Assembly (NCBI GenBank): GCA_012838545.1
Contig: DUPC01000006.1
Location: 71,903-113,024, forward strand
Origin: Acholeplasmataceae bacterium
GTDB taxonomy: Bacteria > Bacillota_I > Bacilli_A > ML615J-28 > CAG-313
Direction of reading: 5' to 3'
Length of the DNA: 41,122 bases
The position numbers and the translations under genes are program-made. The notes beneath the pieces were generated by a model. The model saw only the letters and a list, made by a program, of their open reading frames with translations. It was not told the DNA's origin and made no database searches. Positions 1 through 41,122 of the stretch are shown here, piece by piece (position 1 is the first letter of the stretch; each line of letters starts with the position of its first letter).

Positions 1-1769
1 TAAACGCCACCGACATGTGGTTCAATTATCCTTTGATTAGGGAATGTGGCGGGTATTACTACGGTAAATACCCTAATGGTACTTATAACGCTTACGACAT
101 CGGTTTAAACAATGAAGGTATGTTGGAATATGTCGCTTTAATGAAAGAACAAATGGAAAAGGGTTATGTCTTGAATAATCCGAATAAAAAAGATTACAGC
201 GATATCATAGCTTCTTTCATTGAAGGAAAAGTCGGCATGTTCTTTTATGGCTTATGGTCGGCGGAGGCATTCAAAAAAGCCGGAATCAATTACGGAATCG
301 CTCCGCTTCCGTTCGGTAAAACTGGCGAGCGGGCCAAACCTATCACCACCGTAGAAGGTTTTGTCATCAATAAGTTCTCCCTGAACAAAGACCTTGCCAA
401 ACAGTTCTTGGAATATATCTTGCAAGATGAAAACCAACAGATGCTGATTGAAGCAGGTAACCGCTACGACAAAAAAATCGGCGAACGCAATCCTACCAAT
501 CGAGCAGTTATTGCCAGCAATTATATCCAAAGCGATTCCACACTCAAACAATTCGCTCAAATAGGCGAAACTGTGGAACCTTTCCCAAATATTCCGGAAG
601 GTCCGCTTTGGTATAATCAAGATTTAAGCACCAATGCTTTTAAAGCTATTTTCTTTGGGGATCGCCACGGCAATCCGGTGGATGCCCAATATAAACTCGA
701 TGAATTAGTTCAAATACTTAGTCAACAAGTTGCTTTGATGAACGAAGCCCCCGAACACATCGATATTCCATGGTGGATTATTGTGTTACTGGGAATTGTA
801 GTAATTGGCATTATATTTTTATATATATACTTAAAAAGGAAAAAAGCCAAAAAGCTAAAATATACTATACGCTTTGACAAGAAAACGACACTCCTTGCTT
901 GGGTTTTGTTGTTGCCGATTATGGCGCTCCTTTTGATGTTTTATGTTTTTCCTATCTTTCATAATTTCTTTCTATCGCTAACTGATTATAGCGGTATCAA
1001 TTTACGCAACTACGGCTTAATCGGACTAGGCAATTATTCGCGTGTTTTAACCACCGGCATAAACGGTTTATTGTCAATGTCGCTTTGGACCATTGTTTTT
1101 GCTTTAGCGGTTGTGGTAATTTCTTTTGTGTTTGGCACGATTCTTGCGGTTGTTCTTGATGCAGCCAATGCCAAAATTGCCAAAATCTACCGAATCATTT
1201 ATATCCTTCCTTGGGTTATCCCAACAATCATTACTTTGTTGATGTGGCAAGGATTGCTGGATACCGAAAATGGTCTAATTAACCAAATCTTGGGAATCTT
1301 CAATATTCCTAATGTTCCGTGGTTAACCCATCCCTTGATGGCTAAGATTTCCACAATTATGGTCATGGTTTGGTTTTCTTTTCCTTACTTTATGGTAATT
1401 GCTTTTGGATATTTAAAATCGATACCGAAAGATTACTACGAAGCTGCCGTCATCGACGGAGCAAACAAAAAGTATATCTTTTTGAAAATCATTCTGCCAC
1501 TTCTGTTTAGAGCACTATTGCCGATGTTGATAATGAGTTTCATCATGCAATTTAACCAATTCGGTGTTTATATGCTTACCCAAGGCGGACCGGCATCCGA
1601 TGTTTTGGGTAATCCTGGTGCTACCGATCTCTTAATAACCTATGTCTTTAATACCGCCTTCAACACCAAACGGTATGCCATAGCTGCTACTTATTCGGTT
1701 ATTATCTTCATTTTCGTAGCAATTTTTGCCTTAACGATGATGAAAATCAACCAAAAACGCTTAAATTAG
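1..1769 (+). CDS. Maltodextrin ABC transporter, MalE-MalF fusion (5' partial)
   Basis: The reading frame is already open at base 3, so the ATG at 15 is internal and the true start lies upstream. Numbering from that ATG, residues 1 to about 245 are the C-terminal half of a family 1 solute-binding protein of MalE type (the PNIPEGPLW stretch and the closing helix are typical). Residues 251-273 form a membrane helix followed by a lysine-rich stretch, and from about 290 a complete MalF-type permease follows, with the cytoplasmic EAA loop (YYEAAVIDGANKK) that docks on the ATPase. The product would capture maltose or maltodextrin outside the cell and form one half of the channel. It is 13 bases ahead of malG. 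MalE and MalF are normally separate polypeptides, so the fusion is unusual. No MsmK/MalK ATPase is in the window. Substrate is inferred from the amylase downstream. Confidence 0.88.
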   Translation, partial: NATDMWFNYPLIRECGGYYYGKYPNGTYNAYDIGLNNEGMLEYVALMKEQMEKGYVLNNPNKKDYSDIIASFIEGKVGMFFYGLWSAEAFKKAGINYGIAPLPFGKTGERAKPITTVEGFVINKFSLNKDLAKQFLEYILQDENQQMLIEAGNRYDKKIGERNPTNRAVIASNYIQSDSTLKQFAQIGETVEPFPNIPEGPLWYNQDLSTNAFKAIFFGDRHGNPVDAQYKLDELVQILSQQVALMNEAPEHIDIPWWIIVLLGIVVIGIIFLYIYLKRKKAKKLKYTIRFDKKTTLLAWVLLLPIMALLLMFYVFPIFHNFFLSLTDYSGINLRNYGLIGLGNYSRVLTTGINGLLSMSLWTIVFALAVVVISFVFGTILAVVLDAANAKIAKIYRIIYILPWVIPTIITLLMWQGLLDTENGLINQILGIFNIPNVPWLTHPLMAKISTIMVMVWFSFPYFMVIAFGYLKSIPKDYYEAAVIDGANKKYIFLKIILPLLFRALLPMLIMSFIMQFNQFGVYMLTQGGPASDVLGNPGATDLLITYVFNTAFNTKRYAIAATYSVIIFIFVAIFALTMMKINQKRLN

Positions 1770-1782
1770 GGGTGAGAAGTTT

Positions 1783-2607
1783 ATGAAAAAAATCTTAATT
1801 AAAATTGCTACGCAAGCCTTTCTTCTCTTTCTTGCCTTTATTACTCTTTTACCGTTCATATATATTATCCTCATATCATTCGGCAAAAACGTCATTAGCG
1901 CCGGGGCAAAAATCCCCAAAGAATTTACTTTCGAAAATTACAAACAGTTGTTTCAAGCCACGAAGTTTCTCAATTGGCTGGGGAATTCCATCTTGATTGG
2001 ACTGTGCACCATGATTATTACCGTCCTTTTAGTTTCGGTTACCGTTTATGTTTTTTCCCGCCTTCGCTTCATGGGCAAGGAAAAACTGTTCAACTTCCTG
2101 TTGTTGATTCAGATATTCCCGTTGACTTTGTCGATGGTTTCCATTTTCCGAATATTTGTCGCAATCGGTCTTTTGAACAAAATGCCGGGTTTGATTATTA
2201 TCAATTCAACGCTTGCTTCGGCGGGACTCGTAATGATAGCCAAAGGGTACTTTGACACCATTCCCTATGACTTGGATGAAGCTGCAACTATGGATGGAGC
2301 AACTAAGTTGCAAATTCTATTAAAAATTACCCTCCCTTTAGCTAAACCGATGCTTGCCATTGTGGCAATTCAAAGTTTCGTTATCGCTTATAACGAATAC
2401 GTAATTGCCAGCGCCGTAATGACCACCAACATTTTGTCGATGCCCTTATCAGTGGGACTTCAGTCAATGATTGTCGGTCAATTCGGCATCAATTGGAGTA
2501 TTTATTGCGCGGGAGCAATTCTTGGCAGCATTCCTATGATTGTTCTGTTCTACTCCCTGCAAAAATACTTTATCGGTGGACTCACAGAAGGCGGAGTTAA
2601 ACAATGA
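1783..2607 (+). CDS. malG: Maltodextrin ABC transporter permease MalG
   Basis: A 274-residue inner-membrane permease of the MalG family, second half of the sugar channel. There is an N-terminal membrane helix with the LLPFIYIILISF pattern typical of MalG/CUT1 proteins, about six membrane segments in all, and an EAA loop (DLDEAATMDGATKLQILLKITLP) near residues 160-190 for contact with the ATPase. A GGGGTGA ribosome site precedes the ATG by a suitable distance. The gene follows the MalE-MalF fusion by 13 bases and its TGA overlaps the ATG of the amylase gene (ATGA), so the three are translationally coupled. Length is normal for the family. Specificity for maltose or longer maltodextrins cannot be read from the sequence and rests on the amylase neighbour. 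Confidence 0.9.
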   Translation: MKKILIKIATQAFLLFLAFITLLPFIYIILISFGKNVISAGAKIPKEFTFENYKQLFQATKFLNWLGNSILIGLCTMIITVLLVSVTVYVFSRLRFMGKEKLFNFLLLIQIFPLTLSMVSIFRIFVAIGLLNKMPGLIIINSTLASAGLVMIAKGYFDTIPYDLDEAATMDGATKLQILLKITLPLAKPMLAIVAIQSFVIAYNEYVIASAVMTTNILSMPLSVGLQSMIVGQFGINWSIYCAGAILGSIPMIVLFYSLQKYFIGGLTEGGVKQ

Positions 2608-4286
2608 GTAAGAAAAACACTGTTTTGCACCTACCCGAAGTTCCTTTTGCCTATCCGATTAGTCACAATCAACTAAATATCAGGGTAAAAATTCAAAAGG
2701 GTGTAAAAAAAATAATCCTTTATTACAAGAACCTTTATGACCACACCGATAAAATTAATTGCCAAGAAATGAAACTGTTGTTAACCGACCACAGTTTTAA
2801 CCTTTATGAAACAACCATCCAAGTCAAAGAAAGGCATTTCAAATATTATTTTGAAGTTTATTGGCGAAATAAAAAATTATGTTACACTTCCGACGGATGG
2901 ATGAAGAATCCCCTTCCCCAAAACTATTTTTACTACTCCATTATCAACGATTCCGATATTTTGCATCTCCCTAAATGGGCGGAAGGGGATCTCATCTACC
3001 AAATCTGGGTTGACCGTTTCTTTGACGGCAATCCCACCAACAATCCCGAAAATGTCAAACCGCCTTACCAAAAACCGGATCGGTCTACTTATTACGGGGG
3101 GGACTTTTCCGGAATTGTTGCCAAACTCCCTTATATCGCATCTTTAGGCACCGGCATAATTTATCTTTGTCCCGTCTTTAAATCTCCCAGCTATCATAAG
3201 TACGACATTTCCGACTATGAAACAATCGAAGCTATTTACGGAGGGGAAAAAGGCTTAAGAGAACTGGTGGAAAAAGCGCACAACCTAGGAATCAAGGTTG
3301 TTTTGGATGCGGTGTTCAACCATTGCAGCATCCAACACCCTTACTTCCAAGATGTAATTAAAAACGGAGAAAACTCTCCCTACGCCAAATGGTTTTGCAT
3401 TGAGAGTTTTCCGGTGGATCCTCAGATCGGCAATTACGACACCTTTGCCAGTCTGGTTCCAGAAATGCCCAAATGGAACACTTCCAATCCTGAGGTTATC
3501 GAATATCTAACAAATATTTGCCTACATTGGACTAAAAAACTACAAATCGACGGTTGGCGGTTTGATGTAGCGGATGAAGTGTCTACCCACCTTTGGCGAC
3601 ACCTTCGCCAGAAAATCAAACAAGTGTTTCCTGATGTGTTAATGATAGGCGAAATTTGGAATCAAGCCGTCAAATGGATGAAAGGCGACCAGATGGATAC
3701 CATCACCAATTACAAATATCGCTTTTGGCTTTTCGAATTCTTAACCAGAAAAATCAAAGCAAATGATTTTTGGAATCAATTAAATACCAACAAAATGCTT
3801 TATCAAACGCCGGTGTTTAACTATTTAGTCAATTTAATCGGCAGTCACGATACGATTCGTTCGCTTACTTTCCTGCAAGACTCCAAAACTCATTTCTTAA
3901 CTCTGGGGTTTATGCTCGCCAGCGAAGGAATGCCCTTAATTTATTACGGGGATGAAATCGGTTTAGAAGGCGATGTCGATCCTGATAACCGTCGAGCATT
4001 CGATTGGTCCAAAATTAATTCCGAAGATAACTATTTTATTCAATCTTTGGGAATGTTGCGAAAGACTAATGAAGTTTTGAGAAAAGGCAAAACCGCCCCC
4101 CTTAAAACCAAAGAAAAGGTTCTTGCTTTTAAACGGATATACCAAAACCAAGTTCTTACGGTTGTAGTAAATTACACCGATAAACCTTATTACCTAAAAA
4201 GTAAAGGTAAACATATTTTTGGCAAAGGTTTTGTAACCAACAAATCTCTAGTCACCTTACCGGAAAGCCTAGCCATTTTCTCTTAA
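2604..4286 (+). CDS. GH13 alpha-glucan hydrolase (neopullulanase/cyclomaltodextrinase type)
   Basis: A 560-residue protein with no signal peptide, hence cytoplasmic. Residues 1 to about 110 look like the N-terminal CBM34-like beta domain of maltogenic amylases; the GH13 barrel follows. Catalytic regions are visible: DAVFNH (235-240), GWRFDVADE with nucleophile Asp321, IGEIW with acid/base Glu350, and GSHD with Asp416. MPKWN at 288-292 matches the MPKL-type fifth region that marks the neopullulanase/cyclomaltodextrinase subfamily (GH13_20). Region IV has GSHD where NHD is commonest, a tolerated variation. It overlaps malG by four bases, so it should degrade the maltodextrins brought in by the transporter to glucose and maltose. 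Choice between cyclomaltodextrinase, neopullulanase and maltogenic amylase is not possible from sequence alone. Confidence 0.9.
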   Translation: MSKKNTVLHLPEVPFAYPISHNQLNIRVKIQKGVKKIILYYKNLYDHTDKINCQEMKLLLTDHSFNLYETTIQVKERHFKYYFEVYWRNKKLCYTSDGWMKNPLPQNYFYYSIINDSDILHLPKWAEGDLIYQIWVDRFFDGNPTNNPENVKPPYQKPDRSTYYGGDFSGIVAKLPYIASLGTGIIYLCPVFKSPSYHKYDISDYETIEAIYGGEKGLRELVEKAHNLGIKVVLDAVFNHCSIQHPYFQDVIKNGENSPYAKWFCIESFPVDPQIGNYDTFASLVPEMPKWNTSNPEVIEYLTNICLHWTKKLQIDGWRFDVADEVSTHLWRHLRQKIKQVFPDVLMIGEIWNQAVKWMKGDQMDTITNYKYRFWLFEFLTRKIKANDFWNQLNTNKMLYQTPVFNYLVNLIGSHDTIRSLTFLQDSKTHFLTLGFMLASEGMPLIYYGDEIGLEGDVDPDNRRAFDWSKINSEDNYFIQSLGMLRKTNEVLRKGKTAPLKTKEKVLAFKRIYQNQVLTVVVNYTDKPYYLKSKGKHIFGKGFVTNKSLVTLPESLAIFS

Positions 4287-4350
4287 ATCATGGTTATTTT
4301 AATGTGAGCTACATTGAATAAATAAAAGGAAAAAATTAAAAGGAGGAAAA

Positions 4351-6009
4351 ATGAGAAAGTTTTTTACATTATTAGCAATTGTATTTGCTTTTGGTTTATT
4401 TTTAGCAGGATGTGACAACAACAAGGTTAAAGTAACTTTTGACCTAAACTATGAAGGGGCACCGGCAGGCCCTGCCGCCCAAAGAATCGAAAAAGGTTCC
4501 AAAGCAAGCGAACCGATTGAACCGACTCGTAGCGGTTATACCTTCGAAGGTTGGTTCAAAGACAAAGAAGGAACCCAAGATTTTTCATTTAACGATCCTG
4601 TTGACAAGCATTTGACTTTATATGCCAAATGGATGAAAATTGAAGAAACGGTTTATTATCTAGCCGGAAACTTTTCAAACTACAGTCCTAACGATGAACG
4701 CTTTATTATGACAAAAGTCGATGGAGAGGAAAACCTTTATACGATTACGGTAGAACTAACCGAAGAAGTACGGGATGTAGCCTATGACGGTCATTACTAT
4801 AAAGTTACCGACGGAACTTGGAATGCAGACGGAACTTGGGGAATTGATTTTTATTATATTCAACCTGCTCCGCTATCTCCTACCGGGGGCGGACTCGGCT
4901 CCATATGGCACTGGGGCAACGGAACACTAACGGTATCGTTTAACGCGGAAACCAAAGAAATCCGGGATACCTTGGAAATGAGCGAAGATATCATTGAAGC
5001 AATCCCTCCGGCTATTTACGGAGAATTCACTACCTGGGTTTATGAAGGAGAAAATGCTTTGATTTTAACCGATGATGATGCAGATGGCGTCTTTGACGGC
5101 ACTTGGGAATTTACTGAAGCTGTTACCTCTGATGCAACATTAATTCTATCGAAAAAATGGTACGATGACCAATGGGGTCAACGCTGGGGCGCTCACGAAC
5201 AATATAAGTTTGACGGCACACCGGCAGGAATGGGTCAGACTACAATGATTTCCTTTGAACCTGGCCTTTATTATTTTGCCTATTACAGCGAAACGAAACT
5301 TACTACTTATTTAAAACTTGAAGACGGCGTGGAAATCACGCTAAAAACTCCACGCATTTATGGTGCCTTCAATGGTTGGAATTACAACAACGATCAGACC
5401 CAACTGCTTACGGATGAAGATGGCGACGGTATCTATACAACAATGGTTGAGTTTACCGAAAGCGGTTCAACCGATATATCAACTTTGGTTTCTTTAAGAT
5501 GGTATGACGACCAATGGGGCGTTCGCTGGGGCGCAAATGAACAATACAAAATGGATGGCACACCGGCAGGAATGGGCGATTCTTCCACATTCGAATATCA
5601 AGCCGGTTTGTACCTGTTCAAATACAATCCAACAACCCATATTTTGGAAGCAATGCCTGTAGAAGCCGATACCATTGATTTTTATCCTGTCCCTAGAATG
5701 TACGGTGCCTTCAACGGTTGGGATTTGGACGGTCCAAATGCCAAAGTCTTTTCTAAAATCGATGAAACAACTTGTGAATTAACCCTAACTTTTGAAGAAG
5801 CAGGTACATCAGACTTCACGGTTTGCCTTTCACGCAAATGGTACGATGATCAATGGGGAAAGCGTTGGGGTGCGGAAGGTCAATATAAGTTTGACGGAAC
5901 ACCGGCCGGATTTGGACAAGCAACGCAAATTGAATTTGAAGTTGGAACTTATAAATTCACCTACAACTCTGAAACTCATGTAACAACCTATCAAAAAATT
6001 TCTGAATAA
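4351..6009 (+). CDS. Surface lipoprotein with InlB-type repeat and three repeated putative glycan-binding modules
   Basis: A 552-residue lipoprotein. The N-terminal helix ends in the lipobox LAGC with Cys21, so it should be lipid-anchored outside the membrane. Residues 27-94 are one InlB B-repeat (Flg_new): a VTFDLNYEG opening and an LTLYAKW close around a SGYTFEGWF core. After a divergent module, three tandem copies of about 110 residues follow from residue 221, each beginning YGxFxxW and carrying the block KWYDDQWGxRWGAxxQYKFDGTPAG. The tryptophan-rich modules resemble starch-binding modules such as those of SusE/SusF in general style, which is only an analogy. A strong AAAGGAGG site precedes the ATG. 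It lies 64 bases after the amylase and 16 before the next gene with no terminator between, so a role in holding starch or maltodextrin at the surface is the likeliest inference. Confidence 0.8.
   Translation: MRKFFTLLAIVFAFGLFLAGCDNNKVKVTFDLNYEGAPAGPAAQRIEKGSKASEPIEPTRSGYTFEGWFKDKEGTQDFSFNDPVDKHLTLYAKWMKIEETVYYLAGNFSNYSPNDERFIMTKVDGEENLYTITVELTEEVRDVAYDGHYYKVTDGTWNADGTWGIDFYYIQPAPLSPTGGGLGSIWHWGNGTLTVSFNAETKEIRDTLEMSEDIIEAIPPAIYGEFTTWVYEGENALILTDDDADGVFDGTWEFTEAVTSDATLILSKKWYDDQWGQRWGAHEQYKFDGTPAGMGQTTMISFEPGLYYFAYYSETKLTTYLKLEDGVEITLKTPRIYGAFNGWNYNNDQTQLLTDEDGDGIYTTMVEFTESGSTDISTLVSLRWYDDQWGVRWGANEQYKMDGTPAGMGDSSTFEYQAGLYLFKYNPTTHILEAMPVEADTIDFYPVPRMYGAFNGWDLDGPNAKVFSKIDETTCELTLTFEEAGTSDFTVCLSRKWYDDQWGKRWGAEGQYKFDGTPAGFGQATQIEFEVGTYKFTYNSETHVTTYQKISE
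5011..6006 (+). repeat. Three tandem in-gene repeats, about 342-bp period
   Basis: Three copies of the same module inside the lipoprotein gene, starting near 5011, 5353 and 5695. The best conserved block (tryptophans in WYDDQWG and RWGA, then QYKxDGTPAGxG) recurs at roughly 5157, 5500 and 5840. DNA identity is partial, with many silent changes, so the duplication is not recent and the protein sequence is under selection. Confidence 0.85.
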
Positions 6010-6025
6010 GGAAAAGGAGACTATT

Positions 6026-7063
6026 ATGTTTAGACCTACAAGCCGTGAACCAAATTTTGAAAATTTTATTAAGATGTTAAGCAAGCAGCCTTCACGGCCT
6101 GTTCTCTTTGAATTTATTATCAGTTCTGACAAAGAAAGGTTTTTAACCGGCTCCATGTATAATGATTCTACCGAATGGGATCGGGTACTTACCACTATCC
6201 GTGCCTTTGACAGTGCGGGTTACGATCATGCCCCGATAATCATTAGAGGTATGGAATTCCCTCGGCATGAGGAAGTCCACGAAAATGTTCGGACCAAATC
6301 GTTGAATGAAGGAACAATGATTACCGATTGGAAAACATTTAAGGAATATCCTTGGCAGGATGTCAACAACTGCGATTTTGATTTAATCAAAAGGGCTGGG
6401 AAATTTCTCCACCCTAAGGTGAAGTTTACCCCTTTTAGCCATGACGGTATCTTAGAAAATACCATCGGTATCGTTGGGTATGAAAACTTATGTTTAATGT
6501 TATATGATGACCCAAAACTCGTTGAAGCCATTTTTTATGAGGTAGGAAAAAGGATTGCAGAATATTTTGAAAGATGTTTGGAATACGACAAAGTCGGTGC
6601 CATCATCTGCAACGACGATTGGGGTTTCAACACTCAAACCATGTTGCCTCCGGATGTATTGAGGAAATACGTCTTCCCTTGGTATAAGAAAATCGTGGGG
6701 ATGGCGCATCAAAAAAATAAGTTTGCGCTTTTGCACTCGTGCGGTTATTATCATGATATTATCAACGACATAATCTACGATATGAAATTTGACGGAAAGC
6801 ATTCCTTTGAGGATAAGATAGTTCCCGTAGAAAAGGCTTATCTTGATTTAAAGGGAAAGATTGCGGTTGTGGGGGGCATTGATGTAAATTTTTTAACTAG
6901 GGCTTCCAAGGAAGAGGTATATGATAGAGCAATTAAATTGCTACGTTTGACCAAGGAAGAAGGCGGTTTTGCCTTAGGCAGCGGCAACAGCATTCCTGAT
7001 TTTATCCCTCTGGATAATTATTTAGCGATGTTGCAAGCAGCATTTGATGAGGATAAATTATGA
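6026..7063 (+). CDS. UroD/MtaA-superfamily protein with altered zinc site
   Basis: A 345-residue cytoplasmic TIM-barrel protein of the uroporphyrinogen decarboxylase superfamily, nearer to the methylcobamide:CoM methyltransferase-like and uncharacterised branches than to true HemE. Methyltransferases of this superfamily bind zinc through His-x-Cys and a later Cys. Here His237-Ser-Cys239 is present (LLHSCG), but the third position, in GSGNSIPDF near 321, is Asn instead of Cys. A GGAAAAGGAG ribosome site precedes the ATG, 16 bases after the lipoprotein gene. The stop overlaps the ATG of the next gene, a second family member, which suggests that the pair act together. No heme, corrinoid-protein or methanol/methylamine methyltransferase gene is nearby, so the substrate is unknown. 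Confidence 0.8.
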   Translation: MFRPTSREPNFENFIKMLSKQPSRPVLFEFIISSDKERFLTGSMYNDSTEWDRVLTTIRAFDSAGYDHAPIIIRGMEFPRHEEVHENVRTKSLNEGTMITDWKTFKEYPWQDVNNCDFDLIKRAGKFLHPKVKFTPFSHDGILENTIGIVGYENLCLMLYDDPKLVEAIFYEVGKRIAEYFERCLEYDKVGAIICNDDWGFNTQTMLPPDVLRKYVFPWYKKIVGMAHQKNKFALLHSCGYYHDIINDIIYDMKFDGKHSFEDKIVPVEKAYLDLKGKIAVVGGIDVNFLTRASKEEVYDRAIKLLRLTKEEGGFALGSGNSIPDFIPLDNYLAMLQAAFDEDKL

Positions 7064-8052
7064 AAAAAACTTGGATAACTAATCAATTAAATAACCGGCA
7101 TTTAACTATGCCCGTATTGTCAACACCTACTGTGCAAATTATGGGAATTACGGTTAATAATTTAATTTTAAGTTCTCATTACCAGGCCCAGGCCATTCAG
7201 TATTTGGCGAACAATTACCCGATAAGCGCGGCAGTAACCATCATGGATTTATCGGTAGAAGCGGAATGCTTTGGTGCAGAAATCCGTTCCTTTGATAATG
7301 AAATACCAACCGTAATAGGGATTATGCTTAAAACCCCAGAATACGCAGCCAATCTCCAGATACCCAAAGTAGGCGAAAAACGTACCCAAGTCTACCTTGA
7401 TACGGTGAAAAAAGCCAAAGAACTAGTGGACATTCCAGTATTCGCCGGAGTAATCGGACCATTTTCCCTCTCGGGAAGACTCATGGGCATGACGGAGGTC
7501 ATGATGAATTGTTACCTCGAACCGGAAATGGTAAAAACCACCCTGGAAAAAGTTTCTCCGTTCATTACCGAATACATTAAGGCATTCAAAGCAAACGGAG
7601 CAGATGGAGTAATTATTGCCGAACCTGCGGCGGGACTGCTTTCCCCGGAACTGTGTGAAGAATTCTCCAGCCACTATTTGAAACAAATCGTCAAAGAAGT
7701 AAAAGACGATAATTTTGTAGTGGTATATCATAACTGCGGGAACACAGTTCCTTTAGTGGAAAGTATTGTGGGGATTGATGCAGATGTATACCATTTCGGA
7801 AATATGATTGATTTAGCCGAAATATTAAAACTGATGCCCCGAGATAAGGTTGTCATGGGCAATGTCGATCCAGCACGCATCTTTAAAAACGGAACTCCGG
7901 AAATGGTCTATAATACCACCTTATCTTTGTTGGAAAAATGCCACCGTTTCGAAAACTTCGTTATATCTTCGGGATGCGATATTCCAGCTAACACCGGTTG
8001 GGAAAATATCAATGCCTATTTCAATGCCATAAAAACCTTCTATGCCAAATAA
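7060..8052 (+). CDS. MtaA/MtbA-like UroD-superfamily methyltransferase
   Basis: A 330-residue member of the uroporphyrinogen decarboxylase superfamily, closest in look to MtaA/MtbA methylcobamide:coenzyme M methyltransferases. The zinc ligands expected for that activity are all present: His224 and Cys226 in YHNCG and Cys306 in SSGCDIP. The GNVDPARIF and EPAAGLLSP segments are also typical. Its ATG overlaps the TGA of the preceding paralogue (ATGA), so they are co-translated. The gene is the last of the + strand operon and is followed by a terminator. Related proteins in non-methanogens usually act on corrinoid or methyl-carrier proteins or in unknown demethylations; no partner gene lies in the window, so the reaction is left open. 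Confidence 0.82.
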   Translation: MKKTWITNQLNNRHLTMPVLSTPTVQIMGITVNNLILSSHYQAQAIQYLANNYPISAAVTIMDLSVEAECFGAEIRSFDNEIPTVIGIMLKTPEYAANLQIPKVGEKRTQVYLDTVKKAKELVDIPVFAGVIGPFSLSGRLMGMTEVMMNCYLEPEMVKTTLEKVSPFITEYIKAFKANGADGVIIAEPAAGLLSPELCEEFSSHYLKQIVKEVKDDNFVVVYHNCGNTVPLVESIVGIDADVYHFGNMIDLAEILKLMPRDKVVMGNVDPARIFKNGTPEMVYNTTLSLLEKCHRFENFVISSGCDIPANTGWENINAYFNAIKTFYAK

Positions 8053-8085
8053 AGGTTACAAAATATATATACCGTAAACACAATA

Positions 8086-8112
8086 AGAGGCTTTAACATG
8101 AAGTCTCTTTTT
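8086..8112 (+). terminator. Rho-independent terminator of the maltodextrin/UroD operon
   Basis: AGAGGCTT and AAGTCTCT pair over 8 bases (one G-U) around a 7-base loop, followed by TTTTGTTT. It lies 33 bases after the last gene of the + strand operon and is the first convincing terminator since the window start. Confidence 0.75.
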
Positions 8113-8149
8113 GTTTAGAAAACAAAAAACTATAGCATAATTAAGCAAT

Positions 8150-8183
8150 AAAAAAAGCAGAACACACGCTCTGCATTTTTTTT
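8150..8183. terminator. Bidirectional terminator between convergent genes
   Basis: GCAGA (8157-8161) and TCTGC (8170-8174) form a short stem flanked by an A-run on the left and eight T on the right, so it could stop transcription in both directions. It sits between the + strand operon and the end of the XRE gene on the - strand. Confidence 0.65.
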
Positions 8184-8205
8184 AATATTTAGGAAAACCG
8201 GAAAG

Positions 8206-8940
8206 TTATCTCCAAAGAATACTGGTTGCTCTTCTGCGATACCTTTCTTGGGCACCTTTTTGCATAAACATTAAAGCTTCTTCGTTTAAGACTCCTTCGA
8301 CTACTGCTGCTTCAATCAATGACAAATCAATCCATTGACAAGCAGGAATAAATTGTTCCAAAAACTGATAGTCAACTTTTCCTTCAAGGATTTTGGCAAA
8401 AACAGCCCACTTGGATTCATCATCCATATAAGGCAGTAATATTGTTAAAAGTTCCGAACTTGGAGATTCATAATTGGCATTTTGCAATAAATGGTACAAA
8501 GTCTTATCGTTGATATATTGAACAAGGTTAGTTATTGCTTCAATGTTAATTCCCTGAAGTTGGAAGTCCTTAACAGCTTTTTCCAAAATGCTTGGTTTTA
8601 AAATCGGAGCTAAATTGATTAAATCATCGACGGTGCTTTCAGCGTTGATTTTTATTTCCTCACCGTTTAAAACTTGTTTGAGAATGTTTTTTTCGCCTGT
8701 GGTTTTTACACCAATTAAATCTACCAATGCGACATCAAAGATTTCGCAAATCAAAACCAAAATTGAGATATCGGGAAAACTATCGCCATTTTCATAACGG
8801 GAGATGGCTTGCCTTGTTAGGTTCAACTTATCAGCCAATTCTGACTGTGTCATGTCATGCGCTTTTCTTAAGCGTGCCAAGTTGATGCCAAAGCGGGTAA
8901 TCTCAAATACATTTTCTTTGTTATTATTATTCGTACTCAT
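8206..8940 (-). CDS. XRE-family transcriptional regulator
   Basis: A 244-residue protein with an HTH_3 DNA-binding domain at about residues 13-70; the recognition region reads SELADKLNLTRQAISRYENG, the classic Cro/CI-like pattern. The rest is an all-helical C-terminal part of unknown ligand or partner, as in many Firmicute XRE regulators. An AGAGGTG ribosome site sits before the ATG. It is downstream of the signalling operon on the same strand with a 62-base gap, and that gap holds a separate promoter with an inverted repeat between its two hexamers, which suggests autorepression. Read-through from the signalling operon is also possible because no terminator separates them. Target genes other than its own are unknown. 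Confidence 0.85.
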   Translation of the reverse strand: MSTNNNNKENVFEITRFGINLARLRKAHDMTQSELADKLNLTRQAISRYENGDSFPDISILVLICEIFDVALVDLIGVKTTGEKNILKQVLNGEEIKINAESTVDDLINLAPILKPSILEKAVKDFQLQGINIEAITNLVQYINDKTLYHLLQNANYESPSSELLTILLPYMDDESKWAVFAKILEGKVDYQFLEQFIPACQWIDLSLIEAAVVEGVLNEEALMFMQKGAQERYRRRATSILWR

Positions 8941-8959
8941 TGCTTCACCTCTTAATATA

Positions 8960-8993
8960 ATTGTACTCGATTGCTTGGCAAAAGTAAAGCAAT
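8960..8993 (-). promoter_or_regulatory. Promoter with candidate operator for the XRE gene
   Basis: On the - strand a TACAAT -10 (8960-8965) and a weaker TTTACT -35 (8983-8988) are 17 bases apart. The perfect inverted repeat ATTGCTT / AAGCAAT (8970-8993, 10-base spacer) covers the spacer and the -35, the place where a dimeric XRE repressor would block RNA polymerase. Autoregulation is inferred. Confidence 0.6.
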
Positions 8994-9002
8994 AGTTAAG
9001 TG

Positions 9003-11741
9003 CTATTCATAAACAAAATCATCGAATTCTTTTACCATTTGAATAAAGATTGATGAAAGTAACGGATCAAAATAGGTACCGACATCTTTTTCAAAAGTCT
9101 CAATGGCTTTTGCTTTTCTTTCCTTTGGAGGATCATCTAGTTTGAAGTAAATCCTTTCAAATGCATCTGCAATAGTAATTATCCGCGATATTAACGGTAT
9201 TTCTTCTCCTTTCAACCCCTTAGGATAACCTGATCCATCCCAGCGTTCATGATGATTATATACGTAATCGGCTAAGTCCAGAGTATCGTCGAACAAGTTG
9301 AGTATACGATAACCGACAACAGGATGAAGGCGTACCTGTTCTTTTTCTTCTTTGGTCAAATCCTGATTTTCGACAATTTTTTGATTTAAAACGATTTTGC
9401 CAATATCATGAAGGTATCCCACGCGGCTTAATATCTTAATATCGGTTTCCGAATAATTCAGCGCAATGCCCATTTGCGTACATAAAGAGGCAACATTTTG
9501 GGAATGGCGTTTTTCCTTGGGATTTCGGGCATGGAGCGTTTCGATAATTGTATCGAGGATGCGATTGTTGGTCGCCACACGATTTACTGTTTTATCGCGA
9601 TACATCGCGTTTTCCGCATTCGCAATTATTTGATCCAATTTTTGGTTCATATCAACTTTGGTGTCCAATCCCAAGGAGATGCTGCATTTAATTGCTTCAA
9701 TGCGCGCATCTTCGAAACCGGCATTAATTCGTTCAATAATTCTCTCCGCAAACTTTCTCTCCGTTTTAGGCAACAAAACAATGAACTCATCTCCGCCAAT
9801 CCGGGCAATAATATCGTCATGACGACATGCTTGCTTAAGGATGGATGCGCTTTTTTTAATCAATTCATCGCCCGCAGAATGGCCAAAGACATCGTTTGTC
9901 ATCTTCAAACCATTTAAATCTGCGAATATCACCGAAAGCGGCAAGTTGTTTTTGGTGTCAATTTTTTTCCGGTACTCTTCGAAACAACGGCGATTGATTA
10001 GGCCGGTTAAAGAATCATGATAACTTAAATATTCGATTTCGGCTTCTTTTAATTTTTGGGCAGTTATATCCATAAAGGTAACGACAGCACCGATGATTCG
10101 CCCGTTTTGGACTTGAGGATAAGCGTGATATGACACTTCAAAGAAACTGCCATCTTTACGCCAAAAGACTTCCGAATCAGAATTAGCTTTTTCGCCTAAA
10201 GTATAAGCTTGGAAGATTTTGCAATCTTCCGTTTTGATTATTTCACCGTCTCGATGGCTATGGTGAATGACAACATGAACATTTTTACCAAGCAGTTCAT
10301 CCTGACTTTCGTATCCCAAAATGATTAAACAACTTTGGTTACAAAAAGTTAAGTTGCCCTTTAAATCTACCCCAAAGATGGCTTCAGCAGTAGAATTAAG
10401 AATCATCTCCAAACGGTTTTGGTTTTCTTCCAGAGCAAAATTGGCAAGGTATAATTCCTCGGTACGCTCCTTAACGGTTGATTCCAAGTTAATTACCAAA
10501 TCTTGCATCTTATCTGCTACTTTATTAAATGATTCCGAAATCTTGCCAATTTCATCCTTTCGGGATACCGTAACCCTTTTCGATAAATCCCCGGAGGAGA
10601 AAGCATCCGTAACCAATAACAGTTGTCGTATCGGTTGCAATATTTTCCCGGTTACAACGGTATATAGAACAAACAGCAGCGCCAAGAAAACAATTACTAA
10701 AATTATTGCCAAAATAATACTTTTCGAAAACGATGAAAGCAAATAGTCTTCCGGAATAGAAGTAATGATAACCCAATTAATTCCGTTTTTTTGCACTTGG
10801 CGGACATTGATATAGAGGTTTTCTTTGCCTCGATAAAAATAATCGTTTAGTCCTTCGGTTTGATATGTTTCAAAAGCCTTTTGCAAATCCGGGTCAGATA
10901 TAGCAGAAATGTTATTTCTTAACCAAGTGCCTTCTTCCGAAAAGCGGAAATTGGCATCTCCCAAAGAATTTGCAACCAAATAATTCGATTCCTTTTCCAA
11001 GATTATGGCAGAACCCTCATATATACTAACCGTATCTTTTAAAAAGGTCCCAATGTTGTTCAACAGTATATGGGTTCCGATAACCCCTTCCAATTCCCCG
11101 TTATTGTTATATACCGGGCAAGCAAAAGATAAGGTTAAATCTTCCATGATTGGGTTTTGATATATCGGTGTAAAGGTCGGTTTTTGGGTTTCCACGGCTG
11201 TTTGATACCATAGATTGGTTCTTGGATCATAGGGACCGTTTTTTTGAATCACTTCTCCTGCGGTGAAGTCTTCATTTACCGAATAAAACCACGATTCGCC
11301 ATTGGTGGAAGAATCTTTGCGAATTATTTCGATAGTGCCGTTTTTATTGCATTGGGCTCCGAAGTAATCCCCCAAAACTGTTCCATAACTGAAACTATAG
11401 CTTTTGTCTTGATAAGAATGCAATACTCCGGCGAAAAACTTATCCCGATCCGAATCATTTTCAAGTTTTAAAATTCCCCCAGCAATAATCTTATGATTCA
11501 GTTCATTGATTTGTTCGGGAACTTGTAAAAAGGAACTGATTTTGCTATAGAGATGTTCGTTGACTTCTTCTGCTATGGCTTGGGTGGTCTTTTTGGCCGA
11601 GGAATGCCAGCGGGAAAAGACCATTAAACCGATAAAACCGATAGCAGCTACCATGAAAGCCATTGACATTAAGATTATCGATTTTCGGATTGAAAGTTTA
11701 TAGTTTTTTTGTTTCATTCTTTTAATCATCCCCTTAAGCAT
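9003..11741 (-). CDS. Membrane Cache-HAMP-PAS-GGDEF-HD-GYP c-di-GMP enzyme
   Basis: A 912-residue membrane sensor that can in principle both make and break cyclic di-GMP. Order: membrane helix 22-43, extracytoplasmic double-Cache-like sensor about 45-335, helix 341-363, HAMP about 364-418, PAS about 440-560, GGDEF about 570-725 and HD-GYP about 730-900. The diguanylate cyclase site GGDEF is intact at 649-653 and is preceded by an RxxD inhibitory site (Arg640-Asp643), so product feedback is expected. The phosphodiesterase has the HD pair (LHDIGK, 776-781) and the full GSGYPKG motif (836-842). A GGGGAAGG ribosome site precedes the ATG. It is third in the signalling operon, 28 bases after the EAL gene. 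Which activity dominates cannot be read from sequence. Confidence 0.9.
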   Translation of the reverse strand: MLKGMIKRMKQKNYKLSIRKSIILMSMAFMVAAIGFIGLMVFSRWHSSAKKTTQAIAEEVNEHLYSKISSFLQVPEQINELNHKIIAGGILKLENDSDRDKFFAGVLHSYQDKSYSFSYGTVLGDYFGAQCNKNGTIEIIRKDSSTNGESWFYSVNEDFTAGEVIQKNGPYDPRTNLWYQTAVETQKPTFTPIYQNPIMEDLTLSFACPVYNNNGELEGVIGTHILLNNIGTFLKDTVSIYEGSAIILEKESNYLVANSLGDANFRFSEEGTWLRNNISAISDPDLQKAFETYQTEGLNDYFYRGKENLYINVRQVQKNGINWVIITSIPEDYLLSSFSKSIILAIILVIVFLALLFVLYTVVTGKILQPIRQLLLVTDAFSSGDLSKRVTVSRKDEIGKISESFNKVADKMQDLVINLESTVKERTEELYLANFALEENQNRLEMILNSTAEAIFGVDLKGNLTFCNQSCLIILGYESQDELLGKNVHVVIHHSHRDGEIIKTEDCKIFQAYTLGEKANSDSEVFWRKDGSFFEVSYHAYPQVQNGRIIGAVVTFMDITAQKLKEAEIEYLSYHDSLTGLINRRCFEEYRKKIDTKNNLPLSVIFADLNGLKMTNDVFGHSAGDELIKKSASILKQACRHDDIIARIGGDEFIVLLPKTERKFAERIIERINAGFEDARIEAIKCSISLGLDTKVDMNQKLDQIIANAENAMYRDKTVNRVATNNRILDTIIETLHARNPKEKRHSQNVASLCTQMGIALNYSETDIKILSRVGYLHDIGKIVLNQKIVENQDLTKEEKEQVRLHPVVGYRILNLFDDTLDLADYVYNHHERWDGSGYPKGLKGEEIPLISRIITIADAFERIYFKLDDPPKERKAKAIETFEKDVGTYFDPLLSSIFIQMVKEFDDFVYE

Positions 11742-11769
11742 TTTATGTCCTTCCCCTAAATTTAACTTG

Positions 11770-14256
11770 CTATTTTCCCCTAATTTGTCTGGAAATTAAA
11801 TTAAAAGCAACATCTTCGTCAAGCGGTCTACTGATTAAATAACCTTGAATCATATCGCAACCGCTTTTCTCAAGAAAACTTTTTTGTTCCTCGTATTCAA
11901 CTCCCTCAGCAATCACACAGTGACCAAGGCGGTGGGCCATCGAAATGATGTCACCGACAATGTTTTTGTCTGGAGAAATCTTTAGCAGTTTATCAATAAA
12001 GTATTTGTCGATTTTTAAGCAGTTAATTTTTAATTCGCCTTCTCTGGCCATCGAAGAATACCCGGTACCGAAATCATCAATAGCGATGTGCAAACCATAA
12101 TCTCTTAAGCGAAAAATGACATCGTTGATATATTCAAAATCTGAGGAAAAGACTGACTCGGTTATTTCGATGCCCACATTGGTTGGATTGACACCGAATT
12201 CTTCAATCAAGCTAATCATTCGTTGAACAAAATCCGGACGCAATAACTGAATAGCGGAAACATTGATGGAAATGTTGATATTATTAATGCCGGAGTCGTT
12301 AATGCGTTTAATAAAATTTAGCGCCTTGACGATAACTTTTTCGCCAATCGGAATAATAAGTTTGGTTTGTTCCGCAAGCGGAATAAACTCCAAAGGGGAA
12401 ACAAGGCCTAACTTCTCTGATTTAAGTCTGGCCAATGCTTCGAACCCATTGATTTGATTGTTTTTTAAACAATAAATCGGTTGGTATTGCAAATACAATT
12501 CTTTATCATTTTCTTCTGCAGCAATCTTTGCCAACAATTCGCGAATTTCCCGTTCGCGATTAACAAGCGCATCAAAATCTTTGTCATAAAAGCAAGCCCT
12601 GAATTCGCGATCGGCAATTCGAATCGATTTTTCAGTTGCAATCAATAATCTCCTTAACAACGAATCGACATCAAGGTTGTCTTCTTGGTCAATTTCCAAT
12701 ATTCCGATACCTCCGCCAATCCGTTCCATCCTGAACAACGATTCCAACATTTCCACGATTTCATCGCTGAATTGCATCAAGTCATCCTTATCGCGATAAT
12801 TCTTGATATAGAAAAGGAAACGATTTTCGTGTGTTTGGAACAATAAAAGGTTTTCGCTGGTATATTGACTTAACGCTTCCGCTGCAGCTTTAATTAACCC
12901 TTGGGTATATTGGAAACCGTAGTTTGAAGTTAACAATTGTACGGTGTTTAAGTTAATGCCCAGGAGGGCTTTTTTAAGGTCTTTATTCTTTTTTAAATCA
13001 TATTCCAATAATTTTTCAAAATAATCGCGATTATATAAACCGGTAAATTTTTCGTGTTCATTGATATACCGGAGATGGTCTTCCATGTGTTTTCGGTCGG
13101 TAATATCCAAAATGATTCCTTCCAGAGCTTCCACTTTTCCGTCCTGGTTAAAAACACCTTGTCCCATCTCCAAAACCCATTTGCGTTGACCGGAAGCGGT
13201 TGTAATTTCGTACTCAAACTTGAAGGGGCTACGATTTTCCAGAATTCTATTCCATTCTTCCCATAACACTTCTCGGTATTCCGGCGTGATGAGCTCATTA
13301 AAAGTTAATTCTTTGTTGTTTATTAAGCTTTCCGGTTTGTAACCCGTCAAAGCGTGGCACCCATCAGAGACAAAAAGCATTGTCCAATCCCGATCGTATT
13401 TGCACCGATATGCCATTCCCGGTAAATTGGAAAGAAGAACCGATTTGCTTCTTTCGCTTTCCCTAAGTTCTGCTTCGAGTTTCTTACGTTGGGTAATATC
13501 TTGAATCAGACAGATTTGAATGTTTTGATAATCGCTTGCTTCAACCCTTGATATTACCAAATCAACCCAAACAATAGAACCGTCTGGTTTAATATATCTT
13601 TTTTCCAGGGAATAGCTGTATAGTTCGCCCTTTTGAAGTTTTTTAAAAAGTCTTAAGTCTTCTTCGATATCATCAGGATGGGTAAACTTAATCCAACCCA
13701 AATTGGCGATTTCATCCCTGGTTCTTCCGGTTATTTCCTCAAAAACCGGATTCATAGTCAACAACAAATTATCGGAAGAAAACGGATTAATGCTATGATA
13801 AACGGCTATTCCAATCGGCGCTTGTTGGAAAATCGTATCAATGGTTAAGGCTTTTTCGTATAATTTTGATTCTAAAACTTGTTGAATTTTATATAATTCA
13901 AAATGAATATGAATCCGTTTTTTTAAAGAGGAAATGTGAATTGGTTTTCTGATATAATCAACGGCGCCCAAATTTAAGCCTTTTATTTCATTTTCAATTT
14001 CGTCGTAGTTGGTTAAAATCAATGTTCTTACACGGCGATATTTTTCTTGTTTTCCGAGCGCCTCCAATACTTCGAAACCATTCATGTTTGGCATATTTAG
14101 ATCAAGAATCATGAAGTTAATATCCTCGTTTTCATCGAGAACTTTCAAGGCTTCCGCACCATCGCAAGCGGCATAAATTTCATACTCGCTTAACATGTTC
14201 TGGATTATTAAGCGATCGGATGCAGAATCATCAACGATTAGAATTTTCTTTGACAT
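11770..14256 (-). CDS. Response regulator REC-PAS-PAS-GGDEF(degenerate)-EAL phosphodiesterase
   Basis: An 828-residue cytoplasmic response regulator. The receiver at 1-120 has the acidic pair (VDD, 9-10), phospho-acceptor Asp52 (LDLNMP) and Lys104. Two PAS domains follow (about 135-255 and 265-390), then a GGDEF-fold domain (400-550) in which the active-site loop reads THENRF at 475-480 instead of GGDEF, so it should not make c-di-GMP. The C-terminal EAL domain (from about 575) is complete: EALAR with Glu606, NINVSA, ITES, IDDFGTGYSS, the catalytic lysine in LKIDKY, AEGVE and QGYLISRP. It should therefore hydrolyse c-di-GMP under control of phosphorylation. The hybrid kinase 27 bases upstream, with its HPt domain, is the obvious phosphate donor. 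Start chosen at the ATG after a GGGAGGA-type ribosome site. Confidence 0.92.
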   Translation of the reverse strand: MSKKILIVDDSASDRLIIQNMLSEYEIYAACDGAEALKVLDENEDINFMILDLNMPNMNGFEVLEALGKQEKYRRVRTLILTNYDEIENEIKGLNLGAVDYIRKPIHISSLKKRIHIHFELYKIQQVLESKLYEKALTIDTIFQQAPIGIAVYHSINPFSSDNLLLTMNPVFEEITGRTRDEIANLGWIKFTHPDDIEEDLRLFKKLQKGELYSYSLEKRYIKPDGSIVWVDLVISRVEASDYQNIQICLIQDITQRKKLEAELRESERSKSVLLSNLPGMAYRCKYDRDWTMLFVSDGCHALTGYKPESLINNKELTFNELITPEYREVLWEEWNRILENRSPFKFEYEITTASGQRKWVLEMGQGVFNQDGKVEALEGIILDITDRKHMEDHLRYINEHEKFTGLYNRDYFEKLLEYDLKKNKDLKKALLGINLNTVQLLTSNYGFQYTQGLIKAAAEALSQYTSENLLLFQTHENRFLFYIKNYRDKDDLMQFSDEIVEMLESLFRMERIGGGIGILEIDQEDNLDVDSLLRRLLIATEKSIRIADREFRACFYDKDFDALVNREREIRELLAKIAAEENDKELYLQYQPIYCLKNNQINGFEALARLKSEKLGLVSPLEFIPLAEQTKLIIPIGEKVIVKALNFIKRINDSGINNINISINVSAIQLLRPDFVQRMISLIEEFGVNPTNVGIEITESVFSSDFEYINDVIFRLRDYGLHIAIDDFGTGYSSMAREGELKINCLKIDKYFIDKLLKISPDKNIVGDIISMAHRLGHCVIAEGVEYEEQKSFLEKSGCDMIQGYLISRPLDEDVAFNLISRQIRGK

Positions 14257-14283
14257 AATTTCCTCCCTTCTGCATGAATAGTT

Positions 14284-17163
14284 TTATTGGCTGCTTAATT
14301 CAATTTTTATTTCCTCAAGCAGATTTTCAAAAAGGTCGGTGAAAGTTTTTTGATATTCCTGAATCTTACTTTCATCCTTTGATTCTATTATCTTTTGGAA
14401 TTTAACTGAAAGTTCATAAACAGCCTTTGCTCCGATGCTTCCCGAACTGCTCTTAACTTTATGGATAATCTGCACCGCGCACGCAAACCGCTTTTCCTCA
14501 ATTGCTTTCTTAAGTTTGGTTAAGGTTTCCGTATTCTCCTGATAATATTCATTTAACACTTGATGGTAAACCTCTGCATTTCCCCCGATGTTTTTAATTC
14601 CCTGTTCCGAATCCAGCGCTTTGTTTCCTGCTTTCTCTTTTGAGGTTGACAACAAAATCGTTTTGACGGTTAAAAGGAATTGGTCAGGATCAAATGGTTT
14701 ACCGATAAAATAATGAATTCCTTTTTGTTCGCACTTTTCTTTTACCCCTAAAACAACATCCGCTGTCATTGCCACTATCGGCACATTAGGGGCTATTTTA
14801 TGAATCAATTCCGCCGCTTGATAACCGTCCATTACCGGCATATGCAAGTCCATGAGAATTAAGGCTACATCGTTGTAATATTTTGGGAATAAATCCACCG
14901 CTTCTTTTCCGTTATCGGCCAAAATAGATTCGATGCCTATTTGCGTTAAAAGGGATTTAGCGATTAATTGATTAGTTCTATTATCCTCAACTACCAATAC
15001 CCGATAAGGCTGGTCGGTAATTGGCGAAATCAAACGTTCTTCTAAGGATGTTTGGATTTTTCCATCCTCCTTTAGTTTCAATAAATCCAAGATACCGTTA
15101 AGGAGAATTGACGGAATGATTGGCTTTCCGATTCCTATATCAATATTGTAATCATTCAATTTGTCAAACAAATCTTCCCTCGACATTGGCAATACCATGA
15201 TAATCTTTGGCATTTTTTTAAGGTCAGGATTGTTTTTTAGGGTTTGGATGAAGGTGAATCCGCCTTCCATCGGCGATTCATAATCAATGATAAATAAATC
15301 GATTGGTTTTGCTTTGATGTTGCCATCAACCAACATGTTGAGGGCGCTTTCTTCGGAAGTTGTCCCTTCGCAATAGAGACCAAAGGCACTTAAGTAACTT
15401 TCGATTAAATTGATATTGGCTGTCTTTTTGTCGAAAACGAGCGTTCGCAAATTCTGGAAATGTTCTTTGGCAATCGATTTTCGGTATACAGTTTCTTTTT
15501 CCTTGTCAACAGTTAAAGTAAAATTGATTATAAAAGTTGAACCTTCCCCAGGAGTGCTGTATACTTGGATTTCTCCGCCCAACAAATCGACTAAGTTTTT
15601 AACAATGGAAAGGCCCAAACCGGATCCCCCAAAACGGCGGGTAATACTACTATCCCCTTGGGTAAACGGCTTAAATAGTTTTTGGATTTGTTCTTCACTC
15701 ATCCCGATACCTGTATCTTTTACGGTGAAGGATAAATGGTAATGGTCTCCTTCTTTGGCCAACAAGCGTATATTTAGGGCTACTTCGCCTTTGTTGGTAA
15801 ATTTAGCAGCATTATTCACCACATTCAACAATACTTGGGTGATTCTCTTGGCATCGCCAAAAAACCAATTGGGAATCAAAGGGTCCTTGGTTAATTTGAA
15901 AGTAATTTCTTGTTCCTCGATTTTATAAGAAACGATATTGACAACATCCTGAATGATTTGGTCCATGCTGAAGGAGATGTTTTCCAAAACCACTTTATTT
16001 GCTTCGATTTTGGAATAATCCAAAATATCGTTGATGATATTCAACATATTGGAGGAAGCTTGCGTAATGCGGTCAATATACATTCTTTTCGTAAGCGTCA
16101 AACTGGTTTTTTTAAGCAAATAAGACATACCGGTAATCGCATTTAAAGGGGTACGTATTTCATGCGACATTCTGGCCATGAAACGGGATTTAAATTCGTT
16201 GGCAGCCTCTGCTTCCTGTTTGGCAATTTCCAAGTCTTTTTGGATAATTTTGCGTTTTGCAATTTCTTTGGACAATCGGACATTCCAAAAGAACGAAACC
16301 CCCAAAACAACCGCTATCAACGAACCCACGATTAATAAAACACGAACAAACGGACCGTAGTCAAGTTCGGTATTCAAATCGATCCATTTTTTATTTATGG
16401 CTTGCTTTTCGCTTTCCGAAATAGTTTTTAAAGCTTTGTTGAAAATGCTGATTAATTCCGGATAATCTTTCCGACAGGCAAAGTATAACGCTTGTTGTTT
16501 TTCTGCTTCAAAGGATATCAAGCGCAAATTGGGAATACCGTGCGATCTGATAATATAATGGGAAGTTGCAAGATTGCCGATAAAAGCCCTTTCCGAACCG
16601 CTTGCCACCGCCGCCAACGCTGCATCCACTGAATTATACAAACTTAAATAAATATTGGGATAATCAAGAAGATAGCTGTGGTGCGAACTGTTTTTTTGAA
16701 CAGCTACAGTTAAGCCCGCCAAATCTTCCATTCCGGAAATTGCTTTATCGTCGGCACGAGTTACTAAAACGCGTTTGAAATAATAATATGGTTCAGAGAA
16801 AAGGAAGTGCTGTTCTCTTTCGCTCGTTTTTCCAATAGCAGGAAGGGCATCAATTTCCCCATTCAAGGCTTTATCGAAAGCTTCTTCCCATGTTAAATCC
16901 GCAACAACTTCAAACCGAATCGTTGTTCGTTCACTAATCAACGCTAAATATTCCGCTGCTATCCCCTGATAATTTCCGTCTTGATCAATGAATTCAAACG
17001 GGACAAACTTAGGGTCAACCCCAATATAAATAACCGGATGATTGGAAATAAAATTAAATTCATCCGTCGAAAAATTGATGGCGTTTTCTTCAGCATAGCT
17101 ATGTAAACCATAAAAACCAATAAAACTTAAAACTAAGAGACTAAGAATAAACAACTTCTTCAT
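14284..17163 (-). CDS. Hybrid histidine kinase: SBP_bac_3 sensor, HisKA, HATPase, two REC, HPt
   Basis: A 959-residue membrane kinase. I place the start at the ATG 17163-17161, because AAGGAG lies 7 bases before it and a proper signal sequence (MKKLFILSLLVLSF) begins there; an upstream ATG at 17205 lacks both. Order: signal peptide, one SBP_bac_3 domain (about 40-262), membrane helix 273-293, HisKA with His334 (SHEIRTPLN), HATPase with N-box NAAKF, DTGIGM and GGSGLGLSI, REC1 (Asp627), REC2 (Asp772, Lys822) and HPt with His901 (HKVKSSSGS). The sensor resembles EvgS/BvgS-type kinases and probably binds an amino acid or similar small molecule. First gene of the operon; its HPt likely passes phosphate to the REC-EAL protein downstream. 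REC1 is more divergent than REC2. Confidence 0.9.
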   Translation of the reverse strand: MKKLFILSLLVLSFIGFYGLHSYAEENAINFSTDEFNFISNHPVIYIGVDPKFVPFEFIDQDGNYQGIAAEYLALISERTTIRFEVVADLTWEEAFDKALNGEIDALPAIGKTSEREQHFLFSEPYYYFKRVLVTRADDKAISGMEDLAGLTVAVQKNSSHHSYLLDYPNIYLSLYNSVDAALAAVASGSERAFIGNLATSHYIIRSHGIPNLRLISFEAEKQQALYFACRKDYPELISIFNKALKTISESEKQAINKKWIDLNTELDYGPFVRVLLIVGSLIAVVLGVSFFWNVRLSKEIAKRKIIQKDLEIAKQEAEAANEFKSRFMARMSHEIRTPLNAITGMSYLLKKTSLTLTKRMYIDRITQASSNMLNIINDILDYSKIEANKVVLENISFSMDQIIQDVVNIVSYKIEEQEITFKLTKDPLIPNWFFGDAKRITQVLLNVVNNAAKFTNKGEVALNIRLLAKEGDHYHLSFTVKDTGIGMSEEQIQKLFKPFTQGDSSITRRFGGSGLGLSIVKNLVDLLGGEIQVYSTPGEGSTFIINFTLTVDKEKETVYRKSIAKEHFQNLRTLVFDKKTANINLIESYLSAFGLYCEGTTSEESALNMLVDGNIKAKPIDLFIIDYESPMEGGFTFIQTLKNNPDLKKMPKIIMVLPMSREDLFDKLNDYNIDIGIGKPIIPSILLNGILDLLKLKEDGKIQTSLEERLISPITDQPYRVLVVEDNRTNQLIAKSLLTQIGIESILADNGKEAVDLFPKYYNDVALILMDLHMPVMDGYQAAELIHKIAPNVPIVAMTADVVLGVKEKCEQKGIHYFIGKPFDPDQFLLTVKTILLSTSKEKAGNKALDSEQGIKNIGGNAEVYHQVLNEYYQENTETLTKLKKAIEEKRFACAVQIIHKVKSSSGSIGAKAVYELSVKFQKIIESKDESKIQEYQKTFTDLFENLLEEIKIELSSQ

Positions 17164-17359
17164 TTTTTGACTCCTTATGAGGATACTTGGAAAATACCTG
17201 TTCAATGAACCTATCCTTTTAATTATTAACCCCCAACATAAAAAACATAATAAAAGAATCAGTGGACTGTATTTATTAAAACGTTTTCTTTATGAGGTAA
17301 AAAAAGAAGTATCAGGTGTTTTTATTTATTGGTATCTGTTTTCTGCTTTCATTATATCA
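17164..17359 (-). promoter_or_regulatory. Promoter and long leader of the signalling operon
   Basis: An extended -10 (TGATATAAT on the - strand, 17351-17359) lies about 190 bases upstream of the kinase start; no good -35 is seen, as expected for extended -10 promoters. The leader between them contains a cre-like sequence (17276-17289, 12 of 14 consensus positions) and a nested hairpin (AGGATA/TATCCT, 17180-17185 with 17212-17217, enclosing GTTCA/TGAAC) ending four bases before the ribosome site. I compared it by eye with the c-di-GMP riboswitch and saw no match. Confidence 0.5.
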
Positions 17360-17446
17360 AAAAAGCGCAAAATACACGGTATTTTAACTCAAAAAACCGC
17401 CATTTTTTACCAAAAATACTAAATTTTCAACAATAAACTATAAAAG

Positions 17447-17480
17447 GAAACAAAAAACACCTAGGATTTTTCTAGGTGTT
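17447..17480 (-). terminator. Terminator after the GyrI-like gene
   Basis: AACACCTAG (17456-17464) and CTAGGTGTT (17472-17480) form a perfect 9-base stem with a 7-base loop; on the - strand it is followed by a T-rich run. It lies 8 bases after the stop codon of the GyrI-like gene. Confidence 0.88.
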
Positions 17481-17488
17481 GAGGCTCT

Positions 17489-18115
17489 TTAGTCTTTTGA
17501 TTTGATATGATACCTTAGGATGGTTCGCAATTTTTGAGGCTCGGTTTTACGAGGATCGCTCAAATAAATTTCTTTATGGACTAAAGTTTTGATTTCATAA
17601 TTATGCTCTTTGATAAAATCTTGCATTAATTTAAAGGACTTATTCTCGTCATCATAAGACCCTATATGAAGCATTTGTACGGATAGTCCCTCCGTGATTT
17701 CCAAAAAATTAACTTCCTCAATTAAAGGATTCTTTTTGTTTTCCTTAACCATGCGTTTAAATTGTTCAAAAACTTCCCTGGTTACAAAAGGGGGTTGCTT
17801 AATCATTAAGGTATAAAGCAATTCATCTTTCCAGAGGGTTGCGCTGGTTCGGCCTTTTTCGGTTAAATCCCAAAACCCTTCCAACGGATAAACCGTATAT
17901 TCATAGTACCCGGGGATGGCAATACCCTTTTTGGGAGACATGCGCATCGCATAACTTAAACTGTATAATGCTTCTACCCGTTTTTGAAAAGCTTCGGAAT
18001 TGGGATTGCCAAATCCTTTGATGAGAATAAAAGAAGAGGTAGGAACATCCACAATACTTGGTTTTGTATTGGGTGCATAAATTGTTTTTTCGGCTTTTTT
18101 CCAATCGTATTTCAT
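17489..18115 (-). CDS. GyrI-like small-molecule-binding protein
   Basis: A 208-residue cytoplasmic protein of the GyrI-like (AraC effector-binding fold) family in its stand-alone form. The opening SFILIKGFGNPNSEAF and the tail DPRKTEPQKLRTILRY, including the glutamate in KTEPQKLRT that is typical of the ligand pocket, support this. Members bind hydrophobic or cationic small molecules; some hydrolyse cyclopropanoid natural products, others act as effector sensors. There is no DNA-binding domain here. A GGAGGG ribosome site precedes the ATG. It starts 47 bases after the exported-protein gene upstream on the same strand, so the two may be co-transcribed, and it ends in a strong terminator. Ligand unknown. 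Confidence 0.85.
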   Translation of the reverse strand: MKYDWKKAEKTIYAPNTKPSIVDVPTSSFILIKGFGNPNSEAFQKRVEALYSLSYAMRMSPKKGIAIPGYYEYTVYPLEGFWDLTEKGRTSATLWKDELLYTLMIKQPPFVTREVFEQFKRMVKENKKNPLIEEVNFLEITEGLSVQMLHIGSYDDENKSFKLMQDFIKEHNYEIKTLVHKEIYLSDPRKTEPQKLRTILRYHIKSKD

Positions 18116-18162
18116 GTTAAACCCTCCAGTTGGTTTATTTTACAAATGATTTATCGTAGTTA

Positions 18163-19524
18163 TTAACTTTTTTTTCTGCGGATTACCAAAGCAATAATCA
18201 AACACAATCCCCAATAGGTGAAAAAGCTTTCCACGGTACCGATACAACCCCAGCAATTATGGACTACTTTGGAATTTGAAAAGGCTATCGTTTCAATTTC
18301 GTTATTCTCATCTAAAATGAAGTGATATTCGTTCCCGGTTCTTGTGTAATCAGCAGTATTTTTCCTGATTTTTTCATCCGAATTTACGATTAACTCGATT
18401 GAGGAAACCGATTTCCAATGATTTCCCGGATTAGTAAAAAACGATAGTTCCATACGGGATTCTTTATATCTTCCCAAATATATTGCGAAAACCGGCATTT
18501 CATAGGAGATTTCGATTTCGGTAATTGATTCAGCGCTAAATTCGGCACTAAATTCCAAACTAAAACAATAATAATCATTTAAGGTGCGGTCATATTCCGT
18601 ACCCAACCAATAATTTGGGGAATTATTATAGTGTTTTCTATATTCCAAATAACTATCGATTGTATGAAAAAAAGCTTTTTCAAAAGCGGATTTATAACCC
18701 AAAGAGTAGTTATCTAAATAACCTTTGTTTAAATAAGAACTTAAACTAACTGGTTCTTTTTGGACTTGTGCCGGTTCAAGCAATTTGCCTGGTCTCAACA
18801 CTTGACCATGATCCTCTAGTTCGACGGATTCACATTCAATTTCCACATCTTCCGAAACAAAAAAATAGCCTACTTCTTCGCTCGAAAAAATTTTGCTTTG
18901 AAAAAGATCGACAAAAAGGGCGTCACTTGATGCATTTGTAACATTTACCGTTGTTTGTACTAGAGAACCTTCTTCTGTTATTTTAGGGTTTGTTATCGTG
19001 ATTAGATAGCCATCAGTATCATTTTGAAATTGATACTCTTTAATCATGTTTAGATCATACTTTTCTTTAGAAAAGTTCTTAATCCAATCACTGAAAGAGT
19101 AGCTTTTATCTTCCTCGTTAAATTTAAAATTTCTTACATAATTCTTAAACAATATCTCAGGTTCAACCGATTGGCCGTTAACCTTAATCTCAAATTCGCG
19201 GGGCAAAAAGATAAACCGAGAAATAAAAGGAAATGCAAAAGTTACGGTTTGAGCTGCATCACCGTTATATATTTCATAATATAAGTCTACTTTACCTTGT
19301 CTTTCGACTAGATAATCCATTTCTAAATCTTTTTCCTTTAAAATCTCAAGGTAATATCTTTGTTGGGTTATTTCCAGCGTAGTTTCTTCCAACGGAATTA
19401 TTCCCGAAAAAGTCGTTTGATCATCTGCGGGACTAGGAAGCGGGGGAGATGCAAATACTTCAATTTTAAAACTTGTCAATATCCCCATTAGCAAAATTAA
19501 CGCTATTAAGAATTTTTTCATCAT
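18163..19524 (-). CDS. Exported, C-terminally membrane-anchored protein of unknown function
   Basis: About 453 residues. The start is placed at the ATG at 19524 (or the next codon, 19521), because the upstream in-frame TTG at 19539 begins inside the region holding the AAAGGGGAAG ribosome site. An N-terminal signal peptide (KKFLIALILLMGILTSF) is followed by a large beta-rich extracytoplasmic region and ends in CWGC, a membrane helix (WGLCLIIALVI) and the positive stop-transfer RRKKS. The predicted topology is a surface domain tethered by its C-terminus. I do not recognise the family. A promoter lies directly upstream (19566-19594). The GyrI-like gene follows after 47 bases. The paired cysteines just outside the membrane could form a disulfide or bind metal, but this is speculative. 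Confidence 0.75.
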   Translation of the reverse strand: MMKKFLIALILLMGILTSFKIEVFASPPLPSPADDQTTFSGIIPLEETTLEITQQRYYLEILKEKDLEMDYLVERQGKVDLYYEIYNGDAAQTVTFAFPFISRFIFLPREFEIKVNGQSVEPEILFKNYVRNFKFNEEDKSYSFSDWIKNFSKEKYDLNMIKEYQFQNDTDGYLITITNPKITEEGSLVQTTVNVTNASSDALFVDLFQSKIFSSEEVGYFFVSEDVEIECESVELEDHGQVLRPGKLLEPAQVQKEPVSLSSYLNKGYLDNYSLGYKSAFEKAFFHTIDSYLEYRKHYNNSPNYWLGTEYDRTLNDYYCFSLEFSAEFSAESITEIEISYEMPVFAIYLGRYKESRMELSFFTNPGNHWKSVSSIELIVNSDEKIRKNTADYTRTGNEYHFILDENNEIETIAFSNSKVVHNCWGCIGTVESFFTYWGLCLIIALVIRRKKS

Positions 19525-19565
19525 TTCTTCCCCTTTCAAACAATTAAAAAAAACTTCTTTATTTC

Positions 19566-19594
19566 ATTATACTAAACCAGAAACAGAAAAGCAA
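19566..19594 (-). promoter_or_regulatory. Promoter of the exported-protein gene
   Basis: On the - strand TTGCTT (-35, 19589-19594), a 17-base spacer and TATAAT (-10, 19566-19571), about 42 bases ahead of the start codon. Confidence 0.75.
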
Positions 19595-19639
19595 GCAAAT
19601 GTTTAACCCCCCTTTTCTAAAAGCTTTTTTTTCTTTGTA

Positions 19640-19948
19640 TCATGAGGTTTTAATTTCGGAAAACAAGACCGGCAATTGTACTGTGTCCTCACAAGAAGCG
19701 TTCAAATTCTCCCCCATAATATCTTTGACCCTAGATATCAACAAAGCATCTTTGTCAAAAAATCCGAAGCATAGAGCCATTCAAATTTTGGAAATCCTTC
19801 CTCTTTTAATAAATAGCTATTTTTGTTAAATCCGCCGTATAAGGAACCCTCATCCAGTTACCCAATTCTCAACAAACGTTTGGTTATAGCGAGAACTGTT
19901 CCTCATGCATTTATAATCGTCTTGACGATGATCAATCAATATTGCATT
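19640..19948 (-). pseudogene. Decayed gene remnant, family not recognised
   Basis: Between the exported-protein promoter and the next terminator no intact gene is visible, but protein-like segments occur on the - strand in different frames, in order: one containing ILIDHRQDDYK and YNQTFVENWV, one containing LYGGFNKNSYLLKEEG and FPKFEWLY, and one containing DALLISRVKDIMGENLNASC and QLPVLFSEI. Two frameshifts (one near a T6 run) would join them into about 100 residues ending at the TGA 19640-19642. Composition is that of a real protein, not random AT-rich DNA. Alternatively these are chance open stretches. Confidence 0.35.
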
Positions 19949-20041
19949 TTCATTCTTTTTTTTCCAACTTATTTCTCAATAAATACGCTACTTTTATCCT
20001 TTTTTAAATTTATCAGTTTTTTTTCTTCCAAGATTATCGGT

Positions 20042-20074
20042 AAAAAAAAAGATGGTGGTGTAAACCACCACCAT
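20042..20074 (-). terminator. Terminator of the opp operon
   Basis: ATGGTGGTG (20052-20060) pairs perfectly with CACCACCAT (20066-20074) around a 5-base loop, and on the - strand nine T follow. It is 60 bases past the last gene of the opp operon. A T-run on the + strand side is short, so it works mainly for the - strand. Confidence 0.9.
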
Positions 20075-20134
20075 TTTATATACTCGTTTTTAGGGAGACT
20101 TGTTTATTGAATTGGAAATCAACTAAAAAATAAA

Positions 20135-20851
20135 TTATAAGATTTTCTTAATTTGATTTACATGGAATTCATAATATAGACTTGGACGATATGTATCGGT
20201 ATACATCATAACTGCTTTCCTCGAAGGAGTGTGAATACCAACATTAATAATCGATACGACACCTCTTTGCGACCTAACAAAGGCTATTTCTTTTATTTGT
20301 TCTTTAACTTCATCGGTTAAATCGGAAATTTCCCGAATTTGGGTAACAAATAATTTGTCGGTCTTTTTCTTTTGTTTATGCAATTCTGCGTGCAAACTGT
20401 CAATATCCTTGTCCACATCTTCAATAAAGAAAGCATTGGTTTTTGACAAAACGACCACTTCAAGCATAAATCGCTTGAATATTCGTTTTATATCATCTTT
20501 GGTTACCCGATAAAATAGAACATAGTTCTTACTATTCCCCTTCATTTCATAGCCATTGTTTTGCAGCACTCTTTCCAAGTCTTTTAGGTTTTTTGCTGTA
20601 TGTAGCGGTGGACCCGCATTGGCTCGTATTCTGATAATATAACTGAAATTTGTTAATTCGTCTAAACGGCCTCGGAAAATACCGCTAATTATCATCAATA
20701 CAACCAATAAAATAAACCAAATCAAATAAGCTATATCTTGGGGAATAAAGAAGAAAGAAAGGATTCCAACAACAACTGCTACAATGATGATACCAATAAA
20801 CAAAAATAGGTTTGTTAAAAAGCGCCTATTTATTTTCTTTAAATCGTCCAT
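20135..20851 (-). CDS. Membrane protein of unknown function, last gene of opp operon
   Basis: A 238-residue protein with two N-terminal membrane helices (about 12-34 and 39-59) and a soluble, probably cytoplasmic C-terminal part of mixed alpha/beta character containing a lysine-rich helix (HAELHKQKKKTDKL). I do not recognise a family. An AGGTGA ribosome site lies just before the ATG and the gene follows the preceding small membrane protein by 8 bases, so it is part of the opp transcript and ends before a strong terminator. A role in the Opp complex, for example as an accessory or modulating subunit, is conceivable only from position. Confidence 0.7.
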   Translation of the reverse strand: MDDLKKINRRFLTNLFLFIGIIIVAVVVGILSFFFIPQDIAYLIWFILLVVLMIISGIFRGRLDELTNFSYIIRIRANAGPPLHTAKNLKDLERVLQNNGYEMKGNSKNYVLFYRVTKDDIKRIFKRFMLEVVVLSKTNAFFIEDVDKDIDSLHAELHKQKKKTDKLFVTQIREISDLTDEVKEQIKEIAFVRSQRGVVSIINVGIHTPSRKAVMMYTDTYRPSLYYEFHVNQIKKIL

Positions 20852-20859
20852 AAAATCAC

Positions 20860-21228
20860 CTAATTACGAAAAACAATAATAGCAAAAATAATGCCTGTTA
20901 ACATGATTAAAAATGAGGAAACAATCAATTCTTTAAAAAATCCGACATTGGTTTTTTTTGATTTATACTCTTTATAATCACTGAAAGTAGGGAATTCTTG
21001 TTTAGCGTTTTTATTGAAAAGCAACTTAAGAATATACCCCATTCCGTGAAATACTTGGAAGGCCCCCGTTAAAGCTACTAACGATGGCAAAAAGAAGACA
21101 ATTCCAATCACAAATGTTATATTGGAAACAGATTCTAAAGAAAATTGCATTCCATATATAGATGCATGCGTCAAAAATGCTAAACCAAGCAAGATTATAG
21201 TAAAAATCAAGAAACGAAAAATGCTCAT
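20860..21228 (-). CDS. Small three-helix membrane protein (possibly DUF3899-like)
   Basis: A 122-residue protein with three predicted membrane helices (about 5-25, 36-60 and 98-118) and a charged loop (FPTFSDYKEYKSKK) between the second and third. The size, helix layout and the FxDYxEYK loop recall small Firmicute DUF3899 proteins, which I hold only as a weak suggestion. Its ATG overlaps the TGA of oppF (ATGA), so it is translated together with the transporter ATPase, and the next unknown membrane protein follows by 8 bases. Translational coupling to oppF makes a link to the Opp transporter plausible but unproven. Confidence 0.7.
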   Translation of the reverse strand: MSIFRFLIFTIILLGLAFLTHASIYGMQFSLESVSNITFVIGIVFFLPSLVALTGAFQVFHGMGYILKLLFNKNAKQEFPTFSDYKEYKSKKTNVGFFKELIVSSFLIMLTGIIFAIIVFRN

Positions 21229-22643
21229 TTTAAACTAGCCTTATACCGCTTGAATTCCTCTTCATTACATAATACAAGGTGATCTTCTTCGATTTCTCGG
21301 AAGGTTGGCGCTTCTTTGCTGTAATCGTGTTCAGCCATTGGATCATACCTTACTGTCTTTCCGCGTTTGCTTTCATAGAATGGGTCGGGTTGCGGAATAG
21401 CCGCAAGCAACGATTTGGTATATGGATGCAATGGGTTATTAAAGATTTTTTCTTTATCGCCCATTTCCACGATTTTACCAAAATACATGACCGCAAGTCG
21501 ATCTGTAAAGTATTTAACGACCGACAAGTCATGGGCAATGAACAAAATGGTAATGCCCATTTCTTCTCTTAAGTCATTTAGCAAGTTAATGACTTGCGCA
21601 CGAATCGAAACGTCAAGGTTAGAAATAGGTTCATCCGCAATTATAAACGACGGTTCTACCACCAATGCCCGGGCAATCCCGATTCTTTGGCGTTGTCCGC
21701 CGCTGAATTCATGAGGATATCGGGAAGCATGTTCAGGCAATAGGTTAACCTTGCGCAATGCTTCATTAACTCTTTCTTCGATTTCCCGTTCATTCTTAAC
21801 TCCATTAATTCTTAAACCTTCGGCTACAATTTCTTTAATAACCATTCTTGGGTTTAAGGAAGCAATCGGGTCTTGGAAAATCATTTGCATTTTACGCATT
21901 AAGAACTTATTGCGATAACGAATATTGTATTTCAATTCTTTGACGTCTTGGTTGAATCGAACTTTATTTAGTTTCAACTGCTTTTCTGCATGTTTTAATT
22001 TCTTTTGGAAAGCTTTTAATTGTTGAGTTTTTTCTTTAACCAACAATTTGTCGGCTTTATTGACGTTTTCCAATTCTTTTTTGGCAAATTCTATTTCTTT
22101 TTGAGATTCATCAATATGGCCTTTCGCCTCTTCATCAAGCGTTTTGTATTTTTCCACAAGTTTTTTGTATTCATCAAGGTTTTCAAGATTCTTTAAAGCT
22201 TCCAAGTCTTCTTCCTTGACTTGCTTTTCAAAATGACTGTCGCGTCTTGCGGAACGTAGGACTTCCAAAGAATCAGCAATTTTTTTGTTCCATTCTTCTA
22301 ATTCATAATCCGAAAGCCCATTGGCCTTAGCTTCGTTGAAAGCTCTTACAAGTTCTTTGTGTTGTTTCTTATGTTTCTTGTAATCAGCAATAATTCTAAC
22401 ACCGTTAAAGTATACTTCTCCCCCGGTGGCATCATACAATTTGATAATGGTACGACCCGTGGTTGTTTTTCCACAACCTGATTCGCCTACCAAGGAGAAA
22501 ACTTCGCCTTTATAAATCGTGAAAGAAATGTCATCAACAGCTTTAATAATTGCTTTGTTTCTTCCGCCACCAACTTTAAAGTATTGTTTTAGATTTTCTA
22601 CTCTTAAAATTTCTTCTCTATTATTCTTTGTCAAACTGTTCAC
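21225..22643 (-). CDS. oppF: Oligopeptide ABC transporter ATPase OppF with coiled-coil insertion
   Basis: A 472-residue ATPase that powers peptide import with OppD. Walker A is GESGCGKT (53-60), the Q-loop Gln257 (IFQDP), the signature FSGGQRQR and Walker B IIADEP are intact, and the C-terminal oligopeptide/dipeptide domain ([12 protein letters not shown]) is present. Residues about 85-250, between Walker A and the Q-loop, are a highly charged Lys/Glu-rich helical insertion absent from ordinary OppF (about 310 residues). The start is non-ATG: GTG at 22643, or TTG at 22634, which sits better behind the AGGTGA ribosome site. It overlaps the end of oppD by 23 bases and is translationally coupled to the small membrane protein downstream. 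Confidence 0.92.
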
Positions 22644-24138
22644 CTACACTTCTCGCTTTAAAACGTGCAATTCTTTCGGAGATGATTTTTGGCATCTCAA
22701 CCCTAGGTGCATTCTCATGTAAAAGCCAGGTTGCAGCATAATGTGTGTCTGAGACTTTAAAAAATGGCGGATGTTTTTCAAAATCGATTTTTAAAGCATA
22801 CTCATTTCTTTCTGCAAAAGCATCACCTTTTGGTGGGAATAACATATCAGGCGGAGTACCTGGAATTGATACCAGTTTGACTTTGGTATCCAAATCAGGT
22901 ACGCTTGATAACAATGCCCAAGTATACGGGTGTTTGGAATTGTAGAATATTTCTTCGCTTGTTCCGTATTCCACAATTTTACCTGCATACATAACCGCAA
23001 TCCTATCTGCCATGTTAGCTACAACACCTAAATCATGCGTAATGAAAATAACGGACAAATCGCGTTCTTTTTTAATTTGTTTAATCAAGTCGAGAATTTG
23101 TCCTTGAATAGTAACGTCAAGGGCTGTTGTTGGTTCATCGCAAATGAGGATTTCCGGGTCAGCCATCAAAGCAATCGCGATAACGACTCTTTGTCTCATA
23201 CCGCCGGAAAACTGAAACGGATATTGATGGAATCTTTTTTCAGGATCCGGGATATTAACTTCTCTCATAATTCTGATTGCTTTTTCATATGCTTCTTTTT
23301 TGGTTACTTTGAATTTTCTGCGTAGTTGTTCTTTTGCGTCTTTTATTTCTTGCCTAATTTGACGAATTTCTTCTAGGGCATTTTTATAAGCTTCGGAGTT
23401 TTGGTCCATTTTGTTAAGCCTTGTTCTTTTTGTTGCAAGTTTGTTTTTAAGATCATTAATTGCGGCATTATTTTCTCTGGTTAGTTCTACTTTTTCTTTC
23501 TTGACTTGCGAAACAGCCCGTTTTTTAGCTTCCAAATATTTTTCTTTTAAAGCAGGTAAATCTTTCTTAAAGTTTTCAATTCTTTCCTTTTTAACTGCTT
23601 TTTGTTCTTTGATTTTTTCGGCCTTTTCTTTTTTGGATAAAGACTCGTCAAGTTTTATGTCCATCATCTTATTTTGATAAGCTGCTTTTTCAAGCCTGAT
23701 GGCTTGCAACTTATTCAAATAATCATGATATTCAACATGATATAAATCCCTAAGGCGGTTTTTCATGCGATTTCCGTTAACGAGCATTGCTTCGGTAATT
23801 TGCTTGCCGATTTTCATCGTTGGATTCAAACTGGAAAGCGGGTCTTGGAAGATCATACCAATCTTTTTACCACGAATTTGGTGGAAATTGGCTTCGGATA
23901 GTTTTGTCAAGTCCTGATTGCGATAATTGATTTCGCCATCATCGATGATACCGTTGCGAGCCAAAATTCCCATTATGGCACGATTGGTGACGCTTTTTCC
24001 CGAACCGGATTCGCCCACGATTGCAAATGTTTCGCCCTTATACAAATCAAACGAAACACCTCTGACTGCCCTTACTAAACCGTTGGGGGTCTTAAATGAA
24101 ATTGTCAAATTCTTTACTTCTAATATTTTCTCTTTCAT
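22621..24138 (-). CDS. oppD: Oligopeptide ABC transporter ATPase OppD with coiled-coil insertion
   Basis: A 505-residue ATPase of the peptide importer. Walker A is GESGSGKS (42-49), Q-loop Gln98, signature FSGGMRQR (310-317), Walker B ILICDEP, and the C-terminal HPYTWALLSSVPDL plus the PPDMLFPPKGDAFAERN region of the oligopeptide-binding ATPase C domain; the usual iron-sulfur cysteines of that region are not evident (FAERN replaces FxxRC). Residues about 125-275, after the Q-loop and before the signature, are a Lys/Glu-rich helical insertion, so the protein is roughly 150 residues longer than usual. It starts one base after the stop of oppC and overlaps oppF by 23 bases. The insertion site differs from that in OppF. 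Confidence 0.92.
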   Translation of the reverse strand: MKEKILEVKNLTISFKTPNGLVRAVRGVSFDLYKGETFAIVGESGSGKSVTNRAIMGILARNGIIDDGEINYRNQDLTKLSEANFHQIRGKKIGMIFQDPLSSLNPTMKIGKQITEAMLVNGNRMKNRLRDLYHVEYHDYLNKLQAIRLEKAAYQNKMMDIKLDESLSKKEKAEKIKEQKAVKKERIENFKKDLPALKEKYLEAKKRAVSQVKKEKVELTRENNAAINDLKNKLATKRTRLNKMDQNSEAYKNALEEIRQIRQEIKDAKEQLRRKFKVTKKEAYEKAIRIMREVNIPDPEKRFHQYPFQFSGGMRQRVVIAIALMADPEILICDEPTTALDVTIQGQILDLIKQIKKERDLSVIFITHDLGVVANMADRIAVMYAGKIVEYGTSEEIFYNSKHPYTWALLSSVPDLDTKVKLVSIPGTPPDMLFPPKGDAFAERNEYALKIDFEKHPPFFKVSDTHYAATWLLHENAPRVEMPKIISERIARFKARSVGEQFDKE

Positions 24139-24139
24139 C

Positions 24140-26893
24140 TTAATTACCCCTTAACTGTGGATTAAGCGCATCTCTTAGGGCGTTTCCAAACATATTGAAT
24201 GAGATCATCAAGATGGACACGATAACTGTCGGAGCGATAATCATCCATAGGTTACCGGCAAATATCTGTTGTTGACCTTCATTCAAAATAACCCCGATGG
24301 AAGTTCCGGTTAATTCAACTGGACCTAATTTTAAGGTTTGTCCGCTACCGATACCAAAACCTAGATACGATAGGTTCATTTCAAGGAAAATAACAGATGG
24401 AATACTTAAAATGACCCGTGTAATAATTGTTCCGATGGCATTTGGTAAAATGTGCTTAAAGATAATTCGGCGGTCGCGCGCACCGAGGGTTCTTGCAGCA
24501 AGAACATATTCACGGCCTTTATATCGGTAGAATTGAATTCTGGTAATGGAAGCTGCGCCTATCCATCCATCGTAAATCATAAATATAAACAAGGCTAAGA
24601 ATCCCGGGCCAATAAGGACCGAAATAATACTGATCATCGTTATTTGCGGGAACGAGCCCCAAATGTCTTTGAAGCGTTCCATTAAAATATCGACTTGGCC
24701 GCCGTAGTAGGCACTGATGGCACCCCAAATGATACCAACAAGAATATTAACGATAGACGACATAAAACCTAATAATAGCGAGGTTCTTAAACCCAACCAA
24801 ATCAATGTGAATAAGTCGCGACCAAAGGTATCTGTACCAAACAAGAAGAAAGGCGGATTATCAAAGCCAATAACACGAGCTCCGTCCATCATGACAAAAT
24901 AGTTGAAATATTCTTTGCCGCCGATAACGTAGCCTTCAAATTTAATGACTTCTTTAATTGGATATTCATCGCCAAAAGTCCAAGACTTTTTGGTTTCATC
25001 TTTATAAACAATCGATTCTTCCATGCCTGGGTTTTCGGCTAAAATTTGATCGTATTCGCTTTTACCGATGGTTTTTTCTTTTGGCGAAAAGAGCGCACCG
25101 TAAACATCATAAACAAAACTTGCTTGAGTCCTTTGGGCGTTTTTACGATTATAACGTCCACGTTCGGAACTTATACCAATGAATGGGTTAAATTTGGCAA
25201 GTTCTTCTTGGCCAAAAATAACTTCTTCGCCATTATTAATTGTTATTTGATCAATTCCGATAACACTGCCTTCAGATATGCTTGCTTCATCGGTTACAAC
25301 CCGTAAAACCAAATAACCTTCCATCGATTCGATAGCTGATAAGTCCAGGTTTTGGGTTCCTTCAGCAGTTATTGTGCCCAAAAGCGTTAAAGTATTCCAA
25401 ATTTCTTGATTGGTTTCAACTTGGTTTTCGGAAAGATAAACCCAAAGTGCTCCTTTATTTAACGAACCGACTTCGATTGTCATAGTGCTTGTATTACTCA
25501 AAGCCACTTTGACGTCAGAAGCAATCGCATAACCATCTTGATCAGCAAAAACAATGATTTCATTGTTTCTTCTGCGGAATTTACCTTTTTCTTTTTCGCT
25601 ATCAATAACGAATTCGTCAAACGAGCTTAAAGCTTCATCGTCAAGCACGACGTTGCTGTCGCTGGATAGAACCGATAAACTATTAATCATTAAGAGATTT
25701 TCGGTATCCTCTGTTGACGAAGACGAATAAGCGATAACAATGTAGTAAGCCCCTGGTTGAGCACCTTGGTTAAATGGCGAGAAAGTGGATTCTCCATCCA
25801 TATTGGTAGTACCAACCAAGAATAATTGGTCATCTTCTTCATCCCATGATTCATAATCGCCGGCATTGTTGGACTTAGCCAAATAAACCTTGGCTGTGCC
25901 TTTACCGATTGAATCAATATTCAAAACGATTTGTGCATCGCCGGCTATAAAGATTTCGCTTTCCGAAACCACTGCATAACCATTAAATTCTGGGTCAATG
26001 ACTATCTCGTTTTTGGTTCCGGTAAAATGACCGCTTTCGGTTTGATTGACAACTACAAACGGTTTGAATTGCGATAACGGATAACCTTCGAATTCTTGGG
26101 TTTTCCCATTGGTTGTCAAGGTTAAGCTGTTAAGCGACAAAACATTGTCTGCGGTTGAGGAGATTCGGTTTACTTCGTACTTAACAATCAAATAACCTTT
26201 TATTCCCGGTGTGATTTTGGCAGATACGGTTGAAACACCCGCTTTGTTAATACTGCCTATATACACCAAATCATTCCAGGATTGGTAATTAGTGCCGGTC
26301 AAGTATTCGGAAATATATAGTTTAACGACACCGTCACCGATACTGTTAATGTCAAGAGTAACATCAGTATCTTCCTTAAATTCAATCTCTTCCGGAGAAC
26401 GGACGGAATAAGCTGTACGGCCGCGGTTTACAATCAGTTCATTGGTACCGCCGCGGTATTGTGAACTTCTAACCGAACCGATAACCACGTTATTTGTTAG
26501 GGTTGAGAAATCGATAAATTTAGGGTCGAAGTTAGACGGATAACCTAAACCGGTTTCTGGATCAATTGTATTGTAATCAATCGGTTGATTTTTATAGTAT
26601 TTTTTTCCATCAAAAATGCCTAATTTTTCCAATAGAGGAACTTTTGGCGGCAATGTATCAAGGGCGCTGTTGGTTTGTTTGTATAAACGATCGGGCGTAA
26701 AGATTGGAACGAAAATCGCTAATAAAATCATGATGGATAGAATGATTGTTGCAATAACATTATATCTGTTGCGCGAAAATCTCACCATCGCATCTTGAAA
26801 ATAAGTCAATTGCTTGGTTTTTAGCGGCTTATCGATAAATCGTTCTCTATCGTTTACAAGCTCAAAATATTCTTTTGGATATTTATTTTCCAT
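24140..26893 (-). CDS. oppC: Oligopeptide ABC transporter permease OppC with three-module extracytoplasmic insertion
   Basis: A 917-residue permease, three times the usual length. Residues 1-65 give the cytoplasmic start and first membrane helix (about 46-65); residues about 66-680 are extracytoplasmic; then FGTDTFGRDLFT (685-696), which normally follows the first helix closely, opens the standard five-helix OppC core with its EAA loop (YVLAARTLGARDRRIIFKHI, about 796-815). The insertion holds three tandem beta-rich modules of about 145 residues (133-280, 281-430, 431-574), each with an NEIIV-type strand, a GYAxxS turn, an SIGxGxxxVYLxE core and a closing xxINSLxx strand. It starts at 26893, sharing a base with the oppB stop (TAATG). 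The insertion may bind peptide, OppA or glycan at the surface; nothing in it is catalytic that I can see. Confidence 0.9.
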   Translation of the reverse strand: MENKYPKEYFELVNDRERFIDKPLKTKQLTYFQDAMVRFSRNRYNVIATIILSIMILLAIFVPIFTPDRLYKQTNSALDTLPPKVPLLEKLGIFDGKKYYKNQPIDYNTIDPETGLGYPSNFDPKFIDFSTLTNNVVIGSVRSSQYRGGTNELIVNRGRTAYSVRSPEEIEFKEDTDVTLDINSIGDGVVKLYISEYLTGTNYQSWNDLVYIGSINKAGVSTVSAKITPGIKGYLIVKYEVNRISSTADNVLSLNSLTLTTNGKTQEFEGYPLSQFKPFVVVNQTESGHFTGTKNEIVIDPEFNGYAVVSESEIFIAGDAQIVLNIDSIGKGTAKVYLAKSNNAGDYESWDEEDDQLFLVGTTNMDGESTFSPFNQGAQPGAYYIVIAYSSSSTEDTENLLMINSLSVLSSDSNVVLDDEALSSFDEFVIDSEKEKGKFRRRNNEIIVFADQDGYAIASDVKVALSNTSTMTIEVGSLNKGALWVYLSENQVETNQEIWNTLTLLGTITAEGTQNLDLSAIESMEGYLVLRVVTDEASISEGSVIGIDQITINNGEEVIFGQEELAKFNPFIGISSERGRYNRKNAQRTQASFVYDVYGALFSPKEKTIGKSEYDQILAENPGMEESIVYKDETKKSWTFGDEYPIKEVIKFEGYVIGGKEYFNYFVMMDGARVIGFDNPPFFLFGTDTFGRDLFTLIWLGLRTSLLLGFMSSIVNILVGIIWGAISAYYGGQVDILMERFKDIWGSFPQITMISIISVLIGPGFLALFIFMIYDGWIGAASITRIQFYRYKGREYVLAARTLGARDRRIIFKHILPNAIGTIITRVILSIPSVIFLEMNLSYLGFGIGSGQTLKLGPVELTGTSIGVILNEGQQQIFAGNLWMIIAPTVIVSILMISFNMFGNALRDALNPQLRGN
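25172..26497 (-). repeat. Three tandem modules coded within oppC
   Basis: Module 1 at 26497-26054, module 2 at 26053-25604 and module 3 at 25603-25172. They share the order of landmarks: NELIV / NEIVI / NEIIV, then AYSVRS / GYAVVS / GYAIAS, then DINSIGDGVVKLYIS / NIDSIGKGTAKVYLA / EVGSLNKGALWVYLS, then LVYIGSINKAG / LFLVGTTNMDG / LTLLGTITAEG. Conservation is at protein level only. Confidence 0.85.
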
Positions 26894-27990
26894 TATTTTT
26901 TCGCCCCCATCCTAATTTGCGGATCGACAAGTCCGTAAGAAAGGTCGACGATTAATACGGTAAAGAGCCCGATAATGCCATAAAAAGCATTGGAAGCCAT
27001 TAACACATTATAATCGTAGTTGTTTTGTTGCAGCGCTCTTAAGGTAATTGTTCCTACTCCCGGAATACCATATACTCTTTCCATAATAAAGGAACCAGAT
27101 AACAACCCCGCAAATGATCCAATAATAATTGGAACCATCGGAACCAAGGAATTTCTGATAGCATGTCTTATAACAGATTGACCGTGGGATAACCCTTTTG
27201 TCTTTGCCAACATAACGAAATCGCTAGTTAGAACTTCGGATAATTCGGCTCTTAATAGTCTAGTTAAACTGGCTATCGATGGAAGCGACATTGCAATAAT
27301 AGGGACAATAAATCCCTTGGCAATCTGCCAGTTGCTTTCAATTCCTATTAATGGGAACAGTGACGGTAGCCAATTAAGTTTGTACGACAAAATGATGATT
27401 AACGTTAACAATAAAACTAGACTTGGGATTGACAAGAAAACCATGATAAATATTTGCATGAGATTGTCAATCAATTTATCTTTCTTAAGTGCAGCGATAA
27501 TCCCAAAAGCAAAACCAAACGGAAGATAAAAAATCAACCCTGCCAGATTAAGAATCAAGGTTAAAGGCATTCGTTGGGAAATGACTGAGAAGGCTGGTCT
27601 GTTAATGGCGATTTTGGTTGATGTACCCCAATCCCATTTTGTTATGACATTATATAACCATCTGAAATATTGAACAGGTATTGGAACGCGGTAAAACACT
27701 TTATAAGTCGTGCTGGTACTTCCGATTGGATTAACAATAAAGACGGTTTTATTATAATCGGAACGTTTTTTAACTTCTTCCAAATAAGCCATATCATCAG
27801 GATCGTTTTTATCCAAATAATCGGAAGTATAATAACCGTCTTCAACTTGTTTTTCTAGCCAGATGTCTTTGTCTTCATTTTTTCCAGGAGGAAATTCTGG
27901 AGCTAATTTCAGTAACACATAAGTAATAGTCAGTGTTGTGAAAAGTATTATAAAAATCCAGATTACTCTCTGTATAACATACTTTTTCAT
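26893..27990 (-). CDS. oppB: Oligopeptide ABC transporter permease OppB
   Basis: A 365-residue permease and partner of OppC. The N-terminus KKYVIQRVIWIFIILFTTLTITYVLLKL is the typical OppB first helix, and the EAA region (LTSDFVMLAKTKGLSHGQSVIRHAIRN) and the final YGLVDPQIRMG are classic. An enlarged periplasm-side segment of about 90 residues (30-120) after the first helix includes several charged stretches and makes the protein about 50 residues longer than the enterobacterial form. It is preceded by two hairpins that separate it from oppA, and its stop shares a base with the start codon of oppC. Confidence 0.93.
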   Translation of the reverse strand: MKKYVIQRVIWIFIILFTTLTITYVLLKLAPEFPPGKNEDKDIWLEKQVEDGYYTSDYLDKNDPDDMAYLEEVKKRSDYNKTVFIVNPIGSTSTTYKVFYRVPIPVQYFRWLYNVITKWDWGTSTKIAINRPAFSVISQRMPLTLILNLAGLIFYLPFGFAFGIIAALKKDKLIDNLMQIFIMVFLSIPSLVLLLTLIIILSYKLNWLPSLFPLIGIESNWQIAKGFIVPIIAMSLPSIASLTRLLRAELSEVLTSDFVMLAKTKGLSHGQSVIRHAIRNSLVPMVPIIIGSFAGLLSGSFIMERVYGIPGVGTITLRALQQNNYDYNVLMASNAFYGIIGLFTVLIVDLSYGLVDPQIRMGAKK

Positions 27991-28034
27991 TTATATTCAC
28001 CCAATCTTTTCTAAAAATGTTTTAACATAGAGAA

Positions 28035-28094
28035 TAGGGGGTGCTAGGTTCAAGCGACCCCCTAATATTTTACTTATTGGTTAGCAAGTAAAAT
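28035..28094 (-). promoter_or_regulatory. Two hairpins between oppA and oppB
   Basis: Directly after the oppA stop, ATTTTACTT (28067-28075) pairs with AAGTAAAAT (28086-28094); then TAGGGGGT (28035-28042) pairs with ACCCCCTA (28057-28064), with an inner GCT/AGC extension. Neither is followed by a good T-run on the - strand, so they look more like a transcript-stabilising or attenuating structure that leaves oppA more abundant than oppBCDF than a full terminator. Confidence 0.7.
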
Positions 28095-28101
28095 TTAGAA
28101 A

Positions 28102-30942
28102 TTATAGCCATTCAACGAATAAGTAGTAATCTCCGATTTTCTTCAAGACTGCAGCATCAGAATAAGTAGCACCAGAATAAGTGTAAGTAGTTGCATAAAC
28201 TCTTAATTCACTTAGTGGGATTTCAAACTCATCTGCCACTTCTTGTAATGTTTCCCAACCGAAGTTTGCAGCGATATATTCGTTAGCAGCTAATTTTTCA
28301 TCTGTATCTAGTAATTCGATTTCTGCTGACAATGCTACTCCGGCTAATTTTGTGAATTCCGCATCGATTAATGCTTTAGGGTCAGTAGCCAAATTGAGTG
28401 TATTATATAACATCCAGTTTTTGCCAACTTTACCAATAACGTAAAGAACATTCTTACCGCCTTGAGTAACTGCTACTTTAGCATCAACAGCAGAATAATC
28501 TTTTTCTTCCATGATTTCAGCAAATGTCTTGCCTAAAAGAGTTTCAGCTAGACTTTGGTCACCTGGAAGGATTTCAGTAGCTGGATCGTTATCCATATCT
28601 TGGTATGCCCTAATTAGGTCATCTGGATTACTCCAGTCTTTTTGTTCGCGGCCTTCCTTAACGTATACTTTTCTTGATAAGGATTCAACGATTGCATTGA
28701 AGCTCCAATATTCTTTAACTGCTTCGCCATTTAAGTTAGTGTATTCAACTTTAATGTTAGCTGTGGAAGTATCAATACCCCAGTTGAGAGTAAAGCCGCC
28801 ACGGTTGTCATCGCAGAATACATCTAGGAATCCTGGCGCATCTAGCAATGAGCCTTGGATACCGCCGATTACAAAGTCAGCTTTGGCAGGCATTGCATAG
28901 TCGTAGTAGTTGTTAGGGAATGGTACATCTAGGTAGTCGAATTTAACTTTTACATAGTTAACATCATCCACTAATAGAGCTTCATATTGTTCAATTAGGT
29001 TTTGAACATATGCTTGTAAAGCTGTGCTACCGGAAGATGCATAAATCAAGCTGAATTCAATTTCTGTGTAGTTAGATGAAGTTCCTCTTTGGTAATGTCC
29101 GTCAGCAATTGCTTTTGCGACTGCGTCTTTGAACAAGTCTTTTGCAGCATCAGGAACAAAACCGTGAGATGAACCAGCAAAACGATCAAATGTATCTTGA
29201 CCCTCAGGTGTACCGCGTACCGACAATCCGGATTCAGCATCTAAGAAATAAGTAGCTGCAAAGTATGTGTGTTGAGGAGCATAAACTTTCGCAACATTTT
29301 CCGCTGCATGTTTTCTGTCCAAACCATAATACAATGCTTGTCTCATTTCTGTGTACATTAAGATTGGTTCTGGTAGGTATTCGTCGTCAATACCAATTGA
29401 AGGATTATTTGCCTTGAATTCATCGCGTTTTGCAGGTGTTCCGAAGGCATTGATGTTCAATCTTGTTGTGGAAGCGCTAGGGGAAACCTTAACGCGTTCG
29501 TCACTTAAGAATTCATCAACTCTTGATGTTGGAATGCTTGCGCTTTCCAAACGTCCTGCTTCAAATTCTGCGAAGATATTGTCAGAACCTTCAACAAAAC
29601 GGAATTGGTAACCTGTGTAATGGTAATTTTCTTTATCAGGGTGTAAATCGTTCTTCTTATAAAGAACTAATTGTCCGCGTGTGTATGTATCTAAGAAATA
29701 GATACCACTTGCAGCAACGGTTGTTGGTGATGTACCGTAACTATCAGGATCTGCTTCGTAAATGTCTTGGTGAAGAGCTGGAAGGATTGCGCCAGCAAAA
29801 CCATATTTGAAGTTGAATGCATCGGTTGGTTCATCGTATTCAATCAATAAGGTGTTGCCATCAATAACTTTTAATCCAACTTTTGCCCAGTTTTCTTCAG
29901 TTGGGGATTCCATAAAGTCTTTAACGCCTTTAACGCCTTTGCTTACGAAGTCTCCGCCACCAGTTCTAGCTCTGAACCATTTTTCTGTCAAAGCTGTTTT
30001 CCAAGTCCATAGCCAGTCATTAGCATCTAGTTTTTCATGTCCCTCTGAGAATGAGCTTGTATCAGTGTCTGGATGGTATTTCCATTGTAAGTCATCGCGA
30101 ATAGGAATTTGCCAAACAGAAGCAACTGTCTTACCATTGATGACTTGTGCGTCTACAGGAATAGGTTCTTCTTTTGCTAGAGAAGGAACAATCTTATAAC
30201 CTGTTTTTGTTTCGTCAAAGACGAAATCATATAGCGCACCAGTAAACATATCAACGAAATCAGAGGTTGCTGCATCATCAGAAATCCAAGGGTTGAAGCC
30301 TTGAGGATCGTTTGAGAATACATTTCTCCAAGTATATTCGCCTGGATTACCATAAGTATCACCATACATAATAACGTGCGAGTCGTCTTCGGTTAATTCT
30401 GAGAAGGCAATACCAAAGCCAAGAACACCATTATAATCTTCTGAGAACAATGAAACACGGTCAGAGAAAATAACCCGGCTTGCACTATTGTATAGTGGGA
30501 TACCTGCATAAACATTTTCAATCAAATAGTTTTCGGCAGCTGCAAACAATTTTGCTTTTTCGCTTGCAGATAGGTAACTATAGTTTACACCTTCCAAATA
30601 ATTTGCATATCTGAAGCCAGATGTATCTTCAGGTGTAACTGTAACCCTACGTAAAACCTTAGTTTCCCGGTCTTCGGAGTCTTTTACCGAATATTCAAGT
30701 TCATAAACGGCTGGAACTTCAGTATCGACTTCACCGGAAATTTGGATTTGAGCTGTTAAATCATTACCTTCGCTATCTTTAGCTGTTACGCCAGCTTTTG
30801 GATCAAAGGTTGAAAAACGTGGAACGCTTGTGTCATCTGCACCAAGGATTTTTGGCCTACCAGCAGTGTTTTTACAACCAACAAGTATAACAGCCAAAAC
30901 CAAGAGTGTTATAACACTCAAAATTCTTTTTGTTGATTTCAT
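28102..30942 (-). CDS. oppA: Oligopeptide-binding lipoprotein OppA with N-terminal Ig-like domain
   Basis: About 946 residues. The start is placed at the ATG 30942-30940 behind AAGGAGAG; an earlier in-frame ATG (31008) would overlap the -35 box. The signal peptide ends in the lipobox VGC (MKSTKRILSVITLLVLAVILVGC), so the protein is lipid-anchored on the outer face. Residues about 30-110 look like the Cry22/DUF5011 Ig-like domain (GVTAKDSEGNDLT, then PAVYELEYSVKDSE). The remainder is a family 5 extracellular solute-binding domain that captures peptides and delivers them to OppBC. First gene of the operon, under a near-consensus promoter with an upstream cre site. It is larger than enterobacterial OppA (about 540), like other mollicute-type OppA proteins. 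Confidence 0.88.
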   Translation of the reverse strand: MKSTKRILSVITLLVLAVILVGCKNTAGRPKILGADDTSVPRFSTFDPKAGVTAKDSEGNDLTAQIQISGEVDTEVPAVYELEYSVKDSEDRETKVLRRVTVTPEDTSGFRYANYLEGVNYSYLSASEKAKLFAAAENYLIENVYAGIPLYNSASRVIFSDRVSLFSEDYNGVLGFGIAFSELTEDDSHVIMYGDTYGNPGEYTWRNVFSNDPQGFNPWISDDAATSDFVDMFTGALYDFVFDETKTGYKIVPSLAKEEPIPVDAQVINGKTVASVWQIPIRDDLQWKYHPDTDTSSFSEGHEKLDANDWLWTWKTALTEKWFRARTGGGDFVSKGVKGVKDFMESPTEENWAKVGLKVIDGNTLLIEYDEPTDAFNFKYGFAGAILPALHQDIYEADPDSYGTSPTTVAASGIYFLDTYTRGQLVLYKKNDLHPDKENYHYTGYQFRFVEGSDNIFAEFEAGRLESASIPTSRVDEFLSDERVKVSPSASTTRLNINAFGTPAKRDEFKANNPSIGIDDEYLPEPILMYTEMRQALYYGLDRKHAAENVAKVYAPQHTYFAATYFLDAESGLSVRGTPEGQDTFDRFAGSSHGFVPDAAKDLFKDAVAKAIADGHYQRGTSSNYTEIEFSLIYASSGSTALQAYVQNLIEQYEALLVDDVNYVKVKFDYLDVPFPNNYYDYAMPAKADFVIGGIQGSLLDAPGFLDVFCDDNRGGFTLNWGIDTSTANIKVEYTNLNGEAVKEYWSFNAIVESLSRKVYVKEGREQKDWSNPDDLIRAYQDMDNDPATEILPGDQSLAETLLGKTFAEIMEEKDYSAVDAKVAVTQGGKNVLYVIGKVGKNWMLYNTLNLATDPKALIDAEFTKLAGVALSAEIELLDTDEKLAANEYIAANFGWETLQEVADEFEIPLSELRVYATTYTYSGATYSDAAVLKKIGDYYLFVEWL

Positions 30943-30979
30943 TAAACTATCTCTCCTTTTTCCTAAATATAGTGCTTTA

Positions 30980-31008
30980 ATTATACCACACAAAAAAATA
31001 CTAGTCAA
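30980..31008 (-). promoter_or_regulatory. Promoter of the opp operon
   Basis: On the - strand TTGACT (-35, 31003-31008), exactly 17 bases, TATAAT (-10, 30980-30985); near-perfect sigma-A type. The A of the oppA start codon is 38 bases past the -10. Confidence 0.93.
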
Positions 31009-31074
31009 GACATTTTAACACTAGAAAACGAAAAAAACGCTTTCTTTTTATCTTTTTTAATAAAAAGTCGTTGT

Positions 31075-31088
31075 AGAAAGCGCTTACA
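31075..31088 (-). promoter_or_regulatory. Catabolite-responsive element (cre) upstream of oppA
   Basis: TGTAAGCGCTTTCT on the - strand fits the CcpA operator consensus TGWAANCGNTNWCA at 13 of 14 positions, with a palindromic AAGCGCTT core. It lies about 70 bases upstream of the -35. A second, weaker match (11 of 14) is at 31032-31045. Confidence 0.65.
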
Positions 31089-31342
31089 TCAATTAAAATG
31101 CAAAAATTAACAAAAAAAATGCAGACGAAATCCTAAAGAATAACATTTTGCCCCCAAAATGAGATAAATTTGTTTTTGATTAAAATACCCTCTTTCGCTA
31201 TAAAAAAGTCAAAATAAGCAAAAAGACGGTTAAATTTGACATTTTCACCTAAGGAATTGCGTGTAGTTATCGCAGATTAAGGAGGTAAATTGTTTTCTAC
31301 ATATAAATTAATATTTAGGCTATTTCGACCCAACTGCCATTT
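31089..31342. other. Intergenic stretch without a recognised gene
   Basis: The 465 bases between oppA and the flavoprotein gene hold the opp promoter, the cre sites and the flavoprotein terminator; the remaining 250 bases are AT-rich. An AGGAGG-like string near 31280 is followed only by a 30-codon frame that runs through the terminator, so I call no gene. Confidence 0.6.
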
Positions 31343-31376
31343 TAAAAAAACGTCGATACTTTTGGATATCAACGTT
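31343..31376 (-). terminator. Terminator after the PNPOx-like gene
   Basis: TATCAACGTT (31367-31376) pairs with AACGTCGATA (31349-31358) over 10 bases with one G-U and an 8-base loop; on the - strand a run of T follows. Confidence 0.85.
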
Positions 31377-31407
31377 TCTATTTAGATTACTTGCGGTTTG
31401 TTGTTTA

Positions 31408-31800
31408 TCAGAACTTTATTATTTCCGGTTCTTGACCAAATGAATAAAAACTAGCCACCGCATTCCGTACATAAAACACTTGGCAGTTGCCATCGTTTTC
31501 GTCATAGATGTTTCGTAAGTTTGGATAGGCATCCAACATCGATTTCCTGGCAACTGCCCGGTCATCTTCAATCAATTCGCAAGCAAGTCTCAACCATAAA
31601 CCATCCTTATAGGCACAAATTTCGGCTTTAGGGTTAATTGCCAATTGTTTGGAAACATTTTTGGCTTTGCCGGATTGAATATATAATTTGCCTTCAAAAA
31701 TATGTGCGGTTCCAAACGGCCGAACTCTTGGTTGATCGCCTTCTAAAGTCGCTAAATAATAACAGCCCACTTCTTTTAAAAATTCACAAACTCGATCCAT
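31408..31800 (-). CDS. PNPOx-like FMN-binding split-barrel protein
   Basis: A 130-residue protein of the pyridoxamine 5'-phosphate oxidase-like superfamily: the opening helix (CEFLKEVGCYYLATLEGDQPRVRP), the beta strands with GKLYIQSGKAKNVSKQLAINP and the late DGLWLRLACELIED strand match the short flavin-binding members. Such proteins bind FMN or F420/heme-like cofactors as dimers and are often reductases for unknown small substrates; many are annotated only as general stress or flavin reductase-like. An AGGAGG site precedes the ATG. It stands alone, with its own terminator, so context gives no further clue. The exact reaction cannot be called. Confidence 0.88.
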   Translation of the reverse strand: MDRVCEFLKEVGCYYLATLEGDQPRVRPFGTAHIFEGKLYIQSGKAKNVSKQLAINPKAEICAYKDGLWLRLACELIEDDRAVARKSMLDAYPNLRNIYDENDGNCQVFYVRNAVASFYSFGQEPEIIKF

Positions 31801-31977
31801 TTTTTATCCTCCTTATTTATTAAAGACAAAAAGGAATATTTTTTTAAAATTATTAAAGATAGTCCAACAAAAACCGTTTGTTCTTTTCCTAAAAAAATTA
31901 TATCACCAATTTAAAAAAAATTCAAAATTTTGTTAGTGAAGTCGGAAAAATTCGTTTTAAAAATTTAAATAGTTCCC

Positions 31978-32005
31978 AGAAAAAAAAGAGGAGTTTTATC
32001 TCCTC
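31978..32005 (-). terminator. Terminator after the YwaF-like gene
   Basis: GAGGAG (31988-31993) pairs with CTCCTC (32000-32005) around TTTTAT; on the - strand it is followed by eight or more T. The gene ends at 32043. Confidence 0.85.
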
Positions 32006-32042
32006 GAGTGGTTTGTTGATTCAATAAAACGATTGATTTTGT

Positions 32043-32873
32043 TTAGGCATTGCTGTCGCTCAACAGCCTAGTCTTTTCCGGGGAGCGTTTTGTGTTGAAT
32101 AGGCTAAATAAGTTATTTAACCCCGATCCCATCTTTTGCATTATAAAAGCGGCTAAGCCAAACCCCAAAATATAACATAAAAAGAAAACAATATAAGGTT
32201 GAGTTTGATAGATTGTCGATAAAATCGGCAAATGATTGGCGATATAAGGGCTGATATAAAACATATTAAAGGAAGTCAACCCCGCGTTGAAAGCACTAAT
32301 GTTTAAAACAAATGCTATTGCAACCAATCCCAAGAAGACAAAACTTGCTTTCAACAAACTCGAAAAATTGAATTTCACTTTATCCGCAAAAATCAATGTA
32401 CAACCCACAACAACCATTCCGCCATGATGCATCATCGTTTGAATATCAATCATAATCAAATCAATATAAACATCATTCGGATATAACATCACCACCAACC
32501 CACCAAATAAACCATAGAAGGCCAGAAAAGAATAGAAAGCTTCTTTTACTTTTCGGTGGTTTACGATTAAGCTCAATAAAGCAATATACATTGGCGTGGA
32601 ACAAAATTGAAAGGGAAAAGCATACCATTGATAAGCAGAATTAACATGAGTGAAAAGACCTTGCTTCATTATCTCAAGGGTTAAAGATACAACTGTAAAG
32701 CCAATTAAGGTTTTCTTTACGGCGCGGTCGGGATTATCTTTAACCGACTTGGCAACAATTATCACGGTTAACACCATTAACATTAATGACAAAATATGAA
32801 ACCATCCGTAATTGCTGGGCGTCTTCATCGTCCCATCAATTAAGGAGAATAATTTATGAATCAAATACATCAT
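32043..32873 (-). CDS. YwaF/TMEM164-family integral membrane protein
   Basis: A 276-residue protein with about seven membrane helices. The conserved marks of the TIGR02206/YwaF family, related to eukaryotic TMEM164, are visible: WYAFPFQFCSTPMYI with its cysteine near residue 92 and the MMHHG pair in the fifth segment. TMEM164 proteins are acyltransferases that use such a cysteine and histidine in transfer of fatty acyl chains to lipids; a bacterial equivalent function is only an inference. A purine-rich AAAAGGA site lies upstream of the two successive ATG codons. Single gene with its own terminator. Confidence 0.85.
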   Translation of the reverse strand: MMYLIHKLFSLIDGTMKTPSNYGWFHILSLMLMVLTVIIVAKSVKDNPDRAVKKTLIGFTVVSLTLEIMKQGLFTHVNSAYQWYAFPFQFCSTPMYIALLSLIVNHRKVKEAFYSFLAFYGLFGGLVVMLYPNDVYIDLIMIDIQTMMHHGGMVVVGCTLIFADKVKFNFSSLLKASFVFLGLVAIAFVLNISAFNAGLTSFNMFYISPYIANHLPILSTIYQTQPYIVFFLCYILGFGLAAFIMQKMGSGLNNLFSLFNTKRSPEKTRLLSDSNA

Positions 32874-33005
32874 AGGACCATTCCTTTTAAAATAAACTAT
32901 TTTCTTATTTTACTGATATTTTTCCAAAAAACAAGTCCTATTTTGTTAAGTGGCAAAAAAACAGCCTTAGAAAGCATTAAAAAGGAAAGATATTCCATAA
33001 TAAAA

Positions 33006-33039
33006 AAGCTTTGACTTTTTTTATCCAAAATCAAAGCTT
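33006..33039 (-). terminator. Terminator after the ABC exporter operon
   Basis: AAGCTTTGA (33006-33014) and TCAAAGCTT (33031-33039) form a perfect 9-base stem with a 16-base loop; on the - strand TTTTTT follows. It lies about 100 bases beyond the last permease gene. Confidence 0.75.
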
Positions 33040-33135
33040 AAAGGGGTAAATTCATAAAGTCACAATTTAAGCCACAAACAGGCTGTACTTGCCTTCTATA
33101 TCCTTGGGACCCATTATGCCTAACCAACCAAAAAC

Positions 33136-33924
33136 CTAACTACCAGCTGACTCATATCTTTTCAACCCTCTATTCCATAACAACAGGGCGAACAAACATA
33201 ATACTATCGTAACTGGAAGCAAAAATAGGATTACGTAGGAAAAGGATTGTTTTCCCAATAAATACAGAGTCGGAAAATAAGCAACTAAGGCGAAGGGGAT
33301 GATAAAGGTCATAATAAAACGGATCGGTTTGGGGAAGATGCTGATGGGATAACGGGTATAGTCGTTTAACTCATAAGATATCTGCATCAACTGCGCCGAA
33401 TCTTTAAGCCAAAAGGAAACCGAAGCGGTTATTAATTTAACAGCGGTAAAGATAAACACGCTGATTAGAATCAAAACTATTAATCCTATTGTTTTGGATA
33501 AAGTAATCGCAATTCCCCCAAAGATAAAGCAATAACAGGAAATAGCTATTCCCAATATTATTTCGCCAAAAGCATCAGGTTGGAAGCGTTCGATCAAATA
33601 GGAAAAAAGGGGATTGATGGGACGCAGTAAATAACGGTCCATATTTCCCTCTCGGATGTTTCGGGGGATTATCCAGATATTGTCAAAGATAAGGTGGTCA
33701 ATTCCTTTAGGGATTTGGCCGATTCCATACATTAAAAAGACCTCGTATTGGCTAAAACCGGCTAAAGCGTCAATGTTGTCAAAAACAACGTAGAGAAAAA
33801 AGAGACCTAAACTTTGATCAAGCAAAAAAGCCAACATTCCCACCAAGAAATCGGTGCGATAAGTAATCAAGCCTTTTAAGTACTGTTTGATAAAACAGGA
33901 ATATATATGCAAATACCTTTTCAT
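33136..33924 (-). CDS. ABC-2 type permease, DUF990 family (second subunit)
   Basis: About 262 residues with six membrane helices. The GIGQIPKGIDHLIFDN and IREGNMDRYLLRPINPLFSY stretches are diagnostic for the COG3694/COG4587 ABC-2 permease pair (ABC2_membrane_6). I set the start at the ATG 33924, behind GGTGG; a GTG at 33933 is also in frame and has no ribosome site. The end of the upstream permease gene (FGG-stop) overlaps this start region. It follows the other permease and the ATPase in one operon: a heterodimeric exporter of unknown substrate, possibly a drug, lipid or small peptide. Ends with a terminator about 100 bases downstream. Confidence 0.88.
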   Translation of the reverse strand: MKRYLHIYSCFIKQYLKGLITYRTDFLVGMLAFLLDQSLGLFFLYVVFDNIDALAGFSQYEVFLMYGIGQIPKGIDHLIFDNIWIIPRNIREGNMDRYLLRPINPLFSYLIERFQPDAFGEIILGIAISCYCFIFGGIAITLSKTIGLIVLILISVFIFTAVKLITASVSFWLKDSAQLMQISYELNDYTRYPISIFPKPIRFIMTFIIPFALVAYFPTLYLLGKQSFSYVILFLLPVTIVLCLFALLLWNRGLKRYESAGS

Positions 33925-33925
33925 A

Positions 33926-34726
33926 TCAACCACCGAATATAACCATGCGTTTTAAAGAAATTTTATAAATGACATAGTTGATTAATTTAAACACCGCTAT
34001 CCACCCAACAAAAGCAAGCATCCCTATCAAGATTTCTGGTTGTTCCACTTTATCCAGTATTATCAAAACCGGATGAGTAATATAACGGAAAGGCAAAAAG
34101 TTTACCACTTTTAAAAGGAACTGCGGATAAAAAGCCAAAGGAATTAATGCACCCGATAAAGCCCTCATCATGACACCCATCAAAATGGATAAACCGAAGT
34201 TGTTTTTCGTATAAACCATTAAATTCCCAAAGAAAAAACCATACTCAAAAACAAACAACATGATTAAGGGAATATAGGCAAGAAAGAACAGAACTTGAGG
34301 AAGGGTGATGGCAAAAGAAATATCAAAAACCAAAATTACTAAAAGCATGGTTATTAGGCTGATGGGCAGGATGATAATGGTGCTTCCCGTGACACTTCCG
34401 AGATTTTCAAAGAACAGCCTTGTCTTATATTTAATCGGTTTTACTAAATAATAGCTTATAGTTCCCCTTCGGATTTCAAAAGACATGTCGAATTGAACTT
34501 CGCTAAAAGTAAAGATTGAAGTTACACCGACTAAAGAAAAATAGATTAATATTTCATCCAAATTAAACCCGTTGACACTGGCATTGTTTTTATAAACGCT
34601 TATCCATAAAAACAACATCATGACAAAACGGAATATATCCACCAATATCCAAAGAAGAATTCTTCCCCGATAAATAAATACATTGATTAAACTTGCCCTT
34701 AAAAAAGGAAAATACTTCTTCAACAT
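33926..34726 (-). CDS. ABC-2 type permease, DUF990 family (first subunit)
   Basis: A 266-residue protein with six membrane helices and the family signature IRRGTISYYLVKPIKYKTRLFFE (equivalent to the LLRP region of its partner). It starts 7 bases after the ATPase gene and abuts the second permease, so the three form a single operon for an ABC exporter of the ATPase-plus-two-permease type (COG4586/4587/3694). Both permeases are alike in length and motif but only weakly similar in sequence, consistent with a heterodimer. Substrate unknown. Confidence 0.88.
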   Translation of the reverse strand: MLKKYFPFLRASLINVFIYRGRILLWILVDIFRFVMMLFLWISVYKNNASVNGFNLDEILIYFSLVGVTSIFTFSEVQFDMSFEIRRGTISYYLVKPIKYKTRLFFENLGSVTGSTIIILPISLITMLLVILVFDISFAITLPQVLFFLAYIPLIMLFVFEYGFFFGNLMVYTKNNFGLSILMGVMMRALSGALIPLAFYPQFLLKVVNFLPFRYITHPVLIILDKVEQPEILIGMLAFVGWIAVFKLINYVIYKISLKRMVIFGG

Positions 34727-34733
34727 GGTATCC

Positions 34734-35744
34734 CTATACTATTCCTTTTTTGTAGATTTCTTTGATGATATTTTCCAACGGATCATCGGAAATATCGATA
34801 TCGCTTACCTCAACATGATTTAATACAAAGGAAGTAATTTCTTTTATCGCAAGTTTATGTTTATTAAATATCACGGTTATCTGTTTTTGGTCCTTTTCGA
34901 TGAAAATGTCTTTATCAAGGTGTTTGAATTCTTTCTCAATATCAATGGAGTCGATATCGTTTGCATCCTTCAAAGTAAAGTTGATAATTTTTTTGGAACC
35001 ATAGGTTTCTTTGAGATGTTCGATATCACCGTCATATATTATTTTCCCTTGGTCAATCAAAAGAATACGATGGCATAATTCTTCGATATCGTTTAAATCG
35101 TGAGTCGTTAAAATGACGGTTGTTTTAAATTTTCGGTTAATTTCTTTGATGGTTTTCCGAATGTTTTCTTTGGCCACAACGTCTAAACCAATCGTCGGTT
35201 CATCCAAATAAACGATTTTAGGGTTATGGAGAAAGCTTGCGGCGAGCTCGGCTTTCATTCTTTGACCTAAAGACAATTGGCGAACCGGTTGTTTCATAAA
35301 TTCGTTTAACCCAAAGATTTGGTTAAAATATTCCATCCGCTCCAAGTATTCCTTATCGGGAACGCGATAGATTTCTTTAAGAACTGTAAAACTTTCATTT
35401 AGCGGTAAATCCCACCATAACTGCGTACGCTGTCCAAAGACTACACCGATTTTTTGCGCATTGACACTGCGGTTTTTATAAGGTACGATTCCATCGACGA
35501 AGATTTCTCCTTCCGTAGGTGTTAAGATTCCCGTCAACATCTTGATGGTAGTACTTTTGCCCGCTCCGTTGGGACCAATGTAACCGATTATTTCGCCTTC
35601 GTTAACACTAAATGAAATATCGTCCACCGCATTCTTAATAATCTTCTTTGTTTTAAAGAAACTTTTAATTATTCCCAGCAAACCAGGCTTTTTCTCATAA
35701 ATTACATAAGATTTAGTTACCTTTTCGACTTTAATAATTTCCAT
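34734..35744 (-). CDS. ABC exporter ATP-binding protein (COG4586/NatA-like)
   Basis: About 336 residues. The start is placed at ATG 35744, six bases after a GGAG; an earlier ATG at 35756 has no ribosome site. Walker [11 protein letters not shown]-loop in [14 protein letters not shown], signature LSLGQRMK, Walker B IVYLDEP and the switch histidine in TTHDL are all intact. The [10 protein letters not shown] motif is a hallmark of the COG4586 ATPases that pair with DUF990 permeases. A roughly 80-residue C-terminal regulatory-type domain follows. It drives export through the two permeases encoded directly downstream. A promoter (TTGCAG, 18 bases, TAGAAT) precedes it. Confidence 0.92.
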
Positions 35745-35779
35745 ATTTTTCTCCATTTATCCAACAATCTACTTCTCTT

Positions 35780-35809
35780 ATTCTAACATTTATTAATTTT
35801 TTTCTGCAA
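35780..35809 (-). promoter_or_regulatory. Promoter of the ABC exporter operon
   Basis: On the - strand TTGCAG (35804-35809), an 18-base spacer and TAGAAT (35780-35785), 36 bases ahead of the ATG. Confidence 0.65.
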
Positions 35810-35900
35810 GAAAAATATTAATTTTTTTTTTGTTTGTCCCCAAAATTTTTTTATAACCTTTGCCTAACACAATATCAATTATTAATCCTTATATAAAAAA

Positions 35901-35935
35901 GAGAATCGAATTGTTTCCTTTTTGAAAGATTTCTC
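35901..35935 (-). terminator. Likely terminator after the GNAT gene
   Basis: GAGAATC (35901-35907) pairs with GATTTCTC (35928-35935) imperfectly (one bulged base) around a long loop, followed by TTTTTT on the - strand. Confidence 0.5.
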
Positions 35936-35975
35936 TATTTTTCTTCACATGCACTTTATTTACCAATTTGTTTTT

Positions 35976-36419
35976 TTATAAATCCAATCTATATATTTTG
36001 TGAGCTGGAATACCGTCATGATAGAATATGTAATCTTTTGGCGGTTTTATGGTCTCGATATAATTTGCGCCAAGATATTCAATGATTTTTTGAGAAGGTA
36101 TGTTTGACTCATCACTGGTCAAATATAGGTAATCCATATTGTGATGTTTGGCCACTTGTAAAACCAAACTGCAAGCCTCCAGAGAATACTTTTTCCCTCG
36201 ATAATTTTCATTTATCTCATAACCAATATTACCATTATAATAGGAGTGCTTGTTATGACCTATGCGTATGCTAATCTTGCCGATTTGTTTTGCTTCGCTT
36301 TTTAGATAGATATCATAATAATAATACGGTAACTCTTCAGCACTGCCGATTACTTTTTCCGTTATTTTCAAAGATATATTCTCGTTTTGTATTAAATCAA
36401 ACTTGTCGCTAAACTTCAT
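35976..36419 (-). CDS. GNAT-family N-acetyltransferase
   Basis: A 147-residue GNAT enzyme. The fourth strand NGNIGYEINENYRGKKYSLEA holds the acetyl-CoA pyrophosphate loop (R-G-K-K-Y), and the following helix, the YLYLTSDESNIPSQKIIEYLGA motif and the final aromatic strand are typical. Substrate is not predictable; similar proteins acetylate amino acids, ribosomal proteins or drugs. The ribosome site GAGGTGATT precedes the ATG. The gene lies between the ABC exporter promoter and the serine hydrolase, on the same strand as both, with 59 bases between it and the hydrolase gene upstream, so co-transcription with the hydrolase is possible. Confidence 0.88.
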   Translation of the reverse strand: MKFSDKFDLIQNENISLKITEKVIGSAEELPYYYYDIYLKSEAKQIGKISIRIGHNKHSYYNGNIGYEINENYRGKKYSLEACSLVLQVAKHHNMDYLYLTSDESNIPSQKIIEYLGANYIETIKPPKDYIFYHDGIPAHKIYRLDL

Positions 36420-36478
36420 ATAATCACCTCAAATTAGGCATAGGTATTAACAATTCATTTTACAATAGTTTTCTCGCT

Positions 36479-37990
36479 TTAAGAATTGATTTTGACAAGG
36501 TCTACTTCCTTATTTGAATTGTTTGGAAAAAGGAGTGGTATTATCCCAGATAATAGAAGGACTATTGAGTATACAAAAACTGCACCTCCAAGCCATAGAG
36601 ACAAAACCGGAAAAACCGAAGTAATAAACAAGTAATCCTGACATATGCACCAGATTAATATTCCCAGCATAATAATTGCTGCTATAACCCTAAATAACCT
36701 AAAATCTATTCTTTTTTGTCGGTAAATTGTTGAAGAAAGTCTAAAAATACCAAGGATAATCGCTGAGATTAAGAGACCAATCACTACACTAAGGCCATAA
36801 TGGCCCCAAATTATTTTTTCCATACCGACGGAAGAAAAGCCACGCCAATCCCCCCAATCTCTTAAGATATAGGCGATAAAAGGCCAACTTCTTTGGCTGT
36901 TTGTAAGAATCACTATGGCATCTTTTGTCTCGGGAACAATTTGCAAATGCGTCATTATGCCATTGCCCTGTCCGCCGTGCGAAACCGAGAGCGCACCGTT
37001 AGGCAGATTTTCGATATAGTGGCCAAATCCGTAACCGTTAAATACCAACCCATAAACGCCGATTTTTTGACATTCTAGCTGATACATCTGATTTATACTT
37101 TCTTGGCTGATAACCGAATTATCGTTCATCTCCGCAATCGCAAACAAAGCAATGTCGGTGACAGTTGCAAACAAACCTCCCGAACCCTTGGAAGGGTAAA
37201 GATAAACCGGTACCGGTTTGCTTTTCAGATTATACCCCGTTGGTGGATAAGGATTAACTGTTGGTTCGATGTCAAAGAAAGAATTATTCATTCCGAGGGG
37301 AAGCAAAATTTTTGTACGGATGTAATCGGAAAAACTTTGGCCTGTGACATCCTCGATTAATATTTCCAATATATTATAACCTACGTTGGAATATGAGAAC
37401 TTTTTCCCCGGTTCGCGTATTAACTTTGCTTCCTTGGTCATCGCATCCCGGTTTGTTGGCCTGGCTTCTTCAGGAGAATAGATATTGGTAAAATCTCCCA
37501 AAGGCATCCCGGAAGTGTGACTCAATAGCTGACGGACGGTAATTTGATTCGTTGAATAGTCAGTCGCTGGAAATTGCCAACTATTTAAATACTGTGACAC
37601 AGGGACATCCAAGTCAATAAGCCCTTTTTCCAATAGTATCATAACCCCCCAAGCGGTAATTGATTTTGTTATGGATTGTACACTCATTGGAGTGTCGACC
37701 GTCAACGCTCTTCCGCTTGCCACATCTGCATAGCCATAACTTTGGGCCCAGGCAATTTCGCTATCTTTCACGAGTGCGATGTTACAGCCCGGAATATTAT
37801 AACGCCTCATCAAAGCAGGAATACGCTTATCCATATGGGCTTTATACTCTTCAAGCGGTGCACCCATTTGCACATTTCGGTAAAATTCTATACTCCCAGA
37901 TAATAACATTATTAGAAAAATTATAATTGTAGGTACAAAGATAAACCATATCCACTTCTTAATGCCCTTAAACAGATTTATTTTTTTCAT
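36479..37990 (-). CDS. Membrane-anchored beta-lactamase-like serine hydrolase
   Basis: About 503 residues. Start placed at ATG 37990 behind GAGGTG; a GTG two codons earlier lies in the ribosome site itself. An N-terminal helix (14-30) exports a class C beta-lactamase/penicillin-binding fold: SITK at 106-109 gives the nucleophile Ser106 and Lys109, Y200-S-N202 is the YxN motif, and HGG at 338-340 replaces KTG, as in esterase and D-amino-peptidase-like members. Three or four C-terminal membrane helices follow from about residue 395, a layout seen in Firmicute FmtA/EstB-like and PbpX-like proteins. Expected work is on D-alanyl esters, peptides or small esters at the cell surface, not necessarily beta-lactams. 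Confidence 0.88.
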   Translation of the reverse strand: MKKINLFKGIKKWIWFIFVPTIIIFLIMLLSGSIEFYRNVQMGAPLEEYKAHMDKRIPALMRRYNIPGCNIALVKDSEIAWAQSYGYADVASGRALTVDTPMSVQSITKSITAWGVMILLEKGLIDLDVPVSQYLNSWQFPATDYSTNQITVRQLLSHTSGMPLGDFTNIYSPEEARPTNRDAMTKEAKLIREPGKKFSYSNVGYNILEILIEDVTGQSFSDYIRTKILLPLGMNNSFFDIEPTVNPYPPTGYNLKSKPVPVYLYPSKGSGGLFATVTDIALFAIAEMNDNSVISQESINQMYQLECQKIGVYGLVFNGYGFGHYIENLPNGALSVSHGGQGNGIMTHLQIVPETKDAIVILTNSQRSWPFIAYILRDWGDWRGFSSVGMEKIIWGHYGLSVVIGLLISAIILGIFRLSSTIYRQKRIDFRLFRVIAAIIMLGILIWCICQDYLFITSVFPVLSLWLGGAVFVYSIVLLLSGIIPLLFPNNSNKEVDLVKINS

Positions 37991-38073
37991 ACTCACACCT
38001 CAATATCTTAACGTTTAGCACGTAATATCGCACGCCTTGTTTCTATCCCTATATCTATGGTATTATTTGCTTT

Positions 38074-38493
38074 TTAAATTGCTTTTTTTAAAAAAACTGA
38101 TTCACAATTTATAAATTCTATCCAATCTTTAATTATATTTTTAAACATCTCGAATTTTTCATTTAATTCATGTATATTCTAAAAAAGCAACAACCGCTCG
38201 ATCGTTTGACTTCCAATCAATTATTTCATAATTATTAGTTAATGGTTTGTCCTTCGGTGGTACCTTTGCTTTAGCTTTCTTGTGAAAAATGACTTAAATT
38301 TGTTTGGGCGAGAATAGTATCAAGGTAATAATGTCTGTTTCTTGATACACATAATTGGGAGCATTCCACTTTATATTTTCAATTAAATTTTCATTTCCAG
38401 AATTATCTTCCTTAAAGCTTCAATTAAATCTCGATGGGAATGATTGAGATTATCCAAAAATTTAGTTGTTTCTTCATTGAAATTTGTTTTCAT
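38074..38493 (-). pseudogene. DUF1801 (YdhG-like) pseudogene with several frameshifts
   Basis: A good ribosome site (AGAAGGA) and ATG at 38493 begin MKTNFNEETTKFLDNLNHSH, the normal start of a DUF1801 protein, but the frame stops at 38383. The family sequence continues in other frames: ENIKWNAPNYVYQETDI, then KAKVPPKDKPLTNNYEIIDW and KSNDRAVVAFLE, then NEKFEMFKNIIKDWIEF, ending near 38074. Rejoined, these give about 135 residues, normal for the family. At least three frameshifts or stops are needed, so it is a clear pseudogene and not a sequencing slip. Intact members are small cytoplasmic proteins of uncertain function, some proposed to handle iron. Confidence 0.82.
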
Positions 38494-38866
38494 AGCATTC
38501 CTTCTCTTATTTGGAATCAGCAAGATACACCCACCGCCATCAATAAAGGTCTTGATAAAACTAGTTGATAGTTTTTTCATTATCATTGTACCATATAAGG
38601 GAGTAGCCCTTATACCTTTTTATTAAAAAAAATATGTACTTTTTGCATTTTTTTCTTTCCTTCATCTTTTCATATTACACCTTTGTCTTTTAGTACATTC
38701 TAAAAATCCCCTTTTAAATCTCCATAAAAAACCTCTTTGTTATTTATGGCACATGAGCAATTGCCCAATTTTCCGTTTCAATGGTTTGGAGTAAAATTAC
38801 CTTATTTGTTTTTTTAAAAAAAGTCGTTAGAAGATGAAACTAAATAAAAAAATAGTTTCAATTATT
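38494..38866. other. Intergenic stretch without a recognised gene
   Basis: Contains a perfect hairpin TATAAGGG/CCCTTATA (38594-38614) followed by CCTTTTTATT on the + strand, with a TACAAT-like box on the - strand beside it; otherwise AT-rich DNA. I see no gene, RNA or repeat here. Confidence 0.5.
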
Positions 38867-38895
38867 TTGCATATATTCTTAACCCTTGTTATAAT
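38867..38895 (+). promoter_or_regulatory. Promoter of the aldo/keto reductase gene
   Basis: TTGCAT (38867-38872), 17-base spacer and TATAAT (38890-38895). The AAGGAGG ribosome site follows at 38916-38922. Confidence 0.85.
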
Positions 38896-38929
38896 TAATG
38901 TAGGGTCGTTTGATCAAGGAGGAAATTTA

Positions 38930-39766
38930 ATGAAAACAATGAATAAAACATTTACTCTATATAATGGAGTAAAAATTCCTAAATTAGGATTTGGCACTTG
39001 GCAAATACCTAATGGTCAAGTGTGTTTTGACAGCGTTACATCAGCATTAAAAGTTGGATATCATCATATCGATACCGCAAGCGCCTATGGTAATGAAGAA
39101 AGTGTAGGAAAAGCTGTAAGAGATTCAGGAATTAACAGAAAGGAAATCTTCATTACAACAAAAGTTCCGGCAGAAATTAAATCCTATTATAAAGCAAAGG
39201 AAATAATTAACCGATCTTTGGAATTATTAAATTGTGAATATATTGATTTATTACTTATCCATGCACCAAAGCCATGGAGCGAAATGCATTCAAGCAATCC
39301 CCAAAATTATGATAAAGAAAATGTTGAAGTCTGGAAAGCGATGATTGAAGCATATCAGGAAGGTAAGGTAAAATCAATCGGTGTTTCGAACTTTGAGATA
39401 GCTGATATTGAAAATCTAATAAAGCAAACAAACTTTAAACCGATGGTAAATCAAATTAGATACTTTGTTGGTTATACCCAGGATGAATTAACTAAGTATT
39501 GCCAAGCAAATGACATCCTTGTTGAAGGTTACTCACCGCTTGCGACCGGTCGTATCCTAAAGAATCCAGAGATTCAAAAGATTGCCGAGAAGTATCGCAA
39601 ATCTTTACCACAAATTTGTATTAGGTATCTTATTCAAAAAGATGTCTTGCCACTGCCAAAATCCACTCATGCAGAATTTATTGAAGCAAATAGCGAAATC
39701 GACTTTGAAATCAGTGATTCAGACATGAATTATTTGGATAACTTAAAAGATACGATAAATAATTAA
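38930..39766 (+). CDS. Aldo/keto reductase (AKR5-like)
   Basis: A 278-residue NADPH-dependent reductase. The ATG at 38930 is chosen because AAGGAGG lies 7 bases before it and the promoter lies between it and an earlier in-frame ATG (38834). The catalytic tetrad is present: Asp48 and Tyr53 (DTASAYGNE), Lys78 (TTKVP) and His111 (LLLIHAP). The SIGVSNF motif and the C-terminal nicotinamide-phosphate loop (PLPKSTHAEFI) match the AKR5 group of 2,5-diketo-gluconate or glyoxal/methylglyoxal reductases in Firmicutes. Substrate remains broad: aldehydes and ketones. Lone gene, with a shared terminator towards the SDR gene. Confidence 0.92.
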   Translation: MKTMNKTFTLYNGVKIPKLGFGTWQIPNGQVCFDSVTSALKVGYHHIDTASAYGNEESVGKAVRDSGINRKEIFITTKVPAEIKSYYKAKEIINRSLELLNCEYIDLLLIHAPKPWSEMHSSNPQNYDKENVEVWKAMIEAYQEGKVKSIGVSNFEIADIENLIKQTNFKPMVNQIRYFVGYTQDELTKYCQANDILVEGYSPLATGRILKNPEIQKIAEKYRKSLPQICIRYLIQKDVLPLPKSTHAEFIEANSEIDFEISDSDMNYLDNLKDTINN

Positions 39767-39770
39767 CAAA

Positions 39771-39810
39771 AAAAAGCCATGCTTGAATTTTAGTTCAAAT
39801 ATGGCTTTTT
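39771..39810. terminator. Bidirectional terminator between the reductase and SDR genes
   Basis: AAAAAGCCAT (39771-39780) pairs with ATGGCTTTTT (39801-39810), with an inner TTGAA/TTCAA stem. A-run and T-run flanks fit termination of both the + strand reductase and the - strand SDR. Confidence 0.9.
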
Positions 39811-39835
39811 AATTCCTTCAATATTGTTGCTGAAA

Positions 39836-40549
39836 TTAATTTTGTTCTTTAAATGACCACCCTTGGTCGCCATGGTAAATCATTTGTTTAGTCATACCGC
39901 CATCGATACAAATATTTTCGCCCGCTATAAACCCGGCTTTATCGGAGCAAAGAAACATTACCATTTCTGCAATATCAGCAGGTTTTCCGACTCGACCGAC
40001 TGGTTGTTGTGTTGCATCTGCACCAGTAATTTCTGTATCGGAAGTATTTATCCACCCCGGAGAAATCGAGTTGACTCGAACACGTCCTGCCAATGAAATC
40101 GCAAGTGCGTGAGTCAAGGCAGAAATACCGCCTTTTGCGGCTGTATAACTTTCGGTGTTAGGTTGGCTTTGTCTATCCCGTGAAGAAGATATATTAATAA
40201 TCGATGCACCTTTGGCAAAGTGGTTGTTGAATAATTTTACCAAATAAAAAGGTGCTGTTACACCGACTGCCAAAGCTTTTGCAAATTGCTCGTATGTACA
40301 ATCGCTTATTCCATGCATGGCAGGCGGTGCGTTATTAATAAGAAAGTCCACTTTCCCGAAGTCATTAATGACTTTTTCTGCAAACCTTTCTAATACTGAT
40401 TTTTCTGCAATATCCCCAACAAAATAGGGATTGTCTTTTATATCTATAATGGCAACCTTTGCCCCTAAAGCAGTAAATTGTTCGGCTACTGCTTTTCCAA
40501 TTCCATGTGCTCCACCGGTCACAACAGCCACTTTATTCTTAAATATCAT
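39836..40549 (-). CDS. Short-chain dehydrogenase/reductase
   Basis: A 237-residue classical SDR. The start at ATG 40549 is chosen because GGGAG lies 8 bases upstream; a GTG at 40558 is too near the ribosome site. The NAD(P) site TGGAHGIG is at 11-18, the NNAG motif reads NNAP (72-75), the catalytic serine is in INISSS (near 122) and the YxxxK pair is Tyr135-Lys139 (YTAAK). The C-terminal SPGWINT and GENICIDGG stretches are typical. It oxidises or reduces an alcohol or ketone with NAD(P); the substrate is unknown. A consensus promoter lies upstream, and the terminator is shared with the AKR gene. Confidence 0.92.
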   Translation of the reverse strand: MIFKNKVAVVTGGAHGIGKAVAEQFTALGAKVAIIDIKDNPYFVGDIAEKSVLERFAEKVINDFGKVDFLINNAPPAMHGISDCTYEQFAKALAVGVTAPFYLVKLFNNHFAKGASIINISSSRDRQSQPNTESYTAAKGGISALTHALAISLAGRVRVNSISPGWINTSDTEITGADATQQPVGRVGKPADIAEMVMFLCSDKAGFIAGENICIDGGMTKQMIYHGDQGWSFKEQN

Positions 40550-40599
40550 TTTGCACACTCCCTTTTAACTACCTTTTTTGTAAAGCATAATCTATGTAT

Positions 40600-40628
40600 A
40601 TTATATCAAAAATAGAGACATATATCAA
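40600..40628 (-). promoter_or_regulatory. Promoter of the SDR gene
   Basis: On the - strand TTGATA (40623-40628), 17-base spacer and TATAAT (40600-40605), the latter also an extended -10 (TGATATAAT). Confidence 0.88.
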
Positions 40629-40816
40629 TGAACAAAAAATATCATGATTTTTTTATTTTTCTTTTTTAAGTTTTCGTGTTTTTGCAGAACCAAAAAACCC
40701 CTAGTAAAAATGCTATTGACAACACGCACTAAGCTTTAATATTTCGTGCAGAAAGAAACCTTTTCCTAGTTGAACGTAAAAAAAGGCCTAATACTTAGTG
40801 AAGTGGTACAATAAAA

Positions 40817-40855
40817 GTAGACAGTGTTAATAGATTGACACAGTCTGCTTTTTTT
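40817..40855 (+). terminator. Terminator-like hairpin inside the IS left end
   Basis: GTAGACAGTGT (40817-40827) pairs with ACACAGTCTGC (40838-40848) with one G-U and one mismatch, then seven T. Such hairpins near IS ends block transcription entering from the host and keep transposase expression low. Confidence 0.7.
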
Positions 40856-40883
40856 GTTATCTTTTATCTATTAGGAGGAATAT

Positions 40884-41122
40884 ATGGTAGAAACAAGATC
40901 AAGTTATTTATTTACCGAGGAAGAAAAATTACAGATTGTTGAAGATCATATAAATAATGGTATTAGTATACGTGCATGTGCTACCAAGTACAATGTCTCA
41001 TCTACTTCCCTTGTATATTGGTTAAGATCCTATAGAGAATTAGGTGTAGAAGGTTTAAAATCACAAATTGGTAAGCATCGTGGTCCAAATAAAGGTAGAC
41101 CAAAAGGCACCTTTAAACCTCA
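40884..41122 (+). CDS. IS3-family transposase OrfA, helix-turn-helix protein (3' partial)
   Basis: An AGGAGG site (40873-40878) precedes the ATG at 40884. The 79 visible residues begin MVETRSSYLFTEEEKLQIVE and contain the helix-turn-helix SIRACATKYNVSSTSLVYWLRSY of IS150-like OrfA proteins, followed by a GVEGL segment and a basic GPNKGRPKGT tail that would lead to a coiled coil or a second helix-turn-helix. It recognises the terminal repeats; the catalytic DDE domain (OrfB) is expected in the -1 frame downstream, outside the window. Confidence 0.85.
   Translation, partial: MVETRSSYLFTEEEKLQIVEDHINNGISIRACATKYNVSSTSLVYWLRSYRELGVEGLKSQIGKHRGPNKGRPKGTFKP

Follow-up and report, generated by a model that had tools for sequence, protein, structure and literature searches.

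The window, i.e. the whole stretch of 41,122 nucleotides that was analysed, harbours a tight operon on the minus strand with the gene order OppA-B-C-D-F. It encodes the solute-binding lipoprotein OppA (28102–30945; 946 aa when counted from MKSTKR, the likely start; SBP_bac_5, E 3.6e-25; lipobox-like motif ILVGC); the permeases OppB (26893–27990; 365 aa; BPD_transp_1) and OppC (24140–26893; 917 aa); and the ATPases OppD (22621–24138; 505 aa) and OppF (21225–22643; 472 aa), both with ABC_tran and oligo_HPY domains. The set characteristic of an OppC-type importer, namely a family 5 binding protein, OppB and two oligo_HPY ATPases, is present, and by its gene content the operon appears to be an intact-looking oligopeptide importer, OppABCDF. 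In both OppD and OppF, the ABC ATPase domain is interrupted by long insertions between its parts; the one in OppD is highly charged and helical-looking. Also, near the start of the window, a single plus-strand frame (15–1769), whose 5' end lies beyond the window, joins the C-terminal part of an SBP_bac_1/8 sugar-type binding protein to a BPD_transp_1 permease; genes for a second permease and an alpha-amylase come next. This frame is a possible binding-protein/permease fusion.

The OppC gene is an intact open reading frame with OppC_N at residues 30–83 and BPD_transp_1 at residues 720–915. Both domains pass the Pfam cut-offs (41.1 against 23.9 bits and 70.9 against 26.4 bits, respectively); the score with the NCBIfam Opp3C equivalog NF045475 (262.3 bits) is below the curated cut-off of 450 bits. 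The TM1–TM2 loops of peptide-importer permeases are extracytoplasmic. According to hydropathy, TM1 of the window OppC, located inside OppC_N, ends at residue 70 (residues 42–70; 26684–26770) and the next hydrophobic segment starts at residue 697, with an external loop of approximately 615 residues between TM1 and TM2. The loop contains 90 D/E and 51 K/R residues and no cysteine. It is composed of a pre-module part, which is alignable with single-module relatives (residues 71–133; 26495–26683); three modules in tandem (146, 148, and 143 residues); and a post-module base, which is more conserved than the modules (residues 571–684; 24842–25183). Module 1 (residues 134–279; 26057–26494) is the copy closest to the single module of the relatives (up to 38% identity), module 2 (residues 280–427; 25613–26056) is missing from them, and module 3 (residues 428–570; 25184–25612) completes the array. 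The TM2–TM6 permease core, matching BPD_transp_1, follows at residues 685–917 (24143–24841). A large external segment after the first membrane helix, as recognized in the initial annotation (25172–26497, corresponding to residues 133–574), is therefore a genuine feature of this permease.

The modules share the landmarks NE-I/L-IV, Y-A/S-V/I, and VYL-E. Smith–Waterman scores were 171 for modules 1 and 2 (z 24), 170 for modules 1 and 3 (z 23), and 127 for modules 2 and 3 (z 16), as compared with means near 33 and maxima of 62–74 in 2000 shuffles of each pair. The three modules are true duplicates of one unit; modules 2 and 3 share about 24–30% identity with module 1. Pairwise alignments 16–24 standard deviations above the shuffles and the predicted all-beta model described below agree with the earlier proposal that one beta-sandwich-like unit had been duplicated.

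Relatives, copy number and origin of the operon

A close OppC (E ≤ 1e-80) was found in 43 of the 395 scanned genomes of the class; within the window's own family and order, these genomes contained no other one than that of the window itself. The nearest OppCs were those of UBA6235, Tobar13m-G41, OKU6, and Tenericutes bacterium MO-XQ (56–61% identity in the best segment of the genome scan). They share the operon order and the flanking base with the window OppC but possess one module each instead of three. More generally, the closest OppCs originate mostly from wall-less Acholeplasmataceae-type bacteria and display a long loop with exactly one module. Two stretches of the MO-XQ chromosome (CP017948.1), each about 22 kb, have identical ORF lists; either the region was duplicated recently or the assembly is at fault. 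In the plasmid collection, all matches to OppC were below 60% identity and none spanned 80% of the protein.

With an iterated profile, one module was counted in 37 sampled OppCs (two of which are the same sequence), two modules in L053 and L055, and three in L067, L070, and the window. In the permease-core tree, the window OppC belongs to a fully supported group of eleven, the other members of which carry one module. The three-copy OppCs require three changes on this tree, while the two-module OppCs form one group. The window's three modules cluster together in the module tree (SH-aLRT 84), with modules 2 and 3 as sisters (SH-aLRT 91). Given this grouping and the single-module neighbours, the trees indicate that the clade ancestrally had one module and that the tripling arose in the window's own lineage. 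At least two further lineages separately arrived at two or three copies. Almost all clade members sampled have kept at least one recognizable or degenerate module.

The solved OppC/DppC chains (PF12911 and PF00528; 8z21_B, 8z1v_B, 8wd9_C, and 8j5q_C) have the TM1 domain, the TM2–6 core, and the operon partners in common with the window OppC. They comprise only 287–302 aa, and their matched core begins at about residue 63–82, as compared with residue 683, after the long loop, in the window. The expectation of a short loop at this position thus holds for canonical OppC/DppC but fails in the window's clade, whose members normally have one module within a loop of about 330 residues. A large insertion as such is not exceptional among these relatives. 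It is also neither confined to one strain nor accompanied by disrupting mutations, since the module occurs in many OppCs and the window frame is intact.

A profile search for the module in other proteins gave confident hits (E < 1e-11) in OppC frames only. Weak hits (E 5e-4 to 7e-6) were obtained with domains in other large proteins of the class, either secreted or at the surface. Faint resemblance to the module was seen in three large secreted-looking proteins (L088:111-2906, L092:90-2921, and L089:2586-8000) with no convincing Pfam domain. For the loops of four OppCs from the same order (L004, L005, L006, and L008), a suspected homology to the module found weak support and is not claimed (HMM E 0.02–1.3; hhalign probability 0.7%; one relative, L010, with E 8e-4).

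The window contig is well binned, as judged from its DnaB, which is closest to those of its own family (52–60% identity, at most 47% outside). The window OppC, in contrast, does not resemble those of its own family; in the core tree, it groups with other families. PBP transpeptidases are absent from most sampled module-bearing hosts, which are wall-less by this test, except for one family (f8). The window genome encodes two PBPs, FtsW/RodA, and several Mur ligases. The simplest reading of these sequence data is that the walled host obtained the Opp operon (21225–31008, minus strand) by horizontal transfer, from lineages most of which lack a wall; alternatively, it may be an ancient paralogue lost elsewhere. 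In the present host, the OppC ectodomain probably sits at the membrane beneath the wall.

The window genome contains a second OppC (L032; G000:C40:13000-23793; ORF of 1142 aa from position 2863, plus strand). It also has a large domain in the TM1–TM2 loop, but this is an RCC1 beta-propeller, split by a coiled-coil-like stretch, instead of beta-sandwich modules. RCC1 repeats were identified in paralogues of this type by Pfam for the three that were scanned, L032, L034, and L035 (RCC1_2, E 1e-12 to 1e-31), or by sequence inspection (L093–L097). Insertions into the outer loop of OppC recur in this class. With the terms tried, our literature search retrieved no paper on extracellular domains of OppC or on ABC permeases with RCC1.

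Fold and divergence of the module

Structure prediction of module 1 from a seven-sequence alignment yielded an all-beta sandwich of ten strands (pLDDT 78.7; pTM 0.76; the first 15 residues were not modelled confidently). The prediction supports folding of a single module as a domain, which speaks against the possibility, considered at the outset, that the modules fail to fold. The AlphaFold model of full-length OppC (917 aa), built with five sequences, was poor (pLDDT 50.8; pTM 0.28) and was left out of the fold search; the modules were its most confident part and contained the only stretches at 70–85.

A Foldseek search of the module 1 model against PDB returned no match at E ≤ 0.001. The weak neighbours were jelly-roll-like domains, including SEC14-like proteins, GOLD, CBM86, sialidases, and meprin, with query TM-scores up to 0.54. 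A Pfam scan of 48 modules gave only stray one-member hits and no family spanning the module, and the best hit of a profile search among PDB sequences had E 0.88. These 48 modules display no invariant column; a single column (G86) is 90% conserved, and neither a conserved aromatic nor a metal site was detected. Assignment of the module to lectins or CBMs was rejected, as no significant match was obtained in any of these searches.

Within the window's clade, mean identity dropped from 86% in TM2–6 to 52% in the post-module base and 37% in the module. Between the window and the single-module relatives, the corresponding values were 63% from the N-terminus through the pre-module part, 32% for module 1, 48% for the base, and 83% for TM2–6. 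The dN/dS ratios of the modules (about 0.13–0.46 in pairs with measurable dS) are higher than those of the core (about 0.02–0.05). By these sequence measures, the module is constrained but fast: it is under purifying selection, yet is the fastest-evolving part of OppC.

The OppA partner

The window OppA possesses an N-terminal Ig-like domain (PF16403; 30637–30852, minus strand; E 3.3e-15) between the lipobox and the SBP core. We surveyed the OppA genes of the window (28102–31008) and of loci L036–L039, L098–L117, and L138–L147; only intact genes were counted, and operons cut by contig ends were left unscored. Beside module-bearing OppCs, the Ig-like domain was clear in 23 OppAs, weak in one (L141), and replaced in one (L110). 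It was found in none of the 15 OppAs beside module-less OppCs and in neither of the two beside OppCs with a degenerate module (L138 and L139). On the tree, the co-occurrence is clumped; common descent may account for it. The OppA-like frame of L110 (G225:C136; 9799–14715, minus strand) encodes a protein of about 1610 aa, in which an N-terminal region of 900 residues looks like repeated surface domains.

Beyond the permease core, distances of the module and the OppA Ig-like domain were not correlated when all species were taken together (r 0.07, p 0.26); no overall co-evolution of the two was found. Module and OppA-core distances correlated weakly (partial r 0.34, permutation p 0.002), but not significantly outside the window's clade. 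The size of OppA did not change with the tripling of the module (946 aa versus 938–1032 aa).

Possible role of the ectodomain

In the Dpp system of E. coli, the binding protein DppA caps DppB/DppC, and a TM1–TM2 scoop of DppB enters the DppA cleft (PMC12136057). The P2 region of MalF contacts the binding protein MalE directly (PMC3150292). Since the OppC ectodomain is located at the same face as these contacts, it would be best explained by docking or retention of OppA. We envisage a modular ectodomain in which the moderately conserved base bears tandem jelly-roll-like beta-sandwich modules. Located beside the mouth of the OppB–OppC channel, it would dock or hold the lipid-anchored OppA and thereby keep it near the gate, akin to the contact between MalF P2 and MalE; extra module copies would widen or lengthen the contact surface. 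MalF P2 serves as an analogy only. Both it and, by prediction, the OppC modules are folded domains in an external permease loop. However, MalF P2 belongs to the maltose-type permease family, occupies another position, and is present in a single copy, whereas the domain studied here lies between TM1 and TM2 of an OppC. Contact of the modules with OppA, and any effect of it on transport, we infer. We assign this reading a probability of roughly 0.4.

Among the roles suggested initially, i.e. capturing peptide, holding OppA, or attaching the cell to a substrate, holding OppA is the best supported, though indirectly, by the position in a region that contacts binding proteins, by the MalF P2 precedent, and by the Ig-like domain of the partner OppA. 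The presence of one module in 37 OppCs, the restriction of confident hits to OppC, the dN/dS values, and the weak correlation with the OppA core are also in favour of docking. Fast evolution of the module and its variable copy number would be unexpected of a precise docking surface. The constant OppA size, the lack of an overall correlation with the Ig-like domain, the loss of the OppA-core signal outside the window's clade, and the clumped co-occurrence also count against it.

The strongest rival, which we regard as rather unlikely, is a loosely constrained surface elaboration: the loop would tolerate insertion and duplication, the modules would shield or space the transporter with no specific partner, and extra copies would be near-neutral. 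It accommodates the rapid divergence of the modules, the separate changes of copy number in several lineages, and the unrelated RCC1 propellers in the same loop of other OppCs, but is at odds with purifying selection and with retention of a module, even if degenerate, in nearly all clade members sampled. A ligand-binding role, with a lectin/CBM-like or peptide-capturing domain serving to concentrate substrate or to attach the cell to a polymer, appears less probable still. The jelly-roll-type fold, the CBM86 and sialidase lectin domains among the weak Foldseek neighbours, and the weak profile hits to domains of large secreted or surface proteins would fit ligand binding; the absence of a significant fold match and of conserved aromatic or metal sites argues against it. 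Attachment to a substrate is further weakened by the wall that probably covers the ectodomain in this host. Finally, a mis-assembled repeat or foreign contig, conceivable for a 65-contig draft genome with an OppC that differs from those of its family, can be dismissed because the modules are too diverged; the frame is also intact, the DnaB on the same contig matches its own family, and two or three modules occur independently in other genomes.

The proposal of a real built-in surface domain was correct, while that of a new mechanism was not sustained. The usual picture of a peptide importer is that of a nearly invariant permease served by a variable binding protein. The window permease itself bears a fast-evolving, repeatedly duplicated outer domain, which has no library family and co-occurs with an extra OppA domain. 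Speculatively, the OppC outer loop might be a modular adaptor slot, into which lineages plug different domains (beta-sandwich modules or RCC1 propellers) matched by OppA domains, so that the permease, too, would shape peptide capture or retention. If docking of OppA holds and the domain does contact it, this would be a further case, outside MalF's transporter family, of a permease domain managing the binding protein, and the natural one-, two-, and three-module versions would allow the contribution of each copy to be tested directly.
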